From Candidatus Palauibacter scopulicola (lineage in GTDB: Bacteria > Gemmatimonadota > Gemmatimonadetes > Palauibacterales > Palauibacteraceae): a DNA stretch of 53,602 nt. Every line of letters starts with the position of its first letter. Within the stretch, counting starts at the first letter, position 1. The DNA lies in the NCBI RefSeq assembly GCF_947581915.1, contig NZ_CANPWG010000023.1, positions 1 to 53,602 of the forward strand, written 5' to 3'. Below, one piece after another: positions 1-53,602 of the stretch. The translations under genes were made by a program, and so were the position numbers. The notes beneath the pieces were generated by a model. That model saw only the letters and a program-made list of their open reading frames with translations, did no database searches and was not told where the DNA came from.

Positions 1-1443
1 TACCACGCGGACACCACGCCCTACTGGATGGTCGCACTGTACGAGTACTGGCGGGCGAGCGGGGACGACGAACTGCTGCGCGAGCTGTGGCCGGCCTACC
101 GGCGCGCGTGGGAATGGTGCCTCAGCGCCGAGACGGACGGGGACGGCCTCCTCGAAAACACGGTGGGCGGGCTCGCAGCGGTCGAGGTCGGGGGCCTCGG
201 GGCCGCGCTCCACCAGGACATCTACCTGGCAGGGGTCTGGGTCGCGGCGCTCGAGGGCACCGAAGTGCTCGCCGGGCGCATGGGCGATGCCGGGATGGCG
301 AACCGGGCGCGGGAGATGGCGCCCCGCGCGCGGAAAACGCTGAACGACGCGTACTGGCTTGAGGCGGCGGGACACCATGCCTTCGGGATCCTCGCCGATG
401 GCGGCATCAACGACCACCTGACCGTGTGGCCGGCCACAGCGGCCGCGTTCGGCCTGTTCGACGGGGCGCGCGCGCGATCGACTCTGACCCGCCTCGCGGG
501 CGATCGGATCTCGTCGGACTGGGGCGCCCACATGCTCTCGACGGAGAGCGAACTGTATCACCCGCTCCAGTACAACATGGGCACGGTGTGGCCCTTCGTG
601 ACGGCGTACGTGTCGTGGGCCCAGTACCGGTACCGGCGTCCCTGGGCCGGATTCCATCTCATCGACGCCGTGAAGCAGATGACCTTCGATTGGAGTCTCG
701 GGCGGCACCCCGAGTTGCTCTCCGGCACGTTCTACCAGCCCCTCGACCAGACGGTCCCCCACCAGTTCTTCGCGACGTCGGCGTTGGTGACGCCGCTCCT
801 GCGCGGCGTCATCGGCTGGGAACCCGATGCTCCGCGTGGCAGAGCTCGACTCGCCCCGCAACTCCCACCGGACTGGCCGGAGGTGGCGGTGAGGCGGCTC
901 CGGGCCGGGGAGACGACGACCGATGTCGAAATCCTGCAACGGTGGACAGCGGAGGGCGGCGGGCGGCGCACGAGGCTTACGACCGCCGGACCGCCCCTGA
1001 CCTTCGAGTTCGTGCCCGACGTGCCGGCGGGGGCCCGCAACGTGACGTACCGAGTGAACGGGGCCGCCACGGAGGTGTCGCCCGACGGAAGCGTGGACGT
1101 GACCGTCGGGGACGCGGCGTCGGCGGGGACCCGGGCGGAAGTCGTCGTCGCGTGGGAAGGCGGACTCGCGGTCGCCCCGCCCCGCATCGACCTCGAGCCC
1201 GGCCGGACGAGCGACGGACTGCGGATTCTGGAATTCGGCGCCGACTCCGTCGGGTGGCGGCTCTCCGTTGAAGGGACGGCGGGCCGCACCTACGAAGTCG
1301 CGTCCTTCGGCACCCCGGTGGAGTCCGCGGTCATGCAGGGCGAGGCACGGGTCTCGGATCGCGGCGTTGGCGTCATCGAGGTCGAGTTCGCCGAGGGAGA
1401 GGGGCGCGTCCAGGCGACCGTCCGCCTGACACCGGCCGGATAG
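1..1443 (+). CDS. Glycogen-debranching/six-hairpin glycosidase, 5' truncated by window edge
   Basis: The reading frame is open from base 1 (YHADTTPYWMVALYEYW...), so the true start lies upstream; an internal ATG at 28 is not the start. The 480 visible residues show the DTTPxW segment followed by a helical (alpha/alpha)6 catalytic region with NMGTVWPF and SGTFYQPLDQTVPHQFF, as in amylo-alpha-1,6-glucosidase, GH63 and GH15-type enzymes. A beta-rich C-terminal tail follows (about residues 280-480), rich in Val, Thr and Gly. It probably hydrolyses alpha-linked glucans or trimmed oligosaccharides. It ends 18 bases before the convergent lysJ stop. The general class is fairly secure; the exact GH family and substrate are not, because the N-terminal third is missing. 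Confidence 0.7.
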   Translation, partial: YHADTTPYWMVALYEYWRASGDDELLRELWPAYRRAWEWCLSAETDGDGLLENTVGGLAAVEVGGLGAALHQDIYLAGVWVAALEGTEVLAGRMGDAGMANRAREMAPRARKTLNDAYWLEAAGHHAFGILADGGINDHLTVWPATAAAFGLFDGARARSTLTRLAGDRISSDWGAHMLSTESELYHPLQYNMGTVWPFVTAYVSWAQYRYRRPWAGFHLIDAVKQMTFDWSLGRHPELLSGTFYQPLDQTVPHQFFATSALVTPLLRGVIGWEPDAPRGRARLAPQLPPDWPEVAVRRLRAGETTTDVEILQRWTAEGGGRRTRLTTAGPPLTFEFVPDVPAGARNVTYRVNGAATEVSPDGSVDVTVGDAASAGTRAEVVVAWEGGLAVAPPRIDLEPGRTSDGLRILEFGADSVGWRLSVEGTAGRTYEVASFGTPVESAVMQGEARVSDRGVGVIEVEFAEGEGRVQATVRLTPAG

Positions 1444-1461
1444 CGGAGTCGGCTCGGAGCG

Positions 1462-2616
1462 TCAGACGGACAGTACCTCTGTCAGCGTGTCCGCCACTTC
1501 GTCGACCTGCGCTTCGGTGATCACGAGAGGCGGCAGCAGCCGGATGACCGTGGTGCCGGCCGGGAGCGCGAGGACGCCGCGCTCCGCGAGAGGCTCGAGG
1601 TAGGGGCGGCAGCGCTCGCGGAGTTCGATGCCGATCATGAGGCCGACCTGCCGCACGGCGCGCACGCGGGCCGGCCGTTGGCGGGAGAAGCGCTCGCTGA
1701 AGCGGGCGCCCAGCGCCTCGGCGCGCTCGTCGAGCCGCTCGTCCCGCATGAAGCGGATCGCGGCCAGGGCGGCGGCGCAGGCGAGCGGGTTGCCGCCGAA
1801 GGTCGTGCCGTGCCGCCCGGGCGGCGGCTGCAACCGTTCCTGCGCCAGGACCGCCCCCAGCGGAACGCCGCCCGCGATCGCTTTGGCAAGGCAGAGGACA
1901 TCCGGCGCGACGCCGTAGCGATCGCCGGCGAACATGCGGCCGGTGCGGCAGAAGCCCGTCTGGATCTCGTCGAACACCAGCACCGCACCGGCCTCGTCGC
2001 AGATGCGGCGCGCCGCCTGCAAGTAGTCCGGGCTGGCCGGCCGCACGCCTCCCTCGCCCTGCACCGGCTCGACGATCACCGCCGCCGTGTCCTCGCCCAC
2101 GGCCGCGCGCAGCTTCTCGACGTGGTTGAAGGGCACGAACGAGAACCCCGGCACGAGCGGCCCGAACGGCTCCCGGTACTCCTTCTTGTGCGTCGCGCTC
2201 AGCGCTCCGAGCGTCCGCCCGTGGAAGCCGCGCATCGCGGACACGACGCCCGCCCTTCCCGTCGCGAGCCGCGCGAACTTGATCGCGGCCTCCACCGCCT
2301 CCGCCCCGGAGTTGCAGAGGAAGGCGCCCGTGAGCCCCGCCGGCGCGATGGAAACGAGTTCGGCCAGCAACCGCGCGCGGACGTCGTTATAGAAGATCCC
2401 GGGACAGGAGACGAGCACGCGCGCCTGCTCCGCCACCGCCTCGGCCACCTCGGGGTTCGCGTGGCCGATGCTCGCCACGCCGATGCCGCCCACACAATCG
2501 ATGTAGCGCCGGTCCTCGTCGTCCCACACGCACGCGCCCTCACCCCGCACGATGGTGATGTCCCGCTTGGGGAAGACCTCGAGGGCGTACTTCCGCTCCA
2601 GTTCGCTCGACTTCAT
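1462..2616 (-). CDS. lysJ: LysW-gamma-L-lysine/acetylornithine aminotransferase
   Basis: Class III PLP aminotransferase of 384 residues, the normal length for ArgD/LysJ. Visible landmarks are NSGAEA (102-107) for the PLP phosphate, FHGRTLGALSAT, FDEIQTG (215-221) with the PLP-ring Asp, and LAKAIAGG with the Schiff-base Lys245. It would transfer the amino group from glutamate to LysW-bound aminoadipate semialdehyde (or to the ornithine analogue). Its ATG overlaps the lysZ stop as ATGA, so it is the last gene of the lysW-X-Y-GATase-Z-J operon. The LysJ name rests on that operon; the sequence alone would equally fit ArgD, and such enzymes are often bifunctional. Confidence 0.88.
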   Translation of the reverse strand: MKSSELERKYALEVFPKRDITIVRGEGACVWDDEDRRYIDCVGGIGVASIGHANPEVAEAVAEQARVLVSCPGIFYNDVRARLLAELVSIAPAGLTGAFLCNSGAEAVEAAIKFARLATGRAGVVSAMRGFHGRTLGALSATHKKEYREPFGPLVPGFSFVPFNHVEKLRAAVGEDTAAVIVEPVQGEGGVRPASPDYLQAARRICDEAGAVLVFDEIQTGFCRTGRMFAGDRYGVAPDVLCLAKAIAGGVPLGAVLAQERLQPPPGRHGTTFGGNPLACAAALAAIRFMRDERLDERAEALGARFSERFSRQRPARVRAVRQVGLMIGIELRERCRPYLEPLAERGVLALPAGTTVIRLLPPLVITEAQVDEVADTLTEVLSV

Positions 2617-3437
2617 CCGATCACCGTGCCCCGTCCGGCCAGCGCGTCCGTGACCGGCCGTTCGATGCGCCCGTCCGCAATCACGACCCGGGTCGTGCCG
2701 GACTCCACGAGTCTCCGCAGGGCGAGCAGCTTCCGCTTCATGCGCCCGCGCGCCTCGCTTTCGCGACGCGCCAGTTCCGCGCGCGCGACACGTGCGACGA
2801 CCGACGCCGGATCGTCAGGGTCGTCCAGGAAACCGGGCGCCTCGATCAACTGGATCACGCACTCCGCTCCCAGTTCGGCGCTGAGCAGGGTCACGACGTC
2901 ATCGTTCTCCGAGTTGATCGCCACGTTGTGCTCGTCGATCAGCGGCACCGTCACCACGGGCGTGAAGCCGCCGTCGAGGAGCAACCCCAGCAGTTTGCGG
3001 TTCACCTCCGCCGGCTTCCCGGACAGGTCCCGCTTGATCAGCGTCTTGCCGCCCTCTCGCACCCGGATCCCCCGGTTGCGGCGTCCGCGCACGAGCGCGC
3101 CGTCGAGCCCGGTGAGCCCGACCGCGTTCACGCCGTGACCCTGCAGCAGTTCGACGATGCGCTTGTTGCGCACGCCGGCGTAGGCCATGAGCATCACGTC
3201 GATCAGGTCGCGGTCGGACTGCACGCTCTCGTGTCCTGACACCGACGTGAGGACGCGTTTCTCGACCCCGAGCCGTCGGGCAAGGGAATCGCGCAGCGCG
3301 TTTGCGCCGTGCACGATGACGAACGGACCGGAAAGGCCCGCGAGGTCGCGGGCGATCGCGTCCAGGTTGATGGACTCTCCACCGCCGATCTTGACGATGA
3401 GCAGCCCATCGGACTCGCCCCGCATCGGTTCCGGCAT
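2613..3437 (-). CDS. lysZ: LysW-aminoadipate kinase (ArgB/LysZ family)
   Basis: Amino-acid kinase of 274 residues that phosphorylates the side-chain carboxylate of LysW-bound alpha-aminoadipate. The N-terminal LLIVKIGGGE (about 12-21) is the nucleotide/phosphate loop, FVIVHGANA (39-47) the substrate glycine loop, and VAINSENDDVVTLLSAEL the conserved C-terminal ATP-side segment of the ArgB fold. A second ATG four codons in (MRGESDGL) is a possible start. It begins 3 bases after the GATase stop and overlaps lysJ by ATGA, so the products are probably co-translated. ArgB-type N-acetylglutamate kinase is the alternative; the lysW gene in the operon favours LysZ. Confidence 0.87.
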   Translation of the reverse strand: MPEPMRGESDGLLIVKIGGGESINLDAIARDLAGLSGPFVIVHGANALRDSLARRLGVEKRVLTSVSGHESVQSDRDLIDVMLMAYAGVRNKRIVELLQGHGVNAVGLTGLDGALVRGRRNRGIRVREGGKTLIKRDLSGKPAEVNRKLLGLLLDGGFTPVVTVPLIDEHNVAINSENDDVVTLLSAELGAECVIQLIEAPGFLDDPDDPASVVARVARAELARRESEARGRMKRKLLALRRLVESGTTRVVIADGRIERPVTDALAGRGTVIG

Positions 3438-3440
3438 GGA

Positions 3441-4100
3441 TCAGAGCGTCCCGATGGCGCCATTCGCGACCGGCGTCCACGCCCACCGGCCGTCCGACGC
3501 CGGCTGCGAATCCGGATAGGGCGCCGAGCACAGGATCCGCACGTCGCCCCGGCGGGCGGCGTGCAACCGGAAGTAGTCCGGGTCCTCGCTGAACCGGGTC
3601 GCGTAGTGCACCCGCCGCGCCGAGTCGGCGACGATCAGGTTCATCGCCCGCACGTAACGGGTGCGCTTTTCGATGGCGTCGAGTCCCCGCTCCAGCGCGA
3701 GGCCCATGTCTCCGTCGCCGAAGCGCTTGACGAAGTTGAGCACTTTCTCCGCGCCGATCCGCCCCCGCTCCTTGATGCGGACGCCGTGCAGTTCTCCGTT
3801 GAAGATGAAGGCGTGTTCCCCGTCGAAGAACGGCATGTTGTTCTCCACCCGAATCCCTTCCCCGCGATAGGCGCTCCTCGCGTGGGCGAGCAGCAGCGTC
3901 GTCCGCCCGGACGGCGCCGCGGCGTCCTCCCACACCGGCGAGATGTCGCGGTAGACGCGCCACCCGTCGGCATCGATCCACGCGCATCCCCATCCGTCGC
4001 CCTGGTACTCGCGGCTCTCCCGGGCGATCCGCGCGAAGGCGGCGAGGTGCGGCGCCATGTCGAAGGGCTCATCGCTGCGGACGCAGAGGATGCGGCACAC
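3441..4100 (-). CDS. Class II glutamine amidotransferase embedded in the lys operon
   Basis: Stand-alone Ntn-hydrolase glutaminase domain of 219 residues. After removal of Met1, Cys2 would be the nucleophile (MCRILCVRS). GDGWG (34-38), LAHARSA with Arg75, and FNGEL (100-104) with the oxyanion Asn-Gly match the GATase_4/EgtC-YafJ type. It releases ammonia from glutamine, normally for a partner synthase, yet no synthase domain is fused. It lies between lysY (22-base gap) and lysZ (3-base gap) on the same strand, so it is almost certainly co-transcribed with lysine synthesis. No amidation step is known in the LysW route. Its acceptor is unknown; it could also act on another nitrogen substrate or be regulatory. 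Confidence 0.85.
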   Translation of the reverse strand: MCRILCVRSDEPFDMAPHLAAFARIARESREYQGDGWGCAWIDADGWRVYRDISPVWEDAAAPSGRTTLLLAHARSAYRGEGIRVENNMPFFDGEHAFIFNGELHGVRIKERGRIGAEKVLNFVKRFGDGDMGLALERGLDAIEKRTRYVRAMNLIVADSARRVHYATRFSEDPDYFRLHAARRGDVRILCSAPYPDSQPASDGRWAWTPVANGAIGTL

Positions 4101-4122
4101 GATTCGGCTCCGCGGGTCGCGG

Positions 4123-5145
4123 TCAGGCCGGGTGCAGCCCGGGGAACTCGAGCCCCCGCGACTCCGGCAACCCGTGCATCACGTTGAACGCCTGTACCGC
4201 CTGTCCCGCCGCTCCCTTCATGAGGTTGTCGATCGCGCTCAGGACCACGACCCGGTTCGAGAGAGAATCGCGCTCGAAACCCACGTCACAGAAGTTCGCG
4301 CCCGCCAGGAGGTTGGGGTCGGGATAGCGGTGGATGCCGCTCCGCTCCTTGACGATGCGCACGAACGGTTCGTCGGCGTACGCGCTCCGGTAGATCTTCC
4401 ACAGCGCCTTCTCGTCGAGCTCCCGGTTCAGGAATACGTGACAGGTGGCGAGGACGCCGCGCACCATCTCGACCGCCGTCGCGGAGAAATGCACCTCGCC
4501 ACCGAGGACCGTGCGGATCTCGGCCGCGTGGCGGTGGCCGGTCGGCCGGTACGACCGCATCGCGCCGCTGCGTTCCGGGTGGTGGCTGCCCTCGCTGGCG
4601 CGGTTGCCGGCCTCGCTCGATCCCACCTTCACCTCGATCACCGCCGAGTCCGCGACCCCCTCCCGGTACAGCGGAAGGAGACCCAGGATGGAGGCCGTCG
4701 CGTTGCAGCCCGCGCACGCGACGAGGTCCGCGGCCGCCAGGGCCTCGCGGTTCACTTCCGCGATCCCGTACACGAACGATCCCAGGAGTTCCGGCCGGGG
4801 ATGCGGCCGGCCGTAGAAGCGCTCGTAGTCCGCGCCATCCGGGAGCCGGAAGTCCGCCCCCAGATCGACGATCCGCCCCGCCAGCGACCGAAACTCGTCG
4901 ATGCGGCGGGATGACTCCCCGTGCGGGAGACAGAGGAAGAGCACGTCGCACTCCGACAGCTCGTCGAGCGCGCAGAAGCGCAACCGCGTGACGCCGCGCA
5001 GGTTGGGGTGGACCCGGTGCGCGAACCGTCCCGCGAAGCGCTCCGACGTGATCTGCCCCACCTCGACGTCGGGGTGGCCGAGCAGGAGCCGCAGCAGTTC
5101 CCCGCCGGCGTAGCCCGAGCCGCCCGCGATCGACGCGCGGATCAT
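4123..5145 (-). CDS. lysY: LysW-aminoadipyl phosphate reductase (ArgC/LysY family)
   Basis: NADPH-dependent semialdehyde dehydrogenase of 340 residues. The N-terminal [16 protein letters not shown] (6-21) is the Rossmann glycine-rich loop; Cys147 in [10 protein letters not shown] is the thioacyl nucleophile; [10 protein letters not shown] (201-210) carries the catalytic His; [13 protein letters not shown] near the C-terminus is typical of ArgC. It would reduce the acyl phosphate made by LysZ to the semialdehyde on LysW. The ATG overlaps the lysX stop as ATGA and a GGGGGA ribosome site sits just inside the lysX end. ArgC is the alternative name; gene context decides for LysY. Confidence 0.88.
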
Positions 5146-5990
5146 CGGTCCCCCGCCCGCTCCGGCGAGACGACGTACGACACGATCCGCTCCGGAATGT
5201 TCACGCCCGTCGCCTCGATGCTGTTTCTGAACTCCATCGTGTAGTTCACTTCGTTCACGAGCAGTCCGCCGTCGCTCTCGAACAGATCCACCGCCACCAC
5301 GCCCCCGCCCACGGCCTCCGCCGCGCGCAGGGACAGCTCCCCGATCTCGCTCGTCACCGGACAGTTCGAGGCGGTTCCGCCGCGGGCCGTATTCGTGATC
5401 CAGTGCCCGGACGAACGGTAGATGGCGGCCACGCAGTCCTCACCCACGACGAACGCGCGGATGTCGCGCCCGCCCTTCTCCACGTACTTCTGCACGAAGA
5501 AGATCGAGTGGTGATAGCTGCCCAGGATCGCCTTGTGTTCGAGGACCGTCTCTGCCGCGTGCCGGTCGTTGATCCTCGACAGCAGGCGGCCCCATGAGCC
5601 GACCGCGGGTTTCAGGACGACGGGATAGCCGAGTTCCTCGATCGCCTCGAGCGCGGAGGCCTCGGTGAACGCGACCCTGGCTTCGGGCTGCGGCACCCCG
5701 CATTCCCGAAGCGACGCCGCCGTGAGGATCTTGTCTCCGCAGCGGCGCGACACCTCGTAGCGGTTGACGCAATCGAGCCCGCCCCCCTCGAACAGCCGCA
5801 GCGCGTGCATGGCCCTCGAATGGTTGATGCAGCGCTCGAGCACGATGTCGACGTCCGGCACCGTCCAGAAGTCGAACGCGAGCTTGCGGTCGTCCAGAAA
5901 CACCAGTTCCACATCGCTGCGCCCGCGCAACTCCGCGATCAGCAGCTTCTCGTCCTTTCGGATGAGGGAATGCAGAAAGCCGACCCTCAT
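5142..5990 (-). CDS. lysX: LysW ligase, RimK-like ATP-grasp (alpha-aminoadipate-LysW ligase)
   Basis: ATP-grasp ligase of 282 residues that joins the C-terminal glutamate of LysW to the amino group of alpha-aminoadipate (or glutamate in the ArgX version). Visible parts include the N-terminal [17 protein letters not shown], the ATP-grasp segment [43 protein letters not shown], and the metal-binding end [15 protein letters not shown]. Its ATG is fused to the lysW stop as ATGA. I cannot tell LysX from ArgX specificity with confidence from the sequence; the short N/T-rich stretch around [13 protein letters not shown] is where that difference would have to be examined. Confidence 0.88.
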
Positions 5991-6151
5991 TCGCCCCAGT
6001 CCTCCTCGGCGTCCGGCGCCTCACCGAGCGTGATGGGGTCGAGCGCGAGGATCTCGAGTTCTACCCCGCACTCCTCGCATTCGAGCAACTCGCCCTCGAC
6101 GGGGTCGTCGGAGATCATCGGTTCCGCGTCGCATACGGGACATTCCGGCAT
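5987..6151 (-). CDS. lysW: LysW amino-group carrier protein
   Basis: Small acidic carrier of 54 residues: [11 protein letters not shown] at the start, ECEECG in the middle and the diagnostic C-terminal EDWGE, whose last Glu is the attachment point for aminoadipate. The two CxxC pairs (CPVC, CEEC) form the zinc site known for this family. I chose the ATG at 6151 because a GAGG ribosome site lies nine bases upstream; the in-frame ATG at 6160 sits directly on that GAGG. The stop overlaps the lysX start (ATGA). It heads the operon and identifies the whole cluster as the LysW-dependent pathway. Confidence 0.93.
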
Positions 6152-6169
6152 GGCGTCCATCCTCAATTT

Positions 6170-6207
6170 GGGTTCTCCGCGCAGGGTTCCTTCGCGCAGG
6201 GTTCTTC
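6170..6207. repeat. Three GGGTTC elements at 14-15 base spacing upstream of lysW
   Basis: GGGTTC occurs at 6170, 6184 and 6199, within a near-perfect tandem duplication (CGCGCAGGGTTCCTT at 6178-6192 and CGCGCAGGGTTCTTC at 6193-6207). It fills the gap between the YwaF-like gene and lysW. It could be an operator array or chance slippage; nothing links it to a known regulator. Confidence 0.6.
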
Positions 6208-6229
6208 GTTCGGAGAGACCTGAGTACCG

Positions 6230-6934
6230 TCAATCGGCCGCCGGGTTCCGGAAGGGAAGCCACAGCAGCAGGAAGAGTCCGATGGCCAGAGGTTCGAGGA
6301 GCGGAATGTACCATGGCCAGCCGGGGAAATAATCGAGGATCGTGGGCACCGGCGGCTTGTCGATCAGGTAGAGATAGTTCGCCCCGAGGAGCCGGTTTAC
6401 CGGAAAGACGACGGCCGCGTACAGGTTGAGCAGTCCAAAGGCGATCCACGGGTCGCGCGCCGTCGGCCGATAGCCTTCGACCATCACTGCCCACACGCCG
6501 GCAATGACGACGGCCCCGTGCGACCCCGCCGACTCGAAGAAGGTGAAGTGCACGGCGCCGAACTCGGCATCCGGGGTCAGGAGGGCCTGCACCGCGCCTG
6601 CCACTCCGAGGAAGTACATGAGGCGGAGGGCCCGCGGATGCCGGGCCCACAGCCCGAAGACGGTGACCCACGCCATGATGGCGCAAAGGTGCAGCGGTAT
6701 GTCGTTCTGCACCGCCCAGAGCCCCATCGCGGCCTTCCAGACGTGCCTCCCAAGGAGGAGGAAGAGAATCGCGAGGCACAGCGCCATGCGGAGGCGGCGG
6801 CGACCCCGCTCATCGGTCGCCAGACCGGCGCGTATCAGGCAGATGCCGACCGCCGCCAAGGCGCCGATCGTCGCAAGATGGACCGGGCCGAAGAGGTCGA
6901 ACGGCACCCGTACCGTCCCGAAAAACCCGCTCAT
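6230..6934 (-). CDS. TIGR02206/YwaF-like integral membrane protein
   Basis: Hydrophobic protein of 234 residues with about six to seven predicted membrane segments. The segments NDIPLHLCAIMAWVTVFGL and NRLLGANYLYL, with the ending GWPWYIPLLEPLA, match the conserved pattern of the TIGR02206 (TP0381/YwaF) family, whose function is not known. It sits 44 bases after the NagB/PIG-L gene and 78 bases ahead of lysW on the same strand, so it may share a transcript with either. No catalytic motif is visible. Family call good, role unknown. Confidence 0.82.
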   Translation of the reverse strand: MSGFFGTVRVPFDLFGPVHLATIGALAAVGICLIRAGLATDERGRRRLRMALCLAILFLLLGRHVWKAAMGLWAVQNDIPLHLCAIMAWVTVFGLWARHPRALRLMYFLGVAGAVQALLTPDAEFGAVHFTFFESAGSHGAVVIAGVWAVMVEGYRPTARDPWIAFGLLNLYAAVVFPVNRLLGANYLYLIDKPPVPTILDYFPGWPWYIPLLEPLAIGLFLLLWLPFRNPAAD

Positions 6935-6978
6935 GTCAGGCTGTCGCGCCGCGCCGTCCGACCGGGTGCGTCACGGGT

Positions 6979-8892
6979 TCACGCATCCGCGTCCGCGAGG
7001 GAGGAGGTGGGGATCTCCGGACCCTCGACCCGCTGCCCATCCTGCAGCGTCACGTACGCCTCCATGGCGTAGTACGCCGGCAGGCCCAGCGCCGCCAGCC
7101 GGTTGGCGGTATCCCGGTTTCGCTCGACGACGCGCTGCCAGAATTCGCGCGGATCCGGTCCGGGGAAGGGTGCCGAATCCTTCTGCGACTCGTGCCGGAA
7201 GATCGCCTGGACCTTGCCGCGGAGTTCGGCTTCGGAAAGCGGCACGAAGACGGTCGCTTCGTCCAGATCCCACTCCTGCCACGCCCCGCGGTAAAGCCAG
7301 AGCCACGGCGGATCGCCGCTGTAGGCGGCGAGCGCCGCCTCGACCGTTTCGAGGCACATGCGGTGCGTGCCGTGCGGGTCGGAGAGGTCCCCGGCGGCGA
7401 ACACGATCATCGGTCGCACCTCCTCCAGCAGTTGCGCGACGATCTCCACGTCCTCCGACGTGATCGGGTTCTTTCTCACCGCTCCCGTCTGATAGAACGG
7501 CTGATTCAGGAAGCGGGCGCGGTCGGCGGAGAGCCCCAGCGATTCGATGGCGGCCGTGGCCTCGGTCTCGCGGATGATCCGCTTGAGCTGCTGAACCACG
7601 CCGGGATCGATGTCGCCCGGCTCCTTGCCGGCGAGCCGGTCTTCGAGCGACCGCAGCACCCCCTCGAGGCTGGAGGCGTCGCCAAGGTCGATGATGCCCG
7701 CCGCCCTCCGCAGGAAATCCAGGTACCGGCGCACCTCGTGGTCGAAGACGGCGATGTTCCCTGAAGTCTGATATGCCACGGTGATGCGGTTGCCGTTCTC
7801 GACCAGCTTGCGCAGCAGTCCCCCCATCGAGATCACGTCGTCGTCCGGGTGAGGCGAGAAGACGACGATGTCCTGGCCGCGCGGCAGCCGGCTCTTCCCC
7901 CGGATCCTGGAGATGAGTGCGTTGAAGACCTGCCCGTTGATCGGCCCGGCCGAGCCGTGCCGGGAGGTGAGCGGCGCGAGGTGGTGCGCGCGATAGTCGT
8001 CGGTCCCGAGGTGCAGGATCGACTTGTCGGTGCGTTCGCTCAGCCAGACGACGGCCGCGGTCTCGCGCTCCGGCGTCCACTCGACATCGCCCACGAGCCA
8101 CGGCGTGCGGACGCGGGTGAGATCGGAGGAGGCGGCCGGATCGAGATAGACCGTCGCGGCGGCGTGTTGCTGGAGGAAGGTCGCGGCGACGTCCGCGTGA
8201 ACCTCCCCCTCGACGGCTCGACGCACGATCTCGGCCTTGTGCTCTCCCGTCGCGAGGAGGACGACTTCCCGCGCCTCGAGGATCGTGGCCACGCCCATCG
8301 TGATCGCCTGCGGGGGCACGTTCTCCTCGCCGAAGAAATCGGACGCGGCGTCGCTCCGGGTGACGGTGTCCAGGTAGAGCCGCCGGGTGCGGGAGTCGCG
8401 CTCGGACCCCGGCTCGTTGAAGCCGATGTGGCCGCTGCGCCCGATCCCGAGAATCTGGAAGTCGATGCCGCCCGCCTCCCGGATTCGGCGCTCGTACTCG
8501 GCGCAGTGTGCCTCGACCTCCGCTTCCGGCACGTCGCCGCGCGGAATGTGGCAGTGCGCCGGGGCGATGTTCACATGGTCGAACAGGTACTCCCGCATGT
8601 AGCGGTGATAGCTGTGGAAGCTGCCGGGCCGCATCGGGAAGTACTCGTCGAGGTTGAAGGCGATCGCGTTGGAGAAGTCGAGCCCTTCGTCCCGGTGCAG
8701 GCGGATGAGTTCGCGGTAGACGCCGACGGGCGTGGCGCCGGTCGCGAGGCCGAGAACGGCGGGGCGCCCGTTCTCGGCCCTCTTCCGCAGGAGAGCCGCG
8801 ATCCGCCCGGCGACCTCGGCGGCGATGCTGTCGTGGTCCGGCATGATCCGGACGGGCACGCGCTCCCTGCGCGCGTGCGCGGCGGTGCTCAT
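6979..8892 (-). CDS. Glucosamine-6-phosphate deaminase (NagB-like) fused to a PIG-L/LmbE deacetylase domain
   Basis: Fusion of 637 residues. Residues about 10-270 are NagB-like: LATGATPVGVY, FNLDEY (Asp82), GIGRSGHIGFNEPGS (151-163) with His155 and Glu160. The Asp that precedes Gly-His in E. coli NagB is Ser153 here. Residues about 340-560 are PIG-L/LmbE: VVFSPHPDDDVISMGG (344-358) with the zinc site, and DPHGTH later. The pair suggests sequential deacetylation and deamination of an amino sugar, but the substrate is not proven. I use the ATG at 8892, since the upstream ATG at 8964 runs into the M16 gene and lacks NagB similarity. Similar fusions are known in Bacteroidota. Confidence 0.88.
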   Translation of the reverse strand: MSTAAHARRERVPVRIMPDHDSIAAEVAGRIAALLRKRAENGRPAVLGLATGATPVGVYRELIRLHRDEGLDFSNAIAFNLDEYFPMRPGSFHSYHRYMREYLFDHVNIAPAHCHIPRGDVPEAEVEAHCAEYERRIREAGGIDFQILGIGRSGHIGFNEPGSERDSRTRRLYLDTVTRSDAASDFFGEENVPPQAITMGVATILEAREVVLLATGEHKAEIVRRAVEGEVHADVAATFLQQHAAATVYLDPAASSDLTRVRTPWLVGDVEWTPERETAAVVWLSERTDKSILHLGTDDYRAHHLAPLTSRHGSAGPINGQVFNALISRIRGKSRLPRGQDIVVFSPHPDDDVISMGGLLRKLVENGNRITVAYQTSGNIAVFDHEVRRYLDFLRRAAGIIDLGDASSLEGVLRSLEDRLAGKEPGDIDPGVVQQLKRIIRETEATAAIESLGLSADRARFLNQPFYQTGAVRKNPITSEDVEIVAQLLEEVRPMIVFAAGDLSDPHGTHRMCLETVEAALAAYSGDPPWLWLYRGAWQEWDLDEATVFVPLSEAELRGKVQAIFRHESQKDSAPFPGPDPREFWQRVVERNRDTANRLAALGLPAYYAMEAYVTLQDGQRVEGPEIPTSSLADADA

Positions 8893-8923
8893 CCGGTCAT
8901 CCGCCGGCCGCGGCTTCTCCACA

Positions 8924-11761
8924 CTAGGGGACCTTCTGCTCCGGGAGCAGCACGAACCGGGCATACCGGTCGGTGCGGAGGTAGCGGACGGCGGCTTCCC
9001 GCACCTGCTCCGCGGTCCAGCTTTCGATCCCCTCGAAGCTCGGGATGTCGCTCAGGTCCCAGCCTCCGCGCTCGAAACTCGCCAACTGGTTCAGCCAGTA
9101 CCGGTTCTCGCGCAGGCTCGTCTCCAGCCCCCGCCGCTGCGTCTCGCGGACCTTCCCCACCGTCTCCGCGTCCGGCCCCTCCGTCCTCAGCCGCTCGATC
9201 TCCTCGAAGACCACGGAGGAGAGTTCCTCGGCGCGCTCGGGTGCCGAACCGAACCCGATGGTCACGCTGTATTCCTCGTCGGGCCGGTAGGTGAGCCGGC
9301 CGTTCACCCCCACGCTGTACGTCCCGCCCAGGTCTTCGCGCAGCAGCTCGCGCAGCCGGATCTGGAGAACTTCCGCCATGGCGTAGATCGCGCCCGCCTC
9401 TTCGCGCGAGTATTCGGCGTCTCCGGCGAAGATGATCTGTGTGCGGCTCTGCGGCTCCAGCCCCTTGTACACGACGGTTTCGATCACGCCCGCGGGAGGA
9501 TCGATGCCGTGATCCACCCAGTTCTCCACCCGCTCGAGATTGGGGAGCGCACCGAGATACCGTTCCACGAGGGGGCGGATCGTCGCGAGATCGAAGGCGC
9601 CCGCAAAGTAGAACGTGAAGTCGCTGGCGTCCGCGAACCGCTCACGGAAGACTTCGTAGCCCGCGTCGAGGTCGGCCTCCTGGAGGATCTCCATGAGTTG
9701 GCTCATCCGCGGGACCCGCGGATGTCCCTGGGACATGGTGGCCGAGATGGTGTCGGAGAACACGAGGTTGGGATTGGCCAGGATGTTCGCGAGCACCCCC
9801 GTCTGCTGGGCCTTGAGCGCCTCGAACATGGTCTCATCCCTGCGGGGCGCGGAGAAGTACAGGTAGATGAGCTGAAACGCCGTCTCGACATCCTGCGGGG
9901 ACGACGACCCTCCGATCCCTTCCGAGAGCGACCCCAGCGACGGAGAGACCCGAACGGCCTTGCCGGTGAGCTTCTTCCCGAGCTCGGTCTGATCGAACTC
10001 CCCCACTCCCGACTGGGCGATGACGTTGAGGGCGAACGACGTCTTCCGCATCAGGTCGTCGGAAAGCAGCGACGTGCCACCGGGGCTCGTCGCGGAGAAG
10101 AGAATCTCGTCGTCCTTGAAGTCGGTGGGCTTGAGGACGACGCGCACGCCGTTCTCCAGAGTCCAGATGGAGACGCCCACATCCTCGAGCGTCTCCTCCG
10201 AGACGACCGGCGCGCCCTCGGGGACGACGGGGAGGAGGGGAGCATCGGCCGCCGCGTCCTCGTACGCTTCGATCTCCGCACCCGACACCGACGCGAAGAC
10301 GCCGACCAGATCCTCCTCCGCAGGGGTCTCGAGACCTTCCTTCTCGGGCGCGTTGACCAGGATGATGCGCCCTTCCTCCGCCAGCCACGCCTGGGCGACG
10401 GCGTTGGTCTCGGCGAGCGTGATCCCGGGCAGCAGGGCGTCCACGAGCGCCATCTGCGCCTCGATGGACGGGTACGGACTGTCCTGAAGAAACGCCTGCA
10501 GGTAGCGGTTCGCGAGCACGATCGACTCCTGGTTCTCGCGCTCCGCGAGTCGCCGCTCGTAGGCCCGTCTCACGTCCGTCTTCTGCCGCTCCAGTTCCGT
10601 CCCGGTGAAGCCGTGGCGCACGACGCGCTCCGCCTCCATCAGCAGCGCCTCGAGCCCGCGCTCGATCCCGCCATCCCCGACCACCGCCGCGAGCTGGTAG
10701 GCATCCACTCCACGGGCGAACCGGCCCTGTCCCGAGAACCCCACCAGGAACGGCGGATCGGCCTGCAGCCGGAGTTCATCGAGGCGGGCGTTCAGCATGC
10801 CCGAGTAGAGACCCTCGACGAGGCCGCGGCGAAAGTCGGCGACGGTACCTCGCGGGGCCGGCGGCTGCTTGTACAACACGCCGACCTGGCTCTGCATGGC
10901 TTCCGTGTCGGTCGCAATCGCCACGCGGGGCGGATGGTCGACGGGGATGTCGGCGAAGACCCGCGGACGGGGCTCCGCCGGTCCGGTCAGCCCGGCGAAT
11001 TGCTCGCGGATTGTCGACTCGATCTCCCCGCCGTCGAAATCGCCGACGGCGATGATCGCCATCAGATCCGGCCGATACCAGTCCTCGTAGAAGTCGCGCA
11101 GCCGCTCGGCGGGTGCGGTCTCGAGGATCTCCGTCTTCCCGATCGGGAGTCGCTCCGCGTAGAGCGACCCCTCGAACATGACCGGGAACTGCCGGTCCTG
11201 CATCCGCGCCTGGGCGCCTCGGCGTCCGCGCCATTCCTCGATGACGACGCCGCGCTCCTTGTCGACCTCCTCCGGATCGAAGCGCACGCCCTGGGCCCAG
11301 TCCTCGAGGATCTGGAACGCGGTGGCCAGCACCTCCGGGTCGTCCATCGGCACCTGGAGCATGTAGACCGTCTCATCGAAGCTGGTGTACGCGTTGACGT
11401 CGGGTCCGAACTGCATCCCGATCGACTCGAGATAGTCGACGAGCGCCTGCTTCTCGAAGTTCTCCGTGCCGTTGAACGCCATGTGCTCGACGAAATGCGC
11501 GAGCCCGAGCTGGTCCTCGTCCTCGAGGATGGAGCCGGCGTTCACGACGAGACGCAATTCCGCGCGGTTCTCCGGCTGATCGTTTTCGCGCACGAAATAG
11601 CGCAGGCCGTTGTCCAGCGTTCCGGTTATGACGGCCGGGTCGGGCGGGATCGGATCCGTCGGGGCCGGGGTCTGCGCGGCGGCTCCGGAAGCGGAGAGGG
11701 ACGCGAAAAGGACGACGGCGGTCGAGACGGAAGCGACGCCGGACAAGCGGGACATCTTCAT
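8924..11761 (-). CDS. Secreted M16 family zinc metallopeptidase
   Basis: Protein of 945 residues with a clear Sec signal (MKMSRLSG...SASGAAAQ, cut near residue 30). The inverted zinc motif HFVEH lies at 89-93 and the distal glutamate ligand in ERGVVIEEW around 170-177, as in insulinase/pitrilysin M16 enzymes. A second, inactive M16-like half follows (GVRVVLKPTDF around 540 onward), giving the usual two-half chain. It probably degrades peptides in the periplasm or on the cell surface. The NagB/PIG-L gene follows 31 bases downstream. Divergent from the DUF1460 gene with about 130 bases between them. Confidence 0.9.
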   Translation of the reverse strand: MKMSRLSGVASVSTAVVLFASLSASGAAAQTPAPTDPIPPDPAVITGTLDNGLRYFVRENDQPENRAELRLVVNAGSILEDEDQLGLAHFVEHMAFNGTENFEKQALVDYLESIGMQFGPDVNAYTSFDETVYMLQVPMDDPEVLATAFQILEDWAQGVRFDPEEVDKERGVVIEEWRGRRGAQARMQDRQFPVMFEGSLYAERLPIGKTEILETAPAERLRDFYEDWYRPDLMAIIAVGDFDGGEIESTIREQFAGLTGPAEPRPRVFADIPVDHPPRVAIATDTEAMQSQVGVLYKQPPAPRGTVADFRRGLVEGLYSGMLNARLDELRLQADPPFLVGFSGQGRFARGVDAYQLAAVVGDGGIERGLEALLMEAERVVRHGFTGTELERQKTDVRRAYERRLAERENQESIVLANRYLQAFLQDSPYPSIEAQMALVDALLPGITLAETNAVAQAWLAEEGRIILVNAPEKEGLETPAEEDLVGVFASVSGAEIEAYEDAAADAPLLPVVPEGAPVVSEETLEDVGVSIWTLENGVRVVLKPTDFKDDEILFSATSPGGTSLLSDDLMRKTSFALNVIAQSGVGEFDQTELGKKLTGKAVRVSPSLGSLSEGIGGSSSPQDVETAFQLIYLYFSAPRRDETMFEALKAQQTGVLANILANPNLVFSDTISATMSQGHPRVPRMSQLMEILQEADLDAGYEVFRERFADASDFTFYFAGAFDLATIRPLVERYLGALPNLERVENWVDHGIDPPAGVIETVVYKGLEPQSRTQIIFAGDAEYSREEAGAIYAMAEVLQIRLRELLREDLGGTYSVGVNGRLTYRPDEEYSVTIGFGSAPERAEELSSVVFEEIERLRTEGPDAETVGKVRETQRRGLETSLRENRYWLNQLASFERGGWDLSDIPSFEGIESWTAEQVREAAVRYLRTDRYARFVLLPEQKVP

Positions 11762-11894
11762 CGATAGCTCTCGGCAGAGGGAGTGGACTTCAGTGTGGAA
11801 GCCGCCAAGATAGCCGAGCTTCCCCGGGGACGCATATAGTAGACGCCCAGGTAAGGGAAGGGGAGGAACGCGTGGTGCTCAACCTGAGTTCGAC

Positions 11895-12881
11895 ATGAAA
11901 TGGCGCGGTGTCTTCACGCTGGCGAAAGTCGTCGCCTGCATCCTTGCGACGGTCGCCGTCATTGCGGCGCTCGCCTGGTCGCAGGTCCAGCCCTCCACTT
12001 CGACCGTGATTGACGAGATGGCCGGTGTCGGGACGGCGTCGGGCGCCCGTGCGGGCGGAGCGGACTGGACTGAGGAGGATTGGGCGATCTTCGAGGAGAA
12101 GGTCCGGTTCGCGGCGGAGCGCGGACTCGCCGACATGGAGCCGGGCGAGGCCGTCGTGCGGCTCGCGGAGACCTTCGTCGGCACGACGTACGAACCCGGC
12201 ACGCTCGAAGTCATGGGACCCGAGCGCCTCGTGATCAACTTCCGCGAACTGGACTGCGTGACCCTGGTCGAGACCGTCCTCGCCCTGACGCGTTTCGTTC
12301 GCGATCAGGGCGAGGAAGCCCTCGCCGATCCGCCCGCGGCGCGGGCCGCCTACGAGTCACACCTCACGGCACTCCGGTATCGGGGAGGCCGCCTCGACGG
12401 GTACGCGAGCCGCCTCCACTACTTCTCGGAGTGGCTGACGGACAACGAGGCCAAGGGGCTCGTGCGGATCACGACCGGCGCACTCGACCCCGCCGTCGAT
12501 CCGGAGCCGGTGCGCTTCATGTCGGAGCATCCGGACTCGTACTGGCAACTGGCCGACCCGGACGTCCGCGAAGAGATCGCCGTCATGGAAGCGCGGCTCG
12601 GCGAGGAGCCGAACCGGCAGTACGTGCCGCAAGACCGAATCGCCGACGTGGCGGATCGGATCCGCAACGGCGACGTGATCGCGGCCACGTCGACCGTTGA
12701 AGGGCTGGACGTCGCCCACACCGGATTCGCCGTATGGCGCGACGGGGCGCTTCACCTCCTTCACGCCCCCCTTGTGGGCAGGTCCGTGGAGATCTCGGAA
12801 CGCCCCCTTCCGGAGCGGATCCTCTCCATCGACTCCCAGGACGGCATCATGGTCGCGCGCCCCGTCGAGCCGCGCCGATAG
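11895..12881 (+). CDS. DUF1460 (N-acetylmuramoyl-L-alanine amidase-like, NlpC/P60 fold) exported protein
   Basis: Protein of 328 residues with an N-terminal membrane/signal segment (about 9-30, VVACILATVAVIAALAW). NFRELDCVTLVETVLALTRF places a probable catalytic Cys at 121, and VAHTGFAV near 275 supplies the His of an NlpC/P60-like pair, matching DUF1460. The family is thought to cut muropeptide-like amide bonds; this is family knowledge, not shown here. It is followed by a strong hairpin shared with the convergent TonB receptor gene. No close functional partner is evident beyond the divergent M16 protease. Confidence 0.85.
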   Translation: MKWRGVFTLAKVVACILATVAVIAALAWSQVQPSTSTVIDEMAGVGTASGARAGGADWTEEDWAIFEEKVRFAAERGLADMEPGEAVVRLAETFVGTTYEPGTLEVMGPERLVINFRELDCVTLVETVLALTRFVRDQGEEALADPPAARAAYESHLTALRYRGGRLDGYASRLHYFSEWLTDNEAKGLVRITTGALDPAVDPEPVRFMSEHPDSYWQLADPDVREEIAVMEARLGEEPNRQYVPQDRIADVADRIRNGDVIAATSTVEGLDVAHTGFAVWRDGALHLLHAPLVGRSVEISERPLPERILSIDSQDGIMVARPVEPRR

Positions 12882-12884
12882 TCC

Positions 12885-12912
12885 GCGGCCCCGCCATGAT
12901 GGCCGGGGCCGC
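12885..12912. terminator. Bidirectional hairpin between convergent genes
   Basis: GCGGCCCC at 12885-12892 pairs perfectly with GGGGCCGC at 12905-12912, and the intervening CCATGATGG can add a few pairs. It lies between the convergent DUF1460 and TonB receptor stops. No T-run follows on either side, so termination strength is uncertain. Confidence 0.5.
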
Positions 12913-12924
12913 CCCGCATATCCG

Positions 12925-15900
12925 CTAGTTGATCGTGTAGGTCATCCCGGCCTTGATGCGCCGCCCCTTCGGGTCGTGCGTGAGGCCGTCGTAGGCCCCT
13001 TCCTGATTGACCAGCGGCGGCGCCGTATCGAACAGGTTGAAGCCCGTCACGAAGGCGTCGATGTTGTTCGTCAGCCTCATCATCAGCGTCACATCGAAGG
13101 TGCCGAAGGCGTCGATAACGCGGTGCGGGTAGGTCGGGTCGCCCGCGTTGAGGTCGTCTTCGTAGGAGGAGATGTAGTTGACGTTGCCGATGGCCGAGTA
13201 GCGCTCGCCGTGGTATCCGACCGATGCCGACCACTTCCACCGGGGCAGCGGCCAGGCGAGCGGATTGAAGCGGTTGAGCTTCCCTGCTCCCTCCGTCGCC
13301 CCCACCAGCTCCACATTGTTGATCTGGAGCGCCTTGATGTCGTAGGTGCGCGTGTAGGTGCCGTCGATGCCGACCGACAGCTCGCCGTTTCCGAGCGTGC
13401 GGCGCGTGGACAGGCTCCAGTCGAAGCCCGAGGTCTGCATGCCCGGCCAGTTGATGAGGTCGATCCGGATGCGTTCGATGAGGGCCGCATCGCACGTGCC
13501 CGTGTTCCAGTCGTCCGGGCACTTCACGAACTCCTGCACGGCGGCGCGGCTCGCCCCGCCCTCGTGATAGAGGCGCGTGATGCTCGAATGCGGAATCACG
13601 TTGATCACGTCCCTGAAGTCGTACGTCCAGTAGTCGAACGTCGCCTGCAGGCGGCTCGGGAAGTGGAAGAAGATGAGCCCGGCGTTGCCGGTCACGGCCC
13701 GTTCCGGCTCGAGGTCCGGGTTTCCGAACGTGTCCACCGCCTTGTAGACGTCGACTTCCTGCACGTACTCGAGCGCCGTGATCTGATCCGTGTTCACGTC
13801 GTCCACGGACGGGACGCGGAAGGTCGATTGCAGCGACCCGCGCAGAGACAGTTGGTGGTCGGGCGATTCGCTCAGCTTCAACCGAAGGGACAGCTTCGGG
13901 TCGAAGCTGCTCGCGACATCGTGGAACTCGTAGTTGGCGGCCACCTGCACATCGAGCCGGTCCCCGAAGCTGAGCGGAATCTCGCCGTAGATGCGGTGCA
14001 CGGTCTGATCGTCTTCATACGGGAAATACCCGGTGGTGAAGGTGAACGGCCCCGCCTTTTCGAGGCAGGTCCGGTCCCCCGGCACCTGGCAGGGGTTGAT
14101 CGCCTGATTGCCCGGGTCGTTGGGGGTCCCCGTCACGTCGAAGCGGCGGAACTGGTAGCCGAGGGCGTAACCGAGCGCTTCCGTGAACTGGCCCGTGAGC
14201 GTGGCCTCGGCCACGAACAGGTCGGCCGTGTTGAAGAGATCGACTTCCTCGTTGATCCAGTCGATGAGTTCCGCGGAGTTGGCCCCGCCGGTCACGTAGG
14301 CCGGGTTGTCGGCGTTTGTGTACCGCGTCCCCGGCTGCTCGGCGCGCTGGAGCGCGTTGCTGAACGGGTTGTAGAACATGCAGTCACCCTGACCGGACAC
14401 GGCCCCGCCCGTCGGGCCGAGCGACATGCCGGAGGGCGAGGTCGGGTCCACGACCACGTCGACGCCGCAGTTCGGGCCTCCGAAGCCGCGGAAGGCGAGG
14501 TGTTTCCGGTAGGCGTACTCGGCGGGCTGGTTCACGTTGCCCGTCGCCCGCGAGTAGCTGACCGAGATGTCGAGGTGGCCGTCGGTCGCCTCGAAGTACC
14601 GGTCCAGCGAGGCCGCGATCCTCTGGGTGCGGGACGATCGGTGCAGCGTGCGGCCGGGGCCGCTGTTCCCCACCAGTCGCCCGTAGAAGTACCAGTCGTT
14701 CTCCAGGCAGTCGGCGGCGGAAGCGAATCCGGCGTGGGCCGCGTTGGCGGCGCAGAACGCCTGACGCCCGGGATTCGCCGACGGCACGATCTGGTTCCCG
14801 TCGTACAGCGAGATCGGCGGGAACGAGGGCGTCGTGAGCCAGTTGGGGATCGCGGCCTCCGACCACAGGCCCTCGAGGTGGAGCGTCGTGCCCGTCCCCA
14901 GTTCGGTGTTGAGTTCGCCGAAGGCGCGCACGTGGGTCTGGGCATCGACCAGGTTGTCGTACGGCTGATAGCGGAAGCGGCAGGTGACGCCTTCGTCCAC
15001 GCCGCCGAAGTTCTCGCAGTCCGGGTCGACGAAGAGACTGGGGCTGGCGCCGAACTGCGAATCGATGAGTGCGCTCACGAACTCGCCGGGGGCTTCGTTT
15101 CCGGTCAGCGTGGGCATGAGGAACGCGCCGGGGTTCCCGTAGTAGGACCAGCCGCCCCCGCCGGGCCCCGGATAGGGCCGCAGCCCCCAGTCGCGCTCCT
15201 GCGGCATGAGTTCCCGCCGCGTCGCCCACTCGGCGGAGAGGACCAGGTTCGTGGATCCCCCCAGGTTGCCGCCCCAGATCGCGGCCGCGTTCGAGTCGCC
15301 GGCCCCGCTGAAGTAGTCGTGCGCCGCGGTGACCTCGAAGCCCTCGAAGTCCCGCCGCGTGACGAAGTTCGCCACGCCGGCCACCGCGTCGGAGCCGTAG
15401 ATCGCCGAGGCGCCCTCCTTCAGCACCTCGATGCGGTCGAGCGCGATGGACGGAAAGGCGTTCACGTCCACGAACCGCCCGCCGGGGAGTCGGGAAGGCG
15501 TGTAGACCTGGCGGCGGCCGTTGAGCAGGACGAGCGTCCGTGAAGCTCCGAGGCCCCGCAGGTTGACGCTGGCCACGCTCTCGGGAATCAGCGCCCCGCT
15601 GCGGTTGTACCAGCTGTTGCGTTCCCCGAGGGAACCGTGGTTCGCCCCCAGCCGCTTGAAGAAATCCACCACCAGCGGCGAACCCTCTTCCTGCAGCGTT
15701 TCGCGGCTCGTGACGTCGACCGCATAGGGGAGGTTGATGGGTGGCGCCTCGAAGTTCGAGCCCGTCACCACCGCCGTCAGTTCCGCGAGCGTCACGGTCC
15801 GCAGGGAGACGAGTTCCACGTCGACCACGGTCCGCTCACCCGCCGTCACCTCGACGCCCGTCCGCGTCTCGATCGCGAAACCGGGATAGACGAACCGCAG

Positions 15901-16134
15901 CGAATAGCTCCCGGGCGGGAGTCCCGTCACGTCATAGACCCCCTGCCCGGAGGTGAGCGCCGTGCGCGTCTCGCCGCCGAGCGCCGGTCCGGTCGCCGTC
16001 ACGCTCACCGTGGGCAGGGCGAGACCGTCCTCGCCCGTGACCGTCCCGCCGATGGCTCCTTCCTGCGCGACCGCGGCCGATGGCCACGCGAGCGCGACCG
16101 CCGCGACAGCGCGCGTTCCGAGTCTTCTGAACAT
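12925..16134 (-). CDS. TonB-dependent outer-membrane receptor with carboxypeptidase-regulatory N-domain
   Basis: Protein of 1069 residues. A signal peptide (MFRRLGTRAVAAVALAWPSAAVAQ) leads into a CarboxypepD_reg-like domain (about 25-115). The plug follows, with VNLRGLGASRTLVLLNGRR and IEVLKEGASAIYGSDAVAGVANFVTRRDFEG, then a long 22-strand type barrel ending in GRRIKAGMTYTIN. It imports an unknown ligand using TonB energy. I start at ATG 16134 because GAAGGG lies just upstream; the frame stays open further but there overlaps the amidase gene. The amidase gene lies 37 bases upstream on the same strand, so the two may be one unit. Ligand not predictable from sequence. Confidence 0.92.
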   Translation of the reverse strand: MFRRLGTRAVAAVALAWPSAAVAQEGAIGGTVTGEDGLALPTVSVTATGPALGGETRTALTSGQGVYDVTGLPPGSYSLRFVYPGFAIETRTGVEVTAGERTVVDVELVSLRTVTLAELTAVVTGSNFEAPPINLPYAVDVTSRETLQEEGSPLVVDFFKRLGANHGSLGERNSWYNRSGALIPESVASVNLRGLGASRTLVLLNGRRQVYTPSRLPGGRFVDVNAFPSIALDRIEVLKEGASAIYGSDAVAGVANFVTRRDFEGFEVTAAHDYFSGAGDSNAAAIWGGNLGGSTNLVLSAEWATRRELMPQERDWGLRPYPGPGGGGWSYYGNPGAFLMPTLTGNEAPGEFVSALIDSQFGASPSLFVDPDCENFGGVDEGVTCRFRYQPYDNLVDAQTHVRAFGELNTELGTGTTLHLEGLWSEAAIPNWLTTPSFPPISLYDGNQIVPSANPGRQAFCAANAAHAGFASAADCLENDWYFYGRLVGNSGPGRTLHRSSRTQRIAASLDRYFEATDGHLDISVSYSRATGNVNQPAEYAYRKHLAFRGFGGPNCGVDVVVDPTSPSGMSLGPTGGAVSGQGDCMFYNPFSNALQRAEQPGTRYTNADNPAYVTGGANSAELIDWINEEVDLFNTADLFVAEATLTGQFTEALGYALGYQFRRFDVTGTPNDPGNQAINPCQVPGDRTCLEKAGPFTFTTGYFPYEDDQTVHRIYGEIPLSFGDRLDVQVAANYEFHDVASSFDPKLSLRLKLSESPDHQLSLRGSLQSTFRVPSVDDVNTDQITALEYVQEVDVYKAVDTFGNPDLEPERAVTGNAGLIFFHFPSRLQATFDYWTYDFRDVINVIPHSSITRLYHEGGASRAAVQEFVKCPDDWNTGTCDAALIERIRIDLINWPGMQTSGFDWSLSTRRTLGNGELSVGIDGTYTRTYDIKALQINNVELVGATEGAGKLNRFNPLAWPLPRWKWSASVGYHGERYSAIGNVNYISSYEDDLNAGDPTYPHRVIDAFGTFDVTLMMRLTNNIDAFVTGFNLFDTAPPLVNQEGAYDGLTHDPKGRRIKAGMTYTIN

Positions 16135-16171
16135 GGGTTTGCCCTTCGCTATTGGTTCGATGTCGGTTCGA

Positions 16172-17809
16172 TCATCGGATCTCCGGAAAGCCGTCCGGGG
16201 GACGGCGGTGTCGTGTCGCCTGTTCGTACGCGTACGCGAGTCGAAAGAGAACCCCTTCGTCGTACGGCCGCGCGAGGATCTGCAGTCCCGCCGGAAGGGT
16301 GCCGCGCGCGTATCCCATCGGCACCGTGATCGCGGGCATGCCGGTGGCGGGGGCCACGCGCTGGCTGTTGTCGCCGCAGTACTCCTCGTCGCCCCTGTCG
16401 ATATGGGCGGGGATGCAGAGCCACGACGGGTAGAGGATCGCGTCCAGGCCTTCGGCATCCATCGCTTCCACGAGGCTCGCCAGGTAGGCCTGCCGTCCGT
16501 CGTTCTCCGCGTAGTCCGGACAGGGTTCGTCCCAGTCGGACGGATGTACGTCGAGCGGCGCCCCCTCGTTCCGCCGCAGCGACGCCTGCGCATAATCCGA
16601 GTAGCGCCCGTCCTCCAGTACCTCGAGGACATCGGTCAGCGGCGCCGCCGGGCCCAGCGACTGCAGGTAGACCCACATGTCATGGCGGAAGCGGCGGCAG
16701 AACATCCCCTCGCGTCCCAGTTCCGCCGCGACGTCGAAGTCGAAGGGGTCGATCACCTCCGCCCCGAGCGCCCGCAGATCGTCGACGGCCGCGTCGAAGA
16801 GCGCGAGAATCTCCCCGTCGGTCTCCTCGGGATCCGCCAGCGCGCGCAGAACGCCGATCCTCGCCCCGCGCGCCCCGTCGGCGTCCAGGAAGGCGGTGTA
16901 GTCCTCTTCCTCGCGGCCACGCCCCGCTTCCGTGTACGGGTCCGCCGGGTCGTAGCCGGCCACGACGTTGAACACGCGCGCGACGTCCTCCACGGTCCGG
17001 CCCATCGGACCCGCGATGTCGCGGTCGAAGGAGAGAGGGATGACCCCATCGCGGCTTGTGAGGCCGATGGTCGAACGGATCCCGACCAGGGCGAGGTGGG
17101 AGCTGGGTCCGCGGATCGAGTTGCCGGTGTCGCTGCCCAGCCCGATGACGCCGAACGAGGCGGCGACGCCCGAGGCCGTTCCGCCGCTGGATCCGGCCGG
17201 GACGCGGTCGAGGGCGTAGGCGTTGCGCGTCGTGTCGAAGGAGGAGCTGACGGACTGGCGCGGGCTGAACGCCCATTCCGCCATGTTCGTCTTGGCGATC
17301 GCGACCGCGCCGGCCTCGCGGATCTTCCGCACCATGAAGGCGTCGTCGGGCGGGATGTTGTCCGCGAGCGCGATGGATCCTCCGGTCGTGACCATGTCGT
17401 GCGTGTCGAAGTTGTCCTTGACGAGCATCGGGACGCAGAAGAGCGGTCCCGTCGTCTCGCCGGCGGCCAGCGCCGCGTCGAGCCGGTCCGCGCGCTCGAG
17501 CGCCAGCGGGTTGAGCACCGTGATGGCGTTGATCGCGTCTTCGTACGCCGCGATTCGGGCGAGATGCCGCTCCACGACCTCGCGGCAGGTCGTTCTCCCA
17601 TCGCGGATCGCCGCCTGCACATCGCCGATCGTCGCCTCCACGACCGGGAAGGCCGCGGCGGCCCCGGCGTCCGGTTCGGGATTGCAGGCGACCCCGGCCA
17701 GCGCGAGCGTAGCGGACAGTAACGCCGGAATCGCGTGGCGCTTCCGGTGGAAGCCGTCGACGATCCGCGGACGCCAGGACGTCCCGGGGGCGTTGCTCCT
17801 CGGTCGCAT
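16172..17809 (-). CDS. Exported amidase (amidase-signature family), probable lipoprotein
   Basis: Protein of 545 residues. The N-terminus reads LLSATLALAGVAC with Cys42 as a possible lipid anchor. The amidase signature is complete: VKDN with Lys131, AGSSGGTASG (205-214) with the cis-Ser, and GLGSDTGNSIRGP with Ser231 as nucleophile (Asn230 replaces the usual Gly). It hydrolyses amide bonds of an unidentified substrate outside the cytoplasm. The start at 17809 keeps the lipoprotein signal; an upstream ATG at 17851 adds 14 residues before it. The TonB receptor follows 37 bases later, and the sulfite-oxidase gene diverges 60 bases away. Confidence 0.88.
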   Translation of the reverse strand: MRPRSNAPGTSWRPRIVDGFHRKRHAIPALLSATLALAGVACNPEPDAGAAAAFPVVEATIGDVQAAIRDGRTTCREVVERHLARIAAYEDAINAITVLNPLALERADRLDAALAAGETTGPLFCVPMLVKDNFDTHDMVTTGGSIALADNIPPDDAFMVRKIREAGAVAIAKTNMAEWAFSPRQSVSSSFDTTRNAYALDRVPAGSSGGTASGVAASFGVIGLGSDTGNSIRGPSSHLALVGIRSTIGLTSRDGVIPLSFDRDIAGPMGRTVEDVARVFNVVAGYDPADPYTEAGRGREEEDYTAFLDADGARGARIGVLRALADPEETDGEILALFDAAVDDLRALGAEVIDPFDFDVAAELGREGMFCRRFRHDMWVYLQSLGPAAPLTDVLEVLEDGRYSDYAQASLRRNEGAPLDVHPSDWDEPCPDYAENDGRQAYLASLVEAMDAEGLDAILYPSWLCIPAHIDRGDEEYCGDNSQRVAPATGMPAITVPMGYARGTLPAGLQILARPYDEGVLFRLAYAYEQATRHRRPPDGFPEIR

Positions 17810-17869
17810 GCATCCAAACTTGCCAAACCGGGCCGATATGCCAAGCGCCATTACCGCGAGGTGTCGCCG

Positions 17870-19084
17870 ATGAAGCGCAGAATCCAGACCGCTCTTTTCA
17901 CTCGTCGGGATTTCGTTCGTGCCGCCAGCGCGGGACCCGCCGCGGCCTGGCTCGCCGCCTGCGACCGCGCGGGAGACGCCGGGTCAGCGGCGGACGCGGC
18001 CGCGGCCATCGCCTCCGGAGAGGAGCGAGAGCAGCCACCGAGGTGGGTGAAGGATCCGTCGCCCTTCATCCAGCGCGTCACGAACCTGGAGACGCGGCTC
18101 GAGCTCATCGAAGGGTTCATCACGCCGAACGAGCTGTTCTTCGTCCGAAACCATTCGCCCACGCCGACGATCGACCCGGAGGGCTACTCGCTCCGGGTGG
18201 AGGGGGACGGCGCCGAAACGGAGCTGCGGCTCGACCTGTCCACCCTCGAGTCGCTGCCGCAGCACTCGATCACCGCGTACCTGGAGTGCGCCGGAAACTG
18301 GCGCGGGCTGTACCCGGAACTCACGGGCGTCCGCGCGAGCGGCGGCCAGTGGACGACCGGCGCGGTGGGATGCGCGGAGTGGTCGGGTCCGTCGCTCGGC
18401 ACGGTGCTCGATCTGGCCGGCGTCCGGCCGGAAACGGTCGACGTGAACCTCGTGGGGCTGGATGGCTCGGCGTTCGAACGCGCCATGCCGCTCGCCAAGG
18501 CGCGGGACCCCGACACGATCATCGCGCTGCGCATGAACGGCGAGCCGCTCCCCGCCGATCACGGATTCCCGGCGCGTTCCGTCGTCCCCGGCTGGTCCGG
18601 ATCCAGCAGCGTCAAATGGCTGGGGTCCATCCAGATCTCCACCGAGCGGGTGTGGAACCGGAACAACACGTCGTCCTACGTCCTCATCGGCGACCAGTGG
18701 CCGGAAGCGGACTACGCGCCCGCCCAGGGTCCGGTGATCACGGAACTCGTCGTGAAGAGCGCCCTGGCGCTTCCGCGGCCCGCCAGTCTGGAGCCGGGAT
18801 CCCACGTCCTGCACGGGTTCGCGCACGCGCCGGCGGGACCCGTGTCGGCCGTCGAATGGAGCCCGGACGGCGGAGCGACCTGGCTGGAGGCCGAGATCGT
18901 GGATCCGGTTCTGCCCCTGGCTTGGCAACGGTTCGAGTTCGAGTGGGACGCGACCCCGGGAGCGCACACGCTGGCCACGCGCGCCACGGACGCAGCGGGC
19001 AATACGCAGCCGGACGAGCCCCTAATGAACGACAAGGGTTACCTGCTGAATGTCCCGCTCCCGCACCCCGTGCAGGTGGGATGA
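17870..19084 (+). CDS. Twin-arginine exported sulfite-oxidase-like molybdoenzyme (copy 1)
   Basis: Protein of 404 residues. TRRDFVRAAS (11-20) is a twin-arginine export signal, followed by AAWLAAC. The oxidoreductase molybdopterin domain shows YLECAGNWR with the molybdenum-ligand Cys140, RMNGEPLPADHGFPARSVVPGW (the MoCo-binding segment) and the C-terminal Mo-co dimerisation domain (VEWSPDGGATW, FEWDATPGAHTLATRATDAAGNTQP). No haem or cytochrome domain is attached, so the electron partner is elsewhere. The start at 17870 has GAGGTG nine bases upstream. It would oxidise sulfite or a related oxo-substrate in the periplasm. The tail is close to the DUF2784 gene. Confidence 0.9.
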   Translation: MKRRIQTALFTRRDFVRAASAGPAAAWLAACDRAGDAGSAADAAAAIASGEEREQPPRWVKDPSPFIQRVTNLETRLELIEGFITPNELFFVRNHSPTPTIDPEGYSLRVEGDGAETELRLDLSTLESLPQHSITAYLECAGNWRGLYPELTGVRASGGQWTTGAVGCAEWSGPSLGTVLDLAGVRPETVDVNLVGLDGSAFERAMPLAKARDPDTIIALRMNGEPLPADHGFPARSVVPGWSGSSSVKWLGSIQISTERVWNRNNTSSYVLIGDQWPEADYAPAQGPVITELVVKSALALPRPASLEPGSHVLHGFAHAPAGPVSAVEWSPDGGATWLEAEIVDPVLPLAWQRFEFEWDATPGAHTLATRATDAAGNTQPDEPLMNDKGYLLNVPLPHPVQVG

Positions 19085-19123
19085 CCCGGCGCCGGCCGAG
19101 TTCCTGACGCCCGCCGGGTCGCC

Positions 19124-19498
19124 TTGCTGTACCGGGTGCTCGCAGATCTCGTCCTCGTCGTCCACTTCCTCTTCATCGCCTTCGTCGTCGCCGGCGGCTT
19201 TGCCGCGGTCCGCTGGCCGCGTCTGGCGTGGGCGCACATCCCGTGCTTCGCGTGGGGGGCGCTGATCGAGTTCGCCGGCTGGATCTGCCCACTCACGCCG
19301 CTGGAGAACGACCTGCGGGTCGCGAGCGGGCAGGCGGGCTACTCCGGGGGGTTCATCGAGCACTACCTCTTGCCGGTGATCTACCCCGGCGCGCTGACCC
19401 GCGAGATCCAGATCTGGCTCGGCCTGTCCGTCCTCGCGCTGAACGCGGTGGCGTACGCGTGGCTCCTGTTCAGACTACCCGCCCGAAGCGGTCGCTGA
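19124..19498 (+). CDS. DUF2784 small membrane protein
   Basis: Protein of 124 residues starting from TTG. Four hydrophobic helices are visible: VLADLVLVVHFLFIAFVVAGG, LAWAHIPCFAWGALIEFAGW, the loop WICPLTPLENDLR, then HYLLPVIYPG and IWLGLSVLALNAVAYAWLLF. The HFLFIAFVVAGG and CPLTPLEN pattern is characteristic of DUF2784, whose function is unknown. It lies 39 bases after the sulfite-oxidase-like gene on the same strand and may supply a membrane anchor or electron path, but that is inference from position only. Confidence 0.85.
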   Translation: MLYRVLADLVLVVHFLFIAFVVAGGFAAVRWPRLAWAHIPCFAWGALIEFAGWICPLTPLENDLRVASGQAGYSGGFIEHYLLPVIYPGALTREIQIWLGLSVLALNAVAYAWLLFRLPARSGR

Positions 19499-19536
19499 GC
19501 CGCCGCCCCCGCCCGCGGCCATCGCCACCGCCCAGT

Positions 19537-19575
19537 GCCGCCACCCCGCGCCGCCACCCCGCGCCGCCACCCCGC
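19537..19575. repeat. Three perfect 13-base tandem repeats
   Basis: GCCGCCACCCCGC is repeated three times without a mismatch at 19537-19549, 19550-19562 and 19563-19575, between the convergent DUF2784 and second sulfite-oxidase genes. Probably replication slippage in a non-coding spacer. Confidence 0.9.
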
Positions 19576-19600
19576 CGGCGAGCCGGGGGGGACGGGACGG

Positions 19601-20758
19601 TCAGTCGATCACGATGTCGCGGGTGAGCTGGCCGTTGCTCTCCCAGTACGTGCGCTTGTTCACGAGCATCGGGTCATCCGCCGCCGGCTGGACGTTGCCG
19701 TCCGCGTCGATCGCCCTCGAGACGATCGCGTGCCGGCCCGGCGTGGCATCCCAGTCCTTGCGCCAGAATGTCCACGTGTGCGGGTCGCCCTGGCCTTCGC
19801 CCAGCGTCGCCGGCTCCCACGGCCCCTCGTCCACGCGGACCTCGACGGCGGCGATGTCCGCCCCCCAGGCGGCCCCGTGGATCGCGTACGCGCCGCCGTC
19901 CCGCGTGACCTTCGCCGGGACGGAGTTGATGTTCACGCGCCCCACCGAGGTCTCCGTCCACACGGTCGCGCCGTCGCGCTCCTCCGCCCGCAGCGTCACG
20001 TAATCGCGGGCCATGAACTTGCCCATGAAGCGCCGGTCGCGGAGTTCGATGCGCGTCAGCCACTTCACGTTCGCGATCCCGTACCAGCCGGGGGCGATGA
20101 CGCGCAGCGGGAAGCCGTACTCGTTCGGCAGCGGCTCCCCGTTCATCTCCCACGCGAGGATGACGCCGGGGTCCATGGCGTCTTCGAGCGACATGCTGCG
20201 CGCGAAATTCTGCGTCACGGTGTTGCCCCGGATCTCCTCCTCGCCCTCGTCCGCGCCGAAGAAGACGACCTCGATCCCCGCCTCCTGAACGCCGGCCTCC
20301 GCGAGCACGTCGGCGAGTCGGGCCCCGGCCCAGCGCGCGTTGTGGACCGCTCCCATGAAGGAGGGGCGGCCCCGGTTCCCGGAGCACTCCAGCGTGAACA
20401 CGACCTCCTGGCGGGGCCGCGCTCTCAGTTCGGCGAGGCTGAACGTCCGCGGCCGGTCGACGAGCCCGCCGATCTCGAGGCTCCAGTCGCTCTCCGCGAT
20501 GACCGGCGACCCGTAGTGCCCGACGCGGAACATCTGGTCGGTCGGCGTGATCCAGGAATCCACCTCCTCCCAGTTCAGGACGTTGACCCGCTCCCTCATC
20601 CCCTCGTGCGGACGCTGAACCCACGGGATCACGGCCTCCTGATCGAATCCGGCGAGCCAGCCGCGGAAGATGTCCGCCGGCAGGACCGCAAGCCCGGCGG
20701 CCGCCGCCCCGCCCCGGATCAGCACCTGTCGTCGTGGAATCACGTTTCGCTCGCTCAT
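19601..20758 (-). CDS. Twin-arginine exported sulfite-oxidase-like molybdoenzyme (copy 2)
   Basis: Protein of 385 residues, a paralogue of the enzyme at 17870. IPRRQVLIRGGAAAAG (7-22) is the twin-arginine signal. TLECSGNRGRPSF holds the molybdenum ligand Cys125, WEMNGEPLPNEYGFPLRVIAPGWYG is the MoCo segment, and VEVRVDEGPWEPA with WDATPGRHAIVSRAIDADGNVQP is the C-terminal domain. I start at ATG 20758, which has GCGAGG upstream; an in-frame ATG at 20815 would put 19 charged residues ahead of the signal. It is convergent with copy 1. Copy 2 differs after the Cys (SGNRGRP versus AGNWRG), so the substrates may differ. Confidence 0.9.
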   Translation of the reverse strand: MSERNVIPRRQVLIRGGAAAAGLAVLPADIFRGWLAGFDQEAVIPWVQRPHEGMRERVNVLNWEEVDSWITPTDQMFRVGHYGSPVIAESDWSLEIGGLVDRPRTFSLAELRARPRQEVVFTLECSGNRGRPSFMGAVHNARWAGARLADVLAEAGVQEAGIEVVFFGADEGEEEIRGNTVTQNFARSMSLEDAMDPGVILAWEMNGEPLPNEYGFPLRVIAPGWYGIANVKWLTRIELRDRRFMGKFMARDYVTLRAEERDGATVWTETSVGRVNINSVPAKVTRDGGAYAIHGAAWGADIAAVEVRVDEGPWEPATLGEGQGDPHTWTFWRKDWDATPGRHAIVSRAIDADGNVQPAADDPMLVNKRTYWESNGQLTRDIVID

Positions 20759-20869
20759 CGTGTCAGACCTCGCTTCGGGTGGATCGCGTGTCTCGTCGTC
20801 TTCTCTCTCGTCCACGCAAGCTCGGGTCCGATCTGGCTTGGGAGCAAGGCATCGGCCGTGGGCCGCCGT

Positions 20870-22315
20870 TCAGCGGCCGGGTCTCCAGGCGGATTCCTCG
20901 GAGGCGTCGGCCGGGCCGATCCCGCCTTCGGCCATCGCGAGCAGTTCGTCGGGCGAGTGGAGGCGTCCCCGCGCGAAGACGAACCAGATGTCGCGGGCGA
21001 CCCGGACATCCTCGAGCGGATTCCCCCGCACGATCACGAGATCCGCGAACTTCCCCTCCTCGATGCTGCCGAGTTTGTCGTCCACGCCCATCGCCCGCGC
21101 GCCGTTGATCGTCGCGATGCGGAACACGTCCGCCGGCGGGACCCCGGCGCGCGCGAACGCGAGGAGTTCGCGGTGGACGGCGAAGGGCGACCAGTAGTCT
21201 CCCCAGCTCGGGTGGTCCGTGCCGAGCGTGATCAGGTCGCGTCCGCCGCCGTCATAAAACGCCTTCAAGGTCCGGAGCTTGATCGGGAACATCTTCGCGA
21301 ACGACTCGTTCACGGGACGGGGCGGCCGCGCCTCGACGATCTCCCGCAGGTACGGCGTGAGGAAGCGGTGTTCATCCGTCCAGTACTCCGTCATCTCCGG
21401 GTCGTGCGGACCCCAGTACCCGTAGATGGAGAGCGTGGGGTCGAAGTACACGCCGCGGTCGACGTAGAGGTCGATGATGTCGCGGAGCGCGTCTCCCTCG
21501 AAGTCGTCGAACTCCTGCAGCGAAGCGTAGGCCGTGCGGTCGGCCGGCATCATGTCGCCGCCCAGGAAGTGCTCGACGCGGTCGATGCCCATGCGGATCG
21601 CGTCGCGGGGGTTCACCGTGTTCCCGAACCCGGAATCGAGATGGGCGGTCACCGTGAGTCCGTGCTCGTGCGCCTGTTCGATGAGCACGGAGAGGTGGTC
21701 GGGCCGGATTCCCTTGGCCTTGAAGCCGGCCGCGCCGAGCGACGCCCAGTGGTCCACTTCCCGCCGGATCGAGTCGGGCGTCATGGCGTCGTCGTCCCAG
21801 CCCCGGCGCCACGAGCCGAAGTAGGGGCCGGAGTTGAGGAGCCGGGGACCCCGGCGTTCGCCGCGCCCGATGGCGAGCCGCAGTTCGCGCATGCGGACCG
21901 GATTCAGCTCGCCGGCCGGGAAGGTCGTCGTCACGCCGTTGGCGAGGAAGAGTTCGGGATAGGCGGCCGTCTCATCGACGCGGCCGTCGCCGAACAGGTC
22001 CACCGCGTAGTGGGCGTGGAGGTCGAAGAACCCCGGCAGGATCGTCGCTTCCCCGTCGAGGTTGACCGTAATCGTGACGCTGGCGGTATCCGCCGACTCG
22101 CCGATAGAGAGGATCCTTCCATCGCGGATCGTGATCCCGTCGTTCTCGACGAGCGTCCCGGCATGCACGTCGAACCAGCGTCCGCCTTCGATCACGTAGG
22201 TCGCGTTCTCGTCCACGAGATCGACGAAGTCCAGCACGAGTCCCTCGCACCCCGCCGCCGCCAGCAGCCCGAAGACGCAAAGGATCGAACGCCGCCGAGG
22301 TCGTTTCGCAATCAT
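20870..22315 (-). CDS. Amidohydrolase lipoprotein (imidazolonepropionase-like)
   Basis: Protein of 481 residues with lipobox LLAAAGC (Cys23). The metal-dependent TIM-barrel motif PGFFDLHAHYAVD gives His100 and His102. Further ligands lie in VTAHLDSGFG, in RVEHFLGGD and in ITLGTDHPSWGD, and the C-terminal amidohydrolase ending is SIEEGKFADLVIVRGNPLEDV. The substrate, a cyclic amide, dipeptide or N-acyl compound, is not known. The start codon is ATGA-overlapped with the stop of the HigA-ImmA antitoxin, and GGAGGAG lies within that gene's tail, so it appears translationally coupled to the toxin-antitoxin operon. Confidence 0.88.
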   Translation of the reverse strand: MIAKRPRRRSILCVFGLLAAAGCEGLVLDFVDLVDENATYVIEGGRWFDVHAGTLVENDGITIRDGRILSIGESADTASVTITVNLDGEATILPGFFDLHAHYAVDLFGDGRVDETAAYPELFLANGVTTTFPAGELNPVRMRELRLAIGRGERRGPRLLNSGPYFGSWRRGWDDDAMTPDSIRREVDHWASLGAAGFKAKGIRPDHLSVLIEQAHEHGLTVTAHLDSGFGNTVNPRDAIRMGIDRVEHFLGGDMMPADRTAYASLQEFDDFEGDALRDIIDLYVDRGVYFDPTLSIYGYWGPHDPEMTEYWTDEHRFLTPYLREIVEARPPRPVNESFAKMFPIKLRTLKAFYDGGGRDLITLGTDHPSWGDYWSPFAVHRELLAFARAGVPPADVFRIATINGARAMGVDDKLGSIEEGKFADLVIVRGNPLEDVRVARDIWFVFARGRLHSPDELLAMAEGGIGPADASEESAWRPGR

Positions 22316-23427
22316 TGCTGACGGCTCCTCCCCGTGTCCGGTTCGTGGGCCCACCTGAAGCGACGTTTCAGATCGTTGCAATGCGAATGCGGCAACAGGC
22401 CTTCATGCTGCAACCGCCCCACTACAATGCCCGGCGATACCCCGCACTCGCGGGCAAACACCCGAATCCGGGCCTTGCTGTAGGGGCGCATCCTCCGGAG
22501 TCGCTCGAACTCCGGCTTCGGAATCAGCGCATTTGCCGCCCATCGATTCGCCTCCGCTTCCTGCTCTCCCTCGTGCCGATGACCCTCGATGAAAATCAGT
22601 TTCTTTCCATGAAGCAGGATATGCGCGGCCTCATGGAAGAACGTGAACCATAAATGATCATCGGTACGATACCGAAGACTCAGCTGGATCAGCGCCTTGT
22701 CCGGCGCAATCCAGCGCGTGGCGCCACTGGCACGGCAACCCTTGAACTCCGGAACGAACGAAACGATTACGCCGGCCCGCGCACAGGCGGCCACGAGCTT
22801 GTCCTCGAAGACTGCAGGGGCTTCCCGAGTAAGGGTTCGCGCCTCGCGAAGCGCGGCCTTGAAAGCCTCCCGGTCATACGGCTGGCTGGGCACTCTCTCG
22901 GCTTCGATCAGGCCTTGTCGCAGCCAAACGGCCAGCGAGCCTTCGTCGACAGCAAAAGCCGTTGATTTCCGGAACACAACATTCTGAAGCGCAACGAGTT
23001 CTGACCACCGCTCGGGGCTGGAGACGCCCAGGAAAGCCAGCAATTCCCGCACACGCTCGGGCTTGCTCGCCTTTCGCCGAAGCAGGCCTCGACTCACCAT
23101 CTCCGCAACGGGGAACTTCGAGAGCCAGGAGACATGCCGAGCCAACCCGTCCTCCTGTGCCCGGCGTGCGAGATGCTCGCGATAGTGTTGTTCCCGAGTA
23201 TTCCAGAACGCGGCCGGTACCCCCATTACCAGTTCGAACCGCAGGGCCGTGTCGACCGTGATCGCGGCCTTTCCGTTGACAATCTCGCTGATCGTCTTTT
23301 TCGGCCGTCCCGTTCGGGTTGCCAACTCCGCCTGCGTCAAGCCTCGTTCATGCAGGATTTCCCTCAGGGTGTCGCCGGGCGGCGACACCTCATCGGGGGA
23401 GTATCGGTTCCTGACAGAATCACTCAT
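22312..23427 (-). CDS. higA: HigA-type antitoxin with ImmA/IrrE metallopeptidase domain
   Basis: Protein of 371 residues. Residues about 15-75 form an XRE/HigA helix-turn-helix (LTQAELATRTGRPKKTISEIVNGK). The C-terminal part carries HEAAH (265-269), the zinc motif of ImmA/IrrE peptidases, followed by EGEQEAEANRWAANALIP. This is the large antitoxin-regulator architecture that pairs with HigB toxins. Start ATG 23427 has GAGGA about 10 bases upstream; the frame extends to a TTG at 23445. It overlaps the toxin stop by 8 bases. The C-terminal tail HSHCNDLKRRFRWAHEPD past the ImmA domain looks poorly conserved. It probably represses its own promoter. Confidence 0.85.
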   Translation of the reverse strand: MSDSVRNRYSPDEVSPPGDTLREILHERGLTQAELATRTGRPKKTISEIVNGKAAITVDTALRFELVMGVPAAFWNTREQHYREHLARRAQEDGLARHVSWLSKFPVAEMVSRGLLRRKASKPERVRELLAFLGVSSPERWSELVALQNVVFRKSTAFAVDEGSLAVWLRQGLIEAERVPSQPYDREAFKAALREARTLTREAPAVFEDKLVAACARAGVIVSFVPEFKGCRASGATRWIAPDKALIQLSLRYRTDDHLWFTFFHEAAHILLHGKKLIFIEGHRHEGEQEAEANRWAANALIPKPEFERLRRMRPYSKARIRVFARECGVSPGIVVGRLQHEGLLPHSHCNDLKRRFRWAHEPDTGRSRQQ

Positions 23428-23755
23428 GGGTGTCCTCGATTCCAAGAATCCTTACGGTGGTGACGCTGGCCCAATCGAGCCCTCCATCCGCCTTCACCGG
23501 TACGGGCTCGTCTGCCGGCTCGAACAGGAGACGGTAGGGGTGACGCAAATCGAGGGAGAGCACTCCGGCCCACTCCCCCCTCAGTTCATGACAGCGACCG
23601 GGCAATCGCCTCATTACTTCGAGATTCTCTGCCGCTCGGAGGTCATCGAGGCGCCGCCTGACCCGTCTGGCTCCGTCGGCTCCCCAAGCCCGGGTCCCCG
23701 TTTGAATCGAATTGCACTGCTTTTCAAGCCGCTTGGTTTTGAAAACGATGTCCAA
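23420..23755 (-). CDS. higB: HigB-type RelE/ParE-fold toxin
   Basis: Basic protein of 111 residues: IVFKTKRLEKQCNS at the start, GARRVRRRLDDLRAAENLEVMRRLPGRCHELRGEWAGVLSLDLRHPYRLLFEP in the core, matching the HigB mRNA-interferase pattern (LDLRHPYRLLFEP). It would cut translated mRNA at the ribosome when not bound by antitoxin. TTG is used as start, with GAGG ten bases upstream; the ATG nearby is out of frame. The toxin comes first and the antitoxin second, the order typical of higBA. The flanking DNA is visibly less GC-rich than the rest of the window, consistent with mobile origin. Confidence 0.82.
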   Translation of the reverse strand: MDIVFKTKRLEKQCNSIQTGTRAWGADGARRVRRRLDDLRAAENLEVMRRLPGRCHELRGEWAGVLSLDLRHPYRLLFEPADEPVPVKADGGLDWASVTTVRILGIEDTHE

Positions 23756-24030
23756 TCGAAAGCCACCTCGGCATCACAAATCAACAATTTATGTTAACGA
23801 TTTACGTTATCAAAACGATAGCCTAACGTCGACGATAGGGCAACAGCATTTCGCCGGAAAACCCGATGGTCGGCGCGATTCCTCCGGTCTCCTCACCCAC
23901 GACGGACTCGATCCTGTTACTGTGAGCCGTCATCACGCGGCTGCCATCCGAACCGGATCGGAGTTCGACACTGCACGAACCGAGCGCAGCGCTCGCCAAT
24001 CCCCCGTCCGGCCGCACGGGACGCACGTCA
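23756..24030. other. AT-rich divergent promoter region of higBA and the MFS gene
   Basis: This 275-base gap contains the only clearly AT-rich patch here (about 23770-23825). AAAACGAT occurs just inside the toxin gene (23742) and again at 23812. On the minus strand, TTGATA followed after 15 bases by ATAAAT could be a sigma-70 type promoter for higBA. From about 23830 to 24030 I see no gene and no convincing promoter for the MFS gene. Confidence 0.45.
23795..23809. promoter_or_regulatory. higO: Inverted repeat, candidate HigA operator
   Basis: TAACG at 23795-23799 and CGTTA at 23805-23809 are perfect inverted arms around a five-base spacer, inside the AT-rich patch upstream of higB and overlapping the candidate promoter. 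This is the expected position for an autorepressor site; binding is inferred. Confidence 0.45.
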
Positions 24031-25191
24031 ATGCGCCCGGCGGCGGTCGTGGCGCTCATCGTCGTCTCGCACACGACGATCGACGCGTACACCGCGTTCC
24101 TGCCGCCGCTGCTGCCGCGGATCATGGACAACCTCGGCCTCTCGATCACGCTGGCCGCGACGCTGTCGACCGTGCTTTCCATCTCGACCGCGCTCCCGCA
24201 GCCGGCCTTCGGCTACCTCGCCGACCGATTCGGGAGGCGCGCCTTCCTCGCCGCGGGGCCGATCGTGGGGGGCGTGTTCATCTCGCTGCTGGGGATGGCG
24301 CCCACCTATTTCGTCCTCCTCCTCCTCCTCACGGTGGGAGGACTGGGGTCGGCCGCCTTTCACCCGCCGGGGGCTTCGCTCGTCGCGCGCGCCGGGGACG
24401 GTCGTGGAAGCGGGGTGCGCATGTCCGTCTTCTCCTTCGGGGGGGCGGCGGGCTTCGCTCTGGGGCCGATCAGCGCCGTCGCCATCGTGGGCTGGCTGGG
24501 CCTGGCCGGTCTGTGGGTCGCGATGATCCCGGGAGTCCTGCTCGGGACCGCCCTCTGGTTCGGCGCGAAGGGTCGGACCCGGGTGGGGACGGGGACCCCG
24601 CCCCCTCCCCCGCTGGAGGTGCTCCGCAAACTCAGGGGGCCGCTCGGTCTCGTGTTCGGAATCTCGGTCGTGGGGTCCTTCGCTCAGAAGGCGGTCCTCA
24701 CGTTCATCCCGATCATCGCCCACCGGGCGGGCGAGAGCGAGACGGCGGGCGCGGTGGTGCTCAGCATCTACCTGGGCGCCCAGGGCCTGGGGACGCTTGC
24801 CTCCGGCTTCCTCACCGACCGGTTCAACCGGCAGCACCTCCTGGCCGCGATCAGCGTGCTCGCCGTGCCCACCCACATCCTCGCGTTCACGCTCGCGCCG
24901 GCCAGCCCCGCCGCGATCGTGATGGCCGTGTGCGCGGGCTTCCTGAACATGGCGCTGCTGCCGCCGATCGTCGTCGTGGCGCAGGAGATCCTGCCCTCGG
25001 GGACCGCCGTGAGTTCCGGCATCGTCATGGGGCTCGCGTGGGCGGTGGGGACGCTGGCGATTCCCGTCGTGGGCGGGTTCGCGGACGCGTTCGGGCCCGT
25101 CGCCGCGACCGCATGGTCGATGCCGCTCCTGCTGCTCGGCGCGCTCTTCGCGATGCGGCCCTCGCTTCGTCCCTACTGCCGAGCCCAATGA
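24031..25191 (+). CDS. MFS transporter, fosmidomycin-resistance (Fsr) type
   Basis: Protein of 386 residues with about twelve membrane segments. The first helix, VVALIVVSHTTIDAYTAFLPPLLP, and the loop GYLADRFGRR are typical of the major facilitator superfamily. GSAAFHPPGASLVAR matches the Fsr-type pattern. It exports a small molecule, drug or metabolite, by proton antiport; the substrate is not predictable. It overlaps the next gene by ATGA (ATG 25188), so transporter and YtcJ-type amidohydrolase are probably co-translated, which links the transport substrate to the amidohydrolase product. Confidence 0.88.
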   Translation: MRPAAVVALIVVSHTTIDAYTAFLPPLLPRIMDNLGLSITLAATLSTVLSISTALPQPAFGYLADRFGRRAFLAAGPIVGGVFISLLGMAPTYFVLLLLLTVGGLGSAAFHPPGASLVARAGDGRGSGVRMSVFSFGGAAGFALGPISAVAIVGWLGLAGLWVAMIPGVLLGTALWFGAKGRTRVGTGTPPPPPLEVLRKLRGPLGLVFGISVVGSFAQKAVLTFIPIIAHRAGESETAGAVVLSIYLGAQGLGTLASGFLTDRFNRQHLLAAISVLAVPTHILAFTLAPASPAAIVMAVCAGFLNMALLPPIVVVAQEILPSGTAVSSGIVMGLAWAVGTLAIPVVGGFADAFGPVAATAWSMPLLLLGALFAMRPSLRPYCRAQ

Positions 25192-27017
25192 GACACCCCA
25201 TGGATCGACTCTTCTCCGCTGCCGGACGCGGGCGAGGCGCCGGCACGCGGCGTACGCCGCGGTCGTATCCGTTCGCGTCGGGCATCGTCTTGGCGGGCGC
25301 CGTGCTCGCCGCCTGCGGAGAGTCGCCGCCGGCCGACCCGGCCGACCTGATTCTCGTGGACGGACGCGTGATCACGCTCGACGCGGAGAGCCGGGTCGCC
25401 GAGGCCGTGGCGGTACGGGGCGAACGCGTCGTGGCGGTCGGTTCGTCGGCGGAGATCGAGGCGCTCGCGGGCCCGGAAACCCGCCGCGTCGACCTCGCCG
25501 GCCGCGCGATGACGCCGGGGCTCATGGACGCGCACGTCCACTTCGCGAGCGGCGGCGCAAACCGCCTGTATCGCGTCGACCTCAGCTATCCGAACGTGGA
25601 GAACATCGCGGACGTGCAGGGCATGGTCGCGGAGCAGGCCGGGCGGCTGGCCGAGGGCGAGTGGGTGCGCGGCGGCGGCTGGGACGAGGGGAAGCTCGAG
25701 GAGTTGCGCTACATCCAGGCCTCCGACCTCGATGCCGTCGCCGCGGGGCAGCCGGTGTGGCTGGCACACACGATGGGCCACTACGGCGTGGCGAACTCGC
25801 TCGCCCTCGACATGGCCGGCATCACCGCGGACACCCCCGATCCGCCCGGCGGCACCATCGACCGCGACGCCGCCGGGCAGCCGACCGGCGTTCTGAAGGA
25901 GTCCGCCATGGGGCTCGTGACCCGGCTCATCCCGCCGCTCGGACCCGGCGAGCAGCGCGAGGGGATCCGCGCGCTCGCCGACGCCTTCAACGCCGAGTGC
26001 ATGACGGGCGGCAAGGATCCCGGGATCGGCCGCCGCGCATGGGAGGCCTACCGCGATGTGCTCGCCGACGGCGACCTGACGGTCCGGATCCTCGTCCTGT
26101 GGGGCGACCGCGGCGTGACGCTCGACGAGGTCCGCGCCTACGCCGACAGCCTCGCGACGTTCACGCGACCGTACGAGTCGACGGGGGACGACCGGCTCAT
26201 CCCCGGCGGCGTCAAGCTGTACATCGACGGCAGCGGCGGCGCCCGCACAGCCTGGCTGTACGAGGACTGGAACCGGGAGCGCACGGAGACCGACGCGGGC
26301 AACCGCGGCTATCCGACGATGGACCCGGACGAACTGCGCCGGCGCTTCCGGGCGTACCACGACGCCGGGCTCCACGTCTCGATCCACTCCATCGGCGACC
26401 GTGCGATCGACTGGACCGTCGACAGCTTCCTCGAGGCGCTCGAGGCCACCCCCACCCGCGGGCTCCGGCACGGGATCATCCACTCGAATATCCCCACGGA
26501 CCGGGCCCTGGACGCGATGGCCGAACTCCAGCGGGAATGGCAGGCGGGCTACCCGGAGCCGTCCCCCACCTTCACGTGGTGGATCGGCGACACCTACGCC
26601 GGGAACTTCGGACCCGAGCGAACCCTGCGGCTGAACCCGTTCCGCTCCTACCGGGACCGGGGCATAATCTGGGCGAGCGGCTCCGACTTCTTCGTCACCC
26701 CCTACCCGGCGCGCTACGGCGTGTGGGCCTCCGTCGCGCGCCAGCCGCTGCTCGGCGTCTACGGCAGCGACCCCTACGGCAGCGCCGAGTCCGTGGACGT
26801 CGAGACGGCGCTGCGCTCGTTCACGACCTGGGCTGCGCACCAGATGTTCCTCGAGGAGAAGGTCGGGATGATCGAACCCGGCAAGTACGCCGATCTCGCG
26901 GTCTGGGACCGCGACCCGCTCACCGTCCCGACGATCGAACTGCGCGACATGGTGTGCGAGATGACGGTCTTCAACGGCGAAGTCGTCTTCGACCGCGCCG
27001 GCGCCAGCACGCCGTGA
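25188..27017 (+). CDS. YtcJ-type amidohydrolase lipoprotein
   Basis: Protein of 609 residues. AGAVLAACGES is a lipobox (Cys43). The N-terminal composite domain (ADLILVDGRVITLD) leads into MTPGLMDAHVHFASGG with metal ligands His116 and His118. HVSIHSIGDRAID, ASGSDFFVTPYPARYGVWASV and a C-terminal MIEPGKYADLAVWDRDPL also fit the YtcJ family of the amidohydrolase superfamily. The substrate is unknown; members act on N-acyl or ring amides. Starts considered: ATG 25188 (overlapping the MFS stop) or ATG 25200, four codons later. Confidence 0.88.
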   Translation: MRHPMDRLFSAAGRGRGAGTRRTPRSYPFASGIVLAGAVLAACGESPPADPADLILVDGRVITLDAESRVAEAVAVRGERVVAVGSSAEIEALAGPETRRVDLAGRAMTPGLMDAHVHFASGGANRLYRVDLSYPNVENIADVQGMVAEQAGRLAEGEWVRGGGWDEGKLEELRYIQASDLDAVAAGQPVWLAHTMGHYGVANSLALDMAGITADTPDPPGGTIDRDAAGQPTGVLKESAMGLVTRLIPPLGPGEQREGIRALADAFNAECMTGGKDPGIGRRAWEAYRDVLADGDLTVRILVLWGDRGVTLDEVRAYADSLATFTRPYESTGDDRLIPGGVKLYIDGSGGARTAWLYEDWNRERTETDAGNRGYPTMDPDELRRRFRAYHDAGLHVSIHSIGDRAIDWTVDSFLEALEATPTRGLRHGIIHSNIPTDRALDAMAELQREWQAGYPEPSPTFTWWIGDTYAGNFGPERTLRLNPFRSYRDRGIIWASGSDFFVTPYPARYGVWASVARQPLLGVYGSDPYGSAESVDVETALRSFTTWAAHQMFLEEKVGMIEPGKYADLAVWDRDPLTVPTIELRDMVCEMTVFNGEVVFDRAGASTP

Positions 27018-27064
27018 CGCGCTCCACCCATTTCGGCGGCGATCCCGCCGTGGAAGGACAGCCG

Positions 27065-27598
27065 ATGCAGGCTCGACCCCTCGCGACGGAACGTCCCATC
27101 CCGGAGGGTTGGCAGCCGGACCTCAATGCGACCCTTCTCTTCATCGTGCGGGAAGGTGAAATCCTCCTCATCCACAAGAAGCGCGGACTCGGCGCCGGCA
27201 AGCTGAACGGCGCAGGCGGCAAGGTCGACCCCGGCGAGACCACGCTGGAGGCCGCGATGCGCGAGTTTCAGGAGGAACTGCGCGCGCGGCCGGTGGCGCC
27301 CCGGAAGCTCGGCGAGGTGGCGTTCGAGGTGCTGAGCGGCATGTCGATCCTGATCCACGTGTTCCGGGCGGACGAACTCGAAGGCGAGCCGGTCGAGACG
27401 GACGAGGCGACCCCCCTGTGGACGCCCGTCGACGACGTCCCGTACGACCGGATGTGGGAAGACGACCGTCACTGGCTGCCCCACGTCATCGAGGACCGCC
27501 CGTTCGAGGCCTACGCGCGCTTCCAGGGCGACGACATGGTCGACTGCCGCGTCGCCCTCTTCCCCGACCCCGACCGCCTGCCCTGGGAGTCCCGCTGA
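27065..27598 (+). CDS. MTH1-like Nudix hydrolase (8-oxo-dGTP/2-hydroxy-dATP diphosphatase)
   Basis: Protein of 177 residues. The Nudix box is complete: GKVDPGETTLEAAMREFQEEL (G-x5-E-x7-REUxEE). The preceding HKKRGLGAGKLNGAGGK closely resembles the substrate-binding start of MTH1-type enzymes. It removes oxidised purine nucleotides from the dNTP pool. Ribosome site GGAAGGA lies just upstream of ATG 27065. It follows the YtcJ gene by 47 bases on the same strand. MutT/NUDT1 activity is well supported by the motif; exact substrate preference is not. Confidence 0.85.
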   Translation: MQARPLATERPIPEGWQPDLNATLLFIVREGEILLIHKKRGLGAGKLNGAGGKVDPGETTLEAAMREFQEELRARPVAPRKLGEVAFEVLSGMSILIHVFRADELEGEPVETDEATPLWTPVDDVPYDRMWEDDRHWLPHVIEDRPFEAYARFQGDDMVDCRVALFPDPDRLPWESR

Positions 27599-27644
27599 AG
27601 CACACGCTGTGACCTGCGGCCGGGATACCGAGTCTTCACGGGAG

Positions 27645-29528
27645 ATGAATTCGACCCCGACCGTTTCACGTCGCCCGGCCGTTGGCGCGCTCGCCGCGCT
27701 CGCGCTGGCGGGATTGGCGCTCCCCCGGAGTGCCGTGTCGCAGCAGCCGGTAGAAATCGCGGGACGCCTCCTCGACGCCGGCACCGGAGCCCCCATCGCG
27801 ACGGCGCTCGTCTCCATCCCCGCCCTGGACATCTCGACGCTCACCAACGTGGACGGAGCGTTCCATCTGGTCGTCCCCGCCGGCTTGCACACGTTCGAGA
27901 TCCGGCACATCGGCTACGGTATGCGGACGACCGAGGTCGAGGCGCCCGACGGCACGCTCTCGCTGGAGATCCGCATCGAACCGGCCGCGATCGAAGTCGC
28001 CCCGCTCGAGGTCAACGTCGAGTGGAGACCGTCATACCTGGAGCAGGTCGGTTTCTACGAGCGCCGCGCGCACGGCCTCGGAAGATTCTACGATCCCGAG
28101 GACATCCGCCGCGGGGGCGACGGCCTGATCGTCGGCTGGCGAAACCTGAGCGAGCGCATTCTCAACATAAGCCGGGTCAACGTCATGTTGTGCGCTCCAC
28201 AGATCATCATCGATGGCCGCCGGGACCGCGTCGGCCTCATGACCGGGCTCGCTCATCACCGATTGGGAGGCGTCGAGGTCCACGGCGAGCCGCACAAGGT
28301 GCCGGGTCTCGAGCCTCGGATACGCGCGGCGGGCGAGAATCCGTTCTGCCCCACGGTCATCGTCTGGACACGACAGTGGCTGACCGCGGCCGAGCTTGAA
28401 GAGCGGCGGATCGTTCTCTGCGAGCCCGGCCCCACGACGGAACGGGCTCCGCTCGTGGTCGAAGGGACGGTCACCGATGCGCTGACCGGCATTCTCCTCC
28501 CCCGCGCGACCGTGACGGCCTGGATCACGGAACCGGGCGGCCGGAGGCGCGAGAAGGAGACGACCGCCGACGACAACGGCCGCTTCCGGTTCTGCGACCT
28601 CGATCCGCGTATGGACGTGAGCATCTGGGCCAGGTTCGCCGGCCTCAGCGGCGAACTGGCGCCGGTGGCGGGCGAGACCGCCCGCGTTGCGGCCGAGACA
28701 GCCCCGGTGACGGCCAATACGGTCGCCGTGATGCGCGATCTGGTGGTCCCCATCTCTCGTCACGGCCATGTCGCCGGCCGCGTCCTGGATCTCCGACGAG
28801 GCGAACCCGTGCCGGGGGCCGAGATCCGGCTGGCTGCGGCCGAGCCCGCGCCGGCGCCCGGCGACCGTCCCCCGTCCGCCGAAGCCCGGCATCCGACGAC
28901 GAGCGACGAACACGGCTTCTTCGCGATCCCGGACCTGGTCCCCGGGGACTACCGGCTCGCCGTATCCCACCCCGACGCCGGTGTCGCCGCGGACACGATC
29001 CCGGTCCACTCCGGTTCGACGGTGGATGTCCGCGTCGAACTCGACCCCGCGCCGCCTTCCGCGCCCGATTCCGCCTCGCCCGACTCCGCCTCGCCCGCGG
29101 CGGGACGGCGGATCGTGGCCGAGCGGCGGCATCCGCGTCTCACGGAGGTTGGCTTCTACGAACGCAGGCGGGAGAGCGCCACGCGCGGCCGCGGACACTT
29201 CTTCACACCGGAGCGGATTCGGGCCCTCGCGCCCACCCGCCTCACCGACGTCCTCACCGAGGTGGACGGCCTGCGCGAACTCTGCCCGCGACAGACGTGC
29301 CGCCCCGTCTCGCGAAGGGCGCGGAGGTGCTCCCACATGTCCGTCTACCTGAACGGCGCCCTGGTCATGGATGGCCGCGCCTGGGACTTCGAGCGCGGGG
29401 GCGTGGACGACCTGGCGGCTCCGCACGAGGTCGCCGCCATCGAAGTCTACCTGAGGTCCGTCTCCCTGCCCGGGGAGTTCACCGCTCCAGCCGACCGCTG
29501 CGGCGCCATCATCATCTGGAGCGGATAG
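27645..29528 (+). CDS. Exported protein with carboxypeptidase-regulatory domains and duplicated plug-like modules
   Basis: Protein of 627 residues with a signal peptide (to about residue 33, LPRSAVSQ). Three carboxypeptidase-regulatory-like beta domains are visible (about 35-115, 268-365, 374-466). Two related modules start with VGFYERRAHGLGRFYDPEDIRR (135-156) and VGFYERRRESATRGRGHFFTPE (502-523). They end in FCPTVIVWT and RCGAIIIWSG and resemble a TonB-receptor plug without any barrel. Low-complexity PDSASPDSASPAA joins the last parts. The start at ATG 27645 gives the cleanest signal; a GTG at 27609 adds 12 residues before it. No enzyme motif. It may be a surface scaffold or signalling protein. 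Confidence 0.8.
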   Translation: MNSTPTVSRRPAVGALAALALAGLALPRSAVSQQPVEIAGRLLDAGTGAPIATALVSIPALDISTLTNVDGAFHLVVPAGLHTFEIRHIGYGMRTTEVEAPDGTLSLEIRIEPAAIEVAPLEVNVEWRPSYLEQVGFYERRAHGLGRFYDPEDIRRGGDGLIVGWRNLSERILNISRVNVMLCAPQIIIDGRRDRVGLMTGLAHHRLGGVEVHGEPHKVPGLEPRIRAAGENPFCPTVIVWTRQWLTAAELEERRIVLCEPGPTTERAPLVVEGTVTDALTGILLPRATVTAWITEPGGRRREKETTADDNGRFRFCDLDPRMDVSIWARFAGLSGELAPVAGETARVAAETAPVTANTVAVMRDLVVPISRHGHVAGRVLDLRRGEPVPGAEIRLAAAEPAPAPGDRPPSAEARHPTTSDEHGFFAIPDLVPGDYRLAVSHPDAGVAADTIPVHSGSTVDVRVELDPAPPSAPDSASPDSASPAAGRRIVAERRHPRLTEVGFYERRRESATRGRGHFFTPERIRALAPTRLTDVLTEVDGLRELCPRQTCRPVSRRARRCSHMSVYLNGALVMDGRAWDFERGGVDDLAAPHEVAAIEVYLRSVSLPGEFTAPADRCGAIIIWSG

Positions 29529-29530
29529 CC

Positions 29531-29545
29531 CCGAGCGCTGCTCGG
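29531..29545. terminator. Hairpin after the carboxypeptidase-regulatory protein gene
   Basis: CCGAGC at 29531-29536 pairs with GCTCGG at 29540-29545 across the loop GCT, three bases after the stop codon of the carboxypeptidase-regulatory-domain protein. No T-run follows, so this is a modest terminator candidate separating it from the methyltransferase gene. Confidence 0.4.
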
Positions 29546-29595
29546 CGGTGGACGAAGCATTACGTTGAGACGGTCCACCGTGCAGACGCATCACG

Positions 29596-30546
29596 ATGAA
29601 GGGTGAAAGGGCCGGGATGACGGTAGGCGTCAACGAGATCATGTCCGGAGCCGAGTCCTCGCTCAGCCTGAAACGGCAGGCCAAGATCGAGGCTTGGCGG
29701 GACGGAGCGGCGCCGGAACGGACGGAACACACGCTGTATCTTGGTGACGCCCGAGACATGCCCGAGATCCGGGAACCGATTCACCTCGTCGTCACCTCAC
29801 CGCCCTACTTCAACCTCATCGACTATGACGGTGGCCGCGCCGACGACGGCCAGCTCGGCGGCATCGACGACTACGAAGCGTTCCTGGACGAACTCGACCG
29901 CGTGTGGCGGCGGTGCTACGACCTCCTCACGCCGGGCGGCCGGCTGTGCGTGGTCGTGGGGAGCGTCTGCATTTCACGCCGGGCCGGAGGCCGCCATCAC
30001 GTTCTCCCGCTCCCGGCCGACATCTCGGTTCGCGCGCGGCGGATCGGGTTCGACTACCTCACGCCGATCCGCTGGTACAAGATCGCCAACATGGCGACGG
30101 AGGCGAGCGGGGTCGGGTTCCTGGGGAAACCGTACGAACCCAACGCGATCGTGAAGAACGATGTCGAGACCATCCTGATGCTGCGGAAGCCCGGGAGCTA
30201 CCGGAAGCCGACGGCGGCACAGCGTGCGCTCAGCCTCATCGAACCGGACGACCACCGGCGCTGGTTCCGGTCGATCTGGGACGACATCCGCGGTGAAGCC
30301 CGCAAACGAGGCCATCCGGCGCCTTTTCCCGTGGAACTGGCTTCCCGCCTCGTCCAGATGTTCAGCTTCGTGGGGGACACCGTCCTCGATCCGTTCTGGG
30401 GAACGGGCACGACGACAGCCGCCGCCATGCTCACCGCCCGTTCGAGCATCGGGTTCGAGATCGAACCGAGGTATGTCGAGATCGGACGGGGCAGGCTGGA
30501 ACAGCTCGACGCCTTGCAAGTGCCGGCAACGATTGCCGTTGCGTGA
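29596..30546 (+). CDS. DNA methyltransferase (beta-class, TSPPY type)
   Basis: Protein of 316 residues. TSPPY (67-71) is catalytic motif IV and DPFWGTGTTTAAA (265-277) is the SAM-binding motif I. Motif IV precedes motif I, as in the beta class. Between them lies a target-recognition stretch with RWYKIANMATEASGVGFLGKPYEPNAIVKND. It transfers methyl to an exocyclic amino group of adenine (N6) or cytosine (N4); TSPPY is more often the N4-cytosine form. ATG 29617 (seven codons later) has AAAGGG upstream and may be the true start. The DUF4268 gene follows 39 bases on; the two are likely a unit. Confidence 0.88.
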   Translation: MKGERAGMTVGVNEIMSGAESSLSLKRQAKIEAWRDGAAPERTEHTLYLGDARDMPEIREPIHLVVTSPPYFNLIDYDGGRADDGQLGGIDDYEAFLDELDRVWRRCYDLLTPGGRLCVVVGSVCISRRAGGRHHVLPLPADISVRARRIGFDYLTPIRWYKIANMATEASGVGFLGKPYEPNAIVKNDVETILMLRKPGSYRKPTAAQRALSLIEPDDHRRWFRSIWDDIRGEARKRGHPAPFPVELASRLVQMFSFVGDTVLDPFWGTGTTTAAAMLTARSSIGFEIEPRYVEIGRGRLEQLDALQVPATIAVA

Positions 30547-30585
30547 ACACTGCATCGTTCCGATCGGAAACAAGGGAGCCACCAC

Positions 30586-31545
30586 ATGCCAGCCATGCCG
30601 CTTGCACGACTTGAGGCCGTGGATCCTCGAACTTTCTGGAAGAGCGAGGCCACTGACTTCACGCCTTGGCTGGCCGCGGAGGAGAACCTTGAGCTGCTCG
30701 GCGACGCGATAGGGCTGGAACTTCAGCTTGAGGCGCAAGAGAAGGACGTCGGCCCCTTCCGAGCCGATCTGCTCTGCAAGAGTACGGTCGATGACTCGTG
30801 GGTTCTGGTCGAGAACCAACTCGAACGGACGGACCATACTCACCTGGGGCAACTGCTGACCTACGCAGCCGGTCTCCAAGCCGTGACCATAGTATGGATC
30901 GCCCACCGATTCACCGATGAACATCGGGCGGCCCTCGATTGGCTGAACGAAGTCACGGGAGCTCCGATCAATTTCTTCGGGTTGGAGATCGAATTGTGGA
31001 AGATCGGTGAGTCTCCTCTCGCGCCGAAGTTCAACGTCGTGTCGAAACCCAACGAATGGATCAAGCCGCCCCCGCCGCCTCCAGACCCAACGCCCCACCA
31101 GCAGCTACAGCAGCAGTTCTGGGAGGCGTTCCGCAACCACGTCGCCGATGAAGGGGCTGAGTTCAAGACGACGAAGGCTCATCCGCAGAACTGGATGAGT
31201 ATCGCGATCGGCCGCGTGGGGTTTCAGCTCTCAGCCATCGCCTCTTCCTGGAATTCCGAAGACGAGTCATGGGATACGGGAGAACTGCGCGCCGAGTTCG
31301 TGGCGAACGGGCGTGATGCGGCGGGTTATCACGACCGGGTTCACGCTCTTAGAGAGGAGATTGAGACGCAGCTTGGTGAATCCCTGGTTTGGCACAACCC
31401 GGAGGATACGAAGAGCTGGAAGGTCTATCTCCAGAAGACAGCAGATATTTCGGACCGTTCCGCGTGGCCGGAGCAACACGAGTGGCTGCGAACGCACTTG
31501 AACGGACTCCACCGGGTTTTTCGGCCGATTGTCAGGAGCCTTTGA
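30586..31545 (+). CDS. DUF4268 protein with PD-(D/E)XK nuclease-like N-terminal domain
   Basis: Protein of 319 residues. The N-terminal half reads EKDVGPFRADLLC (Asp61), WVLVENQ (Glu76, Gln78) and HLGQLLTYAAG (86-96), the D-ExQ-Q arrangement of PD-(D/E)XK nuclease-like folds. The C-terminal half, from about residue 180 (HQQLQQQFWEAFRNHVADEG), matches DUF4268. A KPPPPPPDPTP linker joins the halves. AAGGGAG lies just upstream of the ATG. The gene follows the TSPPY methyltransferase on the same strand; the pair may form a restriction-modification-like unit, although nuclease activity is inferred from fold motifs only. No helicase or specificity subunit is nearby. Confidence 0.8.
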   Translation: MPAMPLARLEAVDPRTFWKSEATDFTPWLAAEENLELLGDAIGLELQLEAQEKDVGPFRADLLCKSTVDDSWVLVENQLERTDHTHLGQLLTYAAGLQAVTIVWIAHRFTDEHRAALDWLNEVTGAPINFFGLEIELWKIGESPLAPKFNVVSKPNEWIKPPPPPPDPTPHQQLQQQFWEAFRNHVADEGAEFKTTKAHPQNWMSIAIGRVGFQLSAIASSWNSEDESWDTGELRAEFVANGRDAAGYHDRVHALREEIETQLGESLVWHNPEDTKSWKVYLQKTADISDRSAWPEQHEWLRTHLNGLHRVFRPIVRSL

Positions 31546-31702
31546 CGGCCGGTTCTCTGCGCTTTACTCGGATTGCGATGCGATGTCGATCTCGCGGAGC
31601 GTGGCCGGCCGCGCCCCGTGGGCCGGTGCCTGCGGGTGGGCGGTACCCAGCGGTGGCTGTCTGCGGGACCGCGGCGGGCCTGCCACGAGTCCGCGCCGAC
31701 CG

Positions 31703-32545
31703 CTAACGCCGGCCGGAGGCCTGGGCTCTCAGGGCGGCGACGCGCTCGTCGGTGGGGGGGTGGGTCGTGAAGAGGGACGTGAGGCCGCGGCGGCGTCCGG
31801 CGAAGGGGTTGACGATCGCGAGGGAGGCGCCGGCGGGATTCACGTCCATCGGGATGCGGCGGGCGCCGGACTCCAGGCGCTTCAGCGCGCCGGCCAGACC
31901 CATGGGGTCGCCCGTGATCTCGCCGCCGGTGCGGTCGGCCTGAAACTCGTTGCGGCGGCTGATCGCCATCTGGATGATGACGGCGGCGAGCGGCGCGACG
32001 ATGGCCATGACCAGCATGCCCAGAGGGTTGTCGCCGTCGTCACGGCCCCCGCCGAAGATGAACCCCCAGCGGGCGATCGAGGCGATCATCGCGATCGCGC
32101 CCGCCATCGTCGCCGCGACCGTGCCGACCAGCATGTGCCGGTGCTTGATGTGGGCGAGTTCGTGCGCGATGACTCCGTCGAGTTCACGGGCCGGCAGCGC
32201 CCGCAGGATGCCCTGCGTGAAGCAGACCACGGCGTGCTCCGGGTTGCGGCCCGTGGCGAACGCGTTCGGCTGCGGCTGCGGCGAGATGGCCACGACCGGC
32301 GCCGGCAGGCCCGCCCGCTTCCTCAGCCGCTCCACCCGGTCGTAGAGGTCCGGCGCCTGCGACCGGTCCACGACCTGGGCCCGGTACATGCGCAGGACCA
32401 CCCGGTCGCTGAACCAGTACATCCCGAAGTTCATGGCCCCCGAGAGCACGAGGAACAGGACCGCGCCCTGCTGCCCGAACATGATCTGGCCGGCGAACAC
32501 CAGGAGAACCGTCAGGCCCACCATGAGGCCGAAAACTCTGAACAT
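31703..32545 (-). CDS. htpX: Membrane M48 zinc peptidase HtpX
   Basis: Protein of 280 residues. Two N-terminal membrane helices (MFRVFGLMVGLTVLLVFAG and GAVLFLVLSGAMNFGMYWF) precede the active site HELAH (128-132). SRRNEFQADRTGGE supplies the third zinc ligand, and two further helices lie between them. It degrades misfolded membrane proteins as part of heat-shock envelope quality control. The C-terminal TTHPPTDERVAALR is typical of the family. It is not in an obvious operon: the DUF4268 gene converges from the left and the Dph6-like gene lies about 100 bases upstream. Confidence 0.93.
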   Translation of the reverse strand: MFRVFGLMVGLTVLLVFAGQIMFGQQGAVLFLVLSGAMNFGMYWFSDRVVLRMYRAQVVDRSQAPDLYDRVERLRKRAGLPAPVVAISPQPQPNAFATGRNPEHAVVCFTQGILRALPARELDGVIAHELAHIKHRHMLVGTVAATMAGAIAMIASIARWGFIFGGGRDDGDNPLGMLVMAIVAPLAAVIIQMAISRRNEFQADRTGGEITGDPMGLAGALKRLESGARRIPMDVNPAGASLAIVNPFAGRRRGLTSLFTTHPPTDERVAALRAQASGRR

Positions 32546-32649
32546 CCGCGAACCCTCTCTATCTCACGTTCCGACTCACGTTCCGAGCTGACTCGTCCGT
32601 CGCTCGCAGTACTGCTACACCCCAGGCGCCAAGTGGGTCACGCTATGGG

Positions 32650-33321
32650 TCACGCTGCCGCCGCGAGCAGGTCGCAGAAGACGAAACCATCCCGTTCCAC
32701 GACCTCGCCGCGCGCGACCGGGATCGGCCGCGGCAGGATCGGGCCGTCCCACACGAACGTATGGAACTCTCCGTTCTCCCCGCACGGATCCACGTCCTCC
32801 GGGAGATCGGCGACGAAAGACGCGTCGAAGGCGCGGCCCGCGAAGGAGGCGTCCAGCACGGCCGGGTTGATGCACACGGCGATTGCTTCGAACCCATCCC
32901 GGATGAAGGAACGCGCGAGCGCCGCCGTCGGTTGCTTCCAGATCGGGAAGAGACACTCCAGCCCGGAGGCAGCGAGCTGCCGTTCGCGGTATTCGCGGAG
33001 GTCCTCCAGGAAGATGTCCCCGAAGGCCACGCGACGGATCCCGTCTTCGTAAAGGCGATCGAACGCCTCGCCCATGGCGCGTTCGTAGATCTCGTTCGAG
33101 GACTGCGGGGGGACGACGACCTCGACCAGCGGGATGCCGATGGCCGCCGCCTGGTCCCGCACGAGCGCGCGCCGCACCCCGTGCATGCTCACCCGGTCGT
33201 AGGCGTCGGTCACCGTCGTGATCAGCGTCTCGACGCGGTAGGTCCCGGACTGCTGGAGCGCGTGCAGGGCCAGGGCGCTGTCCTTGCCGCCGCTGAAGCA
33301 CATCGCGATCCGTTCTTTCAC
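32650..33321 (-). CDS. Dph6-like/MJ0570-family ATP pyrophosphatase
   Basis: Protein of 223 residues. ERIAMCFSGGKDSALALHAL (3-22) is the PP-loop (SGGKDS) that binds ATP. SMHGVRRALVRDQAAAIGIPL and VAFGDIFLEDLREYRE are the conserved core of the diphthine-ammonia-ligase-like family. Bacteria lack diphthamide, so here it must adenylate and amidate another substrate, still unknown. It starts with GTG; the two units ahead of the start are part of the 11-base tandem repeat, which places the start inside repeated DNA. The His/Met-rich membrane gene ends 41 bases upstream on the same strand. Confidence 0.85.
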   Translation of the reverse strand: MKERIAMCFSGGKDSALALHALQQSGTYRVETLITTVTDAYDRVSMHGVRRALVRDQAAAIGIPLVEVVVPPQSSNEIYERAMGEAFDRLYEDGIRRVAFGDIFLEDLREYRERQLAASGLECLFPIWKQPTAALARSFIRDGFEAIAVCINPAVLDASFAGRAFDASFVADLPEDVDPCGENGEFHTFVWDGPILPRPIPVARGEVVERDGFVFCDLLAAAA

Positions 33322-33351
33322 CCGACGCTCACCCGACGCTCACCCGGCGCT
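33319..33351. repeat. Three 11-base tandem repeats spanning a GTG start
   Basis: CACCCGACGCT at 33319-33329 and 33330-33340, then CACCCGGCGCT at 33341-33351 (one mismatch). The first copy contains the GTG start of the Dph6-like gene on the minus strand. A slippage event here would move the start or its upstream leader. Confidence 0.85.
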
Positions 33352-33362
33352 CACTTCAGCGG

Positions 33363-34937
33363 TCACTCCAGAACCGTCGCCTGGAACGCCCCCGTGAGGA
33401 CGCGGCCCTCGCGTCTCACCTGGACCCAGATCGTGTACTCGCCCGGCTGCGGGAAGGCGAACGGAAACTCGACCACGCCGGTGGGAGCGTCCGTCCCGCC
33501 GCCCGCCATCGGCGATCCGCCGGGCGTGAGCACTGAGAGCGACCCCATCGAGATCGTGCCCGCCGGGTGCAGGTGGACGAACACGGCGCCGTCGCCCCGC
33601 GTGAGCGCGGCGTGGCTGAGCATCCCCATGTAAGGCTCCAGCTCGGCCGGCTTCTCGTCGGGATCCCAGAGTCTGAACGCGAGGACCGTCTCCTCGTCGA
33701 CGCGAAGATCCCGGTCCCCCTGCCATTCGAGGATCGAGCCGTCGTCCAGCAGGGCCTCCGAACCCGGCCCGGAGAGGGCGACCGGCACGCCCGTCCACGC
33801 GGAGTCGTCCGCGTCCGGCAGCAGGCCCCCCGACGCCTCTGGCAGCAAGTCCTGCGCTCCGGGCGCGGCGGGGGCGGCAACGGCCTCCCCGGGGACCGCG
33901 GCGTCCCCCTCCGCAACCGCGAGCGCCGCCGCTTCGACGGTGATCGTGTCGACGACCGTCTGCGCGAAGCCGGACTCCTGGACGATGTCGCCGTAGATCC
34001 GGTACTCGCCCGGTGGCAGGTTCGGCCACGGGACGCGGAAGGTGGACGAGTCCACGGGGACGGGGTGCACGTGCGCGAACGCGCCCATGCCCGGCGCTCC
34101 GACCACGAACATGTGCATGAGCTTGCCGTGATCCGGCACCAGCGGGCTCCAGTTCCGGCCGCGCCATGCGGGATCCGTGATCGCGATCTCGAGCGCGGGC
34201 CTCCCTCCGTCGCGCACGATCGCGCCCTCGACCTCGAGGCGCTCGAAGATCCCGCTGCGGACCTCCCGGTCGACGGCCTCCCACCACGCGTTCCCCAGGT
34301 AGAGGAGGCCCGCCAGCCCCACGGCCGTGAGGGCCATGGCGATCCGCGCGCGGCGCCGCCGCCGGGAGCCCGCCGTCTCACCCGCCGGGACCTGGCTCTC
34401 GCGCACCGCGGCCCCCGTGATCGAGACCACGCCGGCGACGAGCAGAAGCCCCAGCGCGGCCAGGACCAGGCCGAGACCCGGCGGCAGGTCGCGCACGCCG
34501 AGCATGACCGAGGTCACCGGAACCGAGACCTCGCCGCTCCCTCGACCCCCCTCCACGGCGACCTCGATCCGGTAGGCGCCCACCGTCATGAGCCACAGTT
34601 CGGCGGCGAACAGCTCCGCGTCGCCCGCCACGGGCACGGCCTCGTCGGGGGGCGGCGCTCCGCCTTCCGGGGCTGCGTCCCAGCGCACGGGGCGCGCCGT
34701 CACCCGGTCGACGTCGCCGCCCGGCACCCGGATCGCGATCTCCGCCAGCCCCGGGATGACCTCGGGGGGACGGATGATGACGGAGACGGGGTAGGGGCCC
34801 GCCTCGCCCGAGAAGAACACGTTGTTGCTCCCGACGTGTCCCGTCGCCACGACGTACAGTCCGACGACGAACGCCGCCGCGCGCGTCAGCCGGGCGGCCC
34901 CGCCGCGCGTCGGTCGGATAGCCGTGCCGCGCTTCAC
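33363..34937 (-). CDS. Membrane-anchored protein with duplicated His/Met-rich YtkA/cupredoxin-like domains
   Basis: Protein of 524 residues starting from GTG, overlapping the upstream gene stop (GTGA). Hydrophobic segments lie at about 20-33, 154-172 and 198-214, the last after an SRRRRRARIA charge cluster. An N-terminal FixH/YtkA-like beta domain (about 46-145) precedes two related beta modules. One carries HGKLMHM (270-276) and HVHP (289-292); the other carries MGMLSH (437-442), HLHP (455-458) and further Met (464, 477). Both end in PGEY strands. Histidine and methionine spacing suggests copper or another soft metal. Function not established. Confidence 0.72.
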   Translation of the reverse strand: MKRGTAIRPTRGGAARLTRAAAFVVGLYVVATGHVGSNNVFFSGEAGPYPVSVIIRPPEVIPGLAEIAIRVPGGDVDRVTARPVRWDAAPEGGAPPPDEAVPVAGDAELFAAELWLMTVGAYRIEVAVEGGRGSGEVSVPVTSVMLGVRDLPPGLGLVLAALGLLLVAGVVSITGAAVRESQVPAGETAGSRRRRRARIAMALTAVGLAGLLYLGNAWWEAVDREVRSGIFERLEVEGAIVRDGGRPALEIAITDPAWRGRNWSPLVPDHGKLMHMFVVGAPGMGAFAHVHPVPVDSSTFRVPWPNLPPGEYRIYGDIVQESGFAQTVVDTITVEAAALAVAEGDAAVPGEAVAAPAAPGAQDLLPEASGGLLPDADDSAWTGVPVALSGPGSEALLDDGSILEWQGDRDLRVDEETVLAFRLWDPDEKPAELEPYMGMLSHAALTRGDGAVFVHLHPAGTISMGSLSVLTPGGSPMAGGGTDAPTGVVEFPFAFPQPGEYTIWVQVRREGRVLTGAFQATVLE

Positions 34938-36154
34938 CGGCGGACGCGCAGCCACCAGTTGCCCAGCCACAGCCCCGAGCGCGCCGAGACGAATGCGATC
35001 GGCAGCGCCCACCACGCCGCGGACAGGAAGCTCGAGACCGAGAACTCGCCCGCGAGGAACTGGCCGCCGTGCCAGAACACGTTCTCCCATTCGCCGGGCG
35101 CGGCTGTGTAGCCCCACGTGTTGCCCTGGAAGAAGTAGTTCCGTGCGCCCTCGGAGATCATGAAGTCGGCGAACACCCACTGGATCGCGCCGAAGATGGC
35201 CACGAAGGCGACGCCGCCCACGGCCGCGATCCGCCAGTCCGCCGAGGCCCGTTCGGGCGCCTCGCCCGGGGCCGAATGCCGCCGCAGCAGGAGGTCGATC
35301 ACGATCGCGGGCGCGAACAGGAGGAGCGGGAACTCGGGCGCCACCATGTGGGTGACCGGGCGGAGGATCGGCGCCAGCATCGGCTCCGCCGGGAAGAGCG
35401 GCAGCACCCACATCATCGCCAGCGAGATCCCCGTGTAGATCAGCGTCGCGCACGTCGCCGGCCAGCGCATCTGCCCGGCCCGGCCGATGGCGAAGAGAAG
35501 GACGGGGAAGAGCGCCGCCATGATGAGGTGGAATGTCGCCCCGTGCATCTGGTTCGGGAACGTGTACTCCATGAGCAGCACGGAGAGCGACAGGATCAGC
35601 ATCGCGGCGCTGAACACGTACGCCCACGCGAGCTTGCGCCGGCCCGTCTCCGAGGCGCGGTTGTGCCACGACAGCGCCATCAGCAGGGCGCCCACCTGGA
35701 TCGCATAGATTCCAAGCGCCAGGACCACGTGGGGCGGGCTCAGGATCTCGACATCGAGCCCGTACGCGTTGTGCCACCAGTCGTCGAGCGGCGCGGACGC
35801 GAGCATGGCGATCGCGCCCCAGATCGCCACCCAGGCCCCGAGCGGCGCGCGGAACCCCCACAACCTCACGGAACGCCCGACCTCCCCGTCCGTCCCGGAG
35901 AACGTCGTCTTGAGCGCGAGCCACCCACACGACAGCCCCGCCGCCAGCCCGCCCGCGTACACCAGCAGGTGGGCGGGCGTGAAGAGCGTGTCCCGACCGA
36001 TCGTCCGGTGCCAGGAGATGTCCCATGTGATCCCCGCGATCACGGCCGCCGACGCGAACAGGACCGCGCTCAGATACCACGGGATGCTGTCCGCCGACTC
36101 CGCCGCGGCCTCGCGCTCCGTGAAGACCGAAGCCGGTGCTACCGTCGATTCCAT
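34934..36154 (-). CDS. Uncharacterised ten-helix membrane protein with buried His/Asp residues
   Basis: Protein of 406 residues, almost entirely membrane helices (about ten, for example WYLSAVLFASAAVIAGITW, FTPAHLLVYAGGLAAGLS, SPPHVVLALGIYAIQVGALL and FPLLLFAPAIVIDLLL). Several His and Asp sit in or beside helices: DISWHRT, PAHLLVY, DDWWHNAYG, SPPHVV, QMHGATFHL and THMVAPEF. It resembles no family I can name confidently. The downstream His/Met-rich protein overlaps its stop (GTGA), so the two are co-translated and probably one complex, perhaps for metal uptake, release or redox handling. Confidence 0.75.
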   Translation of the reverse strand: MESTVAPASVFTEREAAAESADSIPWYLSAVLFASAAVIAGITWDISWHRTIGRDTLFTPAHLLVYAGGLAAGLSCGWLALKTTFSGTDGEVGRSVRLWGFRAPLGAWVAIWGAIAMLASAPLDDWWHNAYGLDVEILSPPHVVLALGIYAIQVGALLMALSWHNRASETGRRKLAWAYVFSAAMLILSLSVLLMEYTFPNQMHGATFHLIMAALFPVLLFAIGRAGQMRWPATCATLIYTGISLAMMWVLPLFPAEPMLAPILRPVTHMVAPEFPLLLFAPAIVIDLLLRRHSAPGEAPERASADWRIAAVGGVAFVAIFGAIQWVFADFMISEGARNYFFQGNTWGYTAAPGEWENVFWHGGQFLAGEFSVSSFLSAAWWALPIAFVSARSGLWLGNWWLRVRR

Positions 36155-36272
36155 CGCGTCCCCCCGAATTCCTTCCTCCCGCGGCCGGCGCTTGCCGGGC
36201 CGCGGGCTATCGACACATCCGATCCACCGCCCGAAGATAGGTCTGGTTCAACCGAGATGCAGGAGATTCAAC

Positions 36273-37778
36273 GTGAGATCACCCAGATTCCGCCGCGTCC
36301 GCCCGGGGTCACCCGGAAGCAGGCTCGGCGTCGCCGTCCGGGCCGTCGCGGTCCCGGTCGCCGCCCTCGCCCTCGGGGTCGCCGGCTGCGCCCCGCCGGA
36401 CCCGGCGTCGGACTCCGCCGTCTCCGATCCGTCCCCCACCTCCCTTGCGCCGGACCAGGTCGACGCGATCCACGCCATCGCCACGGCCCCGATCGAGGCC
36501 GGGCGGACTGCCGGCATGTCGATCGCGGTCGTGCGCGGGACCGACACCCTCCTGATCGAGGAGTTCGGCCACGCCGACCTCGAACTGGGTGTGCTCACGC
36601 CACCCGACGCCGTCTATGAGGTCGGGTCCGTGACCAAGCAGTTCACGGCGGCGGCCGTCCTCCTCCTGCACGAGGAAGGGAAGCTCTCCCTCGACGACCC
36701 GCTCACGCGGTGGCTCCCCGACTACCCCGTCGGGGACCGGACGATCTCCGTCCGGCGACTCCTCGACCACACCTCGGGCATCAAGGGCTACACCGAGATG
36801 GAGCATCTCTGGGTCGAACTCGCTCCCCTGGATCTGCCGCGCGACACGCTCGTCACGCTCTTCGCCGCCGAGCCGTTCGAGTTCGAGCCCGGCACGGCGA
36901 TGACCTACAACAACTCGGCGTACTTCCTGGCGGGACTCGTCATCGAGGCCGCGAGCGGGATGAGCTACGAGGACTTCGTCGAGGAGCGCCTCTTCGCGGC
37001 GGCGGGGATGGGGAACTCCCGCTACTGCCACAAGGACGAACTCACGCCGAACCGCGCCAAGGGGTATGAGCCGGGCGACGACGGGCTGCATCCGGCCCCG
37101 TACCTGGACCACCAGTGGCCCTACGCCGCGGGATCGCTCTGTTCCACGGTGCGCGACCTCGTCGCCTGGAATCAGGCCCTCCACGGAGACGGTGACGGCG
37201 GCGGGATCCTGACCCCCGAGAGCTACCGGCTGATGATCACGCCGGAGCCCCTGCTCGACGGCACGGATCTGCGCTACGCAAAAGGCCTCGCGGTCACGGA
37301 TCGGGACGGGACCCCGCGGATCTCGCACGGCGGCGGGATCTTCGGCTATGTCTCCGACCTCCGCTACGTGCCGTCGGAAGACCTGACCATCGCGGTGCTC
37401 ATCAACACGGCCGGAGGCGCCTCGTCCGGCGGGATCGCGGGCCAGATCGAAAACGTGGTGCTGGGCGAACCGGCGGAGCCCGCCGCGACTCCCTTCGAAG
37501 GCGATCCCTCGCCCTACGCGGGCCGCTACGAAGGCCCGGCCCGCGGCCAGCGCATTACCGCAACGGTGGCTGCCGAGGACGGACAACTGACGATCAACAC
37601 GGGAGGCGGCCCGGCCACCCTCTCGTGGCTGGGCGGCGACGAGTTCGCCGATGGACGGACCCGCTACCGCTTCGTCCGCGGAGGAGATTCCGGCGGCGCC
37701 GGCGGCGGAGCCTCCTTCGATGAACTGCGGATGGACGTCGTCTCCGGACACTTCGTCCTGCGGAGGATGACCCCATGA
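36273..37778 (+). CDS. Serine hydrolase lipoprotein, class C beta-lactamase/DD-peptidase fold
   Basis: Protein of 501 residues starting from GTG with AGGAG upstream. LGVAGCAPP is a lipobox (Cys39). SVTK (119-122) holds the nucleophile Ser119 and Lys122, YNN (212-214) is the second catalytic motif, and ISHGGGIFGY replaces the KTG triad with HGG, as in esterase-type members. A C-terminal beta domain (about 410-501) follows. Likely a D-amino-acid peptidase or esterase at the membrane. The stop overlaps the DUF885 start by ATGA, so the two are co-translated. Confidence 0.88.
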   Translation: MRSPRFRRVRPGSPGSRLGVAVRAVAVPVAALALGVAGCAPPDPASDSAVSDPSPTSLAPDQVDAIHAIATAPIEAGRTAGMSIAVVRGTDTLLIEEFGHADLELGVLTPPDAVYEVGSVTKQFTAAAVLLLHEEGKLSLDDPLTRWLPDYPVGDRTISVRRLLDHTSGIKGYTEMEHLWVELAPLDLPRDTLVTLFAAEPFEFEPGTAMTYNNSAYFLAGLVIEAASGMSYEDFVEERLFAAAGMGNSRYCHKDELTPNRAKGYEPGDDGLHPAPYLDHQWPYAAGSLCSTVRDLVAWNQALHGDGDGGGILTPESYRLMITPEPLLDGTDLRYAKGLAVTDRDGTPRISHGGGIFGYVSDLRYVPSEDLTIAVLINTAGGASSGGIAGQIENVVLGEPAEPAATPFEGDPSPYAGRYEGPARGQRITATVAAEDGQLTINTGGGPATLSWLGGDEFADGRTRYRFVRGGDSGGAGGGASFDELRMDVVSGHFVLRRMTP

Positions 37779-39628
37779 TTGCGTGTCGAACCGTCGCCCG
37801 CCGCGCTCCCGGCCTTCTCGTCGCCCTCGTCGCCGGACCGGTCCTGGTCCTCGCCGGGCTCGTCACGGCTCCCGCCCGCCCGGCCGCGGCACAGGATCTC
37901 ACGCCGCTCGTCGGGGCGCAGACGAGCGAACTCGCGGCCGTCGTCGAGCGTTACAGCACCGACCGGTCCGCGCTCGGGCGGCGCTGGAACGTCCCCTACT
38001 CCGCCGAGCGCAACGCGCGCTTCCGCGACTTCTTCTCGGACTGGCGGGGCCGGGTCGAGGCGCTCGACTTCGAGTCCCTCTCCCTCGAGGGGCGCGTGGA
38101 TTACGTCCTCCTCCTCAACGAACTGCGTTACCGGCTCGACCTCCTGACCCGCGAGGCGGGGCTCGCGGCCGAGATGGAGGGATTCATCCCCTTCACCTCG
38201 CTCATCGTGGACCTGGAGGAACGCCGCCGGCGCCGGGAGCCGGTGGAGTCGGAATCCGCCGCGGCCCGTCTCGCGGAACTGCCGTCCGAGATCGAAGCCG
38301 CCCGCGCCGAGGTCGAGGCCCGGCTCGAAAGCGGGGAAGACGTGTCTCGGATCGTCGCCCTCCGGGCGGTTACCGCGCTGGCGGAGCGCACGCGGCTCCT
38401 CGAGGACTGGTACGAGCACTACGCCGGCTACGACCCCGTCTTCACCTGGTGGAACGAAGACCCGTACGCCCGCGCGAAGGCCGCCCTCGACGGCTACGCG
38501 ACCTTCCTGCGCGAGACGGTGATCGGCTACCGGGCGGGTGAGGACGAACCCATCGTCGGCGACCCGATCGGAGCGGAGGGTCTCGCCGCGGACCTGCGCC
38601 ACGAGATGATTCCGTACACGCCCGAGGAACTGATCGCGATCGCCGAGCGGGAATACGCGTGGTGCGAGGCGCGGATGATCGAGGCCTCGCGCGAACTCGG
38701 CTACGGGGACGACTGGCGGGCGGCGTTGGAGTACGTGAAGACGCTGCACCGCGACCCCGGTGACCAGCCGCAGATGATCCGGGAACTCGCCGACGAGGCG
38801 CTCGCCTTCGTCACCGAGCGCGACCTCCTCACGGTCCCCCCGCTCGCCGACGAAATCTGGCGCATCGAGATGATGTCTCCGGAGCGGCAGAAGGTGTCGC
38901 CCTTCTTCCTCGGCGGGGAGGTGATCCAGGTCTCCTTCCCCACCGACGGGATGGAGCACGAGTACAAGCTCATGAGCATGCGGGGGAACAACGAACACTT
39001 CTCCCGCGCGACCGTCCACCACGAACTCATCCCCGGACACCACCTGCAGGGGTTCATGACGAGCCGCTTCAACTCGCACCGCGGTGCGTTCTCGACGCCG
39101 TTCTGGGGCGAGGGGTGGGCGCTCTACTGGGAGATGCTGCTCTGGGACCTCGGCTTCCCGTCGACCCCCGAGGACCGGATCGGCATGCTGTTCTGGCGCA
39201 TGCACCGCACGGCCCGGATCATCTTCTCCCTCTCTTTCCACCTCGAGCGCATGACCCCGCAGGAGGCGATCGACTTCCTCGTGGAACGGGTGGGGCACGA
39301 GCGGGCGAACGCCGAGGCGGAGGTCCGGCGCAGCTTCAACGGCTCCTATTCGCCGCTTTACCAGGTCGCTTACATGATCGGCGGGCTGCAGTTCCGGGCT
39401 CTGCACGAACAGCTCGTGCAGTCGGGGGAGATGACGAACCGCGCCTTCCACGACGCGATCCTCAGGGGCGGCAGGATGCCGGTCGAGATGGTGCGCGCGC
39501 GCCTGCTGGGGGAGGCGCCCCCGAAGGACTTCGAGTCGGAGTGGCGCTTCGAGGGCGACCCGGTGCGCCGCACGACCTCCGAGGAGTCGGCATCGCCCGG
39601 CCCGGCCTCGCGCCGTCCGGCCCTGTAG
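37775..39628 (+). CDS. Exported DUF885 zinc-peptidase-like protein
   Basis: Protein of 617 residues with a signal peptide (MIACRTVARR...PARPAAAQ). The core shows HHELIPGHHLQGFMTSR, the zinc-binding HExxxGHH motif of the DUF885 family, and WGEGWALYWEMLLWDLGF, with the third ligand region, as seen in this group of putative secreted peptidases. DUF885 proteins are related to M3/M32-type metallopeptidases by motif, but substrates are unknown. It follows the serine hydrolase with an ATGA overlap and precedes the S9 peptidase, together a secreted peptide-degradation set. Confidence 0.88.
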   Translation: MIACRTVARRAPGLLVALVAGPVLVLAGLVTAPARPAAAQDLTPLVGAQTSELAAVVERYSTDRSALGRRWNVPYSAERNARFRDFFSDWRGRVEALDFESLSLEGRVDYVLLLNELRYRLDLLTREAGLAAEMEGFIPFTSLIVDLEERRRRREPVESESAAARLAELPSEIEAARAEVEARLESGEDVSRIVALRAVTALAERTRLLEDWYEHYAGYDPVFTWWNEDPYARAKAALDGYATFLRETVIGYRAGEDEPIVGDPIGAEGLAADLRHEMIPYTPEELIAIAEREYAWCEARMIEASRELGYGDDWRAALEYVKTLHRDPGDQPQMIRELADEALAFVTERDLLTVPPLADEIWRIEMMSPERQKVSPFFLGGEVIQVSFPTDGMEHEYKLMSMRGNNEHFSRATVHHELIPGHHLQGFMTSRFNSHRGAFSTPFWGEGWALYWEMLLWDLGFPSTPEDRIGMLFWRMHRTARIIFSLSFHLERMTPQEAIDFLVERVGHERANAEAEVRRSFNGSYSPLYQVAYMIGGLQFRALHEQLVQSGEMTNRAFHDAILRGGRMPVEMVRARLLGEAPPKDFESEWRFEGDPVRRTTSEESASPGPASRRPAL

Positions 39629-39677
39629 CGGCCGCACCCGCAGGAGACCGCGTACTGACGCGCTGAAAGGACGACAC

Positions 39678-41600
39678 ATGGCTCGCGACCCGCAGTTGAC
39701 GGCGATCTTCGGCATCCTTCTCGCTCTGGGCGCCGCGGTCGGCGGCGGGGGCGAGCTCCGCGCGCAGGACGGCGGCAAGGCCGGCGCGCTCGCGATCGAC
39801 CAGCTCCTGTCCATCGAGTCCGTCGTCGGGGGCGCGCCCGCCTGGTCGCCGGACGGCTCGGCGATCCTGTTCGAGTCCGGGCTCACGGGCGGGCTCATGA
39901 CCCTGCCGCCCGAAGGTGGCTTCCCCACCCGCGTGCCCGTGGACATGGGGGGCTCTGGCCACTTCCTCAGCTCGCAGATGCCGGCCTGGTCACCCGCCGG
40001 GACGTGGATCTCCTACGTGTCGGACAAGAGCGGCGCGCCGGAGATATGGCTCTGGTCGGCGCGCGACGGTGCGGACGTCCAACTCACCGATCTCGGGGCG
40101 CGGATCAACTCGATGAGCTGGTCCCCGGACGAGCGCTCCATCGTCTTCGCCGGCGACCGCTACGGGAACTACGACATCTGGAAGGTGGACGTCGCCACCC
40201 GGCGCGTGGACCGCCTCACCGAGGACAAGCGCTACGACGTCTTCCCCAGCTGGACGCCGGACTCCCGCCACATCCTCTACGTCCGCCTCGACGATGCGTG
40301 GGAGGACCACGACGTGATCGAGGTCGACGCCATGGGGGGCAGCCCGCGCACGGTGATCGAGGACCGCGATTTCTTCGACTACGGAGCCGGGGCGACCTTC
40401 GGCTACCCGAGCGTGTCACCCGACGGCGGTTCGATCCTCTTCCGCTCGCACCGGAACGGCTGGATCAACTACTGGCTCGCGCCGCGGGAGGGTGGAGACC
40501 CGCGTCCCGTCGCGTCGGCCGAGGCCGACCAGAGCGCCGCCGCGTGGTCCCCCGACGGGCGCTGGATCGCCTACACGGAGAACCACAACGGGCACCACGA
40601 CCTGCGCGTGGTGTCGGCGGACGGGGGCGAGCCGCGGGTGCTCGTGTCGCCGAAGGCCGGCGTCGCGTCGAGCCCGTCGTGGTCTCCCGACGGCCGGGCG
40701 ATCGCGTACCTCCAGGAAGACCTCCTCAGCCCGCGCGACCTCCACGTCGTGTCGCTCGAGGACGGGAGCAGCCGGCAACTCACCTCCTCCATGCCCGCCG
40801 GCAACTACGGCGCCCGCCTCGTCGCGCCGGAGAAGATCCGCTACGAGAGCACGGACGGATACTCGATCCCGGCCTATCTTTACCGGCCGCCGGGGGCCGT
40901 CGCCGGGGACGGGCTTCCCGGCGTGATGTGGATCCACGGGGGTCCGACGTCGCAGTTCCACGACACCTTCCAGCAGCACGTGCAGTTCTTCGTCCAGCGG
41001 GGATACGTCGTGCTGCTGCCCAACATCCGCGGGAGTTCGGGCTACGGGAAGGACTTCGCCGACGCGAACAACGGCTGCTGGGGTCACTGCGACCTCGAGG
41101 ACGTCGTCGCGGGTGCGGACTACCTGCGGGCGCTCCCGGAGGTCGACCCCGAGCGGATCGGGATCACGGGGACGAGCTACGGCGGCGTGATGAGCATGTA
41201 CGCGGTGGCCTTCGCGCCGGACGCCTTCCGCGCCGCGATCCCGGGGTCCGGCTATACGGACTGGGTCCACTTCCACCACGGCGAGAACGAACTCCGGCAC
41301 GTCAAGCTGCTCGACCACGAACTCGGCCCGTTCGAGACGAGCGAGCACGTGTGGAGCCGCAGTTCCTCGATTTCACACGTTGCCGACGTCTCGACGCCCA
41401 TCCTCCTCATCCACGGGGTGGGTCGCTATCCCGGCTCCGACCAGTCCGAGATCTTCGCGCGGGCGCTGGAGAACCACTACAAGCCGTTCCAGTACAAGAC
41501 GTACCCGAACGAGAACTACTACGTGTACGGGAAGGCGAACCGCCGCCAGATGCTCCTGGACATGCTCGACTTCTTCGAGCAGTTCCTGAGGGATGAATGA
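39678..41600 (+). CDS. S9 prolyl-oligopeptidase-like protein without recognisable catalytic Asp and His
   Basis: Exported protein of 640 residues: signal to about residue 30, then WD40-like/TolB beta-propeller repeats (WSPDG at 56-60, 290-294 and 335-339), then an alpha/beta-hydrolase domain from about 395. The nucleophile elbow GTSYGG (498-503) keeps Ser500. The usual Asp position after IHG reads VGRYPGSDQ (581-589), and the usual EGHG at the C-terminus is NENYYVYG (611-618) with Tyr where His is expected. It looks like a divergent or inactive S9 member. AAAGGA lies upstream of the ATG. It probably belongs with the DUF885 gene in one transcript. Confidence 0.85.
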   Translation: MARDPQLTAIFGILLALGAAVGGGGELRAQDGGKAGALAIDQLLSIESVVGGAPAWSPDGSAILFESGLTGGLMTLPPEGGFPTRVPVDMGGSGHFLSSQMPAWSPAGTWISYVSDKSGAPEIWLWSARDGADVQLTDLGARINSMSWSPDERSIVFAGDRYGNYDIWKVDVATRRVDRLTEDKRYDVFPSWTPDSRHILYVRLDDAWEDHDVIEVDAMGGSPRTVIEDRDFFDYGAGATFGYPSVSPDGGSILFRSHRNGWINYWLAPREGGDPRPVASAEADQSAAAWSPDGRWIAYTENHNGHHDLRVVSADGGEPRVLVSPKAGVASSPSWSPDGRAIAYLQEDLLSPRDLHVVSLEDGSSRQLTSSMPAGNYGARLVAPEKIRYESTDGYSIPAYLYRPPGAVAGDGLPGVMWIHGGPTSQFHDTFQQHVQFFVQRGYVVLLPNIRGSSGYGKDFADANNGCWGHCDLEDVVAGADYLRALPEVDPERIGITGTSYGGVMSMYAVAFAPDAFRAAIPGSGYTDWVHFHHGENELRHVKLLDHELGPFETSEHVWSRSSSISHVADVSTPILLIHGVGRYPGSDQSEIFARALENHYKPFQYKTYPNENYYVYGKANRRQMLLDMLDFFEQFLRDE

Positions 41601-41650
41601 CGACAGAGACGAACGACGACGCGCCGCGTCGGAGCGGACGGTAGCCGGGA

Positions 41651-42310
41651 GTGAGGACCCGAGCCTGCGCCACGCAGCTCCTTGCCGCGACGATCCTCGT
41701 CCTGGGATGCGAGCGCGTCGAGCGCGTGCCGTCCTCCGACGTCGGGGCAAATGCCATCGCTCGCCGCGTCGCGACGGAGGCGGGTCCGGTTGAAGTGGCG
41801 GTCGAAACAAGCCAGGGCGAGTTCGTCATCGCCGTGCACCGCGACTGGGCGCCGCTGGGCGCCGAGCGGTTCCTCACCCTCGTCGAATCCGGCTACTACG
41901 ACGACGCCCGCTTCCACCGCGTCGTCCCCGACTTCATCGTCCAGTGGGGACTGGCGGGCGACCCGGCCATCACCGCCGAGTGGATGAACGCCTACATCCC
42001 CGACGACCCGGTTGTCGCCTCCAACACGCGCGGCCGCATCACCTTCGCCTTCACCGACCCCGGAACCCGCGCCACCCAGGTGTATATCAACCTCGTGGAC
42101 AACGTGCGCCTCGACTCGACGGGATTCGCGCCGTTCGGCGAGATCATCAGCGGGATGGAGGTCGTGGATGCGCTCTACTCGGGCTACGGAGAGAACTCCG
42201 GCGGCGGCCTCCGCCGAGGCGACCAGACCCGAATCGTCGCCCACGGCAACCTCCACCTCGACCGCGAATACCCCCTCCTCGACCACCTCATTCGGGCCGT
42301 CCGCCGCTGA
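41651..42310 (+). CDS. Cyclophilin-type peptidyl-prolyl isomerase lipoprotein
   Basis: Protein of 219 residues starting from GTG, with a lipobox ending VLGC (Cys20). VAVETSQGEFVIAVHRDWAPLGAERFLTLVESGYYDDARFHRVVPDFIVQWG is the cyclophilin start, and RITFAFTDPGTRATQVYINLVDN with GFAPFGEIISGMEVVDALYSGYGE the active-site end. It assists folding of exported proteins. It lies 50 bases after the S9 gene and is convergent with RNase PH. Active-site Arg (FHRVV) and Gln (TQVYIN) positions are conserved. Confidence 0.9.
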   Translation: MRTRACATQLLAATILVLGCERVERVPSSDVGANAIARRVATEAGPVEVAVETSQGEFVIAVHRDWAPLGAERFLTLVESGYYDDARFHRVVPDFIVQWGLAGDPAITAEWMNAYIPDDPVVASNTRGRITFAFTDPGTRATQVYINLVDNVRLDSTGFAPFGEIISGMEVVDALYSGYGENSGGGLRRGDQTRIVAHGNLHLDREYPLLDHLIRAVRR

Positions 42311-42340
42311 CCCGGCCCCCCCGGCGCGGCGCCAGGGTCA
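42308..42340. terminator. Inverted repeat between convergent isomerase and RNase PH genes
   Basis: TGACCC at 42308-42313 (overlapping the isomerase stop) pairs with GGGTCA at 42335-42340 around GC-rich sequence that can add GGCGC/GCGCC pairs. Weak candidate for a two-way terminator. Confidence 0.3.
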
Positions 42341-42350
42341 CCCCGAAGCG

Positions 42351-43058
42351 CTAAAGAGCTGCCGTCTGTAGTTGGAACAGTTCGGCCGTGCCCGCGGTGC
42401 CCAAGTGGAGGAGGTCGTTGAGTTCGGCGCGGGTGAAGGGGGCGCCTTCCGCGGTTCCCTGGACCTCGACGAGGCGGCCGTCCTCGAGGTAGACGAAGTT
42501 GAAGTCGACGTCGGCGGCGGCGTCCTCCACGTACTCCAGGTCGAGTCTCGCCTCGCCGTCCACCATACCGGCGCTGATCGCGGCGACCCATTGGCGGAGC
42601 GGGCTGGCTTCGAGCGCCCCGTCGGAGACCAGCCGTTGGAAGGCCATCTCGAGGGCCACGCACGCGCCCGTGATCGAGGCGGTGCGGGTGCCGCCGTCGG
42701 CGACGAGGACGTCGCAGTCCACGGTCACGGTCCGCTCGCCGAGCGCCGCGAGGTCGACAGCCGCCCGCAGCGAGCGGCCGATGAGGCGCTGGATCTCCTG
42801 CGTGCGGCCTCTCGCGCCGCGCCGCTCGCGGCGGGTTCGTTCCGACGTGGCGCGGGGCAGCATGGCGTACTCGCCCGTGACCCAGCCGCCCCGGCCCTCG
42901 CGCCACGGCGGGACCTTCTCGTCGACGGAGGCCGTGCAAAGCACGCGCGTCATCCCCATCGTGATGGTGCACGATCCCTCGGCGAAGGGGGCGGTTCCCG
43001 TCTCCAGGGTCGTGGGTCGGAGGGCGTCCAGCGCCCGCCCGTGTGGACGTGCCGGCAT
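42351..43058 (-). CDS. rph: Ribonuclease PH
   Basis: Protein of 235 residues, the standard RNase PH length. [62 protein letters not shown] and [19 protein letters not shown] are the conserved phosphorolytic core; the last stretch carries the active-site Asp. It trims the 3' end of tRNA precursors with phosphate. The start at 43058 gives [11 protein letters not shown]; the long open frame beyond it is antisense to the deacylase gene. The deacylase gene diverges 39 bases away. A housekeeping gene set in an otherwise accessory-looking stretch. Confidence 0.95.
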
Positions 43059-43097
43059 GGGGCAGCCTCGGTCGAAGGGTCGAAAAGGGGAGAACCG

Positions 43098-44813
43098 ATG
43101 AACGGCGAACGCGTTGAGAGTATGCCGGCCGCGATCCCGCTGCGATGGCGGATCCCCGCGCTCCGCTCGGCGGCGCGTCGCCGGGTGCCCGCCCGCCCCG
43201 TGATCACGTGTCTCGCACTCGCGGGCGCGACCTTGGCCTGCGCGCCCGACGATGCGCCGGAAGCGGAAGCGGAGATCCCGCCGACGAGCGTGCTGTTCAC
43301 CGGGGCGACCATTCTCGACGGGACCGGCGAACCGTCGTTCATGGCCGATGTGGCGGTGGAGGGCGACCGGATCGCCTTCGTCGGCGATGCCTCGGCCGCG
43401 GAGATCGCGTTGCGGGACACGATCCCGCTCGACGGCCTGCTGCTCACGCCCGGCTTCATCGACATGCACAGCCACATCACGGTCATCACCATCGGCGAAG
43501 CGTACGGGCTCCCCGCTACCGAATTCCTCACCCAGGGGATCACGACCGGCGTCATCGGGGTCGACGGCTCGAGCAGCACGGACCTCGCCGGGCTCTTCGC
43601 GGACCTGGAAGCGTCCGGCGTCGGAAAGAACATCATCTCCTACATCGGACACGGATCCGTCCGCGGGGCCGTCATCGGCATGGACGACCGCGACCCCAGC
43701 GCGGGAGAACTCGACGAGATGAAGGCGCTCGTCCGCCAGGGCATGGAGGACGGCGCCTTCGGACTCTCCTCCGGACTCTTCTATACGCCCGGCTACTACG
43801 CGGAGGCCGACGAGGTGATCGAACTCGGACGGGTCGCGGCCGAGTACCCGATCGGCGGTGGGCACGCCCCGATCTACGACACGCACGACCGGGATCTCGG
43901 CGCGGCGTACCAGGGGATCGGCTACCACGATTCGATTCGCGAGGCGATCCACATCGGCGCCGAGTCCGGCCTCCGCACCATCTTCAGCCACTTCAACGCG
44001 CAGGGGGCGGCGTTGTACGGCCGGGCCTCGGAAGGCGCGGCGATCATCGATTCGGCGCGCGCGGAGGGACTCGAGGTGGCGGGCGCGCAGCACGTATACA
44101 CGTCCACGATGTCGAGCCTGCGCGCCTATACGATCCCGCGCTGGGCGCAGGCGGGCGGTCCGGAGCAGATGGTGCGCCGCTTCCAGCATCCCGACACGGC
44201 ACGGGTCCTCGACGTACAGACGATGGAGATGCTCGAGATCCGCGGCGGACCGGAACAGATCGTGTTCGCCGATGCGAGGCCCGAGTTCAACGGCAAGACG
44301 CTGGCCGATGTGGCGGCCGAACGAGGGCTGCCCGTCCCCGAGGCCGTGCGCGAGATCATGTCCGGGTCGAACCCGTGGGTGATGAACCGCGACCTCTACG
44401 ACGTCGAGAACACGCGCTACCTCGCGACGATGCCGTGGATGATGACGTGCACGGACGGCGCGACGCCCGCGCCGGGGGCCGAGATCGTGCATCCACGCGT
44501 GTACGGGGGTTTCCCGAAGAAAATCAGGGATTTCGTGGACCGGGACGGCGCGATCGGGCTCCCGTTTGCGATCCGGAGCATGTCGGGCCTCGCCGCGGAC
44601 TTCCTGCGGCTGGACGATCGCGGCTACATCCGCGAAGGTCTGGTCGCGGACATCGCGGTGATCGACCTCGACCGCTTCACGGACCGGGCGACGTACGACG
44701 ACCCGCACCAGTTGTCCGAGGGCGTCGTGCACGTGCTCGTGAACGGCCGCTTCGCGATCCGCGACGACGAGGTGACCGGCGAACTCGCCGGCCGCCCCCT
44801 GCGGCGCCCCTGA
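43098..44813 (+). CDS. N-acyl-D-amino-acid deacylase-like amidohydrolase lipoprotein
   Basis: Protein of 571 residues with lipobox ATLAC (Cys48). [10 protein letters not shown] (117-126) supplies the first two metal ligands. [25 protein letters not shown] is the characteristic D-aminoacylase segment. [21 protein letters not shown] and a C-terminal [39 protein letters not shown] complete the family picture. It removes N-acyl groups from D-amino acids or N-acyl compounds outside the cell. GGGGAG lies upstream of the ATG. It is divergent from rph and leads into the CocE hydrolase. Confidence 0.9.
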
Positions 44814-44882
44814 CTCGGCCAGACACCGGCGGCTGGCACCAGCTGACCGACCGCCACCAACCGACAGATCGGAAACCGACCC

Positions 44883-46739
44883 ATGATTTCAGTGCGCTTC
44901 GCCACGCCCGCCGCGGCCCTCCTCATGTTCGTCCTGCTTCCGGCGGCGGTCGCCGCGCAGGCCGGGCTCGTGATCGAGGACGGGCAGGCGCAGATCGTCC
45001 CGGCCTTCGCGGATTCGTCCGCCTGGATCCGCCATGAACTGTGGGTCGAGACCGGGTTCGACTCCGACGGCGACGGCCGGCCGGACCGGGTGCACCTGGA
45101 TGTGACGCGTCCGGGGCAGACCGACGGCGAGGGGCTCAGGGTGCCGGTCATCTACGAGACGAGCCCCTACTACTCGGGCGTCGCCGGCATCGACTTCGCC
45201 CACTTCTGGGACCTCCGCCAGGAGGTCGGCGGCGAAGCCCCGGCGCGCGATCCGTTCCCGGCCACGATCCAGCACATCCCGAGCCAGCCGAGGATCTCGA
45301 ACTCGCACGTCGCGACCTGGGTGCCGCGGGGGTTCGCGGTGGTCCACTCGCAGTCGCCCGGGACGGGCCAGTCGCAGGGCTGCCCGACTGTCGGCGGCGC
45401 GAACGAGTCGCTGGCGCCGAAGGCCGTGATCGACTGGCTCAACGGCCGGGCGCGGGGCTTCGCGAGCGTGGACGGAGCCGAGGAAGTCGAAGCCTACTGG
45501 GCGACGGGCCGCGTCGGGATGACGGGCACCTCCTACAACGGCACGCTCCCCCTGGCCGCCGCCACGACGGGCGTGGAGGGGCTCGAGGCGATCATCCCCA
45601 TCGCGCCGAACACCTCCTACTACCACTACTACCGCTCCAACGGACTGGTGCGGTCACCGGGCGGCTATCCCGGGGAGGACGTCGACGTCCTGTTCGACTT
45701 CATCTTCAGCGGCTTCCCGGAGGTCCGCGACTACTGCCTCGCGAACGTGCGCGACGAGATGACGGCGCGGCTGGACCGCGTCACGGGCGACTACAACGAC
45801 TTCTGGGCGGGCCGCGACTACCTGAACCACGTTGACGGCGTGCGGGCGGCCACGCTCATGAGCCACGCCTTCAACGACTGGAACGTCATGCCCGAGCACA
45901 GCCACCGCATTGCGATGGCGCTCGGGGAGCGCGGTGTGCCGCTGCAGATCTACTACCACCAGGGCGGGCACGGCGGGGCTCCCCCGCTCGAACTCATGAA
46001 CCGGTGGTTCACCCGCTACGTGGTCGGCGTCGAGAACGGCGTGGAGGAAGACCCGGCGGCGTGGATCGTGCGGGAAGGAGACGACCGCTCCGAGCCCACG
46101 CCCTACCCGAGCTATCCGCACCCCGAGGCCGACGCCGTGACGCTCCGTCCAAGTGGCGACGGACACTGGACCGGCACGCTTTCCCTCGACGAGGCGGGCG
46201 CCGGGACCGGTGCGATCGTCGACAACTTCACGTTCACCGGTGACCAACTTGCCGCGGCGGAGTGGTCGAACCACCGCTTGCTGTACGCGACGCCGGAACT
46301 CCGCGAGGACGTCCACCTGTCGGGCGTGGCGACCGTCCGCGTGCGGGTGTCGGCCGACGCGCCCGCGGCCAACCTGTCCGTGTGGCTGGTGTCGCTGCCG
46401 TGGACCGAGGGCGGAGAGATCAACGACAACATCATCACGAAGGGATGGGCCGACCCCGCCAACGCAGGCGCCGAGGACATCGCGTCGCCCCGGGCCGGCG
46501 CACCGCTCACGCCGGGGGAGTTCGTCGACCTCGAGTTCGCGCTCCAGCCGGACGACCAGATCATTCCGGCCGGTGCCCGCATCGGTCTGATGATCTTCTC
46601 CAGCGACAAGTTCTTCACCCTGCACCCCGACCCCGGCACGACCCTCACCGTCGACTTGGGAGAGACCCGCCTCGCGCTGCCCGTCGTCGGAGGCGTCGAG
46701 GCTCTGCGCCGCGCCCTGGGCGTCCCCGCCTCCGAGTAG
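44883..46739 (+). CDS. Secreted CocE/PepX (S15) family acyl hydrolase or X-prolyl dipeptidyl peptidase
   Basis: Protein of 618 residues with signal [50 protein letters not shown] carries a Ca-like DxDxDG loop. [16 protein letters not shown] holds Ser217, and the acid and His lie in [13 protein letters not shown] and YYHQGGHGG. The C-terminal beta jelly-roll (from about 410) is typical of S15. It hydrolyses X-Pro dipeptides or acyl esters. It lies 69 bases after the deacylase, likely the same transcript, and about 107 bases before the propeller lipoprotein. Confidence 0.9.
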
Positions 46740-46846
46740 CGCCCGGCGGATGCAACCCTCGGTCGACATGGCGCCTCTTACGGAACGAGGTCGCCATGCC
46801 GCGGACAGCGGTCCACATCACCGATGTTTCAGCCGGGACGGGAACC

Positions 46847-48052
46847 ATGCGCGCTCGCGGAAGCTTCCTTACCGCCGGAGTCCTCAGTTGCGCGGCCATC
46901 GCCTGCGGCGGCGCTCACCCCGAGCCGGAGGATCAACCCCCGAACGCGGTCCTGGTCTCCGATTCAGCGGGCATCACGAACATCGCCCTGGGCCGCGTGG
47001 AGGAGCTCTCGGTACCCGTCCTGGAGTCGAACCTCGTCTTCTCCACCCGCGATCTCGGGATCGAGTTGTTCTGGGTCGGCGATGCCCTTCTGCTCGGAAA
47101 CGACGGCCTCGCGCTCGCCAACACCGGTTCGGGCGAGGTGCTGCTCTTCTCCGCCGACGGTTCGCTCACGGCCCGGGTCGGGGGGCAGGGCGAGGGACCG
47201 GGCGAGTTCAGCGAGATCACGACCCTCCTCGGGACGGGCGGGGGGTTCCTCGCCTACGACGCCAGACTGGCCCGCCTCAACGAGTTCTCGGAGAGCGGGG
47301 AGTTCCTCACGTCGTCGCCCCTCTCCGCCCAGAGTGCCATCGTGAGCCTGAAGCCGCTCGCGAGAGATGCCACGGGGCACGTGCTCGCGATCCTGGGAGA
47401 ACAGCGGTACTTCCTCCCGGAGGGGACGAAGCGGGACACGACCCCCCTGCTTGCGTTCACCGATATCGAGACCGACCCGGACACGCTGGGCGTGTTGCCC
47501 GCCACGGAGTGGAGCTACGGCGGCATTCCCGGTGGCGGGTTCACCCGCACCGAACCCGCCTTCGGGCGGGACATCGTCGCCCGCGGATTCAGGGATCGGG
47601 CCCTGATCGGCGACACCGACGAGCTGAGCCTCTCCGTGCACGCGGCGGACGGGAGTCTGACGCGTCGGATCCGTGGCTCGGCTGGCGGGTGGGCCGTTAC
47701 GGCCGAAGAAATCGGGACGTGGAAAGCGGAGCGGCTCGCGCGCAGGGGTCCGGACGCCCCCGACTGGTTCATGGATTTCGTCGAGAACGCACCGTACCGG
47801 GAGACGCACCCCGCCTTCCACTCGGCCGTGCTGGGTCCCGACGAGATGGTCTGGATCGGGCTTGTGACCCGCCCCGGCGAGGAGACCCGCCGCTGGCTCG
47901 TCCTCGGCCCCGACGGACAGCCGCGGGGATGGCTGGATCTTCCCGCGGAAGCGAGCGTGCTGGCCGTCGACGCCGACCGCTTCGTGCTCCTCCAGCGCGA
48001 CGCCCTCGACGAGGAGGAGGTCGGACTCTACCGCTACGACGCGAGCCCGTAG
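46847..48052 (+). CDS. Lipoprotein with a six-bladed beta-propeller
   Basis: Protein of 401 residues. LSCAAIACGG is a lipobox (Cys20). Repeating beta blades appear as LLFSADGSLTARVGGQGEGPGEFSEI, then LARLNEFSESGEFL, LSVHAADGSLTRRI and LVLGPDGQPRGWLDL. The sequence QGEGPGEF is the hallmark of the '6-bladed beta-propeller' lipoproteins common in Gemmatimonadota and Bacteroidota. No enzymatic residues are evident; it may bind a ligand or protein in the periplasm. The start has GGGA just upstream. It is separated from DUF305 by about 170 bases. Confidence 0.85.
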   Translation: MRARGSFLTAGVLSCAAIACGGAHPEPEDQPPNAVLVSDSAGITNIALGRVEELSVPVLESNLVFSTRDLGIELFWVGDALLLGNDGLALANTGSGEVLLFSADGSLTARVGGQGEGPGEFSEITTLLGTGGGFLAYDARLARLNEFSESGEFLTSSPLSAQSAIVSLKPLARDATGHVLAILGEQRYFLPEGTKRDTTPLLAFTDIETDPDTLGVLPATEWSYGGIPGGGFTRTEPAFGRDIVARGFRDRALIGDTDELSLSVHAADGSLTRRIRGSAGGWAVTAEEIGTWKAERLARRGPDAPDWFMDFVENAPYRETHPAFHSAVLGPDEMVWIGLVTRPGEETRRWLVLGPDGQPRGWLDLPAEASVLAVDADRFVLLQRDALDEEEVGLYRYDASP

Positions 48053-48131
48053 CAGCCCGCCTCCCGTTACGCGCCACCGTCCGGGCGCGAACCCCCGGTC
48101 CCGTCGCGATCCGCCGCGAAACCGTTCGGGA

Positions 48132-48160
48132 TTGTATTCGTACGCCTGATTCGGTATGCC
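48132..48160 (+). promoter_or_regulatory. Candidate promoter upstream of the DUF305/LVIVD genes
   Basis: TTGTAT (48132-48137) and TATGCC (48155-48160) are 17 bases apart, about 60 bases before the DUF305 ATG. The stretch also contains imperfect direct repeats ATTCGTACGCCTG and ATTCGGTATGCCTG. The -10 match is poor, so this is tentative. Confidence 0.3.
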
Positions 48161-48220
48161 TGTTCGGCAGATTTCATGCAGGACAGCTCCTCGGTAACGG
48201 ATGTCACCACGCGGCGAAGC

Positions 48221-48931
48221 ATGAGGACCCACCATACAAGGCACGTCACGCGCGCCAGGCGCGTTGCACTCTTCGGTTTGCTCGCGGTCGTGCAGGCGTG
48301 TGCCAGCGCGGGGTCCGGCGGCCGTCCATCCGAGTCGCCGCCCCGCCCGGACGCGGTCCGTCCGGATGCCGCGCGCGTGGCCGAACTCGAGGCGATCTAC
48401 CGGGCGCGCGCGGAAGCTGCCCTTGAGGGCGCGCACGAGGCGGACATCCGCTTCATGACGCACATGATCCCGCATCACGCGCAGGCACTGGTCATGGCGG
48501 GCTTCGCTCCGGGTGCCGGCGCGAGTCCCTCGATCCGGACGCTGTGCGGGAGGATCATCAACGCGCAGACCGATGAGATCGCCGTAATGAGCCGCTGGCT
48601 CTCGGAGCGCGGGCTGCCCGTGCCGGACACCGGCGACATGCGGGGCCACGGGGACGGGGCCATGCTCATGGCCGGGATGCTGACCCGCGAGCAACTCGCG
48701 GAACTCGAGGCCGCGCGCGGCCCCGACTTCGACCGCCTTTTCCTCCGGTACATGATCCAGCACCACAAGGGCGCCGTCACGATGGTTCGGGAGTTGTTCG
48801 CCACCGATGGCGCGGCGCAGGATGACTTCATCTTCAAACTGGCCTCCGACATCCACGTCGATCAGGCCACGGAAATCGCCCGCATGGAGCTGATGCTCGA
48901 GGCGCTCGCCGCGCCGGAGCCGGGCGGCTGA
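48221..48931 (+). CDS. DUF305 lipoprotein
   Basis: Protein of 236 residues. LLAVVQACASAGSGG gives a lipid-anchor Cys27. The DUF305 core shows ADIRFMTHMIPHHAQALVMAGF, ININAQTDEIAVMSRWL-like helices and FDRLFLRYMIQHHKGAVTMVREL, with paired MIxHH motifs that could bind metal. The family is an all-helical ferritin-like fold with proposed copper association, not proven. ATG 48221 sets the lipoprotein signal close to the N-terminus; an in-frame ATG at 48176 adds 15 residues. It overlaps nothing, and the LVIVD gene begins 33 bases later on the same strand. Confidence 0.88.
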   Translation: MRTHHTRHVTRARRVALFGLLAVVQACASAGSGGRPSESPPRPDAVRPDAARVAELEAIYRARAEAALEGAHEADIRFMTHMIPHHAQALVMAGFAPGAGASPSIRTLCGRIINAQTDEIAVMSRWLSERGLPVPDTGDMRGHGDGAMLMAGMLTREQLAELEAARGPDFDRLFLRYMIQHHKGAVTMVRELFATDGAAQDDFIFKLASDIHVDQATEIARMELMLEALAAPEPGG

Positions 48932-48964
48932 TTCATGCAGTTTACCCCAATCGAAGGATCCGAC

Positions 48965-51007
48965 ATGTCCGCTGTGACGAAGGAACGCGACGACACTCGA
49001 TCTGCCCCGCGCCTCGCGACGCTGCTCGCCGGCGCGATCGCTCTCGCGGGGTTAACCGCCTGCTCCTCCTACCGGTCGGCGCCGACCGGCATGGCCGCCG
49101 CACCCGCCGCCCCGGCCGCCGCGCCCACGGGCCTGCAGGTCAATCCGCCGACGCCGGACCCGCGCGTCGGGCTCGCGCCGGGCATGTTCGATGCGGGCGA
49201 GGCGATCTGGAACCTGAGCCTCGTGTCGACGACACCCCCGCCGGACCCGTTCGTGGGCCCTTCGAACTCGGACCTCGCCTTCACCGGCTCCTACGCGATC
49301 CAAGGCAACTACGACGGCATACAGATCTGGGACATCTCCGATCCGGCCAACCCGGTCTCCGTCATGACGTACGTCTGCCCCGCCTCGCAGAGCGATGTCT
49401 CGGTGTACGAGAACCTGCTCTTCGTGTCCGGCGAGGACTTCAGCGCAAGGCTCGACTGCAGTGACGAGGGTGTCCAGGAGGCTGTGAGCCACGATCGGTT
49501 CCGCGGCATCCGCATCTTCGACATCTCCGACATCACGGCGCCGGAATACGTCGCGAACGTCCAGACCTGCCGCGGCTCCCACACGCACACGCTGCTGGAA
49601 CACCCCGGGGACGACGACAACGTCTACGTCTACGTGTCCGGCTCCGCCCCGGTGCGTCCGGCGGAGGAACTCGCCGGCTGCTCGGGCGCGCCACCGACCG
49701 AGGATCCGAACACCGCCCTCTTCCGCATCGAGGTCATCCGCGTGCCGCTGGCGGATCCGGCGAGCGCCGAGATCGTGAGTTCACCTCGCATCTTCGAGGA
49801 CCTGGTCGCGCCGCCGACGCACGGCCCGGCCCCAGACGACCTCGCGGCGCTCGAGGAGGCCCGGGCGCGCGGCGCCTTCATCATCGAGGTGCAGGGGCAG
49901 GAGATGGTGCTGCCCGAACCGGCCGCCCAGGGGATGCTTGGGCAGATCGTGGCCCAGCGCGGCGGCGAGGGTCCGCCCACCGCAGCCGACAGCGCGTCGC
50001 TGCGCGAAGCGCTGCCCACGATCATCGCGCAGATGATGGGACAGCAGGGCGGGGAGGGCGATGGCCCGGAGCCCGGACCGACGCAGTGCCACGACATCAC
50101 GGTGTATCCGGCCATCGGTCTGGCCGGCGGGGCGTGCGAGGGGTACGGCATGCTCCTCGACATCAGCGACCCGGAGAACCCGAGGCGGCTCTCCGCCGTG
50201 TCCGACTCCAACTTCTCCTACTGGCACTCCGCCACCTTCAACAACGACGGCACCGCCATCCTGTTCACGGACGAGTGGGGCGGCGGCGGCCAGCCGAAGT
50301 GCCGCGCATCCGACCCGATGGAGTGGGGCGCGAACGCGATCTTCACCATCGAGGGCACGGAGATGGAGTTCCAGAGCTACTTCAAGCTCCCTGCGCCGCA
50401 GACGCCGGAGGAGAACTGCGTGGCCCACAACGGATCGCTGATCCCGATCCCCGGCCGCGACATCATGATCCAAGGCTGGTACCAGGGCGGGATCTCGCTC
50501 ATCGACTGGACCGATCCGACGAACCCGGTCGAGATCGCCTACTTCGACCGCGGCCCGATCGATGGCAACGTGATGGAGATGGGCGGCAGCTGGTCCGTCT
50601 ACTGGTACAACGGCGTCATCGTCAACTCCGAAATCAAGCGCGGTCTCGACATCCTCGAGCTGGTCCCGAGCGAGGCGCTCACGCAGAACGAGATCGACGC
50701 CGCCAACTCCGTGCAGTTGACGCACCTGAACTCGCAGGGTCAGCCCATCTTCGAGTGGCCCGCGACGTTCGCGCTGGCGAGGGCCTACCTGGACCAGTTG
50801 GAGCGGCACGGCGGGCTCGCCGCCGCCAGGGTCGACCGTCTCCGCGCCGGACTGGCCGAGGCCGAGGAGATGACGGGATCCGCCCGCGCCGACGCGCTCC
50901 GCTCGCTGGCCGACGCCGTATCCCGTGGCACCGCGGGGGCGGGAGACGCCGCGAAGGTCCGCATGCTGGCCGATGCCGTCCGGTCCCTCGCCGAAGCAGG
51001 CATGTAG
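48965..51007 (+). CDS. LVIVD-repeat (beta-propeller) lipoprotein
   Basis: Protein of 680 residues. AIALAGLTACSS is a lipobox (Cys33), followed by an Ala/Pro-rich linker. LVIVD-type blades read YAIQGNYDGIQIWDISDPANPV, FRGIRIFDISDITAPEYVANV, YGMLLDISDPENPRRL and GGISLIDWTDPTNPVEIAYF. A C-terminal Ala-rich helical tail (about 610-680, LDQLERHGG...RSLAEAGM) may be a coiled coil. The cysteine pairs in the propeller (for example YVCPA and RLDCSD) suggest disulfides. GAAGGA precedes ATG 48965; ATG 48935 would add ten residues. It follows DUF305 and precedes the cupin, forming a small exported set. Confidence 0.88.
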   Translation: MSAVTKERDDTRSAPRLATLLAGAIALAGLTACSSYRSAPTGMAAAPAAPAAAPTGLQVNPPTPDPRVGLAPGMFDAGEAIWNLSLVSTTPPPDPFVGPSNSDLAFTGSYAIQGNYDGIQIWDISDPANPVSVMTYVCPASQSDVSVYENLLFVSGEDFSARLDCSDEGVQEAVSHDRFRGIRIFDISDITAPEYVANVQTCRGSHTHTLLEHPGDDDNVYVYVSGSAPVRPAEELAGCSGAPPTEDPNTALFRIEVIRVPLADPASAEIVSSPRIFEDLVAPPTHGPAPDDLAALEEARARGAFIIEVQGQEMVLPEPAAQGMLGQIVAQRGGEGPPTAADSASLREALPTIIAQMMGQQGGEGDGPEPGPTQCHDITVYPAIGLAGGACEGYGMLLDISDPENPRRLSAVSDSNFSYWHSATFNNDGTAILFTDEWGGGGQPKCRASDPMEWGANAIFTIEGTEMEFQSYFKLPAPQTPEENCVAHNGSLIPIPGRDIMIQGWYQGGISLIDWTDPTNPVEIAYFDRGPIDGNVMEMGGSWSVYWYNGVIVNSEIKRGLDILELVPSEALTQNEIDAANSVQLTHLNSQGQPIFEWPATFALARAYLDQLERHGGLAAARVDRLRAGLAEAEEMTGSARADALRSLADAVSRGTAGAGDAAKVRMLADAVRSLAEAGM

Positions 51008-51042
51008 GAAACGCAGGGAGGACGCCCGGCGCCGTCCGGGAC

Positions 51043-51405
51043 ATGCCCACCCTGATCGAAGCCCCGGCCGTCATCGAGGCGGCCGGGAACCAACCCAAGC
51101 GGATCGAGGAGTACGCCGGCCGCGTCCGGACGGGACACGAGGGCGTCAGCGTGGCGCGCATGGTGGCGCCGCCCGGCTGGGTCGAACCGGGTCAACGTCC
51201 CGAATTCGAGGAGATCACCGTCGTGCTGAGCGGATCACTGCGCGTGGAGCACGAGAGCGGTGTCATCGACGTGAATGCCGGCCAGGCCGTCGTCACCCGC
51301 CCCGGCGAATGGGTCCGCTACAGCACGCCGGGCCCCGAGGGAGCCGAGTACATCGCCGTCTGCCTCCCCGCCTTCTCCCCCGACACCGCCCACCGCGACC
51401 CCTAG
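51043..51405 (+). CDS. Single-domain cupin protein
   Basis: Protein of 120 residues. MVAPPGWVEPGQRPEFEEITVVLSGSLRVEHESGVIDVNAGQAVVTRPGEWVRYSTPGPEGAEYIAVCLPAF is a cupin double-stranded beta helix. The first metal-ligand motif is altered: only Glu residues (FEEITVVLSG) and no HxH cluster, so a metal site is doubtful. It may bind or isomerise a small molecule, or act as a sensor. ATG 51043 lies 35 bases after the LVIVD stop on the same strand; the operon extension is likely. Confidence 0.8.
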   Translation: MPTLIEAPAVIEAAGNQPKRIEEYAGRVRTGHEGVSVARMVAPPGWVEPGQRPEFEEITVVLSGSLRVEHESGVIDVNAGQAVVTRPGEWVRYSTPGPEGAEYIAVCLPAFSPDTAHRDP

Positions 51406-51423
51406 GCCGGGGGCAGGCGTCGT

Positions 51424-51585
51424 CTATTCCGGATCGGCGATGCCGGACAACTCGACAGGCGGTCCATCCTCGCGCAGCTCGCGCAACGTCATCTCCTCCG
51501 CGATGAGTTCAGCGGCGCGCTCCTCCACCCGTCGCCGCCGCTGCGTGTCGAGTCCCTCGATGACCTCGTTCACGTTCAATGCCAT
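51424..51585 (-). pseudogene. Remnant of an XRE/HigA-type antitoxin (N-terminal part only)
   Basis: Fifty-three residues: NVNEVIEGLDTQRRRRVEER, then AAELIAEEMTLRELREDGPP. The segment RVEERAAELIAEEMTLREL is the familiar N-terminal helix preceding the helix-turn-helix in XRE antitoxins, but the frame ends before any DNA-binding domain. A good GGAAGG ribosome site precedes ATG 51585, so it may still be translated. No toxin reading frame is recognisable upstream (51586-51703). It is probably a decayed toxin-antitoxin gene, although a short functional variant cannot be excluded. Confidence 0.6.
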
Positions 51586-51703
51586 CAGGATCTTCCTTCC
51601 ATCGGCAAGCCGCGCCAAGCGCTACCCAGTCCACGGAGACAATATGTACTTGAAGGCATGGATTTTGTAAGATGTCCCGGGCGCAGTCTGTCGTCGCGGA
51701 CTG

Positions 51704-52555
51704 CTACGGACCAACCCCCTCCCAGCGCACGTCCGGTACGTCGCGGAATCGTTTCGCCATCACTTCGAGCGCTTCGGGGCTGTCGTCGACGAGGATGAAG
51801 TCGCGGGCCAGTTCGTGGGCGGCCATGCCGGTCGTGCCGCTTCCGGCGAAAAAGTCGAGCACGAGGTCGCCGGGGTTCGAGGAGGCCGTGATGATGCGGC
51901 GGAGGATGCCGAGCGGCTTCTGGGTGGGGTAGCCCGTCCGCTCGGCACTGCTCGTGGGGACGATCGTGTGCCACCAGGTGTCCGTGGGCAGCTTGCCGCG
52001 CGCGGCCTTCTCAGGCCCGACGAGCCCTGGGGCCATGTACGGGATGCGCTCGATCTCGTCCACGTTGAAGACGTAGTTCGACGGGTCCTTCACGTAGAAC
52101 AGGATGTTGTCGTGCTTCGCCGGCCAGCGCGTTTTCGGGCGCGCGCCGTAGTCGTACGCCCAGATGATCTCGTTCAGGAGATTCTCCGGGCCGAACAGGT
52201 CGTCCAGGAAGAGCCGGCAATGGTGTACCTCCCGGTAGTCGACGTGCAGATAGAACGACCCGTGCGGCGCGAGAACGCGGTACGCCTCGACGAGTCGGGG
52301 GCCGAGAAACGCGAGGTAGTCGTCGAACCGGTCCGCGAACCGCCGGCTGCCGAGGACAGTCGTCTCGTAGCGCTCGCCCTGAAATCCCGTCCGGTCGCCT
52401 TCTTCGCCCGGTGACGAGCGTCGGGTGCGGATCCGGGTGCTCCGCTGCGTGCGGCCGGTGTTGAAGGGCGGGTCGATGTAGATGAGGTCCGCCCGTCCAT
52501 CCGGCAGGCCCCGGAGCGCGTCGAGGTTGTCCGCAAGGATGATCCTGGGCATCAC
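51704..52555 (-). CDS. Solitary DNA adenine methyltransferase (DPPF type)
   Basis: Protein of 283 residues. DPPFN (28-32) is motif IV and DFFAGSGTTGMAA (234-246) is motif I, giving the beta-class order as in M.HinfI/CcrM. The central part has a variable region and the conserved NEIIWAYDYGARPKTRWPAKHDNILFYVKDPSNYVFN. It methylates N6 of adenine in a sequence to be determined. No nuclease gene flanks it; the only neighbour is an antitoxin remnant. It could therefore serve regulation or genome protection. ATG 52555 (MMPRII) is preferred. Confidence 0.9.
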   Translation of the reverse strand: MMPRIILADNLDALRGLPDGRADLIYIDPPFNTGRTQRSTRIRTRRSSPGEEGDRTGFQGERYETTVLGSRRFADRFDDYLAFLGPRLVEAYRVLAPHGSFYLHVDYREVHHCRLFLDDLFGPENLLNEIIWAYDYGARPKTRWPAKHDNILFYVKDPSNYVFNVDEIERIPYMAPGLVGPEKAARGKLPTDTWWHTIVPTSSAERTGYPTQKPLGILRRIITASSNPGDLVLDFFAGSGTTGMAAHELARDFILVDDSPEALEVMAKRFRDVPDVRWEGVGP

Positions 52556-52824
52556 ATCTCCCGGGGCGGTGAAGCCCGCACGCGGCGGCGAGGGTCAGGG
52601 CTCCCGAAGCTAGTGCAGTGTCGCAGAATTCTGCGAGTCACCGAGCGTGCCGGGGCGCCGGCTCAGCGCGGCGAGCGGAGTGACGCCCATTGCCGGCTCG
52701 CCGTCTGGATACCACGATCAACCCCCGTTGGATCGTTCGCTCGAATCGCGGCCTGACCGCCTCTGGTCGCGTCGCTGACAACGTTGGATACGCGCCTCGA
52801 CACGGCGCCGCACCGGAGACGCCA
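52556..52824. other. Divergent intergenic region, methyltransferase and symporter
   Basis: The 269-base gap has no reading frame I can support. It contains the 16-base palindrome at 52621-52636 and two copies of GTTGGAT (in CCCCGTTGGATCG and ACAACGTTGGATACG). GGAG precedes the symporter ATG. I see no clear -35/-10 pair. Confidence 0.5.
52621..52636. promoter_or_regulatory. Perfect 16-base palindrome
   Basis: TCGCAGAATTCTGCGA is its own reverse complement and sits between the divergent methyltransferase and symporter genes. It may be a dimeric regulator site; its regulator is not identified. Confidence 0.4.
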
Positions 52825-53602
52825 ATGGAATACGATCCCACTCTCCCCTGGTACCGACGCCTTCACTGGCAGGTGCTGGCCGCCATGGGCCTGGGTCTGC
52901 TCACCGGCTGGGCCTTCGGGGCGCCGGCGGCCGAGAACATCGGGTGGATCGGCGAGCTGTTCATGAAGCTGCTCCGGATGATCATCGTGCCGCTCGTGCT
53001 CACGTCGATCGTGTCCGGGGTTGCGTCGGTGGGCGGGGGAAGGGCGATCGGCCGCCTGTTCGGTAAGACGATGGGCTACTACGTGCTGTCGAGCATGCTG
53101 GCGGCGCTGACCGGCCTGCTGATGGTGAACCTCATCCGGCCGGGCGTGAACGCCGACATGGGCGCGGCGGCGCAGCAGGAGGTGCCCGAACTCAGCACGC
53201 CGGACTCTGCCGTCGATCTCATCCTCGACATCGTCCCGAACAACTTCTTCGCCGCCGCTTCGGCCGGCGACATGCTGGCGATCATCTTCTTCTGCATCGT
53301 CTTCGGCGCGGCGATCACGGGACTGCCGGAGAAGCCCCGCGTGGTCGTCACCGACATCTTCAACGCCTTCTTCCAGGCGATGATGGCGCTCACGTCGGGG
53401 ATCATAAAGTTCCTCCCCATCGGCGTCTTCGCGCTGATCACGAAGATGGTGGGGGAGACCGGCTTTGAACGCTTCGCCGCGCTCGCGAAGTACTTCGCCA
53501 CGATCGGGTCGGGGCTCACGATCCACCTCTTCATCACGATGCCGCTTCTGCTCATCGTGCTGGGCCGCATCAAGCCGCTGGTACACTTCGCGAACCTGCG
53601 CG
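52825..53602 (+). CDS. Dicarboxylate/amino-acid:cation symporter (DAACS), 3' truncated by window edge
   Basis: The frame runs from ATG 52825 to the window end without a stop, giving about 259 residues. The first helices read LHWQVLAAMGLGLLTGWAFG and LFMKLLRMIIVPLVLTSIVSGVA, with KLLRMIIVPLVLTSIVSG the conserved start of GltP/DctA transporters. Further helices follow (GYYVLSSMLAALTGLLMVN, LAIIFFCIVFGAAITG, KFLPIGVFALITKMV). It imports glutamate, aspartate or C4-dicarboxylates with sodium or protons. GGAG lies just upstream of the ATG. The substrate-binding C-terminal half (the NMDGT region) lies beyond the window. Confidence 0.9.
   Translation, partial: MEYDPTLPWYRRLHWQVLAAMGLGLLTGWAFGAPAAENIGWIGELFMKLLRMIIVPLVLTSIVSGVASVGGGRAIGRLFGKTMGYYVLSSMLAALTGLLMVNLIRPGVNADMGAAAQQEVPELSTPDSAVDLILDIVPNNFFAAASAGDMLAIIFFCIVFGAAITGLPEKPRVVVTDIFNAFFQAMMALTSGIIKFLPIGVFALITKMVGETGFERFAALAKYFATIGSGLTIHLFITMPLLLIVLGRIKPLVHFANLR

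Follow-up and report, generated by a model that had tools for sequence, protein, structure and literature searches.

PDC-S11 is listed in PADLOC-DB as a single-gene phage defence candidate (PDLC04911-04914); the entry carries no mechanism, and neither functional work on the protein nor a mechanism for it was found in the literature searched. It is thus already known as a named candidate, usually alone or inside other restriction systems. Two further kinds of described system come close to the locus reported here: Type II restriction-modification systems, with their paired methyltransferase (M) and restriction enzyme (R) genes, and Type IV systems of the GmrSD type. Among the latter, the TgvAB pair sits within a Type I operon of Vibrio (PMC11411939), and the DUF4268 domain has been reported in fusion with GmrSD enzymes (PMC4619093).

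The locus lies within a 53,602-nucleotide stretch of DNA from Candidatus Palauibacter scopulicola (the window; genome G000), in which the following features were delimited:

29596..30546, + strand: beta-class (TSPPY) DNA methyltransferase, 316 aa, ATG start, Type II-like, 2zie family
30586..31545, + strand: PDC-S11/DUF4268 protein, 319 aa, ATG start, assigned by PADLOC, PF14088, an AlphaFold2 model, and invariant residues
About residues 11-156 of PDC-S11: predicted N-terminal PD-(D/E)XK domain, with D61, E76, and Q78
Residues 174-315 of PDC-S11: C-terminal DUF4268 (PF14088, E 6.8e-22)
29539..31718, no strand: whole insert relative to the empty site (homology to G148 ends at 29538 and restarts at 31719)
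30527..31713, no strand: segment differing from the sister species, in place of a 255-aa ORF (blastn against G259, G209, and G059; G+C)

The two genes lie where the earlier note had placed them, on one strand and 39 nt apart. Its assignment of the first to the beta class agrees with a match to N6_N4_Mtase (PF01555, E 5.8e-40) and with the position of TSPPY ahead of the DPFWGTGTT motif, the order typical of that class; the protein also matches PADLOC MTase_II (E 8e-52), and its closest solved structure is PDB 2zie (E 2.9e-93). As the note had also stated, no specificity subunit or helicase adjoins the pair in the window, and neither the HsdS nor the HsdR of a Type I restriction-modification system is present around it there. 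The layout had been called unrecognized, which overlooks that its nuclease half is an already named candidate: the PADLOC PDC-S11 profile matches the second protein at E 4.8e-110, with residues 5-318 aligned to positions 4-312 of 313.

Despite this full-length profile match, the PDC-S11 gene of the window differs from the PADLOC candidate in its setting, as it follows a beta-class methyltransferase, where the gene of a Type II restriction enzyme would otherwise stand. With Type II systems the locus shares the methyltransferase family, the site, and the layout, and its sisters carry M together with an ORF bearing a D-ExK motif; it departs from them in that the R gene is absent and PDC-S11 stands instead. 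The presence of an extra nuclease gene inside a restriction-modification operon recalls TgvAB, whereas PDC-S11 lacks the DUF262 and DUF1524 domains of GmrSD, DUF4268 being the sole domain found.

The genes flanking the insert are common to congeneric genomes, and both flanks are co-linear with the genus. In five congeners (G148, G395, G055, G053, and G292) the site is empty; 60 bp separate the two homology limits in G148, the insert limits are near-identical in the other empty-site genomes, and inspection of the insert junctions gave no clear target-site duplication. Three sister species (G259, G209, and G059) carry at the same site a methyltransferase 96-98% identical to that of the window. 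Homology between the window and these genomes, as determined by blastn, ends at 30527, in the last methyltransferase codons, and restarts at 31713-31714; between these limits the sister species contain a different sequence with a 255-aa ORF, the start of which overlaps the methyltransferase stop codon, and no PDC-S11 was found in any of the three. No relic of the 255-aa ORF was detected within the window, nor was the ORF found elsewhere in G000, whose assembly is 95.9% complete and could hold it in a gap. A further congener, G042, retains at this site no more than the N-terminal part of a related methyltransferase (L159:3592-3861), 67% identical over about 90 residues.

We consider it probable that PDC-S11, gained by horizontal transfer, has displaced the nuclease gene of a Type II restriction-modification locus here. 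A Type II module, comprising the beta-class methyltransferase and a 255-aa PD-(D/E)XK restriction enzyme, would have entered one chromosomal site in the genus, and a horizontally acquired PDC-S11 gene would later have taken the place of the restriction-enzyme gene in the window genome. The swap is supported by the combination of the same methyltransferase and the same site with a different downstream gene, and by the absence of the 255-aa ORF from G000. Horizontal gain is supported by base composition, the G+C content of the PDC-S11 gene (59.4%; 70.6% at third positions) lying below that of the methyltransferase (65.7%) and of the window (69%), and by its closest relatives, which occur in Pirellulaceae, Eisenbacteria, and other phyla (59%, 58%), the best full-length match within its own phylum being 48% identical. 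A phage origin of PDC-S11 was rejected, as phage records gave only four distant, partial matches. The literature searched held no precedent for exactly such a nuclease swap.

That the two genes have no functional link, with PDC-S11 lying by chance beside a methyltransferase left solitary by enzyme loss, or that their adjacency is an assembly chimera, appears improbable. The arrangement is found in one assembly only, and the methyltransferase remnant in G042 indicates that decay does happen at this site; however, both flanks are co-linear with the genus, one boundary falls within the methyltransferase's last codons, and PDC-S11 is generally enriched near Type I restriction genes.

The 255-aa ORF has no meaningful match in Pfam, NCBIfam, PADLOC, or PDB sequences. 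D69, E100, and K102, which form a D-ExK motif, are invariant in 8 of 8 sequences of this ORF, and its structural model (pLDDT 88.6) resembles the folds of NucC, BbvCI, EcoRI, NgoMIV, and SgrAI (Z about 6-8.6). The ORF accompanies the same methyltransferase family in G196 (66% and 62% identical), in G083, where the ORF is partial, and in G094, and relatives of both proteins lie within 5 kb of each other on a haloarchaeal plasmid (58% and 37%). It is likely the cognate restriction enzyme of the methyltransferase, and we infer that it was the ancestral partner. Because outgroups with the closest methyltransferases have the 255-aa ORF, its replacement by PDC-S11 is the simplest history, a direction read from few outgroups, one of them with the partial ORF.

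Members of this ORF family form a group of unannotated restriction-enzyme-like ORFs, without meaningful Pfam, NCBIfam, or PADLOC match, that occur beside three different kinds of methyltransferase. Distant relatives lie beside Dcm and Vsr genes on a Sinorhizobium plasmid and, as read from ORFs, in G176; others, likewise read from ORFs, adjoin an NPPY-type methyltransferase (G046, G029, and G040). Relatives of the window methyltransferase have, in addition, at least three more kinds of small partner ORF, of about 200, 231, and 273 aa, which probably represent other restriction enzymes; a DUF262-like gene comes after one kind, as it also does on a Paraburkholderia plasmid (L185). In the phylum, more distant relatives of the methyltransferase (L134, L136, L139, and L140) regularly have just ahead of them a conserved protein of about 240-280 aa, which we take to resemble DUF2461.

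L157:3589-4356; L156:2939-3706 (- strand); L158:4027-4794; L117:2447-3205; L190, L191, and L193-L195: members of the 255-aa ORF family
L118:2528-3223; L120:746-1360; L123:2433-3035 (- strand); L124:2445-3047 (- strand); L125:725-1339; L126; L132:677-1498: small partner ORFs

Comparison of the methyltransferase with its sister orthologues gave dN/dS values of 0.04-0.06, so the gene has been preserved over the span of that comparison; the ratio does not date the swap. The enzyme presumably still methylates DNA at a short motif, and would now do so without a restriction enzyme of its own.

The PD-(D/E)XK pattern that the earlier note had read in the N-terminal half of the DUF4268 protein is borne out by conservation: D61, E76, and Q78 are invariant in a set of 17 homologues and, together with N77, in 64 of 64. 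In the AlphaFold2 model (41 alignment rows; pLDDT 91.8, pTM 0.79), D61 and E76-N-Q78 fall on consecutive strands, and the predicted N-domain is a nuclease fold, as the note had proposed, nearest to NucS/EndoMS (2vld, 5gke; Z 10.6, rmsd 2.2-2.4 over 103-105 residues). Further fold matches include the restriction enzymes PaqCI, FokI, and BspD6I and the Shedu nuclease. Even with the 41-row profile, no sequence relatives of PDC-S11 were recovered from the PDB; NucS/EndoMS, though closest in fold, has no sequence match to PDC-S11 and carries another accessory domain. The NucS site is ExK where PDC-S11 has ExQ. Since ExQ replaces ExK in active enzymes such as BglII, nuclease activity of PDC-S11 is plausible, and its modeled fold, with acidic residues on adjacent strands, makes it a predicted nuclease of the PD-(D/E)XK superfamily. 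The model of the DUF4268 domain (window 31143-31530, residues 173-319) resembles YbjN and secretion-chaperone folds at Z about 8; this could faintly point to protein binding, but the match is too weak to support a conclusion.

The earlier note had envisaged a recurring minimal two-gene system, to be sought by a neighborhood survey of DUF4268 with TSPPY methyltransferases. We compared 80 homologous PDC-S11 loci from many phyla, drawn by similarity rather than at random and spanning up to 8 kb on each side, with mechanical gene calls in loci that lacked annotation. None of the 80 has a relative of the methyltransferase near PDC-S11. A profile built from 25 such methyltransferases found none among 500 neighboring ORFs, nor in the loci from the phylum, from plasmids, and from proviruses; across the 395 genomes of the phylum, a methyltransferase of the window type adjoins no other PDC-S11 locus, and 12 plasmid and provirus loci have no annotated methyltransferase adjacent. 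A conserved methyltransferase-DUF4268 operon is therefore rejected, and the pair shows the lack of genomic association that the note had named as grounds for refutation. Such a methyltransferase is also missing from the 25 commonest neighbor families listed, a list too short to reveal one isolated neighbor of this kind. What recurs beside the methyltransferase instead is the D-ExK ORF, in three sister species. The restriction-modification setting itself is upheld; in G000, no restriction enzyme that travels with the methyltransferase lies beside it, as the 255-aa ORF is absent and PDC-S11 does not travel with it. The two families do share a genome in 9 of the 395 phylum genomes as compared with 2.3 expected, but everywhere other than in the window they lie on different contigs or at a distance from each other; we read this co-occurrence as reflecting defence-rich genomes carrying many systems.

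These counts bear on whether PDC-S11 has become this methyltransferase's new restriction enzyme, cutting DNA without its mark in a working two-gene system. Its position 39 nt downstream of the methyltransferase, exactly where the old partner stood, would fit such a role, as would its predicted nuclease fold and conserved active site, the purifying selection on the methyltransferase, the several different downstream or upstream partners of the methyltransferase family, and the genome-level excess; cooperation between the two new neighbors could explain why the swap was retained. We nevertheless regard this as unlikely, given that no other PDC-S11 locus, among the 80 or in the phylum, is near such a methyltransferase. 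Most PDC-S11 genes outside Type I loci also have no common methyltransferase neighbor among the 25 commonest families listed, so the PDC-S11 family does not require one.

PDC-S11 is instead found repeatedly with Type I genes: of the 80 loci, 21 have HsdR no more than 4 kb away, and 28 have HsdR or HsdS. In many unrelated bacteria the gene sits between hsdS and hsdR inside Type I operons (L043, L089, L110, L038, L039, L075, and L108), and a single-operon order of S, PDC-S11, and R is frequent (e.g., L043, L089, and L110). Across 50 of the PDC-S11 genomes, with a background of 91 HsdR matches in 195 Mb, HsdR occurs that near PDC-S11 in 14 loci as compared with about 0.3 expected; the resulting enrichment of about 50-fold is approximate, since the observed genes were identified with a profile of ours and the background matches with Pfam HSDR_N. 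No clustering of this association in one branch of the PDC-S11 tree was observed, as the Type I label requires 22 changes, as compared with 22.7 for shuffled labels. Well-supported branches alone demand at least 11 of these changes, so entry into or exit from Type I loci has occurred many times in PDC-S11. Outside these loci its neighbors are mostly ordinary genes. By analogy with TgvAB, such neighborhoods are those of a self-sufficient gene carried as mobile cargo, from which both the repeated joining and leaving of Type I loci and the HsdR enrichment would be expected, as seen; PDC-S11 probably works on its own.

A possible reading, less favored than replacement, is that PDC-S11 is a modification-dependent (Type IV-like) nuclease that cuts modified phage DNA and complements restriction-modification loci, the methyltransferase being incidental. 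Its embedding in Type I operons parallels TgvAB (PMC11411939), and the fusion of DUF4268 to GmrSD enzymes (PMC4619093) points the same way; however, no modified-base reader domain was recognized in PDC-S11, and the fold match of its C-domain is weak. As a Type IV mode of action is compatible with the replacement history, our confidences in the two overlap. Under replacement, PDC-S11 would be a separate defence nuclease that cuts DNA autonomously, settles in restriction-modification loci, and possibly picks modified or otherwise foreign DNA.

For PDC-S11 as a family, the fold and the active site are now predicted, and its strong and recurrent association with restriction-modification operons makes its role directly testable. 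The genus offers a natural before/after pair, with one methyltransferase and one site but two unrelated nucleases, that lets one ask whether methyltransferases can adopt new nucleases. If PDC-S11 were indeed the new restriction enzyme, the locus would be a two-gene system born by nuclease swap, with PDC-S11 restrained by resident methylation.
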